From positions 680,968 through 744,967 of the forward strand of contig NZ_LMSC01000007.1 of the NCBI RefSeq assembly GCF_001428025.1: a DNA stretch of 64,000 nucleotides, in the 5' to 3' direction. Position 1 is the first letter of the stretch, and each line of letters opens with the position of its first letter. The translations under genes were made by a program, and so were the position numbers. The stretch comes from Phycicoccus sp. Soil748 (GTDB lineage: Bacteria > Actinomycetota > Actinomycetes > Actinomycetales > Dermatophilaceae). The notes below the pieces were generated by a model. It worked only from the letters and a program-made list of their open reading frames with translations, was not told the DNA's origin and did no database searches. Positions 1 through 64,000 of this stretch are shown here, in pieces.

Positions 1-56
1 CCACTGAACGCGCGGCTGGAGCACCGAGCCATACCCTGCACCACCCCCGTACGACG

Positions 57-88
57 AAGGGGCACCTCCCGGCCCGGAGGTGCCCCTT
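57..88. terminator. Stem-loop terminator of a gene upstream of the window
   Basis: A perfect 13-bp inverted repeat (AAGGGGCACCTCC against GGAGGTGCCCCTT) is separated by a 6-nt loop. It lacks a long U tract, as is common in high-GC actinobacteria. It probably ends transcription of an off-window gene and insulates the glycan operon that starts at 279. The first 56 bases contain no gene I can support. Confidence 0.6.
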
Positions 89-147
89 CGTGCGCTCCGG
101 GTGGGTGGGGTCCGGAGGCGGGGCGGGGAGGTGCGAGGTCGTCCGCC

Positions 148-198
148 TGACGTAGGGGAGGACTCCCGCTTTTTACGACTTTGGGCGGAAGTTCAGGC
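148..198 (+). promoter_or_regulatory. Putative promoter/operator of the glycan operon (motif copy A)
   Basis: An ACGT box at 150-153 is followed by GGAC at 160-163 and then TACGACTTTGGGCGG plus AAGTTCAGGC at 174-198. The same three blocks, in the same order and with spacings differing by 1 bp, lie upstream of the lytic transglycosylase gene on the other strand (15025-15072). The last block matches at 20 of 25 positions. Its position 80 bp upstream of the first gene of the operon suggests a binding site for a shared regulator or an alternative sigma factor. The factor itself is unknown. Confidence 0.5.
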
Positions 199-207
199 GC
201 CGCGCCG

Positions 208-261
208 GTGCGAATCTGGAAGGCACAGCGAGTGGTTCATCGCCCGCCCCACCCAGGCGGG
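208..261 (+). promoter_or_regulatory. Possible structured 5' leader
   Basis: Between motif A and the start at 279 there are three consecutive small inverted repeats: GTGC/GCAC (208-211/223-226), GCGA/TCGC (228-231/240-243) and CCCGCC/GGCGGG (243-248/256-261). The last ends just before the ribosome-binding site. I could not match this to a known riboswitch family, and the stems are short enough to arise by chance in GC-rich DNA. Confidence 0.2.
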
Positions 262-278
262 GGTGAAGGGGGACCATC

Positions 279-1286
279 ATGGGACGCGGTGACGACGAAG
301 CCATCCTGGTGACCGGCGCGGCCGGCTTCATCGGGAGCCACCTCTGCGAGGCGCTCCTCAGGCGGGGGTACCGGGTCCGCGGCCTGGACGCCCTCACCGA
401 CTTCTACGACCCGGCGCGCAAGCGCCTCAACCTGGTCCCCCTGCTGGCCTGCCCCGGGTTCGACCTCGTCGAGGAGGACCTGCTCACCGCCGACCTGGCG
501 CCGGCGCTCGAGGGAGTGGGCGCGATCGTCCACCTGGCCGGCGAACCGGGGGTGTCCGCGTCCTGGGGGCCGTCCTTCGCCCGGTACGTCGACCGCAACC
601 TCCTGGCCACACAGCGGCTCCTGGAGGTGGCGTGCGGCCACCCGGTGCGGCGCTTCGTCTACGCCTCCAGCTCCTCGGTGTACGGGGCCGATGCCGGTGC
701 CCCGCAGGGCCGGTCCGAGCCCCGGCCCTTCAGCCCGTACGGCGTGAGCAAGCTGGCCGCCGAGGCGCTCGTCGGTGCGTACGCGGTGGCGTACGGGGTG
801 CCCACGGTGTCGCTGCGGTACTTCTCGGTCTACGGCCCCCGCCAACGGCCCGACATGGCAGCCCACCGGTTCATCGAGGCGCTGCTCGACGGCGTGCCGC
901 TCACCGTCTTCGGCGACGGCAGCCAGGCGCGGGACTTCACCTACGTCGGGGACATCGTGGCCGCGACGGTGCGAGCGCTGACGGCGGACCTGCCGCCGGC
1001 CACCGTCCTGGACGTGGCCAACGGCAACCCGGTCACGGTGGCCGGCCTCATCGAGTGCCTCCACGAGCTGCTCGGTGTCGCGGGCGCGTCCCTGCACCAC
1101 CGTGAGGAGCGGCGCGGTGACGTCCCACGCACCATGGGCGACACCGCCACCACGCGTTCCCTCCTGGGCTGGGGCGCGACCACCGACCTGCCCACGGGCC
1201 TGCGCCGACAGCTCCAGTGGCACCTCGCCCTCCGACAGCAACCCACGGCGTCCACCTCCGGGCTGCGCCCCAGCGTCAGTGCCTGA
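279..1286 (+). CDS. NAD-dependent sugar-nucleotide epimerase/dehydratase (extended SDR)
   Basis: This 335-residue protein is an extended short-chain dehydrogenase. It has the Rossmann NAD motif GAAGFIG near residues 13-19 and the catalytic pair Tyr154/Lys158 (YGVSK) after an SSSSVYG strand. The extended-SDR signature RYFSVYGPRQRPD, which also carries part of the substrate-binding site, follows. Family members interconvert UDP-sugars, for example UDP-glucose 4-epimerases and UDP-glucuronate epimerases; the exact sugar cannot be read here. The ATG is preceded by a purine-rich AAGGGGGA site. It is the first gene of an eight-gene operon, and its TGA lies 2 bp before the next ATG. It probably supplies the activated sugar for the two glycosyltransferases at 1289 and 6092. 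Confidence 0.85.
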   Translation: MGRGDDEAILVTGAAGFIGSHLCEALLRRGYRVRGLDALTDFYDPARKRLNLVPLLACPGFDLVEEDLLTADLAPALEGVGAIVHLAGEPGVSASWGPSFARYVDRNLLATQRLLEVACGHPVRRFVYASSSSVYGADAGAPQGRSEPRPFSPYGVSKLAAEALVGAYAVAYGVPTVSLRYFSVYGPRQRPDMAAHRFIEALLDGVPLTVFGDGSQARDFTYVGDIVAATVRALTADLPPATVLDVANGNPVTVAGLIECLHELLGVAGASLHHREERRGDVPRTMGDTATTRSLLGWGATTDLPTGLRRQLQWHLALRQQPTASTSGLRPSVSA

Positions 1287-1288
1287 CC

Positions 1289-2554
1289 ATGGGACACGAC
1301 GACGGGCCCAGGCTGCTGATCTACTCCCAGGACGGGCTCGGCCTCGGTCACCAGCGCCGGACCACGCTCCTGGCCCGGCAGTTCCTCGCCGCCGAACCCG
1401 ACGCGAGCGTCCTCACCATCTGTGACTCCCCACTGGGGCACTTCTTCGTCACCGGGGCCGGCCACGAGCACCTGAAGCTGCCGTCGGTCGTGAAGGTGGG
1501 GCCCGGGAGCTGGCGGCCCGTGTCGCTGACGATGTCGTTCGCCGAGGTGCTGGCCCTGCGCAAGGAGGTCATCAAGAGCACGGCCATCGGCTTCTCGCCC
1601 GACGTCCTGCTCGTCGACCACATGCCCCACGGCGCCATGGGAGAGCTGGTGCCGGCCCTCGAGGCGGTCGAGCGTCGAGACGTGCGGACGGTCCTGGGCC
1701 TGCGGGACATCCTCGACGCGCCGGCCACCACCCGGCAGCGGTGGCACCTGGAGGGCGCCTTCGACGCCGTGGAGCGCTTCTACGACGACGTGCTGGTGTA
1801 CGGGTCGAACGACGTCTTCGACGTCGCGGCGCAGTACGACTGGCCGGCGGAGCTGGAGCCGCGACTGCGCTACTGCGGCTACGTCTGCGCGCCTGCGCCG
1901 AGGGCAGTCGGCCGGACCGTGCGCAACCGGCTGCTCCGCGACCGCCCGGGTGCAGCGCTCGTCGTGGCGATGGCGGGCGGCGGGGCGGACGGCTACCCGC
2001 TCTTCGAGACGGTCCTGCGAGCCCTGCCGCGCCTCGACGCCGGGCGCGAGTGCGTGGTGGTGGTCATCACGGGACCCTTCCTGCGGGCGGCGCAGCGCAA
2101 CCGGCTGAAGGCACTGGCGGCGGGCCTGCCGGTGGTGCTGCGCGCGAGCGTGGGGAACTCCCTCGACTACCTCGGTGCGGCGGACCTGGTCGTGGCGATG
2201 GCGGGGTACAACACCTCCGCCGAGATCCTGAGCCTGCGCGCGAAGGCGCTGCTCGTCCCGAGGTCGGGTCCGAGCGCGGAGCAGCGGCTTCGCGCCAAGG
2301 CGTTCGCCGAGCGGGGGTGGGTCCACTGGCTGGAGCCCGAGCACCTCGAGCCCCGCCGGCTCGCCGAGGCGATGGAACGCGCCCTGGCCGCCCCCGCGCC
2401 CGGGGGCGTGTGCCCCCCGGACCTGGGGGGCAGGGAGCGAGCCGTCGCGCACATCCTCGCGGGCCGGGCCACGACGGCGACCCCCGCCGAGGAGGTGCAG
2501 GCGGGCCCCGAGGAGGCGCTCCCCGCACCCGTACCCCTCGCGAGCGAGGCCTAG
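1289..2554 (+). CDS. GT-B glycosyltransferase, MurG/UGT-like (family 28 type)
   Basis: The 421-residue product starts at ATG 1289, just after the epimerase stop; an in-frame upstream start at 1217 would overlap that gene needlessly. The N-terminal half begins with a strand and a glycine-rich turn (SQDGLGLGHQRR) typical of GT-B enzymes. The C-terminal half has ADLVVAMAGYNTSAEIL followed by PRSGPSAEQ, the donor-nucleotide-binding region seen in MurG and UDP-glycosyltransferases. There is no signal peptide or membrane helix, so it should act at the cytoplasmic face. Acceptor and donor are unknown. It lies between the epimerase and the first kinase-like gene. Confidence 0.75.
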   Translation: MGHDDGPRLLIYSQDGLGLGHQRRTTLLARQFLAAEPDASVLTICDSPLGHFFVTGAGHEHLKLPSVVKVGPGSWRPVSLTMSFAEVLALRKEVIKSTAIGFSPDVLLVDHMPHGAMGELVPALEAVERRDVRTVLGLRDILDAPATTRQRWHLEGAFDAVERFYDDVLVYGSNDVFDVAAQYDWPAELEPRLRYCGYVCAPAPRAVGRTVRNRLLRDRPGAALVVAMAGGGADGYPLFETVLRALPRLDAGRECVVVVITGPFLRAAQRNRLKALAAGLPVVLRASVGNSLDYLGAADLVVAMAGYNTSAEILSLRAKALLVPRSGPSAEQRLRAKAFAERGWVHWLEPEHLEPRRLAEAMERALAAPAPGGVCPPDLGGRERAVAHILAGRATTATPAEEVQAGPEEALPAPVPLASEA

Positions 2555-2556
2555 CC

Positions 2557-3858
2557 GTGCTGGCCGTACACCCAACCCAACCAGCGCCGTCCCACCTGGA
2601 CGAGGTGCTGTCGGGCGCGCGAGGTGAGGAGCCGGTACGGCGCCTGGTCCTGGACCCCTGGCGGCACGGGTTCGCCGACGCCCTGGGGGACGTGACGCCC
2701 GGTCGTCCGTCCGGGAGGCTCGAGGTGCTGCGCAGCACGTTCAAGCCGGGACGCAGGCTGAGCGCCTACTACCTCCTCGGCACGGACCGGGGGCCGATCC
2801 ACGTGGCGGCGACGTGGCGCCCCACGACGGCCGACGGACATGACGGGCCCCCGGTCTCCGTGCTCGTGTCCCCGGCCGACCCCGCCATGCCGCAGCTGGC
2901 GAGGCTGGCGGACGCCGACCACCTGGCCCGCGCGGTCGCCGAGGTGGGCGGACCCCTCCACGAACCGCGCAGGGACGGGCTGCGCCTCCACACCATCCGC
3001 TACCGCCCGGGGGAGCGGCACGTCCTGGGCCTGACCTCCGTCGGCGGCAGGCCCGGGGTCGTCGTCAAGACCGACCGGGACCACTCCGGCGAGCGCGCCG
3101 TGGTGGTGGCACGCGCAGCGGGGGCGCTGCTGCGGTTCAGGTGCCCGCGCGTCGGCGCCGCGGTGCCTCTCGGCTGGGTCCCCTCGGACGCCGCTTCGCT
3201 GTGGGCGCTGGCGCCCGGCTCGCTCCTGTCGCGGGGCCTGGCGCGGCGCAGTCCGGAGAGCACCGCGCAGGTCTCCCTGCTGGGGCAGGCGCTACGGCTG
3301 CTGCACGACGACACGGCGACGGCCGAGCACCTCCAGGCATGCGGCGCCCTCCTGTCCTCACCGGACGTCGCCGCCGAGGTCGCTGCGACCCGGCGCGCGG
3401 CCCAGCACGTCAGCGTGCTGCTCCCCGCGGTCGGGCAGCTCGTGGACGCGCTGCTGTCGGCCGTCGCCACCGCCCTCACGAGCGCACCACCGGGCACCCC
3501 GACCCTGGTGCACGGCGACCTCAAGGCGGACAACGTCCTCACCGGCGACGTCCTGCGCGTCCTCGACCTGGACCGTGCCGGACTCGGCGACCCGGCAGCC
3601 GACCTGGCGAAGCTCGTCGCCGACCTGCACTGGTGGTGCCCGGGCCGGTTGGGCGGCGCGGCGGGCCTGCTCACCGCCTTCCGCGACGGCTACGGGCCGG
3701 GCGCCGAGGACCGCTGGTCGCGCGCAGCCGCCCTGGTCCCGCTCTACCAGCTGAGGTTCGCGGCTCGCCGGTGCGTGCTGCACGAGCGCGACTGGTCCGC
3801 GCGGGTGGAGGCCCAGGTGGCCTCTGCCGCGGCCTCGGCCGGGACGGTGCCGTGGTGA
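2557..3858 (+). CDS. APH-like phosphotransferase, two-module type (canonical catalytic loop)
   Basis: GTG 2557 follows the preceding TAG by 2 bp and gives 433 residues. The C-terminal part is an aminoglycoside-phosphotransferase/choline-kinase fold: the catalytic loop HGDLKADN is at 319-326 and the metal-binding DLDRAG at 337. A probable nucleotide-binding Lys171 follows the RYRPGER strand (148-154). Ahead of the kinase lies a 140-residue module with KPGRR (63-67) and DPAMPQL (108-114). Both motifs recur in four neighbouring proteins, so this is a local family. It is the only member here with the standard Asn in the loop. The substrate is unknown; context suggests a sugar or glycolipid rather than an antibiotic. 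The stop overlaps the next GTG as GTGA. Confidence 0.7.
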   Translation: MLAVHPTQPAPSHLDEVLSGARGEEPVRRLVLDPWRHGFADALGDVTPGRPSGRLEVLRSTFKPGRRLSAYYLLGTDRGPIHVAATWRPTTADGHDGPPVSVLVSPADPAMPQLARLADADHLARAVAEVGGPLHEPRRDGLRLHTIRYRPGERHVLGLTSVGGRPGVVVKTDRDHSGERAVVVARAAGALLRFRCPRVGAAVPLGWVPSDAASLWALAPGSLLSRGLARRSPESTAQVSLLGQALRLLHDDTATAEHLQACGALLSSPDVAAEVAATRRAAQHVSVLLPAVGQLVDALLSAVATALTSAPPGTPTLVHGDLKADNVLTGDVLRVLDLDRAGLGDPAADLAKLVADLHWWCPGRLGGAAGLLTAFRDGYGPGAEDRWSRAAALVPLYQLRFAARRCVLHERDWSARVEAQVASAAASAGTVPW

Positions 3859-6107
3859 CCTCCGTCGTGACCGTGGGCGACCTCCCCGTGCGCCGGCTGG
3901 TGGGCCTCGACCCCGCTCTCCGGCACCTGGAGACGGCGCTGGACCACGTCGCCCGGGCCCGCGGCGAGCTCGACGACGCCTCTTGGACCCCCGGTGTGGG
4001 CGCTCGGCTCGCCTACCGGGCACAGGAGTCGCAGGGCACGTACACCTACAGGGACGTGACCGTCTCCACCGAGGGCTGGTCCGAGCGGGACTTCCGTGAG
4101 GACCCGTCGATGCCGGGGCTGGCCGGAGCGAGCGACCCGTCGGTGGTTGCCGAGCGGCTGGCGGACGTCCTGGGTCCGGCGACCTGGTCGGTCGACCCGG
4201 TGCGCTACCGGGCCGGCTCTCGGTGCGTGCTGCGCTACGGCGCCGAGACGCGGAGCGGTCCGGTACGCGTGTACGCCAAGGTGTTCTCGTCCCGGGACTT
4301 CTCGAGGGCGGCCAGGACGACGGTCACCGTCTCGCGGGCACGGGAGCTGGCGGGGGCGGTGCCCCACGTGATGGGGGTGTGGTCCGACCTCGGGGCGGTC
4401 CTGGTGACCGCAGCCCCCGGCAGGTCGGCCTCGGCGGTGCTGGGTGACCCGGACCTCGACGCCGCCGTGGCGGCAGCCCTGGGCCGCGAGCTCGGCGTGC
4501 TGCTGGCCCGGTTCCACCGCCAGGGCCACCCCATGGCCCCGAGCGCGACGCCGACCGACCGGCTCGGGCTGGTGGAGGAGGAGCTGACGGCCATGCGCTG
4601 CGCGGCTCCCGGCCTCGCCGAGCGGTGCGACGTCGTCGTGCAGGGGCTGCGCCACCACCTCCCCTCGAGCCCCGTGAGGAGACTGGCCCACGGCGCCTTC
4701 CGCGCGGGACAGGTCGTCGTCGGCGACGACGGCCGCCTCACCCTCCTGGACGTGGAGGGGGCCTGCTGCTGCGACCCTGCACGGGACCTCGGCACCATGC
4801 TGGCGCACCTCACGTGGGCGGGCCTGCATGGCCCTGGACGCCGTCCGGCCCTGGTCGAGGCGAGCGCCTCCTTCCTGGCGGGGTACGAGGACGCGGCAGG
4901 CCCGGTCGACCCCGAGTCCCTGCGCTGGTGGTGTGCCCTCGCGCTGCTCCAGTGCGCAGCCCGCCGGTTCCGCCGGCTCGAGACCTCGTGGTGGCCGTCG
5001 ACCGCCGGGCTGGTCGAGGCGGCCGAGGGCCTGCGACGTGTCCCCTCCGGACCTGCGCCCGCCGATGGTGCCCCCGGCGCCGATGGTGCCCCCGGCGCCG
5101 ACGGTGTCCGCGGTGCCGATGGTGTCCGCGGCGCTGGAGGTCTCCTCGGTGCCACCGACCTCCTCGACGCACCTGGGATGGCCCGTCTGCTGGAGGAGGT
5201 CGTCCTGCGCCGTGGCTCCTCCGCCGGTGCGCGGCTGTCGGTCGAGTCCGCCGAGCAGCTGTCCGTCGTGGCCGGTCGTCGTGCCGTCGCCCGCTACACC
5301 GTCCGTGGGCTCGAGCGGTCGCGGCCCACCACGGTCGTGGCCAAGGCGTTCGCCGAACCCCACCGGGCGCGGCTGCTCCACGAGCACCTGAGCATCCTGT
5401 CCCAAGGGCCCTTCGCCACTGACGGCCTCAGGGTGCCGGAGCCACTCGGCCTGGTGCCCGAGCGGGGGCTCGTGGTGTACCGGGCGGCACCGGGCACACC
5501 CCTGGACCGGCTGCGGGACCGGGCGGAGGTGCTGCGCGGCCTGCGCGGCGCCGCGCTCTGGCTCGCCCGCCTGCACACCTGCGACGTGGTGCTGCCCCGG
5601 GGCTGGTCGCTGTCCCGGGAGCGGGCGAACAGCCGTGTGTGGTCGGACGTCGTCGGAGCGGCGTACCCACCGCTGGCCGAGGCGGCGGCCCGTGTCGCCA
5701 GGGGGTGGTCGGAAGTGGCGCCCACCACCGGTCCGGATGCCCCGCTGCACAAGGACTTCCACCCCGGGCACGTCCTCGTCGAGGACGCCACCACCACGGT
5801 CATCGACCTCGACGAGGCGCGCCAGGGCGACCCGGCCATGGACGTCGCGCACTTCTGCGCCTACCTCGAGGCCTTCGGGCCGGACCGTCGTGACGTGCGG
5901 CTGCCACAGGCCTTCGTCGCGGAGTACGCGCAGGCCTCCGGCTGGTCCCCGGGTGAGTCGCTGGCCGGCTACGCGGCGTACGCCTGGTTGAAGATCGCAC
6001 GGCAGTGGGCGCTCGGCAGCGGGCCGTGCCGCGGTGCCACTGAGGACGAGCGTCGAGCCGGCGCGGCCCGGGCCGTGACGCGGGGGCTGGCATGGCTGGG
6101 CGAGTGA
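3855..6107 (+). CDS. Tandem APH-like kinase protein: degenerate domain plus second kinase domain
   Basis: The 750-residue protein begins at GTG 3855 (GTGA overlap; GTG 3852 is also possible). Domain 1 (residues 1-395) has the family motifs DPSMPGL (83-89) and RYRAGSR (117-123). Its catalytic loop reads HGAFRAGQ (279-286), so the catalytic Asp is Ala, and the DxD motif is DVEG; it is probably a pseudokinase. A glycine/alanine/aspartate linker (402-427) made of GAPGADG and GVRGADG units leads to domain 2 (about 439-750). Domain 2 has a nucleotide-binding-type VVAKAF strand, loop HKDFHPGH (632-639) with the Asp but His in place of Asn, and DLDEARQGDP (651-660). Known APH folds phosphorylate small molecules; the pairing of a dead and a possibly active domain suggests allosteric or scaffold use. 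Its 3' end overlaps the next gene. Confidence 0.65.
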   Translation: MTSVVTVGDLPVRRLVGLDPALRHLETALDHVARARGELDDASWTPGVGARLAYRAQESQGTYTYRDVTVSTEGWSERDFREDPSMPGLAGASDPSVVAERLADVLGPATWSVDPVRYRAGSRCVLRYGAETRSGPVRVYAKVFSSRDFSRAARTTVTVSRARELAGAVPHVMGVWSDLGAVLVTAAPGRSASAVLGDPDLDAAVAAALGRELGVLLARFHRQGHPMAPSATPTDRLGLVEEELTAMRCAAPGLAERCDVVVQGLRHHLPSSPVRRLAHGAFRAGQVVVGDDGRLTLLDVEGACCCDPARDLGTMLAHLTWAGLHGPGRRPALVEASASFLAGYEDAAGPVDPESLRWWCALALLQCAARRFRRLETSWWPSTAGLVEAAEGLRRVPSGPAPADGAPGADGAPGADGVRGADGVRGAGGLLGATDLLDAPGMARLLEEVVLRRGSSAGARLSVESAEQLSVVAGRRAVARYTVRGLERSRPTTVVAKAFAEPHRARLLHEHLSILSQGPFATDGLRVPEPLGLVPERGLVVYRAAPGTPLDRLRDRAEVLRGLRGAALWLARLHTCDVVLPRGWSLSRERANSRVWSDVVGAAYPPLAEAAARVARGWSEVAPTTGPDAPLHKDFHPGHVLVEDATTTVIDLDEARQGDPAMDVAHFCAYLEAFGPDRRDVRLPQAFVAEYAQASGWSPGESLAGYAAYAWLKIARQWALGSGPCRGATEDERRAGAARAVTRGLAWLGE
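5058..5135 (+). repeat. Short tandem repeat encoding an interdomain linker
   Basis: Units of 15-18 bp around GGTGCCCCCGGCGCCGAT and GGTGTCCGCGGTGCCGAT repeat about four times. They encode alternating Gly-Ala-Pro-Gly-Ala-Asp and Gly-Val-Arg-Gly-Ala-Asp between the two kinase domains of the 3855-6107 protein. This is probably a flexible, length-variable linker. Confidence 0.7.
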
Positions 6108-7369
6108 TCTACATCGTGCGCAGCTGGCCGAGGCTCTCGCAGACCTTCGTGGTCAACGAGGTCCTGGCCCTGGAGCGGCTGGGGGTGGGCCTCAGCGTCT
6201 ACAGCCTGGCGCGCTCGGGGGAGTCGCTGGTGCAGCCGGAGGTCGCGAAGGTGCGCGCGGACGTCGTCCACCTGCGCGGCACGGGCCGACGCCACGCAGC
6301 TGCCAACGCGCGAGATGCGTTGTCGCTGTTGAGGCGTCACCCGCGCACGTACCTCGGCACCGCGTGGTTCGCGCTTCGTCACCCGGGGCTCGCCGCGGGG
6401 TACGGCGACTGCTCAACGCTCGCGTGCTTCGCCCACGCGAGCGAGGTCGCCGCCCACGTCGTGCGGGCCCAGGGCCCCCAAGGACGGGCGTCGCACGTGC
6501 ACGCGCACTTCGCCCACGACCCCGCGCTCGTCGGGCTGCTGGTCGCCCGCCTCACCGGCCTCGGGTTCACCTTCACCGCGCACGCCAGGGACCTCTACCA
6601 GATCCCGCCGAGCAGCCTGGCCACCCGCGCCCGGGCGGCCCGTGCCGTGGTGACCTGCTGCGAGGCGAACGCTCGCCACATCCGGCACTCGGTCGCGGCG
6701 TCGGACCTGCCACCGCTGCTGGTGGTGCACCACGGCGTGGAGCTCGACCGGTTCAGGGCAGGCCCGCCGCGACCCCCCGCACCCGAGGTGCCGACCGTCG
6801 TGTCCGTCGGACGGCTGGTGGAGAAGAAGGGGTTCGAGGACCTGCTGCGGGCGATCGCCCTGCTCGGTCACCGAGGGGTGCGCCTGTGCCTGCGCCTTTA
6901 TGGCGACGGGCCGCTGCGTGCACGGCTCCTGGAGCTGCGGGAGTCACTCGGGCTGGCCGGCGTCGTCACCCTGATGGGTGCGCGCACCAGCGACGAGGTG
7001 GCCGCCGCGCTGGCAGCCGCGGACGCGTTCGTCCTCACCCCGCGGGTGACCGACGACGGCGACCGGGACGGCATACCCAACGTCCTCGTGGAGGCGATGG
7101 CCTGCGGGCTGCCCGTCGTCACCACTGCCGTGGGCGGGATCCCCGAGCTGGTGACGGACGGCGCCAACGGCCTGCTCGTCGGGGCGAAAGATGTTGCGGG
7201 AGTGGCTGACTCGCTCGAACGACTGGTGGTGGAACCTTCGCTCCGTGCCCGGCTGGGGTGCGCTGCACGGATCACCGTCGAGGAGTCGTACGACGTGGAT
7301 GAGGCGGCCCTCCGGCTGCGCGAGGTCTTCGCCGGGGACGTCGGGTGGCAGGGGGAGGCGGGTCCATGA
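6092..7369 (+). CDS. Glycosyltransferase family 4 (GT-B)
   Basis: This 425-residue enzyme has a GT4 layout. The N-terminal acceptor domain opens with the IVRSWPRLSQTF element seen in exopolysaccharide and colanic-acid transferases. The C-terminal domain contains SVGRLVEKKGFEDLLRA and the nucleotide-sugar signature DGIPNVLVEAMACGLPVVTT, in which the Glu of VEAM contacts the donor sugar. ATG 6092 overlaps the preceding gene by 16 bp. GTG 6104 would give a 4-bp GTGA overlap like its neighbours and remove only four residues, so the start is open. It probably acts at the cytoplasmic face on a glycolipid or polysaccharide intermediate. The stop overlaps the next ATG as ATGA. Confidence 0.8.
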   Translation: MAGRVIYIVRSWPRLSQTFVVNEVLALERLGVGLSVYSLARSGESLVQPEVAKVRADVVHLRGTGRRHAAANARDALSLLRRHPRTYLGTAWFALRHPGLAAGYGDCSTLACFAHASEVAAHVVRAQGPQGRASHVHAHFAHDPALVGLLVARLTGLGFTFTAHARDLYQIPPSSLATRARAARAVVTCCEANARHIRHSVAASDLPPLLVVHHGVELDRFRAGPPRPPAPEVPTVVSVGRLVEKKGFEDLLRAIALLGHRGVRLCLRLYGDGPLRARLLELRESLGLAGVVTLMGARTSDEVAAALAAADAFVLTPRVTDDGDRDGIPNVLVEAMACGLPVVTTAVGGIPELVTDGANGLLVGAKDVAGVADSLERLVVEPSLRARLGCAARITVEESYDVDEAALRLREVFAGDVGWQGEAGP

Positions 7370-8742
7370 GCGCCACGGACCTTGGCCGGCCACGCCAGGA
7401 CCGGGCTGCCACCCTTGACCGGTTCGCCACCCTCGACGGGCCAGTCCCCGACCGGTCGGCTCTCGAACGCCCACTGCTCGACCGGTTCTCGGAGGCGCTG
7501 TCCGCCACGACCATGGGCCCACGGCTGGCGACGGTCGGCCTCGGTGGTCCGTGCCACGTCCTCGACGCCAAGCTCGAGCCCGGGGTGCGAGCGGTCGTCC
7601 TGTACGAGTGCGGTGGGCGGCTGGTCCGTGGCGACCTGCTCGGCGTGGGTGCTGCCACGCCGTCGGCCGGGCTCGTCGTCGAGCCCGGCGTCAGCCTCTC
7701 GCCCTTCCCCCTCGACCCGGACCTGCCGTCCCTTCCCCGCGTCACCGACCCCCGCCACCTCGGCCCGGAGCTCGCCTCGGTGCTCGGCGGGACCGGCCGG
7801 CCCCGGCTGGGCCATCCGGAGCGGCTGGCCATCGACATCCTGCGCTACCGCCCGGGGAAGCGGCTGACGGCGCGTCTTCGCCACCCCGGCCTCGACGGCC
7901 CGCTCGTCGCCAAGGCGTACCACGACGACGCCAAGGCGACGGCCGTGGCGACGGAGGCGGTGCAGGTCACGGCTGCCAGCCAGGCGTCGTGCCGGGGCGG
8001 CCGCGGCGCAGGACTCCTGGCGTTCGCCCCGCCCGTCGGGTCAGCACCCTGCCTCGGCGTGGTGTTCCAGGAGGCGGTGAGGGGGCTCGCCCTCGACGAC
8101 CTGCTGGGAAGCCGGCACCCCGTCACCGCGACGACCGTCACGGGGGCCGCGCGCGCCGGGGCCGCCCTCGCCGAGCTGCACGACCTGTCCCTGCCCACGG
8201 GCCGGCAGCGGCCCGTCGAGGCGGAGCTCCTGCGCTTCGCGCAGCGGTCGGAGCGGGTCGCCGCGGTGCGGCCGCAGCTGGGGGAGTCGATGGGCGCGCT
8301 GGCCGACCGGCTCGTCGAGGTGCTCCGCACACTGGCTCCACCGCGTACGGGTCCGGTCCACGGTGACTTCAAGCCCGGCCAGCTCCTGCTCCGGGGCGAC
8401 CGTGTGGTCCTCCTCGACCTCGACCACCTCGGGACCGCCGACCAGGCGGTGGACGCCGGCACCTTCATCGCGTCGCTCCGGCAGCAGGCGGTCAGGTCAC
8501 GCCTGGCGGGTCGTCCGCCCCAGGACGAGGAGATGGAGGCCCTCTCGAGGGCGTTGCTCGAGGGCTACCTGCGGGCCGGCGGTCCCGTGGACCAGCTGCC
8601 CCGGATCCGGTGGCACGTCGCGGTCGCCCTCGAGCGCAAGGCGCTGCGGGCCTTTGCCCGGTCTCCCCGGTCGCCGTTCCCCGCGCTCCTGGTCGACGAG
8701 GCCCAGCGTTGCCTGCGAGCCCTGGACGGGGAACGGCCGTGA
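7366..8742 (+). CDS. APH-like phosphotransferase, two-module type (Gln catalytic loop)
   Basis: ATG 7366 overlaps the preceding TGA (ATGA) and sits behind a GGGGGAGG site, giving 458 residues. It has the family layout: EPGVR (71-75) in the first module, DPDLPSL (117-123), kinase N-lobe strand RYRPGKR (160-166) followed by VAKAYHDD with the probable ATP Lys183. The catalytic loop is HGDFKPGQ (332-339) and DLDHLG starts at 351. The catalytic Asp is kept, but the usual Asn is Gln. This Gln form occurs in other annotated actinobacterial phosphotransferases, so it need not be inactive. Substrate unknown. It directly precedes the ABC-kinase fusion, with a GTGA overlap. Confidence 0.7.
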   Translation: MSATDLGRPRQDRAATLDRFATLDGPVPDRSALERPLLDRFSEALSATTMGPRLATVGLGGPCHVLDAKLEPGVRAVVLYECGGRLVRGDLLGVGAATPSAGLVVEPGVSLSPFPLDPDLPSLPRVTDPRHLGPELASVLGGTGRPRLGHPERLAIDILRYRPGKRLTARLRHPGLDGPLVAKAYHDDAKATAVATEAVQVTAASQASCRGGRGAGLLAFAPPVGSAPCLGVVFQEAVRGLALDDLLGSRHPVTATTVTGAARAGAALAELHDLSLPTGRQRPVEAELLRFAQRSERVAAVRPQLGESMGALADRLVEVLRTLAPPRTGPVHGDFKPGQLLLRGDRVVLLDLDHLGTADQAVDAGTFIASLRQQAVRSRLAGRPPQDEEMEALSRALLEGYLRAGGPVDQLPRIRWHVAVALERKALRAFARSPRSPFPALLVDEAQRCLRALDGERP

Positions 8743-11700
8743 GGGCCGTCGACAGGGGAGCCGGCGCGAACCCCACGGCGGCGCGCAGGCAACGCTCGCA
8801 GGCCAGCGACCTCCGGCGCACGGTGCGGCTCTTCCGGCGCTTCAGTGGCAGCCGCCGGGTCTACGTGCTCGGCTTCGTGCTGCTCGCCCTCGAGGCCGGC
8901 ACCGCCGTCGTCGAGCCGTACCCCATCGCCTACCTCATCGACTTCCTCCAGGGCGCGCGCCCGGAGCTGCACTACCTGGGGGCACAGGCGGTGCTGGGGT
9001 CGGTCCGCAACGACACCATCTTCCTGCTGACCTCCGCCGTCATCCTCATCGCGGCCGTCAACAGCGCCGCCGACTCCTTCACCGAGATCTGCATGGCCCG
9101 CGGCGGCCGTTCGCTGGGCTACAGCCTGCGCGTGACGATGTACGCGCACCTGCAGCGGCTGCCCCTCGGCTACCACGACAAGCGGCGCACCGGCGACGTC
9201 ATCACCCGCGTGACCGGCGACGTCCTCGTCATCGAGGACTTCGTCGTGAAGTCCCTGAGCAACATCCTCGGCAGCCTCATGGTCCTGGTCGGGAGCTTCG
9301 TGTTCCTGCTCCTGCAGTCGTGGAGCGTCGCGCTGGTCGCCCTGGTCGTCGTCCCGTTCCTCGTCCTCGCGTCCAACCACTACTCGCGGCGGATCAAGTC
9401 CGCCGCCCGGACCCAGCGCGACCGCGAGGGCGACCTCGCGTCGACCGCCCAGGAGATGCTGTCGTCCATCCGCCTCGTGCAGAGCCACGGCCGCGGCACC
9501 GTCGACCTCGACACGTTCTCCGCGCAGACCGGGCAGAGCATGTTCGCCTCGCTCAGGGCAGCGAACATCCAGGCGGAGTTCAGCTTCGTCATCGCACTCA
9601 TCGAGGCCGTCGCGATCGTCAGCGTCATCTGGATGGGCCTGTGGCTGGTGGACAACGGCCTCATCACGATCGGCACGCTGGTGCTCTTCATCCTGTTGCT
9701 GCAGAACATGTTCAAGCCCGCCCGCAAGATCGTCAGCGAGTGGTACAAGATCGGCAACGTCTTCGCCAGCGTGGAACGCGTCGACGACCTGCTCGACCGC
9801 GAGGTCACCGTCACCGACCGGCCGGACGCCGTCGCCGCGCCGCCGCTGCAGGGCAGGCTGAGCCTGCGGCACGTCAGCTTCACGTACCCCGCGGAGCACT
9901 CCGACGGGTCGGCCGCCACCGCGCGACCCCCGGTCCTGCGCGACGTGGACGTCGACGTCGAGCCGGGCGAGGTGGTCGCCCTGGTCGGCTCCAGCGGGGC
10001 CGGCAAGAGCACCATCGCCCAGCTCGTGCCGCGCCTCTACGACCCCGACTCCGGGGCCGTGCTCGTCGACGGGCTCGACGTGCGCAGCCTCACCCTCGCC
10101 TCCCTGCGCCAGCAGGTGAGCCTCGTGCTCCAGGACACGATCCTGCTCAGCGGGACCGTGGCGGAGAACATCGGGTACGGCGTGGACTCACCCAGCCGGG
10201 AGGACGTCGAGGCAGCCGCGCGCATGGCCAACGCCCACGACTTCATCATGGCGCTGCCGGACGGCTACGAGACGGCGCTGGGCGAGCGGGGCTCGACCCT
10301 GTCCGGCGGGCAGCGCCAGCGCATCGCCATCGCCAGGGCCTTCATGCGACGGGCCCCGATCCTCATCCTCGACGAGCCGACCACCGGGCTCGACACGGAG
10401 TCCGCGCAGACCGTCATCGACGCCCTGCGCCACCTCATTCGGGGCACGACCACCATCGTGATCTCCCACGACCCCGACCTGGTCAGGTGCGCCGACCGCG
10501 TCCTGGTCGTGTCCGACGGCCGGCTGGTGGAGTCGGGCGCCGCGGGGGCACCGGCGACGACGACCTCGGTCCGCCCTCCCGCCCGTCGTCCTGCGCTGCC
10601 CCCTGGCCCTGCCAACAGCGAGCTGGGGGAGGAGCTCGCGTCTCGGCTGCCGGGGCTGCACCTCGCGCTCGACGAGGACCTGGTGGCGCAGCGGGTCGGC
10701 GAGTCGCTGGTCGGCAGCACCCACCGCACGTGCAGCGTCTCCGCCGGGTCGTTCTGGCTGCGCGAGGACGGCAGCTGCTCCCTGAGGTACGCCGTCCGGG
10801 TCGCCGACGCCGCCGGCGTGGTGTCCGACCACGTGCTCCTCGCCCGCGTGCACGACGACGCGGCGGCGTCGCGGGCCTACCTCGACGGGCAGGTGCGTCC
10901 CCTGCTGGGGCGACGTGCCGCGGACTCCCCGTGGTCCGTCCCTGCAGCGGTGCTCCCCGAGGCGGCGCTCACGCTGCACGGCTTCCCCAGCGACCCCGAC
11001 CTGCCAACGCTCCGGCAGGCGATGAGCCCGCGGACGGTCGCCACGCTCGCGGGGAGCCACCCCGGTGAGGCGGCGCCGAGCGTCGAGGTGGTGCACCACC
11101 CCCGCACCGGACCGTGCGTCCTGCGCTACGGCATCCCGGGCGGCACGAACGGCCGGGACTGCACGGACGCCGCGGACCGCAGGGAGGTCGTGGACGGCAC
11201 GGGCCGGACCCTCTACGGCAAGGTCTACCCGGACCCGCGCCGCGGCGAGGCGGTCGAGGGCCTCCTGCGAGCGCTCGGCGAGAGCCCGGCGGGCCGGGAC
11301 GGACGCTTCCCCCGGCCGACCCTGTACGCGCCCCGGCTGAGGCTGCTGGTCACGCAGGCGCTCGGGGGTGAGCCCGCCATCCCGGCTCTGCTCGCCTCGG
11401 TCCTGTCCACCCCCCTGACGGCCGACCACTGGCGGGACACCGAGGCGCTGCGCACAGCGGTACGGGCTGCGGGGGAGGCCCTCGCGGTGCTGCACGGCAG
11501 TGACGTCGCCACCGCGCCCGTGCACACGGCCCGCGCCGAGCAGGAGGTGCTGCGCCGCGACCTCGAGCTCGTGGCCGGCTGCTGGCCCGGGACCGCGCAC
11601 CGGGTCCTGGCGAGCAGCGCGGCACTGCTGGTGGAACCACCGGAGTCCCCTGCCGTGGTGCTGTCGCACGGTGACTTCACCCCCGCGCAGGTGCTGCTCG

Positions 11701-12044
11701 ACGGAGGCGCCGCCGCCCTGGTCGACCTGGACACGGTGTGCTGGGCCGACGCTGCGCTGGACCTGGGTCGGTTCACCGCGCACCTCGAGCTCCTCGCGTC
11801 ACGGTACGGCGGTCAGGCCGGCCGTGCGCTGGTGCGCGACCTGGTTCGTTCCTTCCTCGACGCGTACGGTGCCGTGGACCGCCGGACCGCGACGGCTGCC
11901 GCGGCGTCGGAGCGAATCGCCTTCTACCGCAGCGCTTCGCTGACACGCAGCGCCCTCAATGCCTGCCGTCAGCTCAAGGAGCACCGCCTCGCGCTGGCCC
12001 TGTCGCTGCTCGAGTCGAGCCCTGGTGGGAGGGCGGACCTGTGA
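8739..12044 (+). CDS. ABC exporter (TMD-NBD) fused to a C-terminal APH-like phosphotransferase
   Basis: GTG 8739 (GTGA overlap) gives 1101 residues. Residues 40-330 form the six-helix exporter domain of a type IV (MsbA-like) half-transporter. Residues 370-605 are the ATPase: Walker A GSSGAGKST (417-425), Q-loop Gln465, signature LSGGQ (521-525), Walker B ILILDEP (541-547) and switch His577. After a Pro/Ala linker (600-628) comes the same two-module kinase seen in the neighbours: DPDLPTL (752-758), Lys828 in LYGKVY, loop HGDFTPAQ (977-984) and DLDT (996). Frame and reading are continuous with no stop between the parts, so the fusion looks real. The ATPase would homodimerise, placing two kinase domains at the cytoplasmic mouth of the exporter. 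This suggests substrate phosphorylation coupled to export, or kinase-like gating; neither is shown. Confidence 0.8.
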   Translation: MRAVDRGAGANPTAARRQRSQASDLRRTVRLFRRFSGSRRVYVLGFVLLALEAGTAVVEPYPIAYLIDFLQGARPELHYLGAQAVLGSVRNDTIFLLTSAVILIAAVNSAADSFTEICMARGGRSLGYSLRVTMYAHLQRLPLGYHDKRRTGDVITRVTGDVLVIEDFVVKSLSNILGSLMVLVGSFVFLLLQSWSVALVALVVVPFLVLASNHYSRRIKSAARTQRDREGDLASTAQEMLSSIRLVQSHGRGTVDLDTFSAQTGQSMFASLRAANIQAEFSFVIALIEAVAIVSVIWMGLWLVDNGLITIGTLVLFILLLQNMFKPARKIVSEWYKIGNVFASVERVDDLLDREVTVTDRPDAVAAPPLQGRLSLRHVSFTYPAEHSDGSAATARPPVLRDVDVDVEPGEVVALVGSSGAGKSTIAQLVPRLYDPDSGAVLVDGLDVRSLTLASLRQQVSLVLQDTILLSGTVAENIGYGVDSPSREDVEAAARMANAHDFIMALPDGYETALGERGSTLSGGQRQRIAIARAFMRRAPILILDEPTTGLDTESAQTVIDALRHLIRGTTTIVISHDPDLVRCADRVLVVSDGRLVESGAAGAPATTTSVRPPARRPALPPGPANSELGEELASRLPGLHLALDEDLVAQRVGESLVGSTHRTCSVSAGSFWLREDGSCSLRYAVRVADAAGVVSDHVLLARVHDDAAASRAYLDGQVRPLLGRRAADSPWSVPAAVLPEAALTLHGFPSDPDLPTLRQAMSPRTVATLAGSHPGEAAPSVEVVHHPRTGPCVLRYGIPGGTNGRDCTDAADRREVVDGTGRTLYGKVYPDPRRGEAVEGLLRALGESPAGRDGRFPRPTLYAPRLRLLVTQALGGEPAIPALLASVLSTPLTADHWRDTEALRTAVRAAGEALAVLHGSDVATAPVHTARAEQEVLRRDLELVAGCWPGTAHRVLASSAALLVEPPESPAVVLSHGDFTPAQVLLDGGAAALVDLDTVCWADAALDLGRFTAHLELLASRYGGQAGRALVRDLVRSFLDAYGAVDRRTATAAAASERIAFYRSASLTRSALNACRQLKEHRLALALSLLESSPGGRADL

Positions 12045-13576
12045 CCGTCGTCCCCGACCGCGAGCGCGTCGTCGCACCACTGGAGGCGTTCTCCACGCTG
12101 CCCGACTGGCTGGCTGCCGCGATGGACGGCGAGCGCGTGGCCGCGAGCCTGCAGCACCACGCCCCGGTGCTGCGCGCCGACCACGGCGTGGTGCTCGCGT
12201 GGGTGACCGCGTGTCGCCCGGAGCGGTTGCGCGCCAAGGACGGCACCTGGGTCGCGCGGTACCGGGTGACGGTCCGGGCGGGGGAGGCCGAGCGGGACGT
12301 CGTGCTCGTCGGTGAGCTCGTCCCGCCGCCGCACCAGCCCACCGGGCCGGAAGTCGGCGACGGTGCCTTCGTCTCTGACGGTGACCGTCACACGCACACC
12401 GACGTCGACCGTGACAGGCACACCGACGGCGACCCTGACGGCGCGGCCGGGGAGTGGTCGTGCTGGTTGCCCGACCTGCGACTGCGGCTGCGCAGCGAGG
12501 CCGGCGACCCCGCGCTGCCCGCGCTGCCCGTGCTCACCCACGCGCCGGACACCACTCGTCTGCTCCAACTCGTCCTGCGCCGGGCCGGCCACCCGGACGC
12601 CGTCATCGCCTCGTGCGACCCCGTGGTGGTGCGGTACAAGCCCGGCAGCCGCTGCACCGTGGTCGTCGGTGTGACGTACGCGGACACCGTGGCCTCGGCG
12701 CCCCCGACCACGGTGGTCCTCAAGACCCACCAGGGCGACAAGGGACAGACCGCCTGGGCGGCCATGACCGCGCTGTGGGCGCGGCAGGAGGCGTGGAGGG
12801 GAGTCGTCGAGATGGCCGAGCCGCTGGCGTTCCTGCCCGAGGAGCGGATCCTCGTGCAGGGTCCGGTGCCCGAGGACCTCACCCTCAAGGAGCTGGCCCG
12901 CCGCGCCTTCGCCGGCGGGGACCAGGACACGCTGGCGAGCCTGCGCGTGGCGCTCGCCGCGACCGGGCGCGGCCTGGCCGCCCTGCACCGGTCCGGCGCG
13001 GAGTACGGGCGCACGGCCACGCTGGCCGACGAGGTCGCGGAGATCCGGGAGGTGGTGGGCAGGCTGTCCGTCACGGTGCCCGGGCTCGGCGGTGCGGCCG
13101 AGCCGCTGCTGTCGCGCGTGGAGCAGCTCGCCGGTGACCCGCAGCCCGGCCCGGCCGTGGTGCCGTCCCACCACGACTTCAGGCCGGCGCAGGTGCTCTT
13201 GCACGAGGGCTCGGTGGGGTTCATCGACTTCGACGGCGCCGCGATGGCCGAACCCGCCCTCGACCTCGGCCGGTTCACCGCCAAGCTGAGGGACATCGGG
13301 ATCAGCTCGATGGCGTTCACGGGTCAGCGGCTGTCGGGTCCGGTGCTGCGGTCGCACCTCGCCCTCGTCGACAGCCTGTGCGAGGACTTCGTGGGTGGCT
13401 ACGCAGCCGAGTCGGGGGTGTCGCGGGAGCGGGTCCTGCTCTGGGAGACCTGTGACCTGCTCACCGGGCTGCTGCACGCGTGGACCAAGGTGCGGCTCGC
13501 GCGCGTGGGGCCGCGGCTCACCCTGCTGCAGCACCGGGTCCGCGCCCTGACCGACGGGGCGCCGTCCACCGGCTGA
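12041..13576 (+). CDS. APH-like phosphotransferase with Asp/His-rich insert
   Basis: GTG 12041 overlaps the fusion gene's stop as GTGA; the product is 511 residues. Family motifs are DPALPAL (156-162), RYKPGSR (198-204), VVLKTH with probable Lys228, catalytic loop HHDFRPAQ (377-384) and DFDG (396). An unusual insert at residues 112-134 alternates Asp with His, Arg and Thr (DGDRHTHTDVDRDRHTDGD). It looks like a metal- or polycation-binding loop, but this is only a composition-based guess. It is the last gene of the operon; 70 bp separate it from the convergent lytic transglycosylase, with no clear terminator hairpin between them. Confidence 0.65.
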   Translation: MTVVPDRERVVAPLEAFSTLPDWLAAAMDGERVAASLQHHAPVLRADHGVVLAWVTACRPERLRAKDGTWVARYRVTVRAGEAERDVVLVGELVPPPHQPTGPEVGDGAFVSDGDRHTHTDVDRDRHTDGDPDGAAGEWSCWLPDLRLRLRSEAGDPALPALPVLTHAPDTTRLLQLVLRRAGHPDAVIASCDPVVVRYKPGSRCTVVVGVTYADTVASAPPTTVVLKTHQGDKGQTAWAAMTALWARQEAWRGVVEMAEPLAFLPEERILVQGPVPEDLTLKELARRAFAGGDQDTLASLRVALAATGRGLAALHRSGAEYGRTATLADEVAEIREVVGRLSVTVPGLGGAAEPLLSRVEQLAGDPQPGPAVVPSHHDFRPAQVLLHEGSVGFIDFDGAAMAEPALDLGRFTAKLRDIGISSMAFTGQRLSGPVLRSHLALVDSLCEDFVGGYAAESGVSRERVLLWETCDLLTGLLHAWTKVRLARVGPRLTLLQHRVRALTDGAPSTG

Positions 13577-13646
13577 GGCGGTGGCACCCGCACTGCGATG
13601 ACCCGGACTCAGCGGGGCTCGACCCCGGTCGACGAGCTGGTGGTCG

Positions 13647-14996
13647 TCACGTCGTGGTCGTGGGGTCTGGCGTGGTCGTCGTGGGATCCGACGTCGTGGT
13701 GGTCGGGTCAGGTGTGGTGGTGGTCGGGTCCGACGTCGTGGTGGTCGGGTCCGGTGTCGTCGTCGTGGGATCCGGCGTGGTCGTCGTCGGGTCCGGCGTC
13801 GTCGTCGTGGGATCCGGTGTGGTGGTGGTCGGATCGGGCGTCGTGGTCGTGGGATCGGGCGTCGTGGTCGTGGGGTCCGGAGTAGTGGTGGTCGGGTCCG
13901 GCGTGGTCGTCGTGGGGTCCGGAGTGGTCGTGGTCGGGTCAGGTGTGGTCGTCGTGGGATCGGGCGTCGTGGTGGTCGGGTCCGGTGTCGTGGTGGTCGG
14001 CTGGGGGGACGTCGAGGGGCTGGTCGTCGGCCCGGGCGGCCTGCTGGTGCTCGGGCGCGGAGCAGGCGTCCTCGTCCCCGGCAGGATCGCCGGCGGCGGT
14101 GGTGGCGGGGCCACCGGGAGGGTCGCGGCCTTGGCGACGGCCCGCGTGACGACCTCCGGGGTCACCGTCGCCGGCTCGGACTTCGTCGGGGCCGTAGGGC
14201 CGTGGCTGAGGACGGGGGCCGAGACCGGGCCGATGGCGACCAGGCCGTGCTTGTCGAAGTAGTCGATCCAGTCGAGCACCGCCAGCAGGTAGGGCCCGGA
14301 GTGGTTGTAGGACACGATCGCGGCGGCGAGCTCGGTCGGCTGTGCCAGGTCGCGCCCACCGGCACAGAGGTAGAGCGAGGCCGACACGACCGAGTCGTAG
14401 ACGTTCTGCGGGTCGGCCTTGCCGTCGCCGTCGCCGTCGGTCCCGAAGTCGGCCCAGGCGCTGGGGACGAACTGCATCGGCCCCACGGCGCGGTCCCACT
14501 GCGTGTTGCCGTCGAGGAGCCCACCGTCGGTGTCAGGCACCCGGGCGAGCCGCCCACCCGACAGCAGCGGCCCGTACACGCCCGGGACGACGCGGTGGCC
14601 GCTCAGGGACTGCCCACCCGCGGACCCGGACTCGACCTGGGCGATGGCCGCCAGGACCTCGGCACGCAGCCGGCACGCCGGCGGTGCGCCACGGACGGCA
14701 CCGAGGTACGCGTCGACGAGGGCGACCTGGACCGGCCCCGGCCCCGGTGCGCCGAGGGTGGCGCCGAGCGCCGGCGGGTGGGCGATCTGGCCGGCCACGG
14801 ACACGTTGACGCTGCGTCCCTCGGTGCTCAGCGCGCCCGAGCTGAGGTCGTCGAACGCCGCCCGGCCGTCGTCGACCGACGTCCCCAGCGGGTGCACGGG
14901 CTGCGGGGAGCCCTGCGGCTCGTCCGGACCGGACGCGCCGCAGGCCGCCACCACAGCCGTGGCCGCGGCGATGACGAGGAAGGTGGGAAGTCGCAT
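13647..14996 (-). CDS. Lipoprotein lytic murein transglycosylase (SLT/MltB-like) with Thr-Pro-Asp repeat tail
   Basis: The 449-residue protein starts with a lipoprotein signal: a hydrophobic stretch ending in lipobox VAAC with Cys19. The central domain is lytic transglycosylase-like. It has a probable catalytic Glu in IAQVESGSAGG, then WDRAVGPMQFVPSAWADFG, a DGDGDGKADPQN loop and SYNHSGPYL, all typical of actinobacterial MltB-type enzymes that cleave the MurNAc-GlcNAc bond. The last 117 residues are 16 copies of PTTTT[PS]D plus a final PTTTT, reaching the stop codon. Such Thr/Pro tails often span the wall and can be O-glycosylated. The gene converges on the glycan operon, and its upstream region carries copy B of the motif found before that operon. 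Confidence 0.8.
   Translation of the reverse strand: MRLPTFLVIAAATAVVAACGASGPDEPQGSPQPVHPLGTSVDDGRAAFDDLSSGALSTEGRSVNVSVAGQIAHPPALGATLGAPGPGPVQVALVDAYLGAVRGAPPACRLRAEVLAAIAQVESGSAGGQSLSGHRVVPGVYGPLLSGGRLARVPDTDGGLLDGNTQWDRAVGPMQFVPSAWADFGTDGDGDGKADPQNVYDSVVSASLYLCAGGRDLAQPTELAAAIVSYNHSGPYLLAVLDWIDYFDKHGLVAIGPVSAPVLSHGPTAPTKSEPATVTPEVVTRAVAKAATLPVAPPPPPPAILPGTRTPAPRPSTSRPPGPTTSPSTSPQPTTTTPDPTTTTPDPTTTTPDPTTTTPDPTTTTPDPTTTTPDPTTTTPDPTTTTPDPTTTTPDPTTTTPDPTTTTPDPTTTTPDPTTTTSDPTTTTPDPTTTTSDPTTTTPDPTTTT
13650..14000 (-). repeat. 21-bp tandem repeat array encoding PTTTT[PS]D
   Basis: The array is 351 bp: 16 full 21-bp units plus 15 bp, in frame in the lytic transglycosylase gene. Units differ mainly at third codon positions, so the protein repeat is kept while the DNA has diverged. 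This argues for selection on the peptide. Copy number may vary between strains. Confidence 0.9.
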
Positions 14997-15024
14997 GGCC
15001 CGTCCAGCCTCGCCCCCGAGGACA

Positions 15025-15072
15025 GCCAGACCTACCGCCGAAAGACGTAGGCGCCGGGGTCCGCGTGACGTA
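15025..15072 (-). promoter_or_regulatory. Putative promoter/operator of the lytic transglycosylase gene (motif copy B)
   Basis: Read on the minus strand, this holds an ACGT box, then GGAC, then TACGTCTTTCGGCGG plus TAGGTCTGGC. That is the same arrangement as at 148-198 upstream of the epimerase. Within it, CCTAC-N11-GTAGG (15031-15051) forms an inverted repeat. It ends 28 bp before the ATG at 14996. Confidence 0.5.
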
Positions 15073-15110
15073 GCCGCGTCCAGAGGACGGTCAGGTCCGG
15101 GTGCCCGCGG

Positions 15111-17486
15111 TCATCCCTTGTCGGCGCGGCGCTCCTGCCAGCGGTCCCACGGGCCCCGTACGGTGCGCACGAGCTGCTCACGCCGCTCACGCCACTCGAG
15201 CAGGCCCTCGCTGGGCCACCACGCAGCCCTGAGCCGGTCCTTGCGGCGACGCACGCCGGCGACCGCCCTGACCACGCGGTGGGTGTCCGGCCGGACGTCG
15301 GTCACCGTGGTGCCGGGGGGTGCGTAGCGCGACCGCTCCACGCCGTCGACGACCCGGATCAAGGCCTGGGACTCCTCGCCCTCGAGGTAGGCCTCGCGCT
15401 GGAAGAAGCGGCCGGCCTGGCGGGGCGTGCTGCCGCGGGGTGGGATGACACCGAGGTCGCCGAGCCGTTCGACCATCGACTGCCACTCCACCTCCACGCG
15501 GGTCGCCTCGTCCGGGGCGTCGCGCAGCCGGCGGCGCAACCGGGTCCTGGCCGCCAGCGGCACGGCCAGCGAACCCAGCACGCCGGCGACGAGGCCGATG
15601 AGCACCCAGAGCAGCGCGGTACGGGCCTGGGGGCCGAGGAACGACGAGTCGCCCGCCGAGGTGCCGGACGTGGTCGTCGGGTCGTTGGCGCCCGGGTCGT
15701 TGGCGCCGTCGGGCCGGGTGTTGGTCGGGCGCGCGGTCGCGGAGGGAGCGCTCGTGGACGGGTCGGAGGAGTCGGGCGTCGTCGGGGCGAGGGAGTAGGG
15801 CGGCGCCACCGTGTTCTGCGCCCCGGACGGCGTGGGCTCGAAGCGCAGCCACCCGACCCCGTCGAAGTAGAGCTCGGGCCACGCGTGCGCGTCGGAGGCG
15901 TGCACGGTGTAGGTGCCGCGGTCGGCGCTGCCGGGCAGGAAGCCGATGGCCATGCGGGCGGGGATGCCGCTCTCGCGCGCCATCATCACCATGGCCGTCG
16001 CGAACTGGACGCAGTAGCCGACCTTGGACCGCAGGAACAGCGAGATGGCGTCGGGCCGCTCGGACTGCCCGAAGTCGTTGGTCACCGTCTCGGGGAGCTG
16101 CAGCGAGTAGGAGAAGCCGCCGGTCTGCCGCAGGTAGTTCTGGATGGCCCTGGCGGCCTCGATGCGGCTGGCGCCCTCAGGGACGACCTCGGCGACGAGC
16201 TGGCGCACCAACGGCTCGGAGGCGGGGTCGACCTGCAGCTCAGGGGGGAGCAGGGCGCCCGTGGCCTGCTCGACCGGCTGGTCCAGCGCGCCGGACGGCG
16301 GGTTGAGCGCGAGGTAGTTGAAGCTGTAGGACCGCGCCGACCGGTTGACCGAGGCCACCGACGTCTGGCGGTCCAGGCCCCAGGCCACGCCGTCGAGGTC
16401 GCCGGAGACGAGCGGGGTGGGGGCGGCGATCTGTGGCGCCTCGATCCGCGACTCGTCCACGGACAGCCGGTAGGTCTCGCGGGGGATGCTGTCGTCGAGC
16501 TCGCGCGGCAGGTCGACCTGGGGCCGCTTGCTGTACCTCACGTCGGGGTTGTCCGGCCGCCACTGGTCGTTGGCGTAGCTCTCCAGCACCCCGACCCGCA
16601 GCGGCGTGAGCACCGGCGCGTTCGTCGTGTAGGTGAGCACCGGTGCCTTGGACGGGTTGTTGAGGCTGCGGGTGAGGTCGAGGGTCGACTTGAGGCCGAT
16701 CTGCCCGTCGCTGAACCCGGTGGCGTCGGCCGAGCGGCCGAGCCCGTCGATGAGGTAGCGGGTCGGCAGGTGGGGGATGACGATGGGCAGCGCCACCGCC
16801 GTGACCAGGCCGGCGACCGCGAGCGTGCGGCCCACCGCGGCATACCCGTAGGCGCCGTCACGGTCCTCGGACGAGCGGCGGCCGCTGGTGCTCAGGGGGA
16901 CCGTGGTGCTCCAGCGGCGCAGCGAGGAGATGCCCTGGCGTCCGAGCATGAGCAGCCACACGCCGCCGGCCGCCACGAAGTACATGGGGTTGAGGGCGTC
17001 ACCGGAGTTGGAGGCGGAGATGAGGAACGCGGTGAGCAGCGGCAGTCCCGCCATGGCCGGGGAGCGGCGCATCACGGCGAGGTGGTCGACGATGATCGCG
17101 GCGATGGCGATGGCCAGCCCGATGCCGAGGATGATCCCGCGGTTGGTGGGCGCCGGTGCCGCGTAGTTCTGGACGGTCAGCCGTGCGTCGACCAGCAGCC
17201 GGTTGAACGTCAGCACCATGTCGAGGGTGGGCAGGCCGTGCCACAGGTGGCCGCGGCCGTAGAGCCAGCCGGAGACGAGGACCACCCCGGCGAGCTGGCC
17301 GAGCATGACGAGCACCCACGAGGTGGTGGCCATGCGCACGAGGATGCCGACCACGACGACGACGGCGATGACGGCCAGCGTCGGCCGGATCCAGGTGTTC
17401 GGGGTGAACAGGGTCGACAGCGGCCAGGCGACCACGGCCGACGCGGCGCCGGCGAGCAGCGACTCGGGGACGCGACCGCGGCTCAT
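15111..17486 (-). CDS. Membrane transglutaminase-like protein (DUF3488/TgpA family)
   Basis: The start at ATG 17486 overlaps the DUF58 stop (ATGA) and gives 791 residues; a longer in-frame start at 17528 would intrude further into that gene. About seven N-terminal membrane helices (residues 8-270) precede a large extracytoplasmic transglutaminase-like domain with Cys492 (KVGYCVQFATAM) and His534 (HAWPELY) of the papain-type triad and the FEPTP strand. A Pro/Thr/Ser/Asp stretch, one more helix (ALLWVLIGLVAGVLG) and a charged cytoplasmic tail follow. TgpA-type proteins occur next to MoxR and DUF58 genes in many bacteria; their substrate in actinobacteria is not established. It is the last gene of the three-gene operon. 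Confidence 0.85.
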   Translation of the reverse strand: MSRGRVPESLLAGAASAVVAWPLSTLFTPNTWIRPTLAVIAVVVVVGILVRMATTSWVLVMLGQLAGVVLVSGWLYGRGHLWHGLPTLDMVLTFNRLLVDARLTVQNYAAPAPTNRGIILGIGLAIAIAAIIVDHLAVMRRSPAMAGLPLLTAFLISASNSGDALNPMYFVAAGGVWLLMLGRQGISSLRRWSTTVPLSTSGRRSSEDRDGAYGYAAVGRTLAVAGLVTAVALPIVIPHLPTRYLIDGLGRSADATGFSDGQIGLKSTLDLTRSLNNPSKAPVLTYTTNAPVLTPLRVGVLESYANDQWRPDNPDVRYSKRPQVDLPRELDDSIPRETYRLSVDESRIEAPQIAAPTPLVSGDLDGVAWGLDRQTSVASVNRSARSYSFNYLALNPPSGALDQPVEQATGALLPPELQVDPASEPLVRQLVAEVVPEGASRIEAARAIQNYLRQTGGFSYSLQLPETVTNDFGQSERPDAISLFLRSKVGYCVQFATAMVMMARESGIPARMAIGFLPGSADRGTYTVHASDAHAWPELYFDGVGWLRFEPTPSGAQNTVAPPYSLAPTTPDSSDPSTSAPSATARPTNTRPDGANDPGANDPTTTSGTSAGDSSFLGPQARTALLWVLIGLVAGVLGSLAVPLAARTRLRRRLRDAPDEATRVEVEWQSMVERLGDLGVIPPRGSTPRQAGRFFQREAYLEGEESQALIRVVDGVERSRYAPPGTTVTDVRPDTHRVVRAVAGVRRRKDRLRAAWWPSEGLLEWRERREQLVRTVRGPWDRWQERRADKG

Positions 17487-18745
17487 GCCACACCCACCCG
17501 GGCGGTGCCACCGGACAGGACGCCCCACACGGAGGCGAGCTCGTCACCCGACCCGACGACGGCCACGCTCCACCCGGCTCCGCGCAGGACCGGTACGCAG
17601 GCCATCTCCGACGGCGCGCCGGTGCGCCGTCGGCGGGCGGCGCCGAACCCGTCCGGGTCGAGCACGACCGCGAGCGCGGTGCCCCCGGGCTGGCGCAGTG
17701 ACGCGACCCGGCGGGCCAGCTCCTCGTCGAGCTCGGTGACGACGGCCAGGACCAGGCCGCCCGAGGCCGTGACGGGGTGGGCGGCCTGCAGGACGTCGGC
17801 GAACTGGTCGTCGGAGCCGGGCTCGGCCATGGCGAGCACGTCGAGCAGCGGGTCGACCTCGATCGAGGCGGAGGCGCGGCTGTCCTCCGCGGTCTCGTCG
17901 GTGACCAGGTGCACGGCATACCCCTGGTCGAGCAGGTGCACCCCCACCGAGGCGCACGCGGTCACGGCCCACTCGAACGAGCCGGAGCTCCCCGAGCCGT
18001 GGTGGCCGCGCGCCCGGGAGTCCAGGACGATCGCTGCACGGCGGCGGGCGGGGCGGTCCTCCTGGCGGACCATGAGCTCACCGGTCTTCGCCGTGGCGGG
18101 CCAGTGGATCCGGCGCAGGTCGTCGCCGTCGCGGTAGGACCGGATGGAGACGTCGTCCTCGCCGTGCAGGGCGACCATGTGCGGGATGACCCCCTCGGCG
18201 CCGACGCCGCTGCCCGGCGGCTGCCCGCCGCCCAGCGGCAGGATGCGGGGGAGCACGAGGATGTCGCTGGACCCTGAGATGGCCGCGACCCGGGTGCTCA
18301 GCCCGAACGGGTCACGCAGGCGCACCCCGAGGGGGCCGAGGCGGTGGCGGCCACGCACGTGGGAGCGCACCGTGTAGTGGACCTCCTGCCGCTCGCCGCG
18401 CCGCAGCCGGGGCACGACGAACCGGGGACGGTCACCGAGTGCGTAGTCGAGCTGCTCCTCGGCCATGAGCAGCGGGCTCGCCGCGCCGCCGGCGTTCTCG
18501 ATGGCCAGCGTGACCACCGACTGCTCGTCGACCTGGATGCGGCCGGGCACGGCAGTGCGCTCGAGGGCGAACCGCAGGTCGTGCCGTCGCATGAGCAGGC
18601 CGCTGAGCAGGGGGAGGGCCACCAGGAGGACGCCGATGCGGGTGAGGTCGGTGAACCCCAGCCCGACACCGCACAGCACCAGGGTGGTCCCGGCGGCGAC
18701 GAACGCCCGGCCGCGGGTGGTGAGGAGGTCGCGGAGCCTGCGCAC
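17483..18745 (-). CDS. DUF58 domain protein
   Basis: This 420-residue protein has a GTG start 6 bp after the moxR stop. Two membrane helices lie near the N-terminus (about residues 12-50), followed by a beta-rich region. The DUF58 signature IRSYRDGDDLRRIHWPATAKTGELMVRQ comes next (quoted in part: IRSYRDGDDLRRIHW). After it comes a von Willebrand A-like fold with AAIVLDSRA. DUF58 proteins are paired with MoxR ATPases and are thought to be activated or assembled by them. The stop overlaps the transglutaminase start, indicating translational coupling. Confidence 0.85.
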   Translation of the reverse strand: MRRLRDLLTTRGRAFVAAGTTLVLCGVGLGFTDLTRIGVLLVALPLLSGLLMRRHDLRFALERTAVPGRIQVDEQSVVTLAIENAGGAASPLLMAEEQLDYALGDRPRFVVPRLRRGERQEVHYTVRSHVRGRHRLGPLGVRLRDPFGLSTRVAAISGSSDILVLPRILPLGGGQPPGSGVGAEGVIPHMVALHGEDDVSIRSYRDGDDLRRIHWPATAKTGELMVRQEDRPARRRAAIVLDSRARGHHGSGSSGSFEWAVTACASVGVHLLDQGYAVHLVTDETAEDSRASASIEVDPLLDVLAMAEPGSDDQFADVLQAAHPVTASGGLVLAVVTELDEELARRVASLRQPGGTALAVVLDPDGFGAARRRRTGAPSEMACVPVLRGAGWSVAVVGSGDELASVWGVLSGGTARVGVA

Positions 18746-18751
18746 GGCGCC

Positions 18752-19852
<1,101 letters not shown>

Positions 19853-20062
19853 CGTCGGGGGTGCCTCGCTGCGCCCCCGCGGATGTTCCTGATCTTTCCC
19901 CACAACGCCCCACCGGGACAGCAGGTATGCCGTCTCGTGACCTGGGATCGCTGCTCCGGGCAACGGCCGAGCCCCTCCAGAGGTGCCCGCGAGCGTGGTG
20001 GGAGCGCCCGCGCGGTGGGCGCGACCGGGTCGTCGGCCGTCGAGGCGCCGACCGAGCTCAGC

Positions 20063-20085
20063 GATCCACCACTTTGCACCACCAC
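20063..20085 (-). promoter_or_regulatory. MraZ-box-like element facing the moxR operon
   Basis: On the minus strand the sequence GTGGTGGTGCAAAGTGGTGG followed by ATC matches the element before mraZ at 18 of 20 positions (GTGGTGGAGTAAAGTGGTGG). It contains the AAAGTGG core reported for MraZ boxes in mollicutes. It lies about 210 bp upstream of the moxR start. Confidence 0.5.
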
Positions 20086-20130
20086 TGTGACCTGCAAAAA
20101 CAGCCAAACAGATGACCTCAAACGCCGGAA

Positions 20131-20174
20131 TGGGGTGCCTGTGGGGGTCGTGGTGGAGTAAAGTGGTGGAATCC
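20131..20174 (+). promoter_or_regulatory. mraZ operator: direct TGGNG repeats / MraZ boxes
   Basis: TGGNG repeats start at 20131, 20142, 20154 and 20164, with spacings of 10-12 bp, close to one helical turn. The last two form GTGGTGGAGTAAAGTGGTGG. TAAAGT within it (20159-20164) could be a -10 box, so bound MraZ would block the promoter. MraZ is known to autoregulate the dcw operon by binding TGGGN-type repeats upstream of its own gene. Confidence 0.7.
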
Positions 20175-20220
20175 AGAGGGCCGTGGGGCCCGAGCACCGG
20201 CGGCAGGGGAGGTGGGCACC

Positions 20221-20652
20221 GTGTTCCTCGGGACGCACAGCCCCCGACTCGACGACAAGGGCCGCCTGTTCCTCCCCGCCAAGTTCCGCGAGCGCATGGC
20301 CGGCGGCCTGGTGGTCACCCGTGGCCAGGAGCGCTGCCTCTACGTCTTCCCGATGCAGGAGTTCGTCCGCGTGACCGAGCAGATGCAGTCGGCGCCCACG
20401 ACGAGCAAGGCCGTCCGCGACTTCACCCGTGTCTTCCTCTCCGGCGCCTCCGACGAGGTCCCCGACAAGCAGGGCCGCGTGACCATCCCGGCCAACCTGC
20501 GCGCCTACGCCGGGCTGACCCGCGACTGCACCGTCATCGGCGCCGGCTCGCGCGTCGAGGTCTGGGACACCGACGCCTGGAACGCCTACCTCGAGAGCAC
20601 CGAGCAGGGCTTCGCCGACCAGTCCGAGGAGGTCATCCCCGGACTGCTCTGA
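20221..20652 (+). CDS. mraZ: Transcriptional regulator MraZ
   Basis: The 143-residue protein has two AbrB/SpoVT-like repeats. Each has a family DxxGR core: [14 protein letters not shown] near the N-terminus and [19 protein letters not shown] near residue 80. GTG 20221 is chosen because AGGGGAGG lies 9 bp upstream and the protein then begins VFLGTH, as in the family; GTG 20212 would leave no space for a ribosome-binding site. MraZ is a ring-forming DNA-binding protein that represses the dcw operon. It is the first gene of the cluster and is followed by an unusually long 232-bp gap before rsmH. Confidence 0.95.
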
Positions 20653-20663
20653 ACCACCGGACC

Positions 20664-20728
20664 GGAGACGCCCCTGTGGCCAGGTCTCCAGCCGCTTCGC
20701 TTCCCGGGACGACTTCCCCCGTCCCGGG
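20664..20728 (+). terminator. Possible attenuator hairpins between mraZ and rsmH
   Basis: Two inverted repeats follow mraZ: GGAGAC/GTCTCC (20664-20669/20684-20689) and the perfect 8-bp CCCGGGAC/GTCCCGGG with a 10-nt loop (20703-20710/20721-20728). About 90 nt of C-rich, G-poor sequence with repeated GCACCAC follow up to the rsmH ribosome-binding site. Partial termination or Rho loading that tunes dcw expression is possible. Confidence 0.35.
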
Positions 20729-20884
20729 CCGCACACCAGGAGCGGATGGGGACCTGACCGCAGGGTCACCCGGACCGCACGACCCCGTAGCACCCCGCAG
20801 CGCAGCACCACCGCACAGCAGCACTCGAAGCACCCGCACCACTACTTCGCACCACCCAGCACCGAGCACCACAGGAGTACGTCG

Positions 20885-21874
20885 ATGAACTCACGAGGAA
20901 TGGCCGCCGACCGGCACGTTCCCGTGCTCCGCGACCGCATCGTCGAGCTGCTGGCGCCCGCCCTCACCGAGCCCGGCGCGGTCTACCTCGACGGCACGCT
21001 CGGCATGGGCGGCCACGCCGAGGCCGTCCTCGAGGCCTGCCCGCAGGCGCGCGTCGTCGGCATCGACCGCGACCAGGAGGCCCTCGCGCTCGCGGCCGAG
21101 CGGCTCGCCCCGTACGCGGCCCGCACCACCTTCGTCCACGCCGTCTACGACGAGGTGCCCCGGGCGCTCGCCGAGGCCGGTGTCGACCACGTCGACGCCA
21201 GCCTCTACGACCTCGGCGTCTCCTCCCTGCAGCTCGACGAGGCCGACCGCGGCTTCTCCTACAGCCAGGACGCACCGCTGGACATGCGCATGGACCAGAC
21301 CACCGGGGTCACGGCCGCCGACGTGCTCAACACCTACGGTGCGGCCGAGCTCGAGACGATCCTGCGCGAGTACGGCGAGGAGCGGTTCGCCCGCAAGATC
21401 GCCGCTGCCGTCGTGCGCGAGCGGGAGAGCGAGCCGTTCACCACCTCGGCCCGGCTCGTGGAGCTGCTCAAGAAGGTCGTCCCGGCCGCCTCGCAGAAGA
21501 GCGGCGGCCACCCCGGCAAGCGGACGTTCCAGGCGCTGCGCATCGAGGTCAACTCCGAGCTGTCCGTCTGGGCGCAGGCGCTGCCGCGCGTCATCGACGC
21601 GCTCGGCGTCGGTGGCCGCGTCGCCGTCCTGTCCTACCACTCGCTCGAGGACCGCATCACCAAGCGCGTCTTCGCCCAGGGCGCCAAGGGCAGCAGCCCC
21701 GAGGGCCTGCCCGTGGAGCTGCCCGAGCACGCGCCGTACCTGCGCCTGCTCACCCGCGGGGCCGAGGAGGCCTCCGCGCAGGAGCAGTCCGCCAACCCCC
21801 GATCTGCCTCGGTGCGCCTGCGCGCCGCCGAGCGCACCCGACTTTCCACAGCAACGAAGGGACAGCACCGATGA
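20885..21874 (+). CDS. rsmH: 16S rRNA (cytosine-1402-N4)-methyltransferase RsmH
   Basis: The 329-residue methyltransferase has the SAM-binding motif [15 protein letters not shown] (about 33-47) and [15 protein letters not shown]. The conserved [12 protein letters not shown] and [12 protein letters not shown] motifs follow. ATG 20885 follows an AGGAG site by 8 bp. The stop overlaps the ftsL start as ATGA. RsmH (MraW) methylates C1402 in the ribosomal decoding centre. The C-terminal tail ends in a short basic segment. Confidence 0.95.
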
Positions 21875-22557
21875 GCCAGCAGACTGCGACGGCGAGGGTC
21901 GCATCTCGGGCCCCCCTCCGGCGGCAGGCACCGCCCCAGCCCCTGCGCGTCGTGCCGGCCGCTCTCGGCCAGCCGGGCAACGGCCTGTTCGCCGCCCTGT
22001 GCATGACCATGCTCGTGGCGGGGCTCGTCGGCCTGCTCATGCTGAACACCGCGATGGCGGAGGGCTCGTTCACGCTCCACCGGCTCCAGGCCACCTCGGG
22101 CGAGCTCACCGACACCCAGCAGGCCCTGACCCAGGCCATCGACGCCCAGCGCAGCCCGGCCAACCTCGCTGCCCGCGCCGCCAAGATGGGGATGGTGCCG
22201 GCCGACTCGGCGGCGTTCCTGCGGCTGTCCGACGGCAAGGTCCTCGGCGTGGCGAGCCCGGCGAAGAAGCAGCCCGGCTTTACCGTGGTGACCGCTCCGC
22301 AGGCCTCGTCCTCGAAGGCTGCGAAGGCCAAGGACACCGCGCCGAAGGCGTCGGTCACCACCAAGGGGGACGTGACGACCACCACCGAGAAGGTCACCAA
22401 GCCCGACGGCTCGGTCGTCACCACGGTGACCAGCGTCGACGCCCGCACCAAGGCCACCACCAGCACGACCACGACCACCCCGGCAACGACGTCGGGGGCC
22501 GGGGCGGCCCAGCCGTCGGCCGGGACGCCGGCGGACGCCGCCACGCCCAAGCCCTGA
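21871..22557 (+). CDS. ftsL: FtsL-like divisome membrane protein
   Basis: This 228-residue bitopic protein has a basic cytoplasmic N-terminus and one helix at about residues 38-60 ([21 protein letters not shown]). An extracytoplasmic coiled coil ([25 protein letters not shown]; quoted in part: [16 protein letters not shown]) and the MGMVPAD segment typical of actinobacterial FtsL follow. A long Lys/Thr/Ala-rich low-complexity tail extends from about residue 130. It would pair with the DivIC-type partner and FtsQ to activate FtsW/FtsI. Position between rsmH and ftsI supports the call. Confidence 0.85.
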
Positions 22558-22603
22558 CGCACGACAGCACGCAGCACCACCCGACCCAGACACGAGGTAC
22601 CCA

Positions 22604-24709
22604 GTGACGCAGACCCGAGGCACCGGCCCGGGAGCCCCACGCCCTCGTGCCGGCACGGGGGCGCCCACGGGTACGGCGCCGCGTCGCCGCCCGGCGCCGG
22701 GTGCAGCCAGGGGCGCGACGCAGCGTGCGGCCCAGGGCAAGGAGCGGGCCGCGGCGGCCAGGGCCGGTCGCCCCTCGGGTCGACCCGCCCCCGCAGGCGC
22801 CCGTCCCACGGGTGCCGGGGCACCGCGACGCACCGGACCCAGGCCACCGGCGGCACCGCCGCGTCGCCCGGTCGGGCGCAAGGTCAGCCTCGACGGCTCC
22901 AACCCGCGTCGCCGCATGCGGACGATGACCGTGGCCGTGCTCTTCGTGTTCAGCATCTTCGGCGCGCAGCTGCTGCGGCTGCAGGGCTTCGACGCCTCGG
23001 CGGTCTCCAAGGACGCCCAGACCAACCGCACCACCACGGTGCCGCTGCTGGCCATGCGCGGCTCCATCCTCGACCGCAACGGCACGATCCTCGCCTCCAG
23101 CATCGAGCGGCGCACGGTGACCGTCGACCAGACGGCCGTGCCGGAGTACGTCAAGAGCGTCGACGGGGTCCGCACCAAGGTGGGCGTCGCCGGGGCCGCC
23201 GAGGACCTCTCGCCGCTGCTGAACATCCCCGTCGACCAGCTCACGCAGGACCTCACCGGGACGGCCAAGTACCGCGTCCTCGCGCGGAACATCACCCCGC
23301 TCAACTGGCGCAAGATCTCCGAGCTCGGCGTCAACGGCGTCTACTCCGAGGCCACGTCCGACCGCAACTACCCGACCTCCACGGCCGCCGCCTCGCTCGT
23401 CGGGTTCCTGCGCTCGGACGGCACGGCCGGCGGTGGCCTCGAGGTCCTCGAGGACGGCGTCCTCAAGGGCAGGGCCGGAAAGACGATCTTCGAGCACTCC
23501 CAGGACGGCCGGGCCATCCCCAACGCGCGTCAGGAGACGATCCCGCCGGTCGAGGGCAAGGACGTCAAGCTGACCCTCGACTCCGACCTGCAGTGGTTCG
23601 CCCAGAACGCCGTGGCGCAGAAGGTCAACGAGACCAAGGCGTTGTCGGGCACGGTGGTCGTCACGAACGTCAAGACCGGTGAGCTGCTCGCCGTCGCGTC
23701 GTACCCGACGTTCGACCCCAACCAGCCGGGGCAGGCCAGCGAGAACTGGACCAACAAGGCGTTCAACGACGTCTACGAGCCGGGCTCGACGGGCAAGGTC
23801 ATCACGGCGTCGGCGGCCATCGAGGAGGGCGCCGTCACGCCGTCCACCGTGGTCGAGGTGCCCAACCGCATCCACCGCTCGGGCACCGAGTTCAAGGACA
23901 GCCACGACCACGCCACCGAGTACCTCACCTTCGCGGGCGTCCTCGCGCAGTCCAGCAACATCGGCACGATCCTGGCCGGCGAGAAGGTCAAGGCGTCGAC
24001 GATGTACAGCTACTTCAAGAAGTTCGGCCTCGGCGCCACGTCGGGGATGGGCTTCCCGGGTGAGGGCCCGGGCCTGCTGACCAACGTCAAGGACTGGAAC
24101 GGCTCGCAGCGCTACACCGTGCTCTTCGGGCAGGGCCTGTCGGTCAACGCCCTGCAGGCGGCCGGGGTCTTCCAGACGATCGCCAACGACGGCGTGCGGA
24201 TCCCGCCGCGCATCGTGGCCGCCACCAGCGACGGCCACGGCGGGTTCACCCCGGCGCCCAAGGCCCAGGGCATCCGGGTGGTCTCGGCCACGACCGCCAA
24301 GAAGGTCCGCGACATGCTCGAGGGAGTCGTCGGCAAGGAGGGCACCGCGCCCGAGGCCAAGATCCCGGGCTACCGCGTGGCCGGCAAGACCGGCACCGCC
24401 GACCGCTACGACGCCAAGGTGGGCGGCTACTCCGGCAAGACCGCGAGCTTCATCGGGTTCGCCCCCGCCGACGACCCCGAGATCGTCGTCGCGGTGACGC
24501 TCCAGCGCCCCATCAAGGGCTACTTCGGTGGCGCCGTCGCCGGGCCTGTCTTCAAGGACGTCATGACCTACGCCCTGCAGGAGCTGCAGGTCCCGCCGAC
24601 CGGCACGAAGTCCCCGGTGGTCCAGGTGAAGGCAGCTGAGACCCCGGCCAAGGACGACCCGTCGGTGCTGCGCGACCACCAGTCGGGCACGTCCGGCCTG
24701 CGGCGCTGA
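22604..24709 (+). CDS. ftsI: Septal transpeptidase FtsI (PBP3, class B penicillin-binding protein)
   Basis: The protein has 701 residues with a GTG start. Its roughly 100-residue cytoplasmic N-terminus is rich in Arg, Pro and Ala. One membrane helix (about 107-122) precedes the dimerisation/pedestal domain (about 145-340) and the transpeptidase with Ser395-Thr-Gly-Lys398, SSN at 450-452 and KTG at 595-597. It cross-links septal peptidoglycan together with FtsW. A 46-bp gap follows ftsL, and the stop lies 17 bp before murE. Confidence 0.95.
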   Translation: MTQTRGTGPGAPRPRAGTGAPTGTAPRRRPAPGAARGATQRAAQGKERAAAARAGRPSGRPAPAGARPTGAGAPRRTGPRPPAAPPRRPVGRKVSLDGSNPRRRMRTMTVAVLFVFSIFGAQLLRLQGFDASAVSKDAQTNRTTTVPLLAMRGSILDRNGTILASSIERRTVTVDQTAVPEYVKSVDGVRTKVGVAGAAEDLSPLLNIPVDQLTQDLTGTAKYRVLARNITPLNWRKISELGVNGVYSEATSDRNYPTSTAAASLVGFLRSDGTAGGGLEVLEDGVLKGRAGKTIFEHSQDGRAIPNARQETIPPVEGKDVKLTLDSDLQWFAQNAVAQKVNETKALSGTVVVTNVKTGELLAVASYPTFDPNQPGQASENWTNKAFNDVYEPGSTGKVITASAAIEEGAVTPSTVVEVPNRIHRSGTEFKDSHDHATEYLTFAGVLAQSSNIGTILAGEKVKASTMYSYFKKFGLGATSGMGFPGEGPGLLTNVKDWNGSQRYTVLFGQGLSVNALQAAGVFQTIANDGVRIPPRIVAATSDGHGGFTPAPKAQGIRVVSATTAKKVRDMLEGVVGKEGTAPEAKIPGYRVAGKTGTADRYDAKVGGYSGKTASFIGFAPADDPEIVVAVTLQRPIKGYFGGAVAGPVFKDVMTYALQELQVPPTGTKSPVVQVKAAETPAKDDPSVLRDHQSGTSGLRR

Positions 24710-24712
24710 CGG

Positions 24713-24718
24713 TAGGCT
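24713..24718 (+). promoter_or_regulatory. -10-like box TAGGCT before murE (leaderless candidate)
   Basis: TAGGCT ends 8 bp before GTG 24727. With the usual 6-8 bp to the transcription start, a transcript would begin at or next to the start codon. No convincing -35 is seen and murE lacks a clear ribosome-binding site, which fits leaderless initiation. Confidence 0.4.
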
Positions 24719-24726
24719 CGCTGTCC

Positions 24727-26274
24727 GTGCCTTCCCCCCGACCGGCGTCCCCGCACGCCATCGCGCTCTCCGCCGTGGCGTCCCTCGTGGACGGCACCGG
24801 CTCGGGTGCAGACGTCGAGGTGACGGGGGTCACCCTCAGCTCCCAGGACGTCGTCCCGGGTGACCTCTACGCCGCCCTTCCCGGTGCGAACACCCACGGC
24901 GCCCGGTATGCCGCCGGCGCCCTCGCCGCCGGCGCGGTCGCGGTCCTCACCGACCACGCAGGGGAGCAGGTGCTCGCCGAGGAGGGTGTCGACGTCCCGC
25001 GGGTCGTGGTCCAGGACCCGCGCGGTGTCGTGGGCGCCGTCGCGCGGGAGGTCTACGGCACCGCCGACCCCGCCCTGCGCCTCGTGGGGGTGACCGGCAC
25101 GAACGGCAAGACCACCACGGCCTACCTCGTGAACTCCGCCCTGACCGCGCTGGGGCACACCACCGGCCTCATCGGCACAGTCGAGACACGCATCGGGGAC
25201 GAGCGGGTCAAGAGCATGCGCACCACCCCCGAGGCGACCGTCCTGCACGCGCTGCTGGCCGTCATGGTCGAGCGGAGTGTCGACTTCTGCGTGATGGAGG
25301 TCTCGAGCCACGCCCTCAGCCAGCACCGTGTCGACGGGGTCGTCTACGACGTCGCGCTCTTCACGAACCTGTCGCAGGACCACCTCGACTTCCACCCCAC
25401 GATGCGCGACTACTTCGAGGCCAAGGCGTCGCTGTTCACGCCGGAGCGGTCGCGCCGCGGCATCGTCTGCGTCGACGACGAGTGGGGCCGCGAGCTCGCC
25501 GGCACCGCCGGCGTGCCGGTCACGAGGCTGACGTCGCGCGCCGACGTCGACGCCGACTGGCGGCTCGTGGCGGGGGAGGACCCGGCCGGCTTCACGCTGT
25601 CCGACGGCACGACCACCCTACGACTGCGATCGGCCCTGCCCGGCGACTTCAACCGGGTCAACACCGCGATGGCAGCCCTGGCGCTCATGGCCTCCGGCAT
25701 CACCGCCGAGGACACCGAGCGGGCGTTGCTCGTCGACCCGCACGTCCCGGGGCGCATGGAGCGGGTGGCGCCGACCCGCGTGGCCGCCGACCCCTCCCTG
25801 CCGTTGGTCGTCGTCGACTACGCCCACACACCCGACGCCGTCGCCGCTGCCCTCGCGGCGCTCCGACCGGCCACCACCGGGGCGCTGGTCGTCGTCCTCG
25901 GTGCCGGCGGTGACCGCGACCGGGGCAAGCGTGCCGCCATGGGCCGCGCCGCTGCGTCCGGGGCCGACGTCGTCGTCGTGACCGACGACAACCCCCGGTC
26001 CGAGGACCCCGCGGCGATCCGCCGTGCAGTCCTTCAGGGGGCCCGGGACGCGGGCACGGACGCCGAGCTGCACGACGTGCAGGGGCGCGCCGCCGCCATC
26101 GCCGCCGCCGTGCGTGCCGCCCACCGTCACGGTCCGGGGAGCGTGGTCGCCGTGGTCGGCAAGGGTCACGAGACCGGCCAGGAGGTCGCCGGCACGGTGC
26201 ACCCCTTCGACGACCGCGTCGAGGCCGCCAAGGCCTTGGACGCCATCAGCCTCGAGCGCGGAGGAGTCGCGTGA
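24727..26274 (+). CDS. murE: UDP-MurNAc-L-Ala-D-Glu:meso-DAP ligase MurE
   Basis: This is a 515-residue Mur ligase: P-loop GTNGKTTT with Lys128, central EVSSHALSQ, and a C-terminal domain with VVDYAHTPD. DNPR at 421-424 is the signature of enzymes that add meso-diaminopimelate, so the wall is predicted to be meso-DAP based. It acts in the cytoplasm on the third peptide residue of the peptidoglycan precursor. Its TGA overlaps the murF GTG. Confidence 0.95.
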   Translation: MPSPRPASPHAIALSAVASLVDGTGSGADVEVTGVTLSSQDVVPGDLYAALPGANTHGARYAAGALAAGAVAVLTDHAGEQVLAEEGVDVPRVVVQDPRGVVGAVAREVYGTADPALRLVGVTGTNGKTTTAYLVNSALTALGHTTGLIGTVETRIGDERVKSMRTTPEATVLHALLAVMVERSVDFCVMEVSSHALSQHRVDGVVYDVALFTNLSQDHLDFHPTMRDYFEAKASLFTPERSRRGIVCVDDEWGRELAGTAGVPVTRLTSRADVDADWRLVAGEDPAGFTLSDGTTTLRLRSALPGDFNRVNTAMAALALMASGITAEDTERALLVDPHVPGRMERVAPTRVAADPSLPLVVVDYAHTPDAVAAALAALRPATTGALVVVLGAGGDRDRGKRAAMGRAAASGADVVVVTDDNPRSEDPAAIRRAVLQGARDAGTDAELHDVQGRAAAIAAAVRAAHRHGPGSVVAVVGKGHETGQEVAGTVHPFDDRVEAAKALDAISLERGGVA

Positions 26275-27695
26275 TCCCGTTGTCCCTGCAGGAGATTGCC
26301 ACCATCACCGGTGGGAGGCTGCACGGCATACCGGAGGACGCGGCCGACCGGCTCGTCGTCGACGGCCCCGTCGTCACCGACTCCCGTGAGGCCGGCCCCG
26401 GCGGTCTCTACATCGCCCGCGTGGGCGAGCAGCAGGACGGCCACCGGTTCGTCCCCGCCGCAGCAGGGCTCGGCGCGGTCGCAGCGCTGACCACCCGCGA
26501 GGTCGACGACCTCCCGTGCGTCGTCGTCGACGACGTGCAGGCCGGTATGGCGTCCCTCGCCAGGGCGGTCGTCGACCGCCACCCTCAGCTCACCGTCATC
26601 GGCATCACCGGCTCCTCCGGCAAGACCTCCACCAAGGACCTGCTCGCGGCGGTCCTGTCGACCGACGCACCGACGGTGGCCCCGGTCGGCTCGCTCAACT
26701 CCGAGGTCGGGGTGCCGCTGACCGTCTTCCGCGTCACGCCGCAGACCCGCTACCTCGTCGTGGAGATGGGTGCGCGCGGCATCGGGCACATCCACTACCT
26801 CACGACCATCGCCCCCCCGCGGATCGGGATCGAGCTCAACGTCGGCTCCGCCCACGTCGGCGAGTTCGGGTCGCGCGAGGCGATCGCCGTCGCCAAGGCC
26901 GAGCTCGTGGCCGCCCTGCCCGAGGACGGCCTCGCGGTCCTCAACGCCGACGACCCCGCCGTGCGGGCCATGGCCACCCGGACCCCCGCCCGCGTCCAGC
27001 TGGTCGGCACCGCCACGGACGCGGTGGTCCGGGCCACCGACATCACGCTCGACGCCGCCGGCCGGCCGTCCTTCACCGTGCTCACCCCCGTGGGGGAGGC
27101 GGCCGCCACGCTGCCCCTGCACGGCGAGCACCACGTGGGCAACGCCCTCGCCGTCGTCGCCACGGCGCTGGAGTGCGGGCTCGACCTCGACCCCGTCGTC
27201 GCGGCGCTCGCCACGGCGACGCCGGCCTCCCGGTGGCGCATGGAGGTCGTCGAGCGGGCCGACGGGGTCACCGTCGTCAACGACGCCTACAACGCCAACC
27301 CCGACTCGATGCGCGCCGCCCTCAAGGCGCTCGCCGCCATGGGTGGGGAGGGGCGCCGCACCTGGGCGGTCCTGGGCTCCATGCTCGAGCTCGGTGACGA
27401 GTCGACCGCCGAGCACGACGCCATCGGGCGGCTCGCCGTGCGGCTCAACATCTCCCGGCTCGTCGTGGTCGGCGACCTCGCGCGGCCCATGGCCAGCGGG
27501 GCCCAGCACGAGGGGTCGTGGGGCGAGGAGGCCGTCTGGGTGCCCGACGCCGACGCCGCACACGACCTGCTCGTCGAGAATCTGCGTCCCGGTGACGTCG
27601 TGTTGTTCAAGTCCAGCCGCGACGCCGGGCTACGGTGGCTCGGAGACCGGGTGGCCGCGCAAGCCGGTCCCGACAGCGAGGAGGACGCGACGTGA
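26271..27695 (+). CDS. murF: UDP-MurNAc-tripeptide:D-Ala-D-Ala ligase MurF
   Basis: This is a 474-residue Mur ligase starting at GTG 26271 (GTGA overlap). It has P-loop GSSGKTST with Lys118, [10 protein letters not shown], and [11 protein letters not shown] in the C-terminal domain, which is characteristic of MurF. It adds D-alanyl-D-alanine to complete the pentapeptide. The stop overlaps mraY as GTGA. Confidence 0.95.
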
Positions 27696-28774
27696 AGGCG
27701 GTCCTGATCGCTGCCGTCGTCTCCCTGGTGGGCGCGCTGTTCGGCACCCCGATGTTCATCAAGTTCCTGGTCAAGCAGGGCTACGGGCAGTTCATCCGCG
27801 ACGACGGCCCCACGTCGCACCACACCAAGCGCGGCACGCCCACCATGGGTGGCGCGGTCATCATCGGCAGCAGCCTCGCCGCCTACGCGCTCGCGCACGT
27901 CGTCACCGGCACACCGCTCACGTGGAGCGGTGTCCTGGTGCTGTTCCTCATGACCGGCCTCGGCCTGGTGGGGTTCCTCGACGACTACATCAAGATCTCC
28001 AAGCAGCGCAGCCTCGGCCTGCGGTCGGGGGAGAAGCTCGCCGGGCAGACCCTGGTCGCGGTGGTGTTCGCGGTGCTCGCGCTGCAGTTCCCCAACGCCA
28101 AGCACCGCACCCCGGCGTCGACCTACGTCTCGTTCGTCCGCGACACCCCGGTCAACCTCGCCTTCGCGGGCAGCCTGGTGGGGCTGATCCTGTTCGTCAT
28201 CTGGGCCAACATCATGATCGCGGGAACGTCCAACGGCGTGAACCTCACCGACGGCCTCGACGGCCTGGCCACCGGCGCCTCGGTGATGGTGTTCGCCGCC
28301 TACGTCCTCATCGGCATCTGGCAGGGCAACCAGAACTGCCAGATCACGCCGGGCCTGAAGTGCTACGAGGTCAGGGACTCCCGCGACCTCGCGGTCGTCG
28401 CGGCCGCGGCCATGGGCGCCTGCTTCGGTTTCCTGTGGTGGAACGCCTCGCCGGCCAAGATCTTCATGGGGGACACCGGTTCCCTCGCCCTCGGCGGCGC
28501 GCTGGCGGGCCTGGCGATCACCACCCGGACCGAGCTCCTCGTGGTCATCCTCGGTGGCTTGTTCGTCACCATCACCCTCTCGGTCATCATCCAGGTCGGC
28601 TCGTTCAAGATGACCGGCAAACGGGTGTTCAGGATGGCGCCGCTGCAGCACCACTTCGAGCTGCTGGGGTGGAACGAGGTCACCATCGTCATCAGGTTCT
28701 GGATCATCGCGGGGCTGTTCGTCGCGCTGGGGCTGGGACTCTTCTACGCCGAGTGGGTCGTCGGGGCGCAGTAG
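27692..28774 (+). CDS. mraY: Phospho-MurNAc-pentapeptide transferase MraY
   Basis: This is a 360-residue integral membrane enzyme with about ten helices. It has the conserved HxxKxGTPTMGG element ([13 protein letters not shown]), GFLDDYIK with catalytic Asp residues, [10 protein letters not shown], and the C-terminal [16 protein letters not shown] 27692 gives the 4-bp overlap with murF. It forms lipid I from undecaprenyl phosphate. A 60-bp gap precedes murD. Confidence 0.97.
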
Positions 28775-28834
28775 CCCCGGACAACCGGTCCCACCCGGAC
28801 ACGCAGTGGCACGAGCAGTGAGGAAGCAGCAGCA

Positions 28835-30355
28835 GTGAGCAGCACACCGGTCGGCGGACGGCTCGACGGGCTGACGGACGGCGGCGCGGACTGGAGCGGC
28901 CTGCGGGTCGTCGTCGCGGGCCTCGGCGTCAGCGGGTTCGCCGCCGCCGACGCCCTCCACGAGCGCGGCGCCCACGTCGTGGCGGTGGACGGGGGCGACC
29001 CCGAGGCCAACACCGGCCTGGGGGAGCGCGCCCGCATCCTCGACATCCTCGGGGTCGACGTGCGCCTCGGGCCCGACCACGTCGCCGCCCTCCCGGCCGA
29101 CGTCGTCCCCGACCTCGTCGTGACCTCCCCGGGCTGGCGCCCCACCCAGCCCCTGCTCGCGCAGGCCGCTGCTGCGGGCATCCCGGTGTGGGGGGAGGTG
29201 GAGCTCGCCTGGCGCATGCGGGCCGCCGTCGGCCCGGCCCCCTGGCTGACCATCACCGGCACCAACGGCAAGACCACGACCGTCACCATGCTCGCGGAGA
29301 TGCTGCGCGCCGCGGGCCTGCGCGCGACCGCGGCCGGCAACGTCGGCACCCCGATCCTCGAGGCGGTCCTGCACCCCGACCCCTACGACGTCATCGCCGT
29401 GGAGCTGTCCAGCTACCAGCTGCACTGGTCCGACAGCCTGGCGCCGCACGCCTCGGCCTGCCTCAACGTCGCCCCCGACCACCTCGACTGGCACGGCTCG
29501 TTCGAGGAGTACGCCGCGGCCAAGGGCAAGGTCTACGCCAACACCAAGGTCGCGTGCGTCTACAACGTGCAGGACGCCACGACCGAGCGGCTCGTCATGG
29601 AGGCCGAGGTGCAGGAGGGTTGCCGGGCGATCGGCTTCACCCTCGGCACGCCCGGCCCGTCGATGGTGGGCGTCGTCGACGACATCCTCGCCGACCGCGC
29701 GTTCGTCGAGCAGCGCAAGACCTCGGCGGCCGAGCTGGCCACCCTCGACGACGTGCGCGGCTCGGCCGCCACGCTCGCGCCGCACAACCTCGCCAACGCC
29801 CTCGCCGCCGCGGCCCTCGCACGTGCCTACGGCGTCCCGCCGGTGGCCGTCCGCGACGGCCTGCGCGCGTTCCGCCCCGAGCCGCACCGCATCGCCGACT
29901 GCGGCGAGGTCGACGAGGTCCGCTACGTCGACGACTCCAAGGCCACCAACCCGCACGCCGCGCTGGCGTCGCTGCAGTCGTTCGAGCACATCGTCTGGGT
30001 CGCGGGCGGGCTGCTCAAGGGCGCGGAGGTGGACGACCTCGTCCGCGAGGCGGCCCCGCGCCTGCGGGCCGTGGTGCTGCTCGGCGCCGACCGGGAGCGC
30101 CTCGCCGAGGCACTCGCCCGACACGCGCCGGATGTGCCGGTCGTCGACGTGCCCAGCACGGACACTGGTGCCATGGATGTCGTCGTCGCGCAGGCCGCCG
30201 GGCTGGCCCAGCCCGGCGACACGGTGCTCCTCGCCCCGGCCGCCGCGTCGATGGACATGTTCACCGACTACGGCGCCCGTGGCGACGCGTTCGCCGCCGC
30301 GGTGGACCGTCGCCGCACGTCCGGCGGCCGGTCGACCGGGCCGCAGGGGGAGTAG
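28835..30355 (+). CDS. murD: UDP-MurNAc-L-Ala:D-Glu ligase MurD
   Basis: The 506-residue ligase has an N-terminal Rossmann-like domain (VVVAGLGVSGFAAA), P-loop GTNGKTTT with Lys146, AVELSSYQL and VDDSKATNPHA. GTG 28835 lies behind a GAGGAAG site. It adds D-glutamate to UDP-MurNAc-L-Ala in the cytoplasm. FtsW starts 2 bp after its TAG. Confidence 0.95.
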   Translation: MSSTPVGGRLDGLTDGGADWSGLRVVVAGLGVSGFAAADALHERGAHVVAVDGGDPEANTGLGERARILDILGVDVRLGPDHVAALPADVVPDLVVTSPGWRPTQPLLAQAAAAGIPVWGEVELAWRMRAAVGPAPWLTITGTNGKTTTVTMLAEMLRAAGLRATAAGNVGTPILEAVLHPDPYDVIAVELSSYQLHWSDSLAPHASACLNVAPDHLDWHGSFEEYAAAKGKVYANTKVACVYNVQDATTERLVMEAEVQEGCRAIGFTLGTPGPSMVGVVDDILADRAFVEQRKTSAAELATLDDVRGSAATLAPHNLANALAAAALARAYGVPPVAVRDGLRAFRPEPHRIADCGEVDEVRYVDDSKATNPHAALASLQSFEHIVWVAGGLLKGAEVDDLVREAAPRLRAVVLLGADRERLAEALARHAPDVPVVDVPSTDTGAMDVVVAQAAGLAQPGDTVLLAPAAASMDMFTDYGARGDAFAAAVDRRRTSGGRSTGPQGE

Positions 30356-30357
30356 CC

Positions 30358-31620
30358 GTGAGCGCCACCGCCACGTCGTCCGGGGCCAGGCCCGCGGCGC
30401 GTCGCGAGGAGTCCGGCCGCGTCGGCAGCTGGCTCCAGCGGCTCGACTCGCCCGTGACCAGCTACTACGTCCTGCTCTCGGTCGCGGTCGTCCTCGTCGT
30501 CATCGGGCTGATCATGGTGCTGTCCGCGTCCTCGGTGATGTCGTTGGTCCAGACCAACAACGGCACGCCATACCTCTACTTCCGCAAGCAGCTGCAGTTC
30601 GCCCTCATGGGGGCCGTGGCCATGGGCATCGCGGCCCACGTCCCGGTCCGGACCTGGAAGGCGCTGTCCGTCCCGATCCTGCTCGTGGCCCTGTTCATGC
30701 AGCTCCTCGTCTTCACCCCCCTCGGCATCTCGGTCAACGGCAACCGCAACTGGCTCGCTGCCGGGCCGGTCACCGTGCAGCCGTCGGAGTTCGCCAAGGT
30801 CGGCCTCGTCCTCGTGGGCGCTGCCGTCCTGTCCGCCAAGCGCCGCTCGCTCGGCAAGCTCGGCCACGTCGTGGTGCCGTTCCTGTTCCCCGCGTCGGTG
30901 GCCACGATCGGGCTGGTTCTCGCCGGCCACGACCTCGGGACGGTCATGGTCATGGGCGGTGTCGTCGCCGCCGTGCTGTTCGCCGCCGGGGTGCCGCGCC
31001 GGCTGTTCGTCTGGGGTGCCGCGTCCTTCACCACGCTCGCGGTCCTCATGGTCGTCACCAGCCCCAACCGGCTGGCCCGCTTCGACGTGTGGCTGGGCAA
31101 GGACACCGACCCGTACGGCGCCGCGCGCCAGCCGCTGCACGGCCGCTACGCCCTCGCTGACGGAGGGTGGTGGGGCGTCGGCCTCGGCGCCTCGCGCGAG
31201 AAGTGGTCCTGGCTGCCGGAGGCCCACAACGACTTCATCTTCGCCATCCTCGGCGAGGAGCTCGGGCTCCCGGGCACCCTGGTCATGCTCGGCCTGTTCT
31301 GCGCGCTGGCCCTGGTCTGCTACCGCATCGTGCTGCGCACCAAGGACACCTTCGTCCGCATCGCCACCGCCGGGGTCATGGCGTGGATCGTGTGCCAGGC
31401 GATCATCAACATCGGCGCGGTGATCGGCCTGCTCCCGGTCATCGGCGTGCCGCTGCCCCTGGTCTCCTACGGCGGGTCGTCCCTCATGACCTCGATGTTC
31501 GCCCTGGGCATGCTCCTGTCGTTCGCACGCCAGGAACCCGGCTGCCAGGAAGCCCTCTCGGCCAAGCCCTCGGTGGTGCGCCGGTCGCTGGCCGTGCTGC
31601 CCGGACGACGGGGACGCTGA
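30358..31620 (+). CDS. ftsW: Septal SEDS glycosyltransferase FtsW
   Basis: The product is 420 residues from GTG 30358, with GGGGGAG just upstream. It has about ten membrane helices and the SEDS hallmarks: NGNRNWL, PSEFAKVGLVL, EAHNDFIFAILGEELG and PLVSYGGSS. It polymerises lipid II at the septum with FtsI. The frame stays open far upstream inside murD, but that is a composition artefact. The stop shares its last A with the murG ATG (TGATG). Confidence 0.95.
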   Translation: MSATATSSGARPAARREESGRVGSWLQRLDSPVTSYYVLLSVAVVLVVIGLIMVLSASSVMSLVQTNNGTPYLYFRKQLQFALMGAVAMGIAAHVPVRTWKALSVPILLVALFMQLLVFTPLGISVNGNRNWLAAGPVTVQPSEFAKVGLVLVGAAVLSAKRRSLGKLGHVVVPFLFPASVATIGLVLAGHDLGTVMVMGGVVAAVLFAAGVPRRLFVWGAASFTTLAVLMVVTSPNRLARFDVWLGKDTDPYGAARQPLHGRYALADGGWWGVGLGASREKWSWLPEAHNDFIFAILGEELGLPGTLVMLGLFCALALVCYRIVLRTKDTFVRIATAGVMAWIVCQAIINIGAVIGLLPVIGVPLPLVSYGGSSLMTSMFALGMLLSFARQEPGCQEALSAKPSVVRRSLAVLPGRRGR

Positions 31621-32777
31621 TGACGACGACGACACCCGCCTCGGTCCTGCTGGCCGGTGGGGGGACGGCGGGGCACGTCTCACCGCTGCTCGCCCTGGCC
31701 GACTGCCTGCGCCGGCGCGACCCCGACATCCGGGTCACCGCCCTCGGCACCGAGACCGGCCTCGAGAGCCGGCTCGTCCCCGAGCGCGGCTACCCCCTCG
31801 TGGTGGTGCCCAAGGTGCCGCTGCCCCGCAAGCCCTCGGCCGACCTGCTGCGCCTGCCGCACAGCCTCCGTGCGGCGGTCGACGCGGCCGCGCGTGCCAT
31901 CGACGAGGCGGGAGCCGAGGTCGTCGTGGGCTTCGGCGGCTACGTCTCGACGCCGGCCTACCTCGCCGCCCGGCGGCGCGGCATACCCATCGTGGTCCAC
32001 GAGCAGAACGCCCGCCCGGGCCTGGCCAACCGGGTCGGGGCGCGGCTGACCCACCACGTCGCCACGACGTTCGCCAGCACCTCGCTGCCCCACGCGACCG
32101 TGGTCGGCATGCCCCTGCGCCAGGAGATCAGCCGGCTCGACCGGGCCGCCAGCCGCGCGGAGGGCCTGGCCCACTTCGGCCTCGAGGAGCACTGGCCGAC
32201 CGTCCTCGTCACCGGTGGTTCGCTCGGCGCACAGCGGCTCAACACCGCGTTCGAGAGCCGGGCCGCGTCGCTCAGCGGCGCCGGTGTGCAGGTCCTGCAC
32301 CTCACCGGCGCGGGCAAGGAGTTCACGCCGCAGCGGGCCGAGACCGGGCCGCCGTACGTCGCCCTGCCCTACACCGACCGGATGGACCTCGCGTACGCCG
32401 CCGCCGACCTCGTCGTCGCGCGCGCGGGGGCCAACACGGTGTGCGAGCTCACCGCCGTCGGCCTGCCCGCCGTCTACGTCCCGCTGCCCATCGGCAACGG
32501 CGAGCAGCGCTACAACGCCGCCGACGTCGTGGCCGCGGGCGGTGGCATCCTCGTCGCCGACGCCGACCTCACCCCCGGGTGGGTCGACCTCACCCTCGCC
32601 CCGCTCGTGGTGGACCACCCGCGGCTGGAGACCATGGCGGCCGCCGCCGCCGGCGTCGGCACCCGCGGTGCCGACGAGGCGCTGGCCGACCTGGTCGTCC
32701 GGGCCTGGTCCGAAGGCACGTCCGGGGGCTCGTCGGGGTGCTCGTCAGGGGGCTCGTCAGGGGCCGGCCGACGATGA
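31620..32777 (+). CDS. murG: Lipid II synthase MurG (UDP-GlcNAc transferase)
   Basis: This is a 385-residue GT28 enzyme. It has GGGTAGHVSPLLALAD in the acceptor domain, HEQNARPGLANR, and VVARAGANTVCELTAVGLPAVYVP (quoted in part: RAGANTVCELTAVGLP) in the donor-binding domain. The C-terminus ends in a Gly/Ser low-complexity tail (GGSSGCSSGGSSG). It converts lipid I to lipid II at the inner membrane face. ATGA links it to murC. Confidence 0.95.
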   Translation: MTTTTPASVLLAGGGTAGHVSPLLALADCLRRRDPDIRVTALGTETGLESRLVPERGYPLVVVPKVPLPRKPSADLLRLPHSLRAAVDAAARAIDEAGAEVVVGFGGYVSTPAYLAARRRGIPIVVHEQNARPGLANRVGARLTHHVATTFASTSLPHATVVGMPLRQEISRLDRAASRAEGLAHFGLEEHWPTVLVTGGSLGAQRLNTAFESRAASLSGAGVQVLHLTGAGKEFTPQRAETGPPYVALPYTDRMDLAYAAADLVVARAGANTVCELTAVGLPAVYVPLPIGNGEQRYNAADVVAAGGGILVADADLTPGWVDLTLAPLVVDHPRLETMAAAAAGVGTRGADEALADLVVRAWSEGTSGGSSGCSSGGSSGAGRR

Positions 32778-34213
32778 ACGGCGAGAACCAGCGGTTCACG
32801 TTCACCGACCCCGTGCCACCCCTCGGCGAGCTCGGGGCGGTGCACTTCATCGCGATCGGCGGTGCCGGGATGTCCGGTGTCGCCCGCGTCATGCTGGCCC
32901 GCGGGTGCCGCGTCTCCGGGTCCGACGCCAAGGAGTCGCCCGTGCTCGCCGCGCTGGCGGCCGAGGGTGCCACCGTGCACGTCGGTCACGACGTCTCCCA
33001 CCTCGACGGCGTCGACACGGTGGTCATCTCCTCCGCCATCCGCGAGTCCAACGTCGAGCTGGCCGAGGCCCGCCGTCGGGGGCTGCGGGTGCTGCACCGC
33101 TCCCAGGCCCTCGCCAGCACGATGGCCGGCTCCCGCCGGGTCGCGGTCGCAGGGGCCAACGGCAAGACCACGACCACCTCGATGCTCACCGTCGCCCTGC
33201 AGCACTGCGGCGTCGACCCCTCCTTCGCGGCGGGCGGCGAGCTGGCCAAGCACGGCACCAACGCCCACTGGGGCACCGGCGACGTCTTCGTCGCCGAGGC
33301 CGACGAGAGCGACGGCTCGTTCCTCGTCTACCGCCCCGACGTCGCGGTCGTCACCAACGTGCAGGCCGACCACCTCGACTTCTACGGCACGTTCGCCAAC
33401 GTCCAGCAGGCCTACGCGCAGTTCGTCGCGTCAGTGAAGCCGGGCGGCCTCCTCGTGGCCTGCCACGACGACGCCGGCTCGCTGGAGCTGGCCACCGCTG
33501 CCCGGGCCGCGGGCACCCGGGTGCTGACCTATGGGTGGTCACCCGAGGCCGACGTCGTCCTGCGCGACGAGGTGTCGCGCGGCCTGATGAGCCGGGTCAC
33601 CGTGGCCGGTCCGGACGGCGAGGACCGCGCGCTGCGCATCAACATCCCCGGACGCCACAACCTGCTCAACGCCGCCGCGGCCTACACCGTCGCCGTCGAG
33701 GGCCTGGAGCAGGAGCCGACCCGGGTGCTCGACGGGCTGTTCGGGTTCACCGGCACCCGGCGCCGGTTCGAGCCCAAGGGCACGGCCGCCGGCGTCACGG
33801 TCGTCGACGACTACGCGCACAACCCCGGCAAGGTGTCGGCCGTCGTGTCGACCGCGGCCGAGCTGGTGGGAGAGCAGGGCCGGCTGCTCGTCGTGTTCCA
33901 GCCCCACCTCTACTCGCGCACCCGCGACTTCGCCGCCGAGTTCGCGCGGGCCCTGGCGCCTGCGGACGTCGTCCTGCTCATGGAGGTCTACGGCGCGCGC
34001 GAGGACCCGGTCCCCGGTGTCTCCTCCGAGCTCGTCGCCGACGCGCTGCGCGAGGTCCGTGCCAACGCCGACGTCACGGTGGTGCCGTCCTGGTCCGCCG
34101 TGGCCGGCGAGGTCGCGAGCCGAGCCAGGGCGGGCGACCTCGTCCTCACCGTCGGCGCCGGTGACGTCACCATGGTGGGGCCGGAGATCCTGCGGGCCCT
34201 GGGGGAGTCGTGA
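32774..34213 (+). CDS. murC: UDP-MurNAc:L-alanine ligase MurC
   Basis: The product is 479 residues from ATG 32774 (ATGA overlap). It has HFIAIGGAGMSGVARV in the N-domain, P-loop GANGKTTTT with Lys131, EADESDGSF, and DDYAHNPGKV with FQPHLYSRT in the C-domain. It performs the first amino-acid addition to UDP-MurNAc. The stop overlaps ftsQ as GTGA. Confidence 0.96.
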   Translation: MNGENQRFTFTDPVPPLGELGAVHFIAIGGAGMSGVARVMLARGCRVSGSDAKESPVLAALAAEGATVHVGHDVSHLDGVDTVVISSAIRESNVELAEARRRGLRVLHRSQALASTMAGSRRVAVAGANGKTTTTSMLTVALQHCGVDPSFAAGGELAKHGTNAHWGTGDVFVAEADESDGSFLVYRPDVAVVTNVQADHLDFYGTFANVQQAYAQFVASVKPGGLLVACHDDAGSLELATAARAAGTRVLTYGWSPEADVVLRDEVSRGLMSRVTVAGPDGEDRALRINIPGRHNLLNAAAAYTVAVEGLEQEPTRVLDGLFGFTGTRRRFEPKGTAAGVTVVDDYAHNPGKVSAVVSTAAELVGEQGRLLVVFQPHLYSRTRDFAAEFARALAPADVVLLMEVYGAREDPVPGVSSELVADALREVRANADVTVVPSWSAVAGEVASRARAGDLVLTVGAGDVTMVGPEILRALGES

Positions 34214-35082
34214 GCCGCCCGCCCTCGTCCACCCGTGCCACCTCGTCGGCCCGGGTCGCCGCCTCCTCCTCCTCCTCCCGATCGACCACCTCCAGCCGAC
34301 CCACCTCCTCGACCCGACCCACCGCCGGCCGTCCGCAGGAGCGGCCGTCCGGCCGGACGACCGGCCTGGCCTCCTCCGCGGCCCGCTTCCAGCGCCGCGC
34401 CCAGGAGGTGCGGCGCCGCCCCGTGCGGCTCGGGGCGTACGCCGCGGGCCTGCTCGTCGTCATCGGCTTCCTGGTGTGGGTGGTGGCGTTCAGCCCGGTC
34501 CTGGCGGTGCGCACGGTCGACGTCGTCGGCGTCCCTGCCTCCGAGGTGGGACCGATCAGGGACCTCGCCGCGGTGCGGCTGGGGGAGCCCCTCGCCCGGG
34601 TCGACCAGGACCTCGTCGCGGCGCGGGTCGCCGAGCGGGCCACCGTCGCCGACGTCTCGATCGAGCGCTCGTGGCCGAGCACCCTGGTCATCCACGCCAG
34701 CCCGCGGGTGCCCTTCCTCGTGGTCAAAAACCCTCAAGGTCAACTAAAGGTTGTGGATGAGGAGGGCGTCGCGTACGCCCAGGTGAGCACGGCGCCCAAG
34801 GGCGTCCCGGTCGTCGACGCCGCCAGCGACTCCGCCCTGTCGAAGGACGCCCTGGCCGCCGCCGTCAGCGTCGTGCGGGTGCTGCCGGCGAGCATGCAGC
34901 ACCGCGTCGGCAAGGTCACCGTGAGCAGCGCCAACCTCGTGACGCTGACCATCGGGCGCACCACCGTGGTGTGGGGCGGCGTGCAGGAGCCGGAGCGCAA
35001 GCTGGCCATCATGACGGCACTGCTCAAGGGGTCTCCCAAGGTGGTCGACGTGAGCGCGCCGGACACCCCGGTCACCCGCTGA
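34210..35082 (+). CDS. ftsQ: Cell division protein FtsQ (POTRA domain)
   Basis: This is a 290-residue bitopic protein. A Ser/Thr/Arg-rich cytoplasmic tail of about 70 residues precedes one helix (about 75-95), a POTRA domain beginning VLAVRTVDVVGV, and the FtsQ domain. Between 34721 and 34760 GC content falls to about 43 percent. In that stretch codons unusual for this genome (AAA, CCT, CAA, GGT, CTA, GTT, GAT) encode VKNPQGQLKVVD, although the protein sequence is ordinary there. FtsQ bridges the FtsL/DivIC pair and the septal synthase. Confidence 0.9.
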   Translation: MSRPPSSTRATSSARVAASSSSSRSTTSSRPTSSTRPTAGRPQERPSGRTTGLASSAARFQRRAQEVRRRPVRLGAYAAGLLVVIGFLVWVVAFSPVLAVRTVDVVGVPASEVGPIRDLAAVRLGEPLARVDQDLVAARVAERATVADVSIERSWPSTLVIHASPRVPFLVVKNPQGQLKVVDEEGVAYAQVSTAPKGVPVVDAASDSALSKDALAAAVSVVRVLPASMQHRVGKVTVSSANLVTLTIGRTTVVWGGVQEPERKLAIMTALLKGSPKVVDVSAPDTPVTR

Positions 35083-35226
35083 CGGACCCTCGTCGCACCG
35101 TGCGGGCCGGCTCTGCGAGAGTGGTGCCAGTGGGGCTGTTGTGACCGGTGTTGCGACAGTCCTGGCAGCCCCGTCGAGAAACCCGGAAATCGGGCCAATC
35201 CGTGCTGCGACACGCGGCATGCCTCG

Positions 35227-35310
35227 TTGCCTGCCTCCCACCCAACGCATAGCGTCGGCGGCACCGGAAAGTTGACATAAGTCTAACCCTCGACTTGACG
35301 TCTAGACCCC
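35227..35310 (+). promoter_or_regulatory. ftsZ promoter region
   Basis: The 257-bp ftsQ-ftsZ gap holds TTGCCT (35227-35232), 17 bp, then TAGCGT (35250-35255), a plausible -35/-10 pair. Just downstream is a consensus -35 TTGACA (35272-35277). A near-direct repeat follows: TTGAC-N5-TCTAACCC, then TTGAC-N1-TCTAGACC (35272-35309), suggesting an operator or tandem promoter. GACAC, the short motif bound by WhiA in Streptomyces, occurs at 35209-35213. Confidence 0.5.
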
Positions 35311-35339
35311 AGCACCGCATTCAGGAGAGGCCCACCGCC

Positions 35340-36599
35340 GTGGCAGCACCGCAGAACTACTTGGCCGTCATCAAGGTCGTCGGCATCGGCGGAGGTGGCG
35401 TCAACGCCATCAACCGCATGATCGAGGTCGGCCTCAAGGGCGTGGAGTTCATCGCCATCAACACCGACGCGCAGGCGTTGCTCATGAGCGACGCCGACGT
35501 GAAGCTCGACGTCGGTCGCGAGCTGACCCGCGGGCTGGGCGCCGGAGCCGACCCCGAGGTCGGCAAGAAGGCTGCCGAGGACCACGCCGAGGAGATCGAG
35601 GAGGTCCTCAAGGGGGCCGACATGGTCTTCGTCACCGCCGGCGAGGGTGGCGGCACCGGCACCGGTGGCGCCCCGGTCGTCGCCAAGATCGCTAAGGGCC
35701 TCGGCGCCCTGACCATCGGTGTCGTGACGCGCCCGTTCACCTTCGAGGGCCGTCGCCGCGCCAACCAGGCCGAGACCGGCATCGGCAACCTCCGCGAGGA
35801 GGTCGACACCCTCATCGTCATCCCCAACGACCGGCTGCTGTCGATCAGCGACCGCGCCGTGTCGATGCTCGACGCGTTCCGGTCCGCCGACCAGGTGCTG
35901 CTCTCCGGTGTCCAGGGCATCACCGACCTCATCACCACCCCCGGCCTGATCAACCTCGACTTCGCCGACGTGAAGTCGGTGATGCAGGGTGCGGGCTCGG
36001 CCCTGATGGGTATCGGGTCCTCCCGCGGCGACGACCGCGCGGTCCAGGCCGCCGAGCTCGCCATCTCCAGCCCACTGCTCGAGGCCAGCATCGACGGCGC
36101 CCACGGTGTGCTGCTGTCCATCCAGGGTGGCAGCGACCTCGGCCTGTTCGAGATCAACGAGGCGGCCCGCCTCGTCCAGGAGGCCGCCCACCCCGAGGCC
36201 AACATCATCTTCGGTGCCGTCATCGACGACGCCCTCGGTGACGAGGTGCGGGTGACCGTGATCGCCGCCGGGTTCGACGGAGGGGCGCCCCTCAAGCGCG
36301 ACAACGACCGGGCCATCGGGCAGATCCAGGGCTCGTCCCGTCCGGCGCAGCAGCAGCCCGCTGCCGCTCCCGCCGGCCAGGCCCAGCCACAGCAGGTCCG
36401 CCAGCAGCCCAACCCGATGTTCCAGCCGTCGCAGCCGGCGCCCGCCCAGGCACCGGCGCAGGCACCGGCCCAGACGCAGGCTCCTGCCCAGGCGCCTGCA
36501 CAGGAGCCGACTGCTCCGCGCGAGCCGGCCGGCCGCCCGCCGCGGACGGTGACGTTCGACGAGGGCGACGACCTCGACGTGCCGGACTTCCTCAAGTAG
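35340..36599 (+). CDS. ftsZ: Cell division GTPase FtsZ
   Basis: The protein has 419 residues. GTG 35340 follows AGGAGAGG by 9 bp and gives the usual start [20 protein letters not shown]. The tubulin signature GGGTGTG is at 103-109, and [11 protein letters not shown] forms the T7-loop region. A Pro/Gln/Ala-rich linker (about 330-400) precedes the C-terminal peptide [10 protein letters not shown], which binds SepF and other partners. A strong hairpin follows the stop. Confidence 0.98.
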
Positions 36600-36618
36600 C
36601 CAGCACCGACTCGTGCCG

Positions 36619-36653
36619 AAGGGCGCCGGATCCCCCTGGGGTCCGGCGCCCTT
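36619..36653 (+). terminator. Terminator after ftsZ
   Basis: A 16-bp stem (AAGGGCGCCGGATCCCC with GGGGTCCGGCGCCCTT, one bulged base) has a 2-nt apex, which would open to a small loop. It lies 20 bp after the ftsZ stop and separates it from pgeF. Confidence 0.8.
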
Positions 36654-36688
36654 CGCCTGCCCGGGCGCAACCGTCCTCGGGGGCGGAC

Positions 36689-36694
36689 TAGGTT
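36689..36694 (+). promoter_or_regulatory. -10-like box TAGGTT before pgeF (leaderless candidate)
   Basis: TAGGTT ends 6 bp before GTG 36701 and no ribosome-binding site is present between them. Coming after a terminator, this fits a new transcription unit with a leaderless mRNA. Confidence 0.45.
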
Positions 36695-36700
36695 GGGTCC

Positions 36701-37426
36701 GTGTTCTTCGCGCGTGGTCAGTCGGGACCGGTCCACTGGGGGTTCACCGACCGTGAGGGTGGTGTGAGCGCTGGGGAGTTCGGGTCGCTCAACCTCGGTG
36801 GCCACGTGGGTGACGACCCGCAGGCGGTGGAGACCAACCGCACCCGGGTCGCCGGGGCCATGGGAGTCGACCGGGACCACCTGCTGTTCCTCCAGCAGTG
36901 CCACGGCAACGAGGTCGTCGTCGTGGACGGGCCGTGGGACGGCGCCGGCGCGCCGTCTGCCGACGGGGTCGTCACGGCGACCCCGGGGGTCGCGCTGGCG
37001 GCGCTGGTGGCCGACTGCACCCCGGTGCTCCTCGCCGACCCCGCTGCAGGTGTGGTCGGCGCCGTGCACGCAGGCAGGCCGGGCATGACCTCGCACATCG
37101 TCGACATCGCGGTCGCGCGCATGCGGGAGCTGGGCGCCCAGGAGATCGCTGCCGTGGTGGGCCCCTCGGTGTGCGGTCGCTGCTACGAGGTCCCGCCGCA
37201 GATGCGTGACGCGGCTGCGGCGGTCTCGCCCGAGTCGGCGGCGGTGTCGTGGACGGGCACGGCGGCGGTGGACGTCGCCTCCGGGGTGGTGGCACAGCTG
37301 CACGCGAACGACGTTGCGGTGCAATGGGTCCCGGGCTGTGCACGCGAGGACGAGCGCCTGTACTCCTACCGTCGCGACGGCCGCACCGGCAGGTTCGCCG
37401 GTGTCGTGGTCCTGGCGGCCTCGTGA
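36701..37426 (+). CDS. pgeF: Peptidoglycan editing factor PgeF (YfiH/LACC1 family)
   Basis: The 241-residue protein has the family metal-site residues in QQCHGNEV, ADCTPVLLAD and GAVHAGRPGM, and the VGPSVCGRCYEV segment. PgeF/YfiH proteins are copper- or zinc-dependent oxidoreductases and amidohydrolases. In E. coli PgeF removes mis-incorporated L-Ser from peptidoglycan precursors. It follows ftsZ, as in many actinobacteria. The stop overlaps yggS as GTGA. Confidence 0.9.
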   Translation: MFFARGQSGPVHWGFTDREGGVSAGEFGSLNLGGHVGDDPQAVETNRTRVAGAMGVDRDHLLFLQQCHGNEVVVVDGPWDGAGAPSADGVVTATPGVALAALVADCTPVLLADPAAGVVGAVHAGRPGMTSHIVDIAVARMRELGAQEIAAVVGPSVCGRCYEVPPQMRDAAAAVSPESAAVSWTGTAAVDVASGVVAQLHANDVAVQWVPGCAREDERLYSYRRDGRTGRFAGVVVLAAS

Positions 37427-38127
37427 GCGACCAGGAGCGGCGTACCGAGCTCGAGCGCAACCTGGCGGCAGTCCGTGACCGCATCGCCCGGGCCTGCGAG
37501 GGGGCCGGTCGCGACCCCGGCGAGCTGACCCTCGTCGCGGTGACGAAGTTCTTCCCGGCCGCCGACGTCGACCTCCTGGCAGACCTCGGCATCACCGACA
37601 TCGGCGAGAACCGCGACCAGGAGGTGTCGGCCAAGCTGCGCGACGTCGCCCGGCGGGACGACCTGCGGGTCCACTTCATCGGCCAGCTGCAGTCGAAGAA
37701 GGCCGCGTCGGTCGTGCGCTACGCCGACGTCGTGCAGTCCGTCGACCGCCCGAAGCTCGTGCACGCCCTGGAGTCGGCCGCGGCCTCGGCAGGACGAGCC
37801 CTCGACGTGCTGGTGCAGGTCAACCTCGACGAGGCGAGGGGGCGCGGGGGAGTGGCGCCCGAGGGTGCGGTCGAGCTCGCCGGCCTGGTCGCTGACAGCG
37901 GGCACCTGCGCCTGCGGGGGGTCATGGCCGTCGCGCCGCTGGGGGCCGACCCGGCACCCGCCTTCGCGCAGCTGCGCGAGGTGGCCGGCGCCGTACGTGA
38001 CAGGCAGCCGGACGCCACGTGGGTCTCGGCCGGGATGAGCGGCGACCTCGAGGCGGCCATCACCCACGGAGCGACACACCTGCGTGTCGGGAGCGCAATC
38101 CTCGGAACTCGACAGCCACACCGGTAA
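37423..38127 (+). CDS. PLP homeostasis protein YggS/PROSC
   Basis: The product is 234 residues from GTG 37423. It is an alanine-racemase-like TIM barrel with the PLP Lys in LTLVAVTKFFPA, and has IGENRDQE, HFIGQLQSKK and a C-terminal SAGMSGDLEAAITHGATHLRVG (quoted in part: SAGMSGDLEAAI). The family maintains pyridoxal phosphate balance and has no known catalytic activity. It lies between pgeF and sepF in the conserved order. Confidence 0.92.
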   Translation: MSDQERRTELERNLAAVRDRIARACEGAGRDPGELTLVAVTKFFPAADVDLLADLGITDIGENRDQEVSAKLRDVARRDDLRVHFIGQLQSKKAASVVRYADVVQSVDRPKLVHALESAAASAGRALDVLVQVNLDEARGRGGVAPEGAVELAGLVADSGHLRLRGVMAVAPLGADPAPAFAQLREVAGAVRDRQPDATWVSAGMSGDLEAAITHGATHLRVGSAILGTRQPHR

Positions 38128-38202
38128 CTTCGGTCCCGAGCACGGACACGGCAGGACCCGCACGTGTCACCACACACTTTCTGGACACCAAGGGAGCTCT
38201 CA

Positions 38203-38691
38203 ATGGCTGGGGCGCTGCGCAAGACGATGGTCTACCTCGGGCTTGCCGAGGAGGACGAGCGCTACGAGGGGTACGACGAGTACGACTACGACGAGCCCCA
38301 GCAGCGCCAGGAGCGCCACGAGGCCCCCGTCGAGCGTTCCGCCGCCGTGACGCCCCTGCCGCAGCGGACCCCGGTCGCCCGTGTCGTCCGCGACGTCGAG
38401 GTCGGCGCCCTCAACCGGATCACCACGATCCACCCGCGCACCTACAACGAGGCCAAGAACATCGGCGAGAGCTTCCGTGACGGCACCCCCGTCATCATGA
38501 ACCTCTCCGACATGGACGACGCCGACGCCAAGCGGCTCGTGGACTTCGCCGCTGGACTGGTCTTCGGCCTGCACGGCCAGATCGAGCGCGTCACCTCCAA
38601 GGTGTTCCTGCTCTCGCCCGCCCACGTCGAGGTCTCGGCCGAGGAGGGCGCCCCGGCGCCTTCCACGCGCGGCCTGTTCAACCAGAGCTGA
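38203..38691 (+). CDS. sepF: Cell division protein SepF
   Basis: ATG 38203 with AGGGAG 8 bp upstream gives 162 residues; a GTG at 38164 is less likely. The N-terminal amphipathic helix [14 protein letters not shown] would bind membrane. An acidic Tyr/Asp/Glu linker and a compact FtsZ-binding domain ([21 protein letters not shown] onward; quoted in part: [15 protein letters not shown]) follow. In actinobacteria SepF is the main FtsZ membrane anchor. Confidence 0.93.
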
Positions 38692-38778
38692 CCCCGTCAG
38701 GGTCGGGCCGAGCCCCCCGGCCCGCCCTCATCCGGCCCCTGGTCCCGCTCCGCGTCCCCGTCATGGCAGGGTGACCCC

Positions 38779-39066
38779 ATGATCCTGGGGACCAGCATCG
38801 TCGCCGACGTCATCCGCTTCGTGGTGTTCGTCTTCTTCGTCGTGCTCATCGGGCGGCTGGTGCTCGACTGGGTCCAGGTGTTCGCCCGCGACTGGCGGCC
38901 CAAGGGCGTCATCCTCGTCATCGCCGAGGCGATCTACACGGTCACCGACCCGCCGCTCAAGGCCCTGCGCCGGCTCATCCCGCCGCTCCAGCTGGGCGCG
39001 CTGAGGCTCGACCTGGCCTTCCTGATCCTCTTCTTCGGCACCAGCATCCTGATGGGCATCCTGTAG
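38779..39066 (+). CDS. YggT family membrane protein
   Basis: The 95-residue protein has two membrane helices (about 8-28 and 75-94) around a segment ending TDPPLKALRRLIPPLQLGALRLDLAF (quoted in part: DPPLKALRRLIPP), typical of YggT. The function is not firmly established; a link to osmotic homeostasis or division is proposed. It sits between sepF and divIVA, as usual. Confidence 0.9.
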   Translation: MILGTSIVADVIRFVVFVFFVVLIGRLVLDWVQVFARDWRPKGVILVIAEAIYTVTDPPLKALRRLIPPLQLGALRLDLAFLILFFGTSILMGIL

Positions 39067-39172
39067 CCCGCTCCCCATCCTGCGGGCCCGGCGCCATCCT
39101 CTAGGCTGGCACCGACCCAGTCTCTGGGATGCTTGACCTGCTCTGCTCATGCCTGCCAACCGAGGTGACTAC

Positions 39173-40441
39173 ATGACGCTCACGCCTGAGGACGTCCTCA
39201 ACAAGAACTTCACTCCCACGCAGTTCCGTCGTGGCTACGACGAGCGCGAGGTGGACGACTTCCTCGACGAGGTCGTCGCCGAGATGCGCCGTATCGTCAA
39301 GGAGTCCGACGACCTGCGGGACCAGCTCAACGAGTGCCGTCAGAGCAAGGGCATGCCGGTCGTCGCCAAGAGCGACGCGGACGCCAAGTCGTCCCAGGAG
39401 GCCGAGGCCAAGGCGCTCGAGGACGCGCAGGCCAAGGTGCAGGAGCGCATCAAGGCGATCGAGGCGAAGGCAGCCGAGGCCGAGCAGGCGGCCGAGGCCA
39501 GGATCGCCGAGGCGAACGCCAAGGCCGAGGAGGCCGAGCAGGTCGCCCAGGCCCGGGCCGCGGAGGCGGAGCAGGCCGCGCAGGCGCGCATCGGCGACGC
39601 CCAGCAGCAGGTCGAGACCCACGCCGGTGCGGAGCAGGCCCGAGCGCAGGAGGTCGAGCAGGCCCTCGCCGAGGCGCAGCGGCAGGCCGACGAGGCTCGC
39701 GCCCGCGCCGAGGAGGCCGAGGCCCGCGCCCTTGAGGTGCAGGAGCAGGCCCAGCGGGAGGTGGAGGAGGCGCGGCGCCAGGCGCAGGAGCAGGCGACCG
39801 TCGTCCGCGGCGAGGCCCAGCAGGGCGAGCCGGCGCAGGGCGCTGCGGTCCCCGTGGCCGCCGCAGCCGTCGGTGGTGGCGGCAGCGCCGCGGCCCTGCT
39901 CGAGATGGCGCAGCGACTGCACGACGAGCACGTCGGCCAGGGCGAGTCCACCCGCGACCGGCTCATCTCCGAGGCCCAGAGCCGGCACGACGACCTCGTC
40001 ACCGAAGGCCAGAGCCGCCACGACGAGCTGGTCTCCACCGGCCAGAGCCGCCACGACGAGCTGCTGTCCACCGGCCAGACCCGCCACGACGACCTCATCG
40101 CCGAGGCCACCTCGCGGCACGAGCAGCTCATCACCGAGGCGCGCGAGCGCTCGACCGGCATGGTCCACGAGGCGCAGCAGAAGAAGGCGCAGATCCTCGA
40201 GGAGCTCGGCCGCGAGCGCAGCCTGCTGGAGAAGAAGATCGACGAGCTGCGGACCTTCGAGCGCGACTACCGTGCGCGCCTGAAGAACTACATCGAGGAG
40301 CAGCTCGCCGACCTCGACCAGACCGGCCTGGCGCCGGAGGGCTCCACCCTCGAGGACGCCGACGGTGCCGAAGGTGACCGGGGTGACCAGGGCGAGCAGG
40401 AGCAGCACGGCGAGCAGGAGCAGGAGCAGGGCGAGCAGTAG
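39173..40441 (+). CDS. divIVA: Polar growth/division scaffold DivIVA (Wag31)
   Basis: ATG 39173 with GAGGTGA just upstream is preferred to ATG 39149, giving 422 residues starting MTLTPEDVLNKNF. The N-terminal membrane-curvature-binding lipid domain (GYDEREVDDFLDEV) is followed by about 350 residues of coiled coil. The first part is Ala/Glu/Gln-rich. Residues 249-325 are seven 11-residue repeats of the type RHDELVSTGQS, which suggests a right-handed hendecad coil. An acidic Gln/Glu/Gly tail ends the protein. It recruits wall synthesis to poles and septa. TAGGCT at 39102-39107 may be its -10 box. Confidence 0.93.
   Translation: MTLTPEDVLNKNFTPTQFRRGYDEREVDDFLDEVVAEMRRIVKESDDLRDQLNECRQSKGMPVVAKSDADAKSSQEAEAKALEDAQAKVQERIKAIEAKAAEAEQAAEARIAEANAKAEEAEQVAQARAAEAEQAAQARIGDAQQQVETHAGAEQARAQEVEQALAEAQRQADEARARAEEAEARALEVQEQAQREVEEARRQAQEQATVVRGEAQQGEPAQGAAVPVAAAAVGGGGSAAALLEMAQRLHDEHVGQGESTRDRLISEAQSRHDDLVTEGQSRHDELVSTGQSRHDELLSTGQTRHDDLIAEATSRHEQLITEARERSTGMVHEAQQKKAQILEELGRERSLLEKKIDELRTFERDYRARLKNYIEEQLADLDQTGLAPEGSTLEDADGAEGDRGDQGEQEQHGEQEQEQGEQ
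39917..40147 (+). repeat. 33-bp repeats encoding 11-residue coiled-coil units in DivIVA
   Basis: Seven 33-bp units encode LHDEHVGQGES, TRDRLISEAQS, RHDDLVTEGQS, RHDELVSTGQS, RHDELLSTGQT, RHDDLIAEATS and RHEQLITEARE. The middle five are the most alike, which points to recent expansion within the gene. Confidence 0.85.
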
Positions 40442-40460
40442 GCAGCTCGGTCCCACCGTC

Positions 40461-40497
40461 CGGAGGGCGCCCACCGCATCGCGGTGGGCGCCCTCCG
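40461..40497 (+). terminator. Terminator after divIVA
   Basis: A perfect 17-bp stem (CGGAGGGCGCCCACCGC with GCGGTGGGCGCCCTCCG) closes on a 3-nt loop, 20 bp after the divIVA stop. It marks the end of the ftsZ-distal division gene group. Confidence 0.85.
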
Positions 40498-40542
40498 GCG
40501 TTCCCCCTGCGCCCGCGGCGGGGGGGCCGTGGTGTGTTGGCG

Positions 40543-40570
40543 TTGAGTAGTCGCCGTCCAGCGCTTATCC
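40543..40570 (+). promoter_or_regulatory. Promoter candidate of the dksA/traR-like gene
   Basis: TTGAGT (40543-40548) and TTATCC (40565-40570) are separated by 16 bp, placing a start about 50 bp before ATG 40629. It lies just after the divIVA terminator. Confidence 0.45.
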
Positions 40571-40628
40571 TCGCGGCACCTGACCGCGCCCCCCCGGGGC
40601 GCCCTGCGACCGAGGGGCCTGGCACACC

Positions 40629-41492
40629 ATGGTTCAAAAGGCGAGAGCCACCGCGTCGAAGTCCGCCACGACCAAGGCCACCACCAAAGCCACGACCAAG
40701 GCCGCCCCTGCCACGAAGGCCGCGTCGGCGAAGAAGGCTGCGCCCGCTGCCAAGTCCTCTGTCACGAAGGCTGCGCCCGCGAAGAAGGCTGCGCCTGCCG
40801 CCAAGCCTTCTGCCACCAAGGCCGCCCCGGCGAAGAAGGCTGCGCCCGCGAAGGCTGCGCCCACTAAGGCTGCGCCCGCGAAGAAGGCCGCGCCTGCCGC
40901 CAAGCCTTCTGCCACCAAGGCCGCCCCAGCGAAGGCTGCTGCGGTGAAGAAGGCCGCGCCCGCGAAGAAGGCCACTGCCACGAAGACGGCTCCGGCGACC
41001 AAGGCCGCGCCCGCGAAGAAGGCCACTGCCACGAAGACGGCTCCGGCGACCAAGGCCGCGCCGGCCAGGAAGACCGCTGCGACGAAGAAGGCGAGCCCCG
41101 CCTCGCTGGTCGTGCGCGACGACGAGTCGCCGTGGACCGCCAAGGAGCTGCGCGAGGTGCGGTCGGAGATCCAGGCCGACATCGCCCACCTGCGCCAGGA
41201 GATCACCGTCGCCGAGGCCGACCTCGTGGGCCTGATGCGCGATGCGGGTGACGGCGCAGGCGACGACCAGGCCGACGCCGGGGCCAAGACCTACGAGCGT
41301 GAGCAGGAGATCTCGCTGGCCAACAACGCCCGCGACATGCTCGACCAGAACCTGCACGCCCTCGAGCGCCTCGACAACGGCACCTACGGCATCTGCGAGT
41401 CGTGCGGCAACCCCATCGGCAAACTTCGCCTTCAGGCCGCTCCTCGTGCGACCCTATGCGTGACATGCAAGACGAAGCAGGAGCGCCGCTGA
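40629..41492 (+). CDS. TraR/DksA zinc-finger protein with histone H1-like Lys/Ala tail
   Basis: The 287-residue protein has two parts. Residues 1-155 are Lys/Ala/Pro/Thr repeats (AKKAAPA, KATTKA, KPSATKAAP) like histone H1 or bacterial Hc1-type tails. The C-terminal part is a DksA-like helical hairpin (WTAKELREVRSEIQADIAHL; acidic tip region DGAGDDQADAG) and a four-cysteine zinc finger CESCGNPIG...CVTCK. DksA proteins bind the RNA polymerase secondary channel. The tail could add nucleic-acid binding. The last 50 bases use unusual codons (AAA, CTT, CCT, CTA, ACA) where lspA translation begins. Confidence 0.85.
   Translation: MVQKARATASKSATTKATTKATTKAAPATKAASAKKAAPAAKSSVTKAAPAKKAAPAAKPSATKAAPAKKAAPAKAAPTKAAPAKKAAPAAKPSATKAAPAKAAAVKKAAPAKKATATKTAPATKAAPAKKATATKTAPATKAAPARKTAATKKASPASLVVRDDESPWTAKELREVRSEIQADIAHLRQEITVAEADLVGLMRDAGDGAGDDQADAGAKTYEREQEISLANNARDMLDQNLHALERLDNGTYGICESCGNPIGKLRLQAAPRATLCVTCKTKQERR
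40959..41060 (+). repeat. 51-bp exact tandem duplication in the Lys/Ala tail
   Basis: Two copies of a 51-bp unit (starting at 40959 and 41010) encode PAKKATATKTAPATKAA. A second, imperfect duplication (about 40791-40830 and 40888-40926) encodes PAAKPSATKAAPA. The tail length is probably unstable between strains. Confidence 0.8.
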
Positions 41493-42121
41493 CCGCGGCC
41501 GACGCGTCCACCCCCACTCACGACACCACTCCCGGTACGGCCACGGGGACCACAACCGACGACGGAGCCGGCGCCCCGCGCGACCGGCGCGCGCTGTTCC
41601 TCCTCCTGGCCACGGTCGCCGTGGTCGCCTACGTGGCCGACCAGGTCACCAAGGTGCTGGCCCTGGACCGGCTCACACCGGGGGAGCCGGTCAACGTCGT
41701 CGGTGAGTTCATCCGCCTCAACCTCATCCGCAACGCCGGCGCCGCGTTCTCCATCGCCGACGGCGCCACGTGGGTGCTGACGCTCATCGCGTTCGGCGTG
41801 CTGGTGTTCATCATCCGCACCGCGCGGCGGATCGGCAGCCGAGGCTGGGCCTGGGCGCTGGGCATGCTGCTCGGCGGCTCGCTCGGCAACCTCACCGACC
41901 GCATGCTGCGCGAGCCGGCCCCCGGCCGCGGGCACGTCGTCGACTTCATCGACTACTTCGGCCTGTTCATCGGCAACGTCGCCGACATCGCCATCGTGTC
42001 GGCGGCCGTCCTCATCGGCCTGCTGGCCCTGCGCGGCGTGGGCGTCGACGGCAAGCGGGCCGCCCACCACGGCCGCCACGAGGGTGGAGCCTCCACCACG
42101 GGCGGTGGGACCCGTGGCTGA
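41456..42121 (+). CDS. lspA: Lipoprotein signal peptidase LspA
   Basis: The protein has four membrane helices and the aspartyl protease motifs [16 protein letters not shown] and VVDFIDYF; the two Asp residues form the active site. It cleaves prolipoproteins such as the transglycosylase at 13647. The start is uncertain. ATG 41456 and 41465 have no ribosome-binding site. CTG 41489 has AGGAG at 41479-41483 with 5 bp spacing and forms a CTGA overlap with the upstream stop, exactly the NTGA pattern of its neighbours. That start would give 210 residues. Confidence 0.9.
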
Positions 42122-43037
42122 CGCCCGCACCCTGTACGTGCCCGACGGCCTCGAGGGCGAGCGCGTCGACGCGGCGCTGGCGCGCCTCTTCGGCGTCTCG
42201 CGCACGAAGGCGGCCGACCTCGCGAAGGCCGGCGACGTCCAGCTCAACCACGCCTCCGTCGGCAAGTCCGACCGGGTCAGCGCGGGCGACCTGCTCGAGG
42301 TGCTGCTGCCCGGCGTCGAGGACAGCCCCACCCTCAAGGTCATCGCCGAGCCCGTCCCGGGCATGGGGATCATCCACGACGACGACGACATCGTCGTGGT
42401 CGACAAGCCGGTCGGCGTGGCCGCCCACCCGAGCGTCGGCTGGACCGGGCCGACGGTGGTCGGTGGCCTCGCCGCGGCCGGGTACCGCATCGCCACGAGT
42501 GGGGCGAGCGAGCGCCAGGGCATCGTGTCCCGTCTCGACGTGGGCACCAGCGGGCTCATGGTCGTCGCCAAGTCCGAGTACGCCTACAGCGTCCTCAAGC
42601 AGGCCTTCCGCAGCCGCACCGTCGACAAGACCTACCACGCCCTCGTGCAGGGTCTGCCGGACCCGGTCGTCGGCACGATCGACGCCCCCATCGGCCGGCA
42701 CCCCGGTCACGACTACAAGTTCGCGGTCATGGACAAGGGCAAGCCGAGCGTGACCCACTACGAGGTGATCGAGGCGTTCCGGGCGGCGTCCCTGCTCGAC
42801 ATCCACCTCGAGACCGGCCGCACCCACCAGATCCGGGTGCACTTCGCGGCGATGCGCCACCCGTGCGCGGGCGACCTGACCTACGGCGCCGACCCCACCC
42901 TGGCCGCCCGGCTGGGGCTGGAGCGGCAGTGGCTGCACGCGGTGGGCCTGGGCTTCGAGCACCCCGGTACGGGGAAGTACGTCACCTTCGAGAGCCCGTA
43001 CCCCGAGGACCTCCAGCGGGCGCTCGACCGGCTCTGA
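42114..43037 (+). CDS. 23S rRNA pseudouridine synthase RluD family
   Basis: GTG 42114 overlaps the lspA end and gives 307 residues. An S4-like domain ([19 protein letters not shown]) is followed by the pseudouridine synthase domain with catalytic Asp142 in [15 protein letters not shown], and [16 protein letters not shown]. coli RluD modifies U1911/1915/1917 of 23S rRNA; whether this is RluD or a sister enzyme cannot be told. lspA-rluD adjacency is widespread. Confidence 0.9.
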
Positions 43038-43126
43038 GGCCCACCCCACCGGTCGTCGGGGAACCGTTGCGGCGGCCCCGCGCGACACGGCTCGGCGACA
43101 CGCCGAAGGGCGTCGGTGGGCGGGCT

Positions 43127-43132
43127 TAGGAT
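43127..43132 (+). promoter_or_regulatory. -10-like box TAGGAT before dnaE (leaderless candidate)
   Basis: TAGGAT ends 7 bp before ATG 43140 with no ribosome-binding site between, which fits a leaderless dnaE transcript and supports ATG 43140 as start over GTG 43116. Confidence 0.45.
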
Positions 43133-43139
43133 CATCTCG

Positions 43140-46100
43140 ATGTCCCCGCAGCCCGCCCCCCAGAGCCCCTCGAACAGCACCGACTCGTTCGTCCACCTCC
43201 ACGTCCACACCGAGTACTCCATGCTCGACGGGGCAGCGAGGATCGGTGACCTGTTCACCCGGGCCGCGGAGATGGGGATGCCCGCGCTGGCGACCACGGA
43301 CCACGGCTACGTCTTCGGGGCCTACGAGTTCTGGAAGAAGGCGCAGGGCACGGGCGTCAAGCCCATCATCGGCGTCGAGGCCTACGTCACACCGGGCACC
43401 CACCGCACCGACAAGACCCGCGTGAAGTGGGGCGACGAGTCCCAGTCGGGCGACGACGTGTCGGGCTCGGGCGCCTACACGCACATGACGCTGCTGGCCA
43501 AGAACAACAACGGCCTGCACAACCTCTTCCGGCTCGACTCCCTCGCCAGCCTCGACCAGGTCTACGCCAAGTGGCCCCGGATGGACCGCGAGCTGCTCAG
43601 CACCTACGGCCAGGGGCTCATCGCCACCACCGGCTGCCCGTCCGGGGAGATCCAGACCCGCCTGCGCCTGGGCCAGTACCGCGAGGCGATGCAGGCGGCC
43701 AGCGACTTCCGCGACATCTTCGGCGCCGAGAACTACTTCTGCGAGCTCATGGACCACGGCCTCGACATCGAGCGCCGCGTCCAGAAGGACCTCCTGCGCC
43801 TCGCCCGCGAGCTCGGGCTGCCGCTGGTCGCCACCAACGACCTGCACTACTCCAGCCCGGAGGACGCCAAGGCCCACTCGGCGCTGCTGTGCGTGCAGTC
43901 CGGCTCGACGATGATGGACCCGGGTCGCTTCAAGTTCGACGCCGACGACTTCTACCTCAAGAGCCCGGCCGAGATGCGCCACACCTGGCGCGAGCTGCCC
44001 GAGGCCTGCGACAACACCCTGCTCATCGCCGAGATGTGCGACATCTCCTTCACCGAGGGCGAGGGGCGCTTCATGCCCCGCTTCCCCTGCCCGCCGGGGG
44101 AGAACGAGGAGAGCTGGTTCGTCAAGGAGGTCCAGAGCGGCCTGATGGAGCGGTTCCCGGGTGGGGTGCCCGACTACGCCACCAAGCAGGCCGCGTTCGA
44201 GACCGACGTCATCGTCTCCAAGGGCTACGCCGGCTACTTCCTCGTCGTCGCCGACTTCATCAACTGGGCCAAGAAGAACGGCATCCGCGTGGGCCCGGGC
44301 CGTGGCTCGGGTGCGGGGTCCATGTGCGCCTACGCCATGAAGATCACCGACCTCGACCCGGTCCCGCACGGCCTGATCTTCGAGCGGTTCCTCAACCCCG
44401 AGCGCATGTCGATGCCCGACTTCGACGTCGACTTCGACGAGCGCCGGCGCGGTGAGGTCATCAAGTACGTCACCGAGAAGTACGGCGCCGACCGCGTCGC
44501 GCAGATCGTCACCTACGGCACCATCAAGGCCAAGCAGGCAGTCAAGGACGCCGCCCGCGTCATGGGCCACCCCTTCGTCGTCGGCGAGCAGCTCACCAAG
44601 GCGATGCCGCCGGACGTCATGGGCAAGGGCGTGCCCCTGTCCGAGATCTACAACAAGGAGCACAAGCGCTACAACGAGGGCGTCGACTTCCGGGCCCTCG
44701 TCGAGTCCGAGCCGCACCTGCAGGAGATCGTCGAGACGGCCAAGGGCCTCGAGGGGCTCAAGCGGCAGTGGGGCGTCCACGCGGCCGGCGTCATCATGTC
44801 GAGCGAGCCGCTGATCGACGTCATCCCGATCATGCGGCGGCTGCAGGACGGCCAGGTCATCACCCAGTTCGACTACCCGAGCTGCGAGTCGCTCGGCCTG
44901 GTCAAGATGGACTTCCTCGGCCTGCGCAACCTCACGATCCTCGACGACGCCATCGAGAACATCAAGGCCAACCGCGACGAGGACATCGACCTCGACGCGC
45001 TGTCCAAGGACATGACCGACAAGGCGACGTTCGACCTGCTCTCGCGCGGTGACACCCTCGGCGTCTTCCAGCTCGACGGCGGCGGCATGCGCACGCTGCT
45101 CAAGCTGATGCAGCCCGACAACTTCGAGGACATCTCGGCGGCGCTGGCGCTCTACCGGCCCGGTCCGATGGGCGTCAACGCCCACACCAACTTCGCGCTG
45201 CGCAAGAACGGCAAGCAGGCGCTCACGCCCCTCGACCCCCAGCTCGAGGGCAAGCTGCAGCAGGAGATGATCGACGCCCTCGGCCCGATCCTCGGCACGA
45301 CCTACGGCCTGGTGATCTACCAGGAGCAGGTCATGGAGATCGCCCAGAAGCTCGCGGGCTACACCCTCGGCAACGCCGACCTGCTGCGCCGAGCGATGGG
45401 CAAGAAGAAGAAGGAGGTGCTCGACGCCGAGTACGTCCCCTTCTCCGAGGGCATGAAGGCCAAGGGGTTCAACGAGGCCTCCATCGCCGCCCTGTGGGGC
45501 GTCCTGGTCCCGTTCTCCGACTACGCGTTCAACAAGGCGCACACCGCCGCCTACGGCCTGGTGTCGTACTGGACGGGCTACCTCAAGGCCAACTACCCGG
45601 CCGAGTACATGGCCGCGCTGCTCACCAGCGTCGGCGACGACAAGGACAAGTCGGCCCTCTACCTCGGCGAGTGCCGGCGCATGGGCATCAAGGTCCTGCC
45701 GCCGGACGTCAACGACTCGGTGGGCCGGTTCGCCGCCGTCGGCACGGACATCCGCTTCGGCCTCCAGGCGATCCGCAACGTCGGCCACAACGTCGTCGAG
45801 GCGATCATCGCCGCCCGTGAGGAGAAGGGCCGGTTCACGTCCTTCAAGGACTTCCTGTCCAAGTGCCCGATCGTCGTGTGCAACAAGCGCACCATCGAGT
45901 CGCTCATCAAGGCCGGGGCGTTCGACGGCCTGCAGGAGTCGCGCCAGGGCCTCCTGCGCGTCCACGAGGACTACGTCGACAACTTCGTCGACATCAAGCG
46001 CCAGGAGGCCATCGGCCAGGACTCGCTCTTCGGGTCCTTCGGTGGCGACGCGGGCGCGGGGGAGTCGGTCGACTTCTCGGTGCTGCCACCCATCCCGGGC

Positions 46101-46745
46101 GTGGAGTGGGACAAGAAGACGCTGCTGCAGTTCGAGCGCGAGATGCTCGGCCTCTACGTCTCCGACCACCCGCTGTTCGGCATCGAGCACGTGCTGGCCT
46201 CGCACGCCGACACCTCGATCGCGAGCCTCACCGGTGAGGACGGCAAGCCCGAGGGCGCCAACGTCACCATCGCCGGCCTCATCACCGGCCTGCAGGTCAA
46301 GCGCACCAAGAAGGGCGACCTCTGGGCCATCGTGACCGTCGAGGACCTCGAGGGCGCCATCGAGTGCCTGTTCTTCCCCTCGGCCTACCTCACCGTCCAG
46401 CACGCCCTGACCCACGACGCCGTCGTCGTGGTCAAGGGCCGGGTCAACCGGCGCGACGACACCCCGTCGATCTACGCCTCCGACCTGACCCTGCCGGACA
46501 TCTCCGAGGGGCCGCGCGGCCCGGTTGTCGTGACCATGGACACCAACCGGGCGACCCAGGCCAAGGTCGAGGAGCTGAAGTCGGTGCTGTCGTCCCACCC
46601 GGGCCAGACCGAGGTGCACGTCCGCCTCAGTCAGCCGGGGCGGTCGGTGCTCATGAAGCTCGAGGACGCCTACCGGGTCAACGCCACGGAGGCGCTGTTC
46701 GGCGACCTCAAGGTCATCCTCGGCCCGCGCTGCCTCGCCGGCTGA
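43140..46745 (+). CDS. dnaE: DNA polymerase III alpha subunit DnaE1
   Basis: The 1201-residue replicative polymerase has an N-terminal PHP domain (HLHVHTEYSMLDGAAR), a polymerase palm with PDFDVDFDE (catalytic Asp429 and Asp431), and PGRGSGAGSMCAYA. A helix-hairpin-helix/tandem region and an OB-fold (ANVTIAGLITGLQVKRTKKG; quoted in part: VTIAGLITGLQVK) follow near residue 1050. Its length and single-copy context with rluD identify the main replicase rather than DnaE2 (ImuC). Start chosen at ATG 43140. Confidence 0.97.
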   Translation: MSPQPAPQSPSNSTDSFVHLHVHTEYSMLDGAARIGDLFTRAAEMGMPALATTDHGYVFGAYEFWKKAQGTGVKPIIGVEAYVTPGTHRTDKTRVKWGDESQSGDDVSGSGAYTHMTLLAKNNNGLHNLFRLDSLASLDQVYAKWPRMDRELLSTYGQGLIATTGCPSGEIQTRLRLGQYREAMQAASDFRDIFGAENYFCELMDHGLDIERRVQKDLLRLARELGLPLVATNDLHYSSPEDAKAHSALLCVQSGSTMMDPGRFKFDADDFYLKSPAEMRHTWRELPEACDNTLLIAEMCDISFTEGEGRFMPRFPCPPGENEESWFVKEVQSGLMERFPGGVPDYATKQAAFETDVIVSKGYAGYFLVVADFINWAKKNGIRVGPGRGSGAGSMCAYAMKITDLDPVPHGLIFERFLNPERMSMPDFDVDFDERRRGEVIKYVTEKYGADRVAQIVTYGTIKAKQAVKDAARVMGHPFVVGEQLTKAMPPDVMGKGVPLSEIYNKEHKRYNEGVDFRALVESEPHLQEIVETAKGLEGLKRQWGVHAAGVIMSSEPLIDVIPIMRRLQDGQVITQFDYPSCESLGLVKMDFLGLRNLTILDDAIENIKANRDEDIDLDALSKDMTDKATFDLLSRGDTLGVFQLDGGGMRTLLKLMQPDNFEDISAALALYRPGPMGVNAHTNFALRKNGKQALTPLDPQLEGKLQQEMIDALGPILGTTYGLVIYQEQVMEIAQKLAGYTLGNADLLRRAMGKKKKEVLDAEYVPFSEGMKAKGFNEASIAALWGVLVPFSDYAFNKAHTAAYGLVSYWTGYLKANYPAEYMAALLTSVGDDKDKSALYLGECRRMGIKVLPPDVNDSVGRFAAVGTDIRFGLQAIRNVGHNVVEAIIAAREEKGRFTSFKDFLSKCPIVVCNKRTIESLIKAGAFDGLQESRQGLLRVHEDYVDNFVDIKRQEAIGQDSLFGSFGGDAGAGESVDFSVLPPIPGVEWDKKTLLQFEREMLGLYVSDHPLFGIEHVLASHADTSIASLTGEDGKPEGANVTIAGLITGLQVKRTKKGDLWAIVTVEDLEGAIECLFFPSAYLTVQHALTHDAVVVVKGRVNRRDDTPSIYASDLTLPDISEGPRGPVVVTMDTNRATQAKVEELKSVLSSHPGQTEVHVRLSQPGRSVLMKLEDAYRVNATEALFGDLKVILGPRCLAG

Positions 46746-46755
46746 GCGCACCGCA

Positions 46756-46761
46756 TAGGGT
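46756..46761 (+). promoter_or_regulatory. -10-like box TAGGGT before the S9 peptidase (leaderless candidate)
   Basis: TAGGGT ends 6 bp before GTG 46768, with no ribosome-binding site, so transcription would start at the GTG. Confidence 0.4.
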
Positions 46762-46767
46762 GCCAGC

Positions 46768-48972
46768 GTGAGCACGCCTGCAGTGACGCCGCCGACTCCT
46801 CCGACCCCGCCGTCCGGCACGTCGCCGACGCCACCGCGTGCGGCGCGGCGCGACACCTCGCGCGAGCACCACGGCGACGTGGTGGTCGACCCCTACGAGT
46901 GGCTGCGCGACAAGGCTGACCCGGCGGTCGTCAGCCACCTCGAGGCCGAGAACGCCTACGCCGAGGCGGTCACGGCCGACCTCCAGCCGCTGCGCGACGC
47001 GATCTTCGAGGAGATCCGCTCGCGCACGCAGGAGACCGACCTGTCGGTGCCGGTGGCGAGCGGGCCGTGGTGGTACTACTCGCGCAGCTACGAGGGCTCG
47101 CAGTACTCCGTGGAGTGCCGGTGCCCGCGCGTGGAGGGCGCACCCCGCCCGATGCCCGAGGCGCAGGCTCAGGTCGAGGGCGAGCAGGTGCTGCTCGACG
47201 GCAACCTCGAGGCCCGCGGCCACGACTTCTTCGCCCTCGGCGCCCTGTCCGTCAGCCCCGACCACCGCCTGCTCGCGTATGCCGTGGACACCGAGGGCGA
47301 CGAGCGCTTCGCCCTGCGCGTCAAGGACCTCACCACCGGGGACGTCGTCGACACCGCGGTGCGCGAGGTCGGGTACGGCTGCGTGTTCTCCCTCGACGGC
47401 CGCTACCTGTTCTACACGCGGGTCGACGAGACCTGGCGCCCGCACCAGGTGTGGCGGCACGAGGTCGGCGGCCCCACGGAGGCCGACGTGCTGGTGCACC
47501 AGGAGGACGACGAGCGCTTCTGGATGGGCCTGGGGTCCTCCCGCGACGACCGCTGGATCATGGTCGGCCTGGGGTCCAAGACGACCTCGGAGGTCATGCT
47601 GCTCGACGCCGCCGACCCCACGGGCACACCGAGGGTGGTGGCGCCGCGCCGGGAGGGCGTCGAGTACGACGTCGAGCCGGGCCCGGACCGCCTGCTCATC
47701 GTCCACAACGCCGACCACGTCGACTCCGACCTCGCCTGGGCCCCGCTGGACGCCACGTCCGCCGACCAGTGGCAGCCGCTCATGGCCTCGGCGCCGGGGG
47801 AGCGGTTCCAGGGCGTGGAGGCGTTCGACGACGTCGCCGTCCTGTCGCTGCGCCGCGACGGCCTGACCGCCCTGCGCGTGCTCGACCGCGACCCCTCGAG
47901 CGGGTCCGGCTACGGCGCGAGCCACGACCTGTTCTTCGACGAGCCGGTCTACTCGGTCGGCCTCGGCGAGAACCCCGAGAGCGCCACCACCGCCCTGCAG
48001 GTCGTCTTCGAGTCGATGGTCACCCCGCGCACCGTCATGGACTACGACGTCCGCACCCGCGAGTACACCGTGCTCAAGCGGCAACCCGTCCTCGGGGGCT
48101 ACGACCCGTCGCAGTACGAGCAGCGGCGCGAGTGGGCCACGGCGGCCGACGGCACCCGCGTGCCGGTCTCCATCGTCCACCCCGCCGGCGCGACCCCCGA
48201 CGGCACCCGGCCGGGCATGCTGGCGGCGTACGGGTCCTACGAGCTCTCCTCGGACCCCTACTTCTCCGTCGCCCGGCTGTCGCTGCTGCAGCGCGGCTTC
48301 GTCTACGCCATCGCGCACGTGCGCGGCGGCGGGGAGCTCGGGCGCCGCTGGTACGACGACGGCAAGCTGCTGCAGAAGAAGAACACCTTCACCGACTTCG
48401 TCGACTGCGCGAACCACCTGGTCGAGGCCGGCTGGGTCCACCCGAACCGGCTGGTCGCCGAGGGCGGCTCGGCCGGTGGCCTGCTCATCGGGGCCGCCGT
48501 CAACCTCGCCCCCGAGCGGTTCCGCGCGGTCCACGCGGCCGTGCCGTTCGTCGACGCGCTGACGACCATCCTCGACCCGAGCCTGCCGCTGACCGTCGTG
48601 GAGTGGGAGGAGTGGGGCGACCCCCTGCACGACCCCGACGTCTACGCGTACATGAAGTCCTACTCGCCCTACGAGAACGTGCGGGACGCGGCCTACCCGG
48701 CGGTGCTGGCGACCACGTCGCTCAACGACACGCGTGTCTACTTCACCGAGCCGGCCAAGTGGGTGGCCCGGCTGCGCGAGCACACCACGAGCGACCCGGT
48801 GGAGCGCCCGGTGCTGCTGCGCACCGAGATGGTCGCGGGCCACGGCGGCAAGAGCGGCCGCTACGACTCCTGGCGGCAGGTGGCGTGGGAGTGGGCGTTC
48901 CTCATCAGCCAGGTCGGGGCAACCGAGGTGGAAGCCGCACCGGTGCAGGACTCCACCCAAATTGCCCGCTGA
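46768..48972 (+). CDS. S9A prolyl oligopeptidase family (oligopeptidase B-like)
   Basis: The 734-residue serine peptidase has a Pro/Thr-rich N-terminus (STPAVTPPTPPTPP) and DPYEWLRD. A seven-bladed propeller domain (about 80-430) and a C-terminal alpha/beta hydrolase follow, with IAHVRGGGELGRRWYDDGK, nucleophile Ser568 in EGGSAGG, VEWEEWGDP with the probable Asp, and GHGGKSGR with His. The EEWG and GGGELGRRW patterns suit oligopeptidase B (PtrB), which cuts after Arg/Lys in short peptides. It has no signal peptide, so it is cytoplasmic. Confidence 0.9.
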   Translation: MSTPAVTPPTPPTPPSGTSPTPPRAARRDTSREHHGDVVVDPYEWLRDKADPAVVSHLEAENAYAEAVTADLQPLRDAIFEEIRSRTQETDLSVPVASGPWWYYSRSYEGSQYSVECRCPRVEGAPRPMPEAQAQVEGEQVLLDGNLEARGHDFFALGALSVSPDHRLLAYAVDTEGDERFALRVKDLTTGDVVDTAVREVGYGCVFSLDGRYLFYTRVDETWRPHQVWRHEVGGPTEADVLVHQEDDERFWMGLGSSRDDRWIMVGLGSKTTSEVMLLDAADPTGTPRVVAPRREGVEYDVEPGPDRLLIVHNADHVDSDLAWAPLDATSADQWQPLMASAPGERFQGVEAFDDVAVLSLRRDGLTALRVLDRDPSSGSGYGASHDLFFDEPVYSVGLGENPESATTALQVVFESMVTPRTVMDYDVRTREYTVLKRQPVLGGYDPSQYEQRREWATAADGTRVPVSIVHPAGATPDGTRPGMLAAYGSYELSSDPYFSVARLSLLQRGFVYAIAHVRGGGELGRRWYDDGKLLQKKNTFTDFVDCANHLVEAGWVHPNRLVAEGGSAGGLLIGAAVNLAPERFRAVHAAVPFVDALTTILDPSLPLTVVEWEEWGDPLHDPDVYAYMKSYSPYENVRDAAYPAVLATTSLNDTRVYFTEPAKWVARLREHTTSDPVERPVLLRTEMVAGHGGKSGRYDSWRQVAWEWAFLISQVGATEVEAAPVQDSTQIAR

Positions 48973-49032
48973 CCAGCGGTCACCTCGCGGGTACCGGGCC
49001 CTACCCTGTGTGGTGGCGGAAGGCGGAGTGCG

Positions 49033-51177
49033 TTGAGTGAGGGCAAGGCGCGTGGTGCGCGTCGTTTCGCTGCCCTCCTGGACTGGTCCGGCACCACCAT
49101 CGGGGCTCCCGACCAGTGGCCGACGGCGCTGCAGGTGACGTGGGACCTCGCCCTGGCGTGCCCACTGCCCATGGCGCTGTTCGTCGGTGACGACCACGTC
49201 CTGCTCTACAACGACGCCTTCGCCGAGCAGCTCGGCGACCGGCACCCCCACGCGTTCGGCCGGCCGGCGTCGGAGGTGGTCCCCGAGGTGTGGGGCGGCT
49301 CGCACCTGGGCGCCCTGTTCGACGCGACGATGGCTGACGACCGCTCGTTCCTCGACGAGGGCACCGAGCTCCGGGCGTCGGGTGACCTCGCCGACGACAC
49401 CCCGATCCTCGGGCACTTCCTGCGCACCGGCTCACCGGTGCACGACGAGGACGGGCGCGTCATCGCCCTGCTGCACATCGCGGTCGAGACGTCCTCCTCG
49501 CTCGACCGGGCCCGCACCGTCACGGGGCTGGCCACGGCGCTGGCAGTGGCGGTCACCGTCGACGACGTGTGCAAGGTGGTGCTGCGCGAGTCGGTCTCGG
49601 CGTTCGGTGCCCTGTCGGTGGGCATCTGCCTGCCGTCGCCCGGACCGGGCGGTTGGCGGATGGCGCGCCGGCACCGCATCGAGGACCTGTCGCCGGACGA
49701 GGAGAGGCTGCCGCTGATCTGGTCCGAGGTGCCCGAGGACCTCGCCGACGTCGTCTCCCGCTCCCTGGACCACGGGGAGCCGTACGTGTCCGACGGCGCC
49801 GAGCTCGTCGCCGTACCGCTGCGTGCGCGCAGCACGGACGCGGCAGTCGTCGTCTTCAGGGAGTCCACGCCGCTGCCACGGGACGTCGTGGCGGTCCTGT
49901 CGGCGTTCACCGACCTCGTCGGCGAGGCGCTCGGCCGCGCGGTGGCCTACGACGCCGAGCGCTCGACCGCAGAGCTGCTCCAGCGCACCCTCCTGCCGCC
50001 GAGCCTGCCGCAGTCCGACGAGATCTCGATCGCCGCACGCTACGAGCCGGTGTCGGAGGGCACGGTCGCCGGCGGCGACTTCTACGACTCGTTCTTCCTG
50101 CCCGACGGGCGGCTCGCCCTGGTGATCGGCGACGTCGTCGGCCGGGGGGTCATGGCCGCCACGGTCATGGGCCAGGTGCGCGCCGCCGTCCGCGGTGCCG
50201 CCATGACCGACCCGCGGCCCGAGTCGGTCATGACCTCGCTCGACCGCGTCGTGTGGGACCTCGACGCCCTGTGGCCGGCGTCGATGCCGCTCGGGTCCAC
50301 CCGTGCGCGCCCCGGGATGGCGTTCGGGGGCGAGCTGTTCGTGACCATGCTCTACGGCACGGTGTCGCCGGAGACGGGCGTCGTCGAGGTCGCGAGCGCC
50401 GGTCACCCGGTGCCGGTCCTGCTCTCCGGACGCGCGGCGCGCGACGACGGCCACCCCCGGGTCCGCCTGGTCGACATGGCGGTCGGGCCGCCGCTGGGCC
50501 TCTCGGGGCACCGGCCCACCCACCGCCAGCTCCTCGAGGTGGGGGACATGCTGGTGATCTACACCGACGGGCTCATCGAGCGTCGCGACGAGACCCTCGA
50601 CGCGGGGGAGGAGCGGCTGCTCGCTGCGCTCGCCGACGTGCCGCCGAGCAGCCCCCGCAGCGTCGCCCAGCTGGTCATGGAGGCGATGGTCCCCGAATCC
50701 GGCCAGGAGGACGACTGCGCCGTCCTCACCGTCGGCCGGTCACCGGTGGGGCACCGCCGGGCCGCCATCGTGGTCCCGCCCATGCCGGAGTCGGTCAAGG
50801 CGGCCCGGGACTGGGCCCGGGAGCAGCTCGACCTCTGGACCGTCGACGAGGCCGACCAGTACACCATCGTCACCGGCATCTCCGAGCTCATCACCAACGC
50901 CGTCCTGCACGCCGGCACCGAGTCGCACCTGACCCTCGACCTCGACACCGGGGTCGTCGCGGTCACGGTGGCCGACAGCGGCAACCGCGGTGAGCCGTTG
51001 CTGACCGGGGGCGAGACGATGGCGGTGCGCGGGCGCGGGCTGTCCCTCGTGCGCGCCGTCAGCGACGCCTTCGGGGCCCATCGCACGTCGGCGGGGACGA
51101 CGGTGTGGTTCGAGGTGGAGGTGGCCCTCGCCGACGCGGGGGTCGACGCGGGGATCGGCGTCGGCGACCGCCACTGA
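49033..51177 (+). CDS. PAS-GAF-SpoIIE (PP2C) phosphatase with C-terminal HATPase_c
   Basis: The 714-residue signalling protein starts at TTG 49033, supported by GGAAGGCGGAG upstream and a TACCCT -10-like box at 49002-49007. Order: PAS (about 45-150), GAF (about 165-310), linker LLQRTLLPPSLPQ typical of RsbU-like enzymes, and PP2C/SpoIIE phosphatase (about 325-570; GGDFYDSFFL, GDVVGRGVMAA, EDDCAVLTV). An RsbW-like ATPase (about 585-705; ELITNAVLHA, VADSG, GRGLSLV) ends the protein. Such proteins can dephosphorylate and phosphorylate anti-sigma antagonists. No sigma or antagonist gene lies nearby. Confidence 0.88.
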   Translation: MSEGKARGARRFAALLDWSGTTIGAPDQWPTALQVTWDLALACPLPMALFVGDDHVLLYNDAFAEQLGDRHPHAFGRPASEVVPEVWGGSHLGALFDATMADDRSFLDEGTELRASGDLADDTPILGHFLRTGSPVHDEDGRVIALLHIAVETSSSLDRARTVTGLATALAVAVTVDDVCKVVLRESVSAFGALSVGICLPSPGPGGWRMARRHRIEDLSPDEERLPLIWSEVPEDLADVVSRSLDHGEPYVSDGAELVAVPLRARSTDAAVVVFRESTPLPRDVVAVLSAFTDLVGEALGRAVAYDAERSTAELLQRTLLPPSLPQSDEISIAARYEPVSEGTVAGGDFYDSFFLPDGRLALVIGDVVGRGVMAATVMGQVRAAVRGAAMTDPRPESVMTSLDRVVWDLDALWPASMPLGSTRARPGMAFGGELFVTMLYGTVSPETGVVEVASAGHPVPVLLSGRAARDDGHPRVRLVDMAVGPPLGLSGHRPTHRQLLEVGDMLVIYTDGLIERRDETLDAGEERLLAALADVPPSSPRSVAQLVMEAMVPESGQEDDCAVLTVGRSPVGHRRAAIVVPPMPESVKAARDWAREQLDLWTVDEADQYTIVTGISELITNAVLHAGTESHLTLDLDTGVVAVTVADSGNRGEPLLTGGETMAVRGRGLSLVRAVSDAFGAHRTSAGTTVWFEVEVALADAGVDAGIGVGDRH

Positions 51178-51218
51178 CGCCCGCCGGCGACCGTCACCGA
51201 CCCCGGCGTGCGCCGAGG

Positions 51219-52985
51219 TCAGCGGGCCCCGACGTAGGCGGTGTCAAGCGGCCAGCCGCTGCGCCCGACCTGGGTGCCGGAGCCCGAGAGCCAACCCCCC
51301 TTGCCGTTGCCGTAGTAGGCCGTCCACGTGCCGGAGGTGGTCAGGGCGAGCACGTCGGAGAACCCGTCACGGTTGAGGTCGCCGGCGCCGGTGAGGGTGA
51401 CGAACGGCTGCCAGCCGGTGCCGACCTGCCTGCTGTAGACCGACCAGCCGCCCTTGCCGTTGCCGGCGTACAGCCACAGGGTGCCGTCGCTGCGGCGGCG
51501 GGCAAGGAGGTCCGGCCGGCCGTCGCCGGTGAGGTCGCCGGGTGAGAACACCTGGTCGAAAACCTGCCAGCCGGTGGCGACGCGGGTCTCCGTGGCGGCG
51601 AGCCCCGACGAGGTGCCGCGGTAGAGCCAGAGCGTGCCGTCGCTGCGGCGGCGGGCCAGGACGTCGGGTCTGCCGTCGCCGGTGAAGTCGCCGGGGGAGA
51701 CCACGGCGTCGAAGATGCCCCAGCCGGAGCCGATGCGCGTGGGGGCGCCGAAGGTGGCGTTGCCGGTGCCGCGCAGGAGGTAGAGGTCGCCTCCCGCGGT
51801 GCGGGTGACGACGTCGGCGACGGCGTCGCCGGTGAAGTCACCGGGGGTGACGACGTCCGCCACGCTGGCCCAGCTCCCGGCCAGGCTGCGCCCGGTGACG
51901 TCGGCCGGGCTGTCGTGGAGCACGACCCCCTGCGTCGCCGACAGGGAGACCAGGTCGGAGTCGATGGTGGCGTCGAGCCCGAGGGCGACCGGCGGCGCGG
52001 CATACGAGCGGATGAGGGCTCGCCACGTCGCGGCATCGGTGACCCCGCTCCCGGTGACGCCCTGACGCTTCTGCCAGGCGACGAGAGCTGCCTGCATGGT
52101 CGAGGTGAAGGACCCGGACGCCGTCGTGCCGATGGCGCTCTGCACGGCCTGGACCGCGGGGCCCGTGCTGCCCGAGCGCAGGTACATGCCCGAGAACGAC
52201 ACCAGCTGCTTGCCGAGGCTGCTCGCCGAGGGCACCGCCTTGACCGCCGGGGGCACCTGGCAGCGCGTCAGGTTGGCGCTGCTGCGCGGCGAGGCCCAGC
52301 TGAGGGCCCACGAGCGGCACGGGCCCCACTCCGGCGGCGCGACCTGCTTGGACCAGTAGGAGCTGCGCTGCATGGCGCCCGACCAGGACAGGGAGATGTG
52401 CACGTGGTTGCGGTGGCAGGCGGTGTCGTAGGACGTGGCCGCCTTTGCCGTGGACAGGCACCCCTGGTACTCCACCCAGCCGTCTGCCGGACGGTAGGCC
52501 GACCAGGTCCTGTTGTTCCAGATCAGGTACATGACGCCGAGCCGGCGCGCCATGGCGTAGGTGTTGCCGGCCCGGTCGGTCGCGAGCATCCAGCCGAGGG
52601 CGGCGTTGGCCTGCGCCTTCTGGGTGGTGTTGCGGACACTGGCGATCCAGTCGACCGCGCGCCCGTCGTAGTGCTCGGAGGTGGCCAGGGAGTCCGAGCC
52701 GCAGGCCCGTGCCGACCCGTACGTCGTGCCCGGGTAGGTGCGAACCAGCAACGCCCCCAGGGCGGCGGTGCCCGGCTTCGCCCTGGCGTCGCAGGAGTTC
52801 GCCCCGACGTAGGAGGACAGGGCCTCGATCCCGGTGGGCAGCCCCGTCGGCGTGGGTGGCACCGATGTCGCGGCGGAGGCGCTCGGGCCCGTGGCCGCCA
52901 CCGTGGCGACGAGGGCCAGCACGAGCATGGCGGTGCTCGCGACCCTGCGCGGCAGGAGGGTGCGGAGGCGGCGGGAGGTGGTCAT
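51219..52985 (-). CDS. Secreted M15-like / peptidoglycan-binding / FG-GAP repeat protein
   Basis: ATG 52985 with GGAG 8 bp upstream gives 588 residues; an open extension to 53198 crosses the repeats and promoter and is rejected. A Sec signal peptide ends near ATGPSASA. The first domain resembles LAS-type D,D-peptidases, with SEHYDGRAVDW and a terminal CHRNHVHISLSW that could supply the zinc ligands. A peptidoglycan-binding repeat (SGSTGPAVQAVQSAIG) follows. About four FG-GAP/VCBS-type repeats (PGDFTGDGRPDVLARRRSDGTLWLYRG; quoted in part: PGDFTGDGRPDVLARR) with Asp-rich calcium-binding-like loops end the protein. It is likely a wall-associated hydrolase or adhesin. Confidence 0.8.
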   Translation of the reverse strand: MTTSRRLRTLLPRRVASTAMLVLALVATVAATGPSASAATSVPPTPTGLPTGIEALSSYVGANSCDARAKPGTAALGALLVRTYPGTTYGSARACGSDSLATSEHYDGRAVDWIASVRNTTQKAQANAALGWMLATDRAGNTYAMARRLGVMYLIWNNRTWSAYRPADGWVEYQGCLSTAKAATSYDTACHRNHVHISLSWSGAMQRSSYWSKQVAPPEWGPCRSWALSWASPRSSANLTRCQVPPAVKAVPSASSLGKQLVSFSGMYLRSGSTGPAVQAVQSAIGTTASGSFTSTMQAALVAWQKRQGVTGSGVTDAATWRALIRSYAAPPVALGLDATIDSDLVSLSATQGVVLHDSPADVTGRSLAGSWASVADVVTPGDFTGDAVADVVTRTAGGDLYLLRGTGNATFGAPTRIGSGWGIFDAVVSPGDFTGDGRPDVLARRRSDGTLWLYRGTSSGLAATETRVATGWQVFDQVFSPGDLTGDGRPDLLARRRSDGTLWLYAGNGKGGWSVYSRQVGTGWQPFVTLTGAGDLNRDGFSDVLALTTSGTWTAYYGNGKGGWLSGSGTQVGRSGWPLDTAYVGAR

Positions 52986-53032
52986 GGGGCAGCTCCGGGA
53001 CGGCTCAGGCGGCTGGTCGCGCTGTTCCTCGC

Positions 53033-53098
53033 GGGGAGGACCTGGGGAGGACCTCGGGAGGACCCGGAGAGGACCTCTGGAGGACCCGGGGAGGATCG
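53033..53098. repeat. Six 11-bp tandem repeats, consensus GGGGAGGACCT
   Basis: Six contiguous units: GGGGAGGACCT, GGGGAGGACCT, CGGGAGGACCC, GGAGAGGACCT, CTGGAGGACCC, GGGGAGGATCG. The 11-bp period puts all copies on one helical face, as in iteron-like operators. They lie 47 bp upstream of the secreted protein's start, between it and a probable minus-strand -10 box. On its mRNA they read as repeated CCUCC, the anti-Shine-Dalgarno sequence. Confidence 0.85.
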
Positions 53099-53193
53099 CG
53101 GTCGCAGCAGTGTGGGGGAGTGTCCAGTTTGTGGCATCTGTACCCGGATGGGCCCACGCGTTCCCGGATGCCACCCGTTTGCGGTTGCGAGGC

Positions 53194-53199
53194 ATCATA
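53194..53199 (-). promoter_or_regulatory. -10 box TATGAT for the secreted M15-like/FG-GAP gene
   Basis: On the minus strand TATGAT is a near-consensus -10, with only a weak -35 (CTGCTG, 17 bp upstream). It would give a 5' untranslated region of about 200 nt that includes the six 11-bp repeats. The rest of 52986-53321 holds no other gene I can support. Confidence 0.45.
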
Positions 53200-53321
53200 C
53201 GAATGGGTGACGATGTCAGCAGAATGGATGAGTGGACGCGTCACAGCGTGCGTCCCGGACGCCGAGCCGCCCATCCTCGACTCTGTGCCCCTGGTTGGGC
53301 ACGCGTCCGGAGGTGGGTCAC

Positions 53322-53513
53322 GTGAGAAAGGTCGGTGCGGCGATGTGGCAGCTGTTCCTGGAGCGCTTCGTTCCCCTCGTGGACGACGACGTGTCGGCTC
53401 TCGACCGGCTCGACGGTGTCGGGGCCTCGGCCTCCCGTCGCACCCCCGCCCGTGACGTCGCCGGCCCGGCGGTCGCCCAGGGCGGTGACTCCTCGCTGCT
53501 CCCGCTCCCCTGA
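53322..53513 (+). CDS. Small hypothetical protein, 63 residues
   Basis: GTG 53322 has a strong GGAGGTG site with 6 bp spacing, unlike a chance ORF. The product starts VRKVGAAMWQLFLERFVPLVDDD, giving an amphipathic N-terminal helix (quoted in part: VRKVGAAMWQLFLERF). An acidic region (DDDVSALDRLDG) and an Ala/Pro-rich tail follow. I recognise no family. It is divergent from the M15-like gene and followed by a 19-bp terminator hairpin, so it forms its own transcription unit. Confidence 0.5.
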   Translation: MRKVGAAMWQLFLERFVPLVDDDVSALDRLDGVGASASRRTPARDVAGPAVAQGGDSSLLPLP

Positions 53514-53555
53514 GCGGCGCGGCCGCTGACCGCGACGGCCGCGGCACCGCCACCA

Positions 53556-53596
53556 CGTCGTAGGGCCCCCGACCACTGGTCGGGGGCCCTACGACG
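53556..53596. terminator. Bidirectional terminator hairpin
   Basis: A perfect 19-bp stem (CGTCGTAGGGCCCCCGACC and its complement) with a 3-nt ACT loop lies between the small plus-strand ORF and the convergent VOC gene, whose stop codon is 3 bp away. It can serve both. Confidence 0.85.
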
Positions 53597-53599
53597 TCC

Positions 53600-53956
53600 T
53601 CAGTCGGTGCAGAGGCAGAACGGGTGCCCGGCGGGGTCGAGGAACACCCGGAAGGAGGTGCCGGGCTGGTGCTCGTGCCGGGTCGCGCCGAGCCTGACGA
53701 CCTCGGCCTCCGCCTCGTCGAGGTCGTCGACCACCACGTCGAGGTGCATCTGCTGGGGCGCCTCCTGGGAGGGCCACCGAGGAGGCGTGTAGTCGTCCAC
53801 CTGCTGGAAGCAGATGCACTGGCCGTAGTCGGCGCGCACCTCCCCCCAGCCGGGGGAGATGTCGACCTTCCAGTCGAGCATCGCGCCGTAGAACGTCGCG
53901 AGGGCGCCGGCGTCGGGGCAGTCGAGGACGATGCTGGGGAACCGTGCGATGGCCAT
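53600..53956 (-). CDS. VOC/glyoxalase-like protein
   Basis: The 118-residue protein starts MAIARFPSIVLDCPD. It has two beta-alpha-beta-beta-beta halves with GALATFYGAMLDWKV, QQMHLDVVVDDLDEAEAEVVRLGA (quoted in part: QQMHLDVVVDD) and FLDPAGHPFCLC, as in the glyoxalase/bleomycin-resistance/dioxygenase fold. Substrate unknown. On its strand TACCGT ends 6 bp before the ATG and no ribosome-binding site is present, so it may be leaderless. A longer start at 53998 is possible. Confidence 0.8.
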   Translation of the reverse strand: MAIARFPSIVLDCPDAGALATFYGAMLDWKVDISPGWGEVRADYGQCICFQQVDDYTPPRWPSQEAPQQMHLDVVVDDLDEAEAEVVRLGATRHEHQPGTSFRVFLDPAGHPFCLCTD

Positions 53957-54060
53957 GGCGGCACGGTACGCCCGGTTGCGGACGCTCGGCGTCCGCAACG
54001 TCCCGGGGTCACGTCCGGCTCACGTCGCGGACCACGTGGAGGCGCTCGCGTGGCCGAAAC

Positions 54061-54066
54061 TACACT
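54061..54066 (+). promoter_or_regulatory. -10-like box TACACT before the LysE-type gene
   Basis: TACACT ends 8 bp before GTG 54075 with no ribosome-binding site, another candidate leaderless start. Confidence 0.35.
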
Positions 54067-54074
54067 CTCGCACC

Positions 54075-54695
54075 GTGTCGTGGTCGCTCTGGTTCACCCT
54101 GCTGGCTGCCGCGGTCCTCATCTCGCTGACCCCCGGCGCCGGTGCCATCAACACGATGTCCAACTCCATCGGCTGGGGCTGGGCCCGCTCGATCTGGGGC
54201 ATCCTCGGGCAGCAGCTCGCCCTCCTCGTGCACATCGCGGTCGTGGCGGCCGGGGTGGGGGTCCTGGTCGCCGGATCTCCGTTGCTGTTCAACGTGATCC
54301 GCTATGCCGGCGCCGCCTACCTCGTGCTCCTCGGGGTGCGGCAGCTGCGCGGGAGACCGGCGCCCGTCGACGACGAGGCGCCGGCAGGCGGCGGCTCACG
54401 GTGGTCGATGATGCGCCAGGGCGTGCTGGTCAACCTGACCAACCCCAAGGCCGTCGTGTTCTTCCTCGCCTTCACGCCGCAGTTCATCCGGCCCGACCGG
54501 CCGCTGGCCACGCAGTACGCGGTGCTCGCGGCGACGGTCGTGCTCGTCGACGTCCTCGTCATGTGGTTCGTCTTCGCGGTGGCGGCCCGGGGGCTGCGCC
54601 GGCTGACGCGCAGCGAGGGCGGCCAGCGGCGCCTCAACAAGATCTTCGGAGGACTCTTCGTCGGGGTCGGTGCACTCCTCGCGACCATCCACTGA
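54075..54695 (+). CDS. LysE/RhtB family amino-acid exporter
   Basis: This is a 206-residue membrane protein with about six helices. It has the family N-terminal motif LISLTPGAGAINTMSNSIGWG (quoted in part: LTPGAGAINTMSNS), GAAYLVLLGVRQLR and NLTNPKAVVFFLAFTPQF. It exports amino acids or related metabolites; the substrate is unknown. The frame is open to 53931 but the family start corresponds to GTG 54075. It converges on the GyrI-like gene with a 15-bp gap. Confidence 0.88.
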   Translation: MSWSLWFTLLAAAVLISLTPGAGAINTMSNSIGWGWARSIWGILGQQLALLVHIAVVAAGVGVLVAGSPLLFNVIRYAGAAYLVLLGVRQLRGRPAPVDDEAPAGGGSRWSMMRQGVLVNLTNPKAVVFFLAFTPQFIRPDRPLATQYAVLAATVVLVDVLVMWFVFAVAARGLRRLTRSEGGQRRLNKIFGGLFVGVGALLATIH

Positions 54696-54710
54696 CGGTC
54701 GGGGTCCCGC

Positions 54711-55208
54711 TCAGCCGGAGCCGCCCCCGGGGCGCGTCGGCAGGACGACGACGGTCCGCGGCTGGGCGACGTCCGGACCGTCGAGGTAGACCTCCCACGC
54801 GTCGCCGGCCGGGACCAGGCCGTGCTGCGCGGCATATCCGTGCAGCGCCTCGTGGGCGTCGCGGCTGCGCGCGTAGTCGCCGCGGTGGGTCGTGCGCAGG
54901 GCCGGGCCACCGGGCAGGTGCGACGCCTTGACGTCGCCCTGCCCCAGCACCATCCCGCTGACGGGGAAGCCCGCCTCGAGCTCGAAGGCGCCGTCCGCGT
55001 CGGGCCGCAGGCGGACGAAGGGCGGCCCTGACACGTGCATGCCGTCCTGCCCCGCCACCTCGGCGACGCGTGCGAACGCCGCACCGACGAACGGCCCGAT
55101 CCCCGCCTCGTCGACGGTGTCACGGACCACGAGCGTGGGCTGGTCGTGCAGTGTGACCTGCTCGACCTCGTACGCCACGCCGCTCCCGCGGTCCTGCGCG
55201 GTGTCCAT
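54711..55208 (-). CDS. GyrI-like effector-binding domain protein
   Basis: ATG 55208 lies 5 bp after the stop of the upstream small ORF and gives 165 residues; GTG 55235 is an alternative. VEQVTLHDQPTLVVRDTV and IGPFVGAAFARVAEVAG open a SHV/GyrI fold, and GLVPAGDAWEVYLDGPD with the family Glu closes it. Such domains bind small hydrophobic or cationic ligands, as in BmrR-type regulators. No DNA-binding domain is present, so it may be a ligand carrier or hydrolase. Confidence 0.75.
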   Translation of the reverse strand: MDTAQDRGSGVAYEVEQVTLHDQPTLVVRDTVDEAGIGPFVGAAFARVAEVAGQDGMHVSGPPFVRLRPDADGAFELEAGFPVSGMVLGQGDVKASHLPGGPALRTTHRGDYARSRDAHEALHGYAAQHGLVPAGDAWEVYLDGPDVAQPRTVVVLPTRPGGGSG

Positions 55209-55213
55209 GGACG

Positions 55214-55504
55214 TCACCAGGGTGGCCGCGGCCACGCCGCCGAGCGGCGACGCTCCTCGCCGTGCGGGTGCAGCCGCCGCAGGTGACGGCGCCGCCTGAG
55301 CTCCTGGGTGATGCGCGCCTGGTCGTGCAGGACGGCCTCGCGCTCGGGCGAGCCGGCGCGGACCGACCCGGCCGCGCCGGGGGACCGCAAGGCCTCCTCG
55401 CAGGCGGCGAGCCGCTGCAGGAGGTCGCGCAGGGTGAGGTGGGTGAGGTGCTCCGTCAGGGCGCTCTGCTCGGTGCGGGGCGCTTCAGACGTCGTCGGCT
55501 GCAT
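55214..55504 (-). CDS. Small helical hypothetical protein, 96 residues
   Basis: ATG 55504 follows an excellent AAGGGAGAAGG site. The protein is largely helical and charged (LTLRDLLQRLAACEEALRSP, then PEREAVLHDQARITQELRRRRHLRRL; quoted in part: VLHDQARITQELRRRR) with a basic tail. No family recognised. It is followed 5 bp later by the GyrI-like gene, so the two are probably co-translated. An inverted repeat lies 26 bp upstream. Confidence 0.6.
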   Translation of the reverse strand: MQPTTSEAPRTEQSALTEHLTHLTLRDLLQRLAACEEALRSPGAAGSVRAGSPEREAVLHDQARITQELRRRRHLRRLHPHGEERRRSAAWPRPPW

Positions 55505-55530
55505 GCCTTCTCCCTTGTTCCGGTGTGGAC

Positions 55531-55558
55531 GTTCACACACCTGGTCAGTCCAGTGAAC
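55531..55558. promoter_or_regulatory. Inverted repeat GTTCAC-N16-GTGAAC
   Basis: A perfect 6-bp inverted repeat with a 16-bp spacer lies 26 bp upstream of the 55504 start. It may be the operator of the small ORF/GyrI-like pair. Confidence 0.4.
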
Positions 55559-55581
55559 GCCGCGAGGCCACGTCCACGTCA

Positions 55582-55595
55582 GGGACCTAGGTCCC
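55582..55595. promoter_or_regulatory. DosR/DevR-like box GGGACCTAGGTCCC
   Basis: This perfect 14-bp palindrome has the GGGAC-N4-GTCCC core with the same spacing as the mycobacterial DosR box (TTSGGGACTWWAGTCCCSAA). It lies 47 bp upstream of the alcohol dehydrogenase ATG and 77 bp upstream of the divergent small ORF. Confidence 0.6.
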
Positions 55596-55642
55596 GGGTC
55601 GGCCGGCGGTGACGTCGGAACCTCAGGAGGAGGAGGGCGCGG

Positions 55643-56650
55643 ATGAGGGCGTGGGAGGTCACGGGCGAGGCGGGCACCCTCGGGCGCGTGCGGCTGGGCG
55701 AACGGCCGGTCCCGGTCGCCGGGCCGGGAGAGGTGCTGGTCAGGGTCGAGGCCTGCGGGGTGTGCCGCACCGACCTGCACGTCGCCGACGGGGACCTGCC
55801 GATGCGTCGCCGGCGGGTCGTGCCGGGCCACGAGGTCGTCGGCACCGTGGTCGAGGGTGTGGCCCAGGGAAGGTTCGCGGTGGGCGACCGCGTGGGCGTC
55901 GCCTGGCTGCGCCACACGTGCGGGGAGTGCCGCTGGTGCCGCCGCGGCGCCGAGAACCTCTGCACCCGTGCGCAGTTCACGGGGTGGGACCACGACGGTG
56001 GCTACGCGGAGCACGTCGTGGTGCCCTCCGCCTACGCCTACCGGGTGCCCGGCGACCTCTCTCCCGAGCAGGCGGCCCCGCTGCTGTGCGCCGGCATCAT
56101 CGGGTACCGGGCGCTGCGGCGGACCGGGCTGCCACCGGGCGGCCGGCTCGGCCTGTACGGCTTCGGGGCGAGTGCGCACCTCACGGCCCAGCTCGCCATC
56201 GCCCAGGGCAGCGAGGTGCACGTCCTGACCCGCGGCGCGGGTGCACGCGAGCTCGCCCTCGAGCTGGGCGCGGCGTCGGCCGGTGACGCGTACGACGCGC
56301 CGCCGGTGCCGCTGGACGCGGCGATCGTCTTCGCGCCGGTCGGCGACCTGGTGCCGGTGGCCCTCGAGGCCCTGGACCGCAGCGGGACGCTGGTGCTCGC
56401 CGGGATCCACCTCAGCGACGTGCCGCCCCTGGACTACCAGCGGCACCTGTTCCTGGAGAAGCGGCTGACCTCGGTGACAGCGAACACCCGCGCCGACGGG
56501 GAGGAGCTGCTGCGCCTGGCGTCCGCCCTGTCGGTGCGCGCAGCCGTGACGACGTACCCGTTCGAGGCGGCCGACGTCGCTCTGGAGGACCTGTCCAGCG
56601 GCCGGCTGACCGGGGTGGCGGTCCTGTCGGGGTGGTCCGCGGGCGGCTGA
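55643..56650 (+). CDS. Zinc-dependent alcohol dehydrogenase (MDR, AdhP-like)
   Basis: This is a 335-residue MDR enzyme, with ATG 55643 behind a GGAGGAGGAGG site. It has the catalytic-zinc pattern [14 protein letters not shown] and [11 protein letters not shown], structural-zinc cysteines in [15 protein letters not shown], and the NAD(P) fold [16 protein letters not shown]. It oxidises alcohols or reduces aldehydes; the substrate is unknown. A DosR-like box sits 47 bp upstream, suggesting induction under hypoxia or redox stress. Confidence 0.88.
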
Positions 56651-56675
56651 GCCGACAGGCGCTGAGCCGGCAGGC

Positions 56676-57566
56676 TCAGTCGGGCTCGGGCCGGACCACC
56701 ATCACCGGGCAGTGCGCGTGGTGCAGGACGCCCTGGCTGACCGACCCCAGCAGCAGCCCGCGGAACCCGCCGCGGCCGCGGCTGCCGACGACGACCAGCT
56801 CCGCCTCGCGCGACAGCTCGGCGAGCGCCTCCACGGGGTGGGCGTTGAGCACGCGCACCCGCACGTCGACGTCCGGGAACTTCTGGGACCAGTCGGCCAC
56901 CGCCTGGGCGGTGAGGTCGCTGGCCTGACGAACCATCCTGTCCTGCAACGCTTCTGCGTCCACGAGTGGGAAGTTGCTGTCGTCGTAGTCGAGCAGCCAC
57001 GTGTGCACCACGGTGGGGGGTGCCTGCCGGGCGTGGGCCTCGTCGAAGGCCTCACCGATCGCGGTGGTGCTCAGCGGCGAGCCGTCCGACCCGACCACCA
57101 CCCCCGACGCCGGCGACGACGTCGTGGGGAGCTCGCGGACCACGACCACCGGGCAGTGGGCCCGGGCCGCCACGTCGACCGAGGAGGACCCCAGGAAGGC
57201 GCTCGACACCGTACCCCGCCCGCGCGCCCCGACGACGACGAGGCCGGCCCCGGTGGAGGCGTCGACGAGCAGGGCGCCGGGGCTGCCGATGCCGGTGGCC
57301 GTGCTCACGGGGGTCGACGGCGAGACGCTGTGGATGCGTTGCTCCGCCTCGTGCAGCACCCGCTTGGCTACCTCGTCGGAGGCGGCCATCAGGGGCTCGA
57401 TGTGGGGGCCCTGGACGGGGACGCTACGGCCGTGGACGAGCTTGATGGCGCAACGACGCCGGACGGCCTCGTCGATGGCCCAGTCGAGGGCGTTGCGGGT
57501 GTGGGGGCGGCCGTCGACGCCGACGACGACCGGTCGGGTGGTGGCTCGCAGGTCGGTGGTGCTCAC
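56676..57566 (-). CDS. Tandem-domain universal stress protein
   Basis: The 296-residue protein has a GTG start after GAGGAGC. Two Usp domains (about 10-148 and 152-294) each hold the ATP-binding motif G-x2-G-x9-G-S: GARGRGTVSSAFLGSSS and GSRGRGGFRGLLLGSVS. Tandem ATP-binding Usp proteins are prominent in the mycobacterial DosR regulon and influence dormancy and growth. It follows the 2TM gene by 51 bp and is probably co-transcribed from the box-bearing region at 57933-58088. Confidence 0.92.
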   Translation of the reverse strand: MSTTDLRATTRPVVVGVDGRPHTRNALDWAIDEAVRRRCAIKLVHGRSVPVQGPHIEPLMAASDEVAKRVLHEAEQRIHSVSPSTPVSTATGIGSPGALLVDASTGAGLVVVGARGRGTVSSAFLGSSSVDVAARAHCPVVVVRELPTTSSPASGVVVGSDGSPLSTTAIGEAFDEAHARQAPPTVVHTWLLDYDDSNFPLVDAEALQDRMVRQASDLTAQAVADWSQKFPDVDVRVRVLNAHPVEALAELSREAELVVVGSRGRGGFRGLLLGSVSQGVLHHAHCPVMVVRPEPD

Positions 57567-57617
57567 GGGTGCTCCTCGCGGTGGTCGGTGCGGTTGCTGG
57601 GTGGGGTGCTGCGGGAG

Positions 57618-57932
57618 TCAGGCGTGCCGGTTGTGGCGGCGCAGGCGCTCCATCTCGGCCTCGACCTGGTCCGGGCGCGGCTCGGGCCGCAGGACGTCCC
57701 AGGCGTGGAAGACCAGCCCAATGCCCCAGCCGAAGAGGGGGAAGAGCGGCCAGAAGAAGTGGTGACCGGTCGCATACCAGACCGCCACCAGCAGGAGGTT
57801 GACCATCACGTAGGACAGCACGTGGGCCATCAGGCCGCGCTTGTCCTTCAACCGCTTGAGGGCCTGCTCGCGCAGCTCGCCCAAGTCCTCGGTGGGGCCG
57901 GCGCCAGTGGGGGTGCGTACGTCGTCTGACAT
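57618..57932 (-). CDS. 2TM domain protein
   Basis: ATG 57932, with AAGGGAG 9 bp upstream, gives 104 residues. A short cytoplasmic helix (REQALKRLKDKRGLMAHVLSY) leads into two membrane helices with the family motif YVMVNLLLVAVWYATGHHFFWPLFPLFGWGIGL (quoted in part: GHHFFWPLFPLFGWGIGL). A helical tail ends the protein. 2TM domains occur in sensor kinases and small membrane proteins; the function here is unknown. It is the first gene of the 2TM-Usp unit. The open frame upstream to 59621 is a shadow of the plus-strand kinase gene. Confidence 0.85.
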   Translation of the reverse strand: MSDDVRTPTGAGPTEDLGELREQALKRLKDKRGLMAHVLSYVMVNLLLVAVWYATGHHFFWPLFPLFGWGIGLVFHAWDVLRPEPRPDQVEAEMERLRRHNRHA

Positions 57933-57985
57933 CCGGACCATCTCCCTTCCCGTCCCAGCATCGGTCTGCTGGGCGCACGGACGGC

Positions 57986-57999
57986 GGGTCGTTGGTCCC
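57986..57999. promoter_or_regulatory. Degenerate DosR-like box GGGTCGTTGGTCCC
   Basis: The GGGTC-N4-GTCCC sequence deviates from the GGGAC-N4-GTCCC core at one left-half base. It lies 53 bp upstream of the 2TM start, in the divergent region also serving the APH/P-loop gene. Confidence 0.4.
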
Positions 58000-58039
58000 G
58001 CATCCGGCCTGACCGCAGCGAGGGCGACCGGCACCGAGG

Positions 58040-58053
58040 GGGACCATGGACCC
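58040..58053. promoter_or_regulatory. DosR-like box GGGACCATGGACCC
   Basis: It differs from the perfect palindrome GGGACCATGGTCCC (present at 59652-59665) at one base. It lies 35 bp upstream of ATG 58089, where an activator contacting the -35 region would be expected. Confidence 0.55.
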
Positions 58054-58088
58054 GAGGAGGGCGGGGCAGCCGGTGCGAGTCTGGCTCC

Positions 58089-59588
58089 ATGGCTGAGGTC
58101 ATGGAGGCCGCAGGCTGGGGCGCCGAGGTCCGGGAGACCCACTCGGCCGTCGTCCTGCTCATGGGGGACCGGGCCTACAAGGTGAAGAAGCCGGTCGACC
58201 TCGGGTTCCTCGACTTCACCACCCGCGCCGCGCGCGAGGCGGCCATCCGTCGCGAGCTCGTCCTCAACCGGCGGCTGACACCGGACGTCTACCTGGGGGT
58301 GCTCGAGGTCCGCGACCCGGACGGAGGGCCGTGCGAGCACCTGCTGGCGATGCGCCGCATGCCGGAGGACCGCCGGTTGTCCACGCTGGTCCGCGCGGGG
58401 GCGGACGTCGGGCACGACCTGCGCCGGCTGGCCAAGGACCTGGCCGCCTTCCATGCCACGGCGCGCACGGGCGACGACATCGCACGCTGCGGCTCCGCCG
58501 AGGCGCTGCGGAAGCGGTGGGAGGACAACGTGCAGGGGCTGCGCGACCACCCGGTGACGACGGTCGGCGCCGAGCTGGCGGACCGGGTGGAGGAACTGGC
58601 CCTCGAGTTCGTCGACGGGCGCACGCCGCTGCTGCAGAGCCGGGTGGAGGCGGGGCTGGTGCGGGACGGCCACGGCGACCTGCTCGCCGACGACATCTTC
58701 TGCGTGCCCGAGGGCCCGCGGGCGCTGGACTGCCTCGACTTCTCCGACGAGCTGCGCTGGATGGACGTGCTCGACGACGCCGCCAGCCTCGCCACCGACC
58801 TGGAACGGCTCGGCAGCCCGCGATTGGGCGAGCAGTTCCTGCACGACTACGCGGAGTTCTCCGGGACCCGCCAGCCGCCGTCGCTGCGGCACCACTACGC
58901 CGCCTACCGCGCGGTGATGCGCGCCAAGGTCGCCGCCATCCGGGCGGCCGGGCACCACACGCGCACCGGTGCCGACGCCGACGAGGCGGGGCTGCTCTGT
59001 GACATCGGGCTGTCCCACCTGCGTCGGGGGCGGGTGCGGCTGGTGCTCGTCGGCGGTCCGCCTGGGTCCGGCAAGACGACCCTGTCGGCTGCTCTCGCCG
59101 ACCGGCTGGGGGCGGTGCTGCTGGCCAGCGACGTGGAGCGCAAGAGCCTCGCCGGTATGGCGCCGTCGGTGCACGCGCCCGCGGCCCTGGGGGAGGGCAT
59201 CTACACCGCAGGCATGACGGTGCGGACCTACACCTCGCTCGCCGCTCGCGCCGCGCTGCTGCTCGGCATGGGGGAGACGGTCGTCGTCGACGCGTCCTTC
59301 TCGGCAGCCGACCTGCGCGAGCAGTTCCGGTCGCTGGCCAGGACCGCCAGCACCCCCGTGGTCGAGCTCGTCTGCTCCGCACCCGGACGGGTCGTCGAGG
59401 ACCGGCTGCGCTCGCGGGCGAGCCGACCCGACGCGCTGAGCGACGCCGACTGGTCGGTCGGCCGCCGGGTGGCGGCCCTGGCCGAACCCTGGCCCGAGGC
59501 GTCGGTGGTGCACACCGGCACGTCCCGCGAGGCGGCCCTCACCCACGCCCTGCACCACCTCGGGACAGGGGCGGCGGACCCCTCGTGA
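58089..59588 (+). CDS. Bifunctional APH-like / P-loop ATPase protein (Rv2004c-like)
   Basis: This 499-residue protein has an N-terminal APH-like domain: Lys in DRAYKVKKPVDLGFLDF, catalytic loop GHGDLLADD with His195 and Asp197, and LDCLDFSDELRW. The C-terminal P-loop kinase-like domain has GGPPGSGKTT with Lys329, VVVDASF and ERKSLAGM. This layout matches M. tuberculosis Rv2004c, a DosR-regulon member of about the same length; the substrate is unknown. It is divergent from the 2TM-Usp genes with two box-like palindromes between them. The start has no clear ribosome-binding site; ATG 58101 is an alternative. Confidence 0.85.
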   Translation: MAEVMEAAGWGAEVRETHSAVVLLMGDRAYKVKKPVDLGFLDFTTRAAREAAIRRELVLNRRLTPDVYLGVLEVRDPDGGPCEHLLAMRRMPEDRRLSTLVRAGADVGHDLRRLAKDLAAFHATARTGDDIARCGSAEALRKRWEDNVQGLRDHPVTTVGAELADRVEELALEFVDGRTPLLQSRVEAGLVRDGHGDLLADDIFCVPEGPRALDCLDFSDELRWMDVLDDAASLATDLERLGSPRLGEQFLHDYAEFSGTRQPPSLRHHYAAYRAVMRAKVAAIRAAGHHTRTGADADEAGLLCDIGLSHLRRGRVRLVLVGGPPGSGKTTLSAALADRLGAVLLASDVERKSLAGMAPSVHAPAALGEGIYTAGMTVRTYTSLAARAALLLGMGETVVVDASFSAADLREQFRSLARTASTPVVELVCSAPGRVVEDRLRSRASRPDALSDADWSVGRRVAALAEPWPEASVVHTGTSREAALTHALHHLGTGAADPS

Positions 59589-59646
59589 GGGTGGGTGAGG
59601 ATGCGGCAGGGTGCATGCCACCCGGGACCGACGCCTGCTGCGACGT

Positions 59647-59670
59647 CACTAGGGACCATGGTCCCTAGTG
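59647..59670. promoter_or_regulatory. Perfect 24-bp palindrome with DosR-like core
   Basis: CACTAGGGACCA is followed directly by its reverse complement. The centre GGGACCATGGTCCC matches the DosR-box core and spacing and is the most symmetrical of the four sites here. It lies between the 3' ends of two convergent genes, with no recognised gene start nearby. As RNA it could also fold into a 10-bp stem with a CAUG loop and act as a terminator. Confidence 0.5.
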
Positions 59671-59744
59671 GGGTGGCCCGGTCCCGGCGACGCTGTCGAG
59701 CGGGGCCGGTGCCGCGGTGTGGGGCCGTAGGCGTCGTGGCCGCC

Positions 59745-59775
59745 CGCTCTCCCGCGAGGGGCGCCGGGGAGAGCG
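59745..59775 (-). terminator. Stem-loop after the M20 gene
   Basis: CGCTCTCCC and GGGAGAGCG form a 9-bp stem with a 13-nt loop, 6 bp beyond the stop codon of the minus-strand M20 gene. Confidence 0.5.
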
Positions 59776-59781
59776 AGGCGG

Positions 59782-61065
59782 TCAGGGGGTGGCCGGCGCC
59801 TCCTGTGGCCCGAGCCACGCGAGGGCCGCCACCACGAGCGCTGCGGTCCCGGTGTCGAGCGTCGGCTGCATCACGGGTGCGAAGGCAGCGGAGTGGTTGA
59901 CAGGGATGTCCTGTGCGACGCGGCCCGCCTGTTCGGCCGCGCGGTACGCGTCAGGGGCGCTTCCACCGATACCCCAGTAGGAGTAGGGGATCCCCAGTGC
60001 CTTCGGGATGTCGCTGAAGTCCTCGCTCGCGCTCTGCAGGGGCAGGGTCCCCGCGCGCGAGCCGAAGTACGCGCTGAACGCGTCGCGCACCCGCGCCGTC
60101 GTGTCCTCGTCGTTGGTCGTGGCCGGGAAGCGGTCGAACAGCTCGAAGTCCGGTTCGCGTGGGCTGGCGGAGGCCTGGCACTCGGCGACCACGATGCGGC
60201 GGATGGCGTCGAGCACCGTCGTGCGGGTCTGCTCGTCGTAGGTGCGGACGTTCAGCTCCAGGACCGCGCTGTCGCCGATCACGTTGCTCTTGGTGCCGGC
60301 ATGGATGCTGCCGACGGTCACCACCGCGGTCTCGGTGGGGGCCACCTCGCGGGAGACGACCGTCTGCAGGCGCACGACGACCATGGCTGCCAGCACCACC
60401 GGGTCGACGGACGCCTGGGGCATCGACCCGTGGGCGCCGCGCCCGTACACGGTGACCCGCAGGCTGTCGGCTGCGGAGAGCACCGGCCCCGTCCGCGTGC
60501 CGACGGTCCCCGCCGGCATCGGGAGGACGTGCTGGGCGAGGGCGACGTCCACGTCGCCGACCTTCGTCGCGAGGGAGTCCTCGACCATCCGGCGGGCACC
60601 GTCACCGAGCTCCTCAGCCGGCTGGAAGAGGGCGACCAGCGTCCCGGCCCACTCGTCGCGGTGCAACGCGAGCAGGGTGGCAGCGCCGAGCAGGCACGTC
60701 ACGTGGACGTCGTGGCCACAGGCGTGCATCACCGGGACGTGGGTTCCGGTGGCGTCCGTGGCGCTGTCGGTGCTGGCGTAGGGGAGCCCGGTCGCCTCCA
60801 GGACGGGGAGCGCGTCCATGTCGGCACGCAGGAGGACCGTCTTCCCTTCGCCGTTGCGCAAGGTCGCGACCACCCCGGTGCCGCCCACGTGCTCGACCAC
60901 CTCGTACCCGGAGTCGCGCAGCCGGGCAGCCACGGCGCCGGCCGCGCGGTGCTCCTGGTGGGAGAGCTCGGGGTGCTGGTGCAGGTCCCGGTAGAAGTCC
61001 TCCTGCCACGGGCGCACCGTGGGCAGGTCGGCGAGCACTGCACCGGCAGGGCGGGTGTCGTTCAT
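59782..61065 (-). CDS. M20 family amidohydrolase/peptidase (IAA-amino-acid hydrolase-like)
   Basis: ATG 61065 with GGAGG 5 bp upstream gives 427 residues. Metal and catalytic motifs: RADMDALPV, VMHACGHDVHV, LFQPAEELGDGARRM (catalytic Glu pair) and the dimerisation domain GRGAHGSMPQASVDP, then SASEDFS. Members hydrolyse N-acyl or amide bonds of amino acids such as hippurate or N-acetyl-L-amino acids. The exact substrate is unknown. Confidence 0.88.
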   Translation of the reverse strand: MNDTRPAGAVLADLPTVRPWQEDFYRDLHQHPELSHQEHRAAGAVAARLRDSGYEVVEHVGGTGVVATLRNGEGKTVLLRADMDALPVLEATGLPYASTDSATDATGTHVPVMHACGHDVHVTCLLGAATLLALHRDEWAGTLVALFQPAEELGDGARRMVEDSLATKVGDVDVALAQHVLPMPAGTVGTRTGPVLSAADSLRVTVYGRGAHGSMPQASVDPVVLAAMVVVRLQTVVSREVAPTETAVVTVGSIHAGTKSNVIGDSAVLELNVRTYDEQTRTTVLDAIRRIVVAECQASASPREPDFELFDRFPATTNDEDTTARVRDAFSAYFGSRAGTLPLQSASEDFSDIPKALGIPYSYWGIGGSAPDAYRAAEQAGRVAQDIPVNHSAAFAPVMQPTLDTGTAALVVAALAWLGPQEAPATP

Positions 61066-61124
61066 GGTGCCTCCGGGGTGTTGGGCGACGGGGTGTGGTC
61101 CTCGACCGGGGAGCGGCGGGGGCC

Positions 61125-61847
61125 TCAGGCGTCGGGGGCCGGCTTCGGGGGGTGGCCGGAACGACGGCGCCGGCCGTCCTTGGACCGCAGGCGTGGATGG
61201 CGTCGTACGACGCGCGCCGGCGACCAGGCGTCGGCGGACGGCAGGATCCAGCCGCGCCACCGGGCGGCGAGGCACAACCCCGCGCCGGAGAGCAGGCCCA
61301 CCACCGAGCCGGCCGTGGGGTGGCCGGTCTCGCTCAGCCAGGCGAGGGCGCCGGCTCCCACCAGGGCGGCGGTGGCGTAGAGGGTGTTGCCGCCCAGGAT
61401 GCCGGGGACCCTGCGGAGCACGAGGTCCCGCACCGCACCTCCACCGACGGCGGTGACCGTGCCGAGCAGGATCGCGGGCAGCCAGCCCAGCCCCGCCCCG
61501 AGCGTCTTCTGGGCTCCTGCCGTCGCCCAGCAGCCGAGGGCCACGGCGTCGACCACCGGCCACAGCCGGTCCCAGGCCCGGCCGCGGACCCGGAGCAGGA
61601 AGGTCACCGCCGCGCCGAGAAGGGCGGTGAGGAGGTAGGCGTAGTCGGTCAGGGCCACGGGCGGCCCGTGCTGGAGCAGGACGTCGCGGATGATCCCGCC
61701 GCCCAGCCCCGAGAGGACCGCCAGGGTCGCGAAGCCGATCGGGTCCAGCCGCTCCTGCCGGGCGATCAGCCCGCCGAGGAGGGCGTTGCCGAGGACGCCG
61801 GTGAGGTCGAGGACACGGAAGACCTCACCCACACCAGCACTCTGCAC
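61125..61847 (-). CDS. UPF0126/TRIC-type membrane protein (YadS/YicG family)
   Basis: GTG 61847 gives about 240 residues; GTG 61832 is another choice. Two repeats of three helices each contain the family glycine motifs GLGGGIIRDVLL and AVGGGAVRDLVLRRVPG. Prokaryotic TRIC proteins are trimeric cation channels, and some members affect glycine transport. The C-terminus is basic and probably cytoplasmic. It lies 59 bp upstream of the M20 start on the same strand and may be co-transcribed with it. Confidence 0.82.
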   Translation of the reverse strand: MQSAGVGEVFRVLDLTGVLGNALLGGLIARQERLDPIGFATLAVLSGLGGGIIRDVLLQHGPPVALTDYAYLLTALLGAAVTFLLRVRGRAWDRLWPVVDAVALGCWATAGAQKTLGAGLGWLPAILLGTVTAVGGGAVRDLVLRRVPGILGGNTLYATAALVGAGALAWLSETGHPTAGSVVGLLSGAGLCLAARWRGWILPSADAWSPARVVRRHPRLRSKDGRRRRSGHPPKPAPDA

Positions 61848-61900
61848 CCACCCAGCATCCACGCCGAGGCCCACCGGCGCGACCGCGGTCACCTGGTCGG

Positions 61901-62845
61901 TCAGGACTGGAGGGTCGTGGAGGGTGACTGGCCGAACCGGTGCCGGTAGTCGGCGGCGAACCTGCCCGTGTGGCTCAGACCCCACCGGACGGCCACCTCG
62001 GTCACCGTGGTGGCGTCCTGTGCGTGCACGAGGTCGTGGTGGGCCCGGTCCAGGCGCACCTCGTGCAGGTACTGGAAGGGGCTGCGCCCCACGTACTCCC
62101 GGAACCCCTGCTGCAGCCGGCGCACGCTGACACCGGCGAGCTCAGCCAGCTCGGACGGGGTCCACGGTCGGGCGGGGTCGTCCTCGATCGCGGCGACGAC
62201 GCGGCGCACGATCCGGGGTCGGGTGCCCCGGGCTTCCGCGGGCTCCTCCGGCGCGCCGGTGAGCAGCAGCCCCGTCACCAGCAGCTCTCCGAGCTGTCGC
62301 TGCATCCGAGGGTCGGCCAACAGCCCCGGTGAACCGGACGTCACCCGGTCGAGGGCGCTCGTGAGCCATGCCAGCCAGTCGCGGCCCGCCGCGGAGCGCA
62401 GGTCGAGCTGCAGGGGGAGGGGACGTGGCCGGCGGGCGAGGACCCGCTCGTACTCGCGCCGCAGGAACTCCTCGTCGACCCGGAAACCCACCAGCGTGCA
62501 GGACGGGTCCCACGACGGGAGCTGCATCGCCGTGTCCGGGGGGCAGACGGTGGCTCGCTCGGAGTCGGACACCAGGGCCACGCCGGCGACGCGGTGCTCG
62601 AGCCGACCGGACGCGGCGATGTTCACCGCCCACGCCCCCGGGTGGTCGGTGTGCACGCGGACGGTCGCCCCGAGGGTCATGCGCGTGACCCGGCACGGCC
62701 CGAGGTCGACGACGCCCACCTCGGACAGGCCGGCCGGGCCCCGCGACAGGGGGCGCATGGAGTGCGGGAAGTACGCCTGGGCAACGGCGTCGTGGACGCC
62801 CTCCCAGTCGTCGAACGTGGGAGCCGAGGTGAAGACGTGGCTCAA
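61901..62845 (-). CDS. AraC-family transcriptional regulator
   Basis: TTG 62845 is preferred because AGGAGG lies 6 bp upstream; ATG 62878 would add 11 residues without a good site. The 314-residue product begins LSHVFTSAPTFDDWEGVH. An AraC-binding-like sensor domain (about 10-190) precedes the two-HTH AraC domain (about 205-310) with LAELAGVSVRRLQQGFREYVGRSPFQYL and VTEVAVRWGLSHTGRFAADYRHRFGQSP (quoted in part: LAELAGVSVRRLQQGF and WGLSHTGRFAADYRHRFG). The domain type resembles regulators of aromatic or alcohol catabolism. It lies next to a meta-cleavage-type hydrolase. Confidence 0.87.
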   Translation of the reverse strand: MSHVFTSAPTFDDWEGVHDAVAQAYFPHSMRPLSRGPAGLSEVGVVDLGPCRVTRMTLGATVRVHTDHPGAWAVNIAASGRLEHRVAGVALVSDSERATVCPPDTAMQLPSWDPSCTLVGFRVDEEFLRREYERVLARRPRPLPLQLDLRSAAGRDWLAWLTSALDRVTSGSPGLLADPRMQRQLGELLVTGLLLTGAPEEPAEARGTRPRIVRRVVAAIEDDPARPWTPSELAELAGVSVRRLQQGFREYVGRSPFQYLHEVRLDRAHHDLVHAQDATTVTEVAVRWGLSHTGRFAADYRHRFGQSPSTTLQS

Positions 62846-63047
62846 CGGGGACCTCCTCGTCCCATGGTCGTGCGCCATTGTCGCCGAGCGGGGGGACCGG
62901 GCTCAACAGCCGTCCGCGACGGCGTCCCCCGACCGCACCGGGCCGCTGCGCCCAGCGGATGGGGGCTGCGTCCAGCGGATCGTGCCGTGGCGTGGACGCG
63001 GCTAGCGTCCGCAGCCTCGACGGCGAGAGGAGGTCAGCGTGGGCGCA

Positions 63048-63881
63048 TCAGCCCAGGAAGTCGCCCACCAGGCGCGTGAACTCCTCGGCGTGCTCGATCT
63101 GCACCCAGTGGCCGCAGCGGCCGAAGACGTGCAGCTGGGCGTCGTCGATGAGCTCGAGCAGCCGCAGCGAGTTCGACAGGGGGATCACCTGGTCGTCCCG
63201 GCCGTGCACGACGAGGGTGGGCACCGCGATCGAGCGAATGAGGTCCTCGTCGACGGTCATGGCGTCGACGCTGTGCTGGCGCGGCGCGGGGAACATCGAG
63301 CTGAAAGCCTCCTGGACCCCGGGCCGGGTGGCGGCCTCCAGGCGCGAGCGGGCCAGGTCGTCGGTCAGCAGCGACCGGTCGTGGGCGAACACACCCATGA
63401 GGTCGCGCATGGCCTCCAGGGACGGCTCGAAACCCCACACTGCGTCCAGCCCCGGGGTGATCTCGAACGGCACACCGACACTCCCCATGAGCACCAGCCT
63501 GTCGACGCGCTCCGGTGCCCGGGTGGCCATGCTCAGGGCGAGCGCACCCCCGAAGCTGTTGCCCACCAACGAGACCCGCTCGAGGCCGAGGGCGTCGAGG
63601 AAGCCGAGCAGGTGGTCGGTCCAGGCCTGCATGCCGTACGCGACGCCGTCGGGGCGCTCGGTGTAGCCGAAGCCGAGGACGTCCGGGGCGAGGACCCGGT
63701 GCTGCCTGGCCAGCTCGGGCAGCGTGAGGCGCCAGTTCGCCCAGGCGGTCACCCCGGGCCCGGAGCCGTGGATGAGGACGACCGGCGAGCCCTCGCCGAC
63801 GTCGTGGTAGTTGGTCGCGATGCCGTCGACGTCGACGGTCAGGGCGATCTCGGGGCTGGTCCGGGTGGTCACGGCGCTCAC
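63048..63881 (-). CDS. Alpha/beta hydrolase, meta-cleavage product hydrolase-like
   Basis: GTG 63881 with GGAGGAG 6 bp upstream gives 277 residues. It has an oxyanion HGSGPGVTAWANW, nucleophile elbow GNSFGG, HGRDDQVIPLSNS with the Asp, and FGRCGHWVQIEHAEEF with the His, a close match in pattern to carbon-carbon hydrolases such as HsaD, BphD and DmpD. It would cleave a ring-fission product of an aromatic or steroid. The rest of such a pathway is not in the window and may lie beyond 64000. Confidence 0.85.
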   Translation of the reverse strand: MSAVTTRTSPEIALTVDVDGIATNYHDVGEGSPVVLIHGSGPGVTAWANWRLTLPELARQHRVLAPDVLGFGYTERPDGVAYGMQAWTDHLLGFLDALGLERVSLVGNSFGGALALSMATRAPERVDRLVLMGSVGVPFEITPGLDAVWGFEPSLEAMRDLMGVFAHDRSLLTDDLARSRLEAATRPGVQEAFSSMFPAPRQHSVDAMTVDEDLIRSIAVPTLVVHGRDDQVIPLSNSLRLLELIDDAQLHVFGRCGHWVQIEHAEEFTRLVGDFLG

Positions 63882-64000
63882 GGTGTCTCCTCCAGGGCGG
63901 GTCGCGGTCGGCGGGCGAGGTTCGGTCGGCACGCGGGGTTCGCGACCAGTGAGCCACGACCTCGCGCCGGACGGCCGGCGCGTTCCGGCGTGAGGAACGA
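63882..64000. other. Window end, no gene supported
   Basis: These 119 bp hold the GGAGGAG ribosome-binding site of the hydrolase at the left edge and otherwise no feature I can support. An upstream gene of the same strand may end just outside. Confidence 0.5.

Follow-up and report, generated by a model that had tools for sequence, protein, structure and literature searches.

We found three related boxes upstream of mraZ in Phycicoccus sp. Soil748, one (F) on the mraZ strand and two (R1 and R2) inverted. We favour, with moderate confidence, the reading that F, R1 and R2 together make up a single operator array through which mraZ is autoregulated, in the simplest case by a DNA loop that MraZ bridges. 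Established directly are the sequences of the boxes, their conservation, the near-strict inversion of the upstream copies, their helical phasing to F and not to moxR, and their persistence where moxR is missing. If true, a phased loop between inverted operators would be a looping mode that the literature searched does not describe for MraZ. This regulator is widely conserved and stands at the head of the division and cell-wall cluster, and what is at stake is the action of a ring beyond a single run of repeats.

Three boxes at the mraZ promoter

The window, the whole stretch of 64,000 nucleotides analysed here, holds mraZ on the plus strand at 20221..20652 (GTG start, alternative start at 20212; PF02381, E 4.3e-39), followed by mraW. 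Divergently from mraZ run a moxR-type AAA ATPase gene (18752..19852, minus strand; PF07726 and PF17863; start codon uncertain), a DUF58 gene and a gene for a TgpA-type transglutaminase. Among the named MraZ proteins found, the nearest belong to Phycicoccus sp. Root101 (98%), a Pedococcus (97%) and Knoellia koreensis (95%). The F box, GTGGTGGAGTAAAGTGGTGG, lies at 20150-20169 on the plus strand (core 20153-20166, GTGGAGTAAAGTGG), and the inverted R1 box, GTGGTGGTGCAAAGTGGTGG, at 20066-20085 on the minus strand (core 20069-20082, GTGGTGCAAAGTGG). A preliminary description of the locus had claimed these two as a mirror-image pair, and the pair is real: the boxes lie on opposite strands, are identical at 18 of 20 positions and have 64 bp between them. 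The outer coordinates it gave (20063-20174) were 3-5 bp too wide, and its inventory overlooked R2, a third core with the sequence GTGGGGCGTTGTGG, inverted, at 19900-19913 on the minus strand. Measured from core to core, the start of R1 precedes that of F by 84 bp and the start of R2 by 253 bp.

The repeat unit of the boxes is GTGG at a 10-bp period, with two in-register units in each of the 20-mers F and R1. The GTGG-N6-GTGG format is common by itself, and the window holds six forward and four inverted copies of it. When the 3.97-Mb genome was searched with the pattern GTGGTGGNNNAAAGTGGTGG, F and R1 were the two exact matches; none was found at one or two mismatches and 13 at three. A reversed control with up to three mismatches also gave 15 in total, so only the two exact matches stand out. 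The core GTGGNGNRAAGTGG has two genome-wide matches, both at this locus (control, one), and in 2000 dinucleotide-shuffled versions of the 314 bp that precede F, two inverted cores never occurred together (mean 0.017). A plain GTGG-N10-12-GTGG search of the same genome had the wrong spacing and was uninformative, returning 1739 matches, fewer than the 2837 of its reversed control.

F overlaps a putative mraZ -10 element, TAAAGT, at 20159-20164. The F core GTGGnnTAnnGTGG, which contains TA, was found at 191 of 194 mraZ loci of the order, and at 57 of these 191 loci TTGA lies exactly 16 nt ahead of the core and at no other offset within 14-19. The TAnnnT of the F core could serve as a -10 element with TTGA 16 nt ahead, in which case F would span the spacer and the -10 of the mraZ promoter. 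The window itself has no recognisable TTGA or -35 element, and a scan of 19700-20260 for a consensus sigma-70 promoter gave no match; the assignment of the mraZ promoter therefore rests on the relatives. A third GTGG lies 10 bp upstream of the F box at 141 of the 191 loci, which is not so in this window.

These features are those of known MraZ boxes. In the published text available to us, the mraZ promoters of E. coli, Burkholderia cenocepacia and the Mollicutes carry the same kind of direct repeat, built on a GTG core and recurring every 10 bp. F and R1 both consist of such repeats, and F lies on the promoter of a MraZ gene, as judged from the placement of the -10 and -35 elements in relatives and from the PF02381 protein encoded downstream; R1 and R2 lie upstream of that promoter. 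Homology, in the form of 10-bp GTGG repeats on an mraZ promoter, thus supports the preliminary description where it took the boxes to be MraZ sites. As it further stated, MraZ autoregulation through repeats is known. The B. cenocepacia mraZ promoter has four 7-nt repeats with 3-nt spacers that overlap the start site (PMC7761207), and the Mollicutes have AAAGTG[T/G] repeats, which in M. genitalium occur nowhere else in the chromosome (PMC8475190).

Conservation, inversion and helical phase in relatives

Searches for mraZ covered 149 order and 99 family genomes, of which 144 and 98 gave a match, and we examined the upstream DNA of 194 loci, 154 at first and 40 more later. All 98 mraZ loci of the family were taken. 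For the rest of the order, where 134 genomes have mraZ, the first draw comprised 56 loci (20 by search score and 36 hand-picked across families), and the later 40 came partly from families already known to have boxes or to be without moxR. F was anchored in 153 of the first 154 loci and in all but three overall; the three without F (L160, L240 and L241) are omitted from distance counts. Distances in the order sample were entered once per genus and offset, which removes relatedness between genomes only partly.

Both members of the mirror-image pair are conserved in related genomes: in addition to the F core, the order sample contains 128 inverted cores in the R1 range. Between -400 and -60 of F, the 194 loci hold 305 inverted cores and only 3 forward ones. 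In a comparison with dinucleotide shuffles, 189 regions held 298 inverted cores, with at least one in 166 of them, against a shuffle mean of 4.4 and a maximum of 12. No inverted core was found between -1400 and -400 at 141-151 loci. The pattern CACC6CACC, used as a control, is also enriched upstream of mraZ, at 51 copies to 242 of the inverted core, a rise caused by its overlap with C-flanked CCAC boxes. Among 57 named loci outside the order, including Actinomadura, Microbispora and Actinoallomurus, 53 carry an inverted box, 46 of them in the R1 range and nearly all of these at 85-86 bp. The overall count of 426 inverted to 7 forward cores includes the overlap between order and named loci and slightly unequal intervals.

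The distances between boxes are constrained. R1-to-F offsets form separate clusters one helical turn apart: 98 of the 128 R1-range boxes lie at 83-87 bp, the remainder at 95-98 bp (13), 105-109 bp (10), 116-118 bp (3), 75 bp (3) and 111 bp (1), and none at any other offset between 60 and 130 bp. Most inverted cores of the R2 type are 180-290 bp away from F on the upstream side, where their offsets pile up near 200, 211, 222, 233, 243, 253, 264 and 275 bp. For the order sample (n=164) the best period of the R2-to-F distances was 10.95 bp with R 0.49, a value reached by none of 1000 jitter nulls (mean 0.14, maximum 0.28). We also tested the 57 loci outside the order, as judged by record title, taken from 80 named loci of which 14 belong to the order sample as well. 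Counted once per genus and offset, their 28 distinct R2 offsets gave 11.0 bp and R 0.695, and none of 2000 nulls came as high (maximum 0.59). An earlier test on named loci (n=58, R 0.64) allowed several entries per genus and overlaps the order sample. Single CCAC words are phased too, because those words include the boxes.

Helically phased positions are known from CRP sites and class I activators, and the phased positions of R1 relative to the promoter would also suit MraZ bound at R1 and activating mraZ by touching RNA polymerase. We consider such activation very unlikely. The R2 boxes, about 180-290 bp away, are phased as well, and at that distance they would be too far for direct contact with the polymerase without a loop; moreover, MraZ of E. 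coli is reported to repress the promoter from which it is itself expressed (cited in PMC7761207).

The phasing is not uniform, and several observations count against an array. Spacing constrained by helical phase, as expected of looping operators, was found; the phase agrees across six families (f1, f15, f16, f12, f9 and f3), and R2 phasing is weak in families f7 and f19. Within genera, many of the 55 pairwise differences between R2 positions fall at 0-2, 10-14 and 20-23 bp and others are not whole turns; for the 40 pairs that differ by at least 5 bp the mean cosine is 0.30-0.42. The phasing of R2 is no weaker relative to R1 (R 0.65) than relative to F (R 0.53; both at 10.8 bp, n=94). A joint fit of R1 and R2 gives a best period of 10.5 or 11.3 bp, in imperfect agreement with the 10.95 bp of R2 alone. 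At 10.9 bp R1 and R2 stand about half a turn apart, so the period is approximate and the two boxes may or may not share one face.

The arrangement reaches beyond the order, and it is far from universal. A strict pattern for R1 plus F (CCAC6CCAC, a gap of 57-87 and GTGGNNTANNGTGG) was found in at least 196 of 396 order genomes (reversed control, at least 2) and in at least 56 of 394 genomes of a class sample, at least 39 of them among the 354 outside the order (control, at least 4). It is absent or rare in the mraZ-bearing families f22, f36, f38 and f44. We examined 20 further class loci, mostly from pattern-poor families: F was present in 17, of which 7 had any inverted box and none had one in the R1 range, which again counts against the array. 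The strict pattern was also absent from 39 genomes of family f37. This family consists of one genus with near-complete genomes of 6-11 Mb (G483, G503 and G520 among them), and none of the nine genomes searched gave an mraZ match.

Relation of the boxes to moxR

The preliminary description had proposed that the inverted box is a MraZ operator for the divergent moxR-DUF58-transglutaminase operon and ties this operon to cell division. Some features suit the proposal. The inverted boxes face moxR, which is divergent from mraZ at 146 of the 194 loci; in the window, R2 is found 48-61 bp ahead of the putative moxR ATG, a site where an operator could act. An operator serving moxR would be expected to disappear from mraZ where moxR is absent and to accompany moxR where the two genes are apart, and neither was found.

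At 42 loci moxR is replaced by a DUF3040 gene, which lies on the same strand and reads towards mraZ, and at 6 of the 194 loci neither gene was recognised upstream of mraZ. Inverted boxes persist at 30 of the 42 DUF3040-neighbour loci, 23 of which have one in the R1 range; in the first draw alone the figures were 10 of 16 and 6. The other 12 of the 42 are without an inverted box, as are 12 of the 146 moxR-neighbour loci (the remaining 134 have one), which counts against the array. Phasing is also seen in the R2-type boxes of DUF3040-neighbour loci (n=27, R 0.57, 10.5 bp).

We then considered 26 genomes in which the gene beside mraZ is DUF3040 (25 genomes) or not recognised (G036); 14 of them had already been examined at mraZ and the rest come from the same families. 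In none of the 26 does a core occur within 700 bp upstream of the closest match to MoxR, while 21 of the same genomes have inverted boxes at mraZ. These closest homologues are 42-72% identical to the MoxR of the window (19 of 26 at 50% or more), and 25 of 26 adjoin a DUF58 match; some may be paralogues. Finally, neither R2 nor F is phased to moxR: 413 and 383 of 1000 nulls, respectively, reached the observed value in the order sample, and 507 and 565 of 1000 in the named loci.

Since the boxes stay with mraZ when the genes part and are phased to F but not to moxR, we judge on these comparisons that they belong to mraZ rather than to moxR. The tempting link from MraZ to the moxR-transglutaminase operon is disfavoured, and we set it aside as probably wrong, giving an operator function at moxR little chance of being correct. 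A side effect on moxR is possible where the two genes are divergent, as they are in this genome.

R1 was also considered as the core promoter of moxR and rejected, as the conserved TAnnnT is lacking at the equivalent place in R1. At five loci (L034, L144, L155, L141 and L168) a TAGGCT or TACCCT hexamer lies from a few to about 25 bases before an ATG at moxR. This placement would suit a short-leader or leaderless moxR transcript that starts well away from R1.

A candidate loop and its relation to known systems

In the operator-array reading that we prefer, MraZ on F would overlap the mraZ promoter and block RNA polymerase. The inverted boxes R1 and R2, some 8 and some 24 helical turns upstream of F, would hold further MraZ on the same face of the DNA and join F in one complex. 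In its simplest form this complex would be a repressing loop with MraZ rings as the bridge, comparable to those formed through the auxiliary operators of lac and gal. We infer MraZ as the ligand of all three boxes, repression at this promoter, and looping. The three cores at this locus would, by their sequence likeness, give one promoter multiple sites for a single regulator, as looping operators do.

Phasing demands the same face and not a loop, which limits the case for looping and would suit a complex of another kind. MraZ could coat or wrap the region on one face, as a polymer or toroid, with no bridged loop, or a second factor could organise the complex at GCAGGTCA. Read on the plus strand this conserved element is TGACCTGC; it adjoins R1 at 20088..20095 and hints at such a factor. 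TGACC[TA]G lies within 20 bp of R1 at 83 of 127 R1-bearing loci, whether or not moxR is the neighbour, and without moxR it stands beside R1 at 10 of 23 DUF3040-neighbour loci that have R1. Coating, wrapping or organisation by a second factor nevertheless appears unlikely to us. Wrapping round one ring predicts a single box orientation, yet the upstream boxes are inverted, and this near-strict inversion makes simple wrapping of the DNA about a single ring less likely than antiparallel segments held by one ring or by two rings that face each other. Furthermore, F, R1 and R2 share a common core, so one protein would suffice.

More generally, actinomycete MraZ may control the division cluster through a helically phased loop, in which its rings hold two or three antiparallel operators; the near-fixed inversion would then reveal the way in which two DNA segments are captured by a C-symmetric ring or a facing pair of rings. 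We see about an even chance that this wider proposal is right.

The lac, gal and ara systems use auxiliary operators for repression by DNA loops, and the distances between their operators matter by helical phase. The array in the window may be analogous to them, with several operators of one regulator at phase-dependent distances. Unlike in those systems, MraZ would be a ring that reads direct repeats, so that orientation would matter, and the loop is putative. We know of no description of such a looping mode for AbrB-type ring regulators.

MraZ boxes, autorepression and MraZ-DNA structures are already known. As far as the available text describes them, the direct repeats of E. coli, B. cenocepacia and the Mollicutes form a single run, located at the promoter, whereas the window adds inverted, phased boxes upstream. 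The fold predicted for the MraZ of the window matches solved MraZ structures from M. pneumoniae and M. genitalium (Z 17.5-20, rmsd 3.5-3.6, 137-138 residues). Among these, two cryo-EM structures of Mycoplasma genitalium MraZ with its promoter (9r4j and 9sz7) belong to the same family, the model of the window protein giving Z 17.5 and 18.5 at rmsd 3.5-3.6 over 137-138 residues; judging by their titles ('4 box promoter') they would contain one promoter run. These structures could be extended to a two-site complex, and the naturally varied, phased and inverted operators of the relatives offer many ready-made test promoters.

In Dietzia, MtrA binds a 100-bp fragment upstream of mraZ (PMC9602371), according to the text available to us; there too an actinobacterial mraZ promoter is under transcriptional control, but by a different regulator, and in that text the words 'loop', 'repeat' and 'mraZ box' are absent from the main body. 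Literature searches, with most subscription papers outside their scope, returned in the accessible text no report of upstream inverted, phased or looping MraZ operators and none of MraZ acting on moxR.

Two further features of the locus were noted. Between mraZ and mraW, at 20666-20775 on the plus strand, lies a full-length match to the cis-regulatory mraW RNA (RF01746; 46.9 bits, E 4.2e-9). Its score is just below the Rfam gathering score of 50, and a search of 18000-23000 at the gathering threshold misses it; its fold is very stable (z -5.1). Just past the transglutaminase gene of the moxR operon, 13647-14996 on the minus strand encodes a protein with an SLT_2 transglycosylase domain and a long C-terminal run of TTTTPDP repeats.
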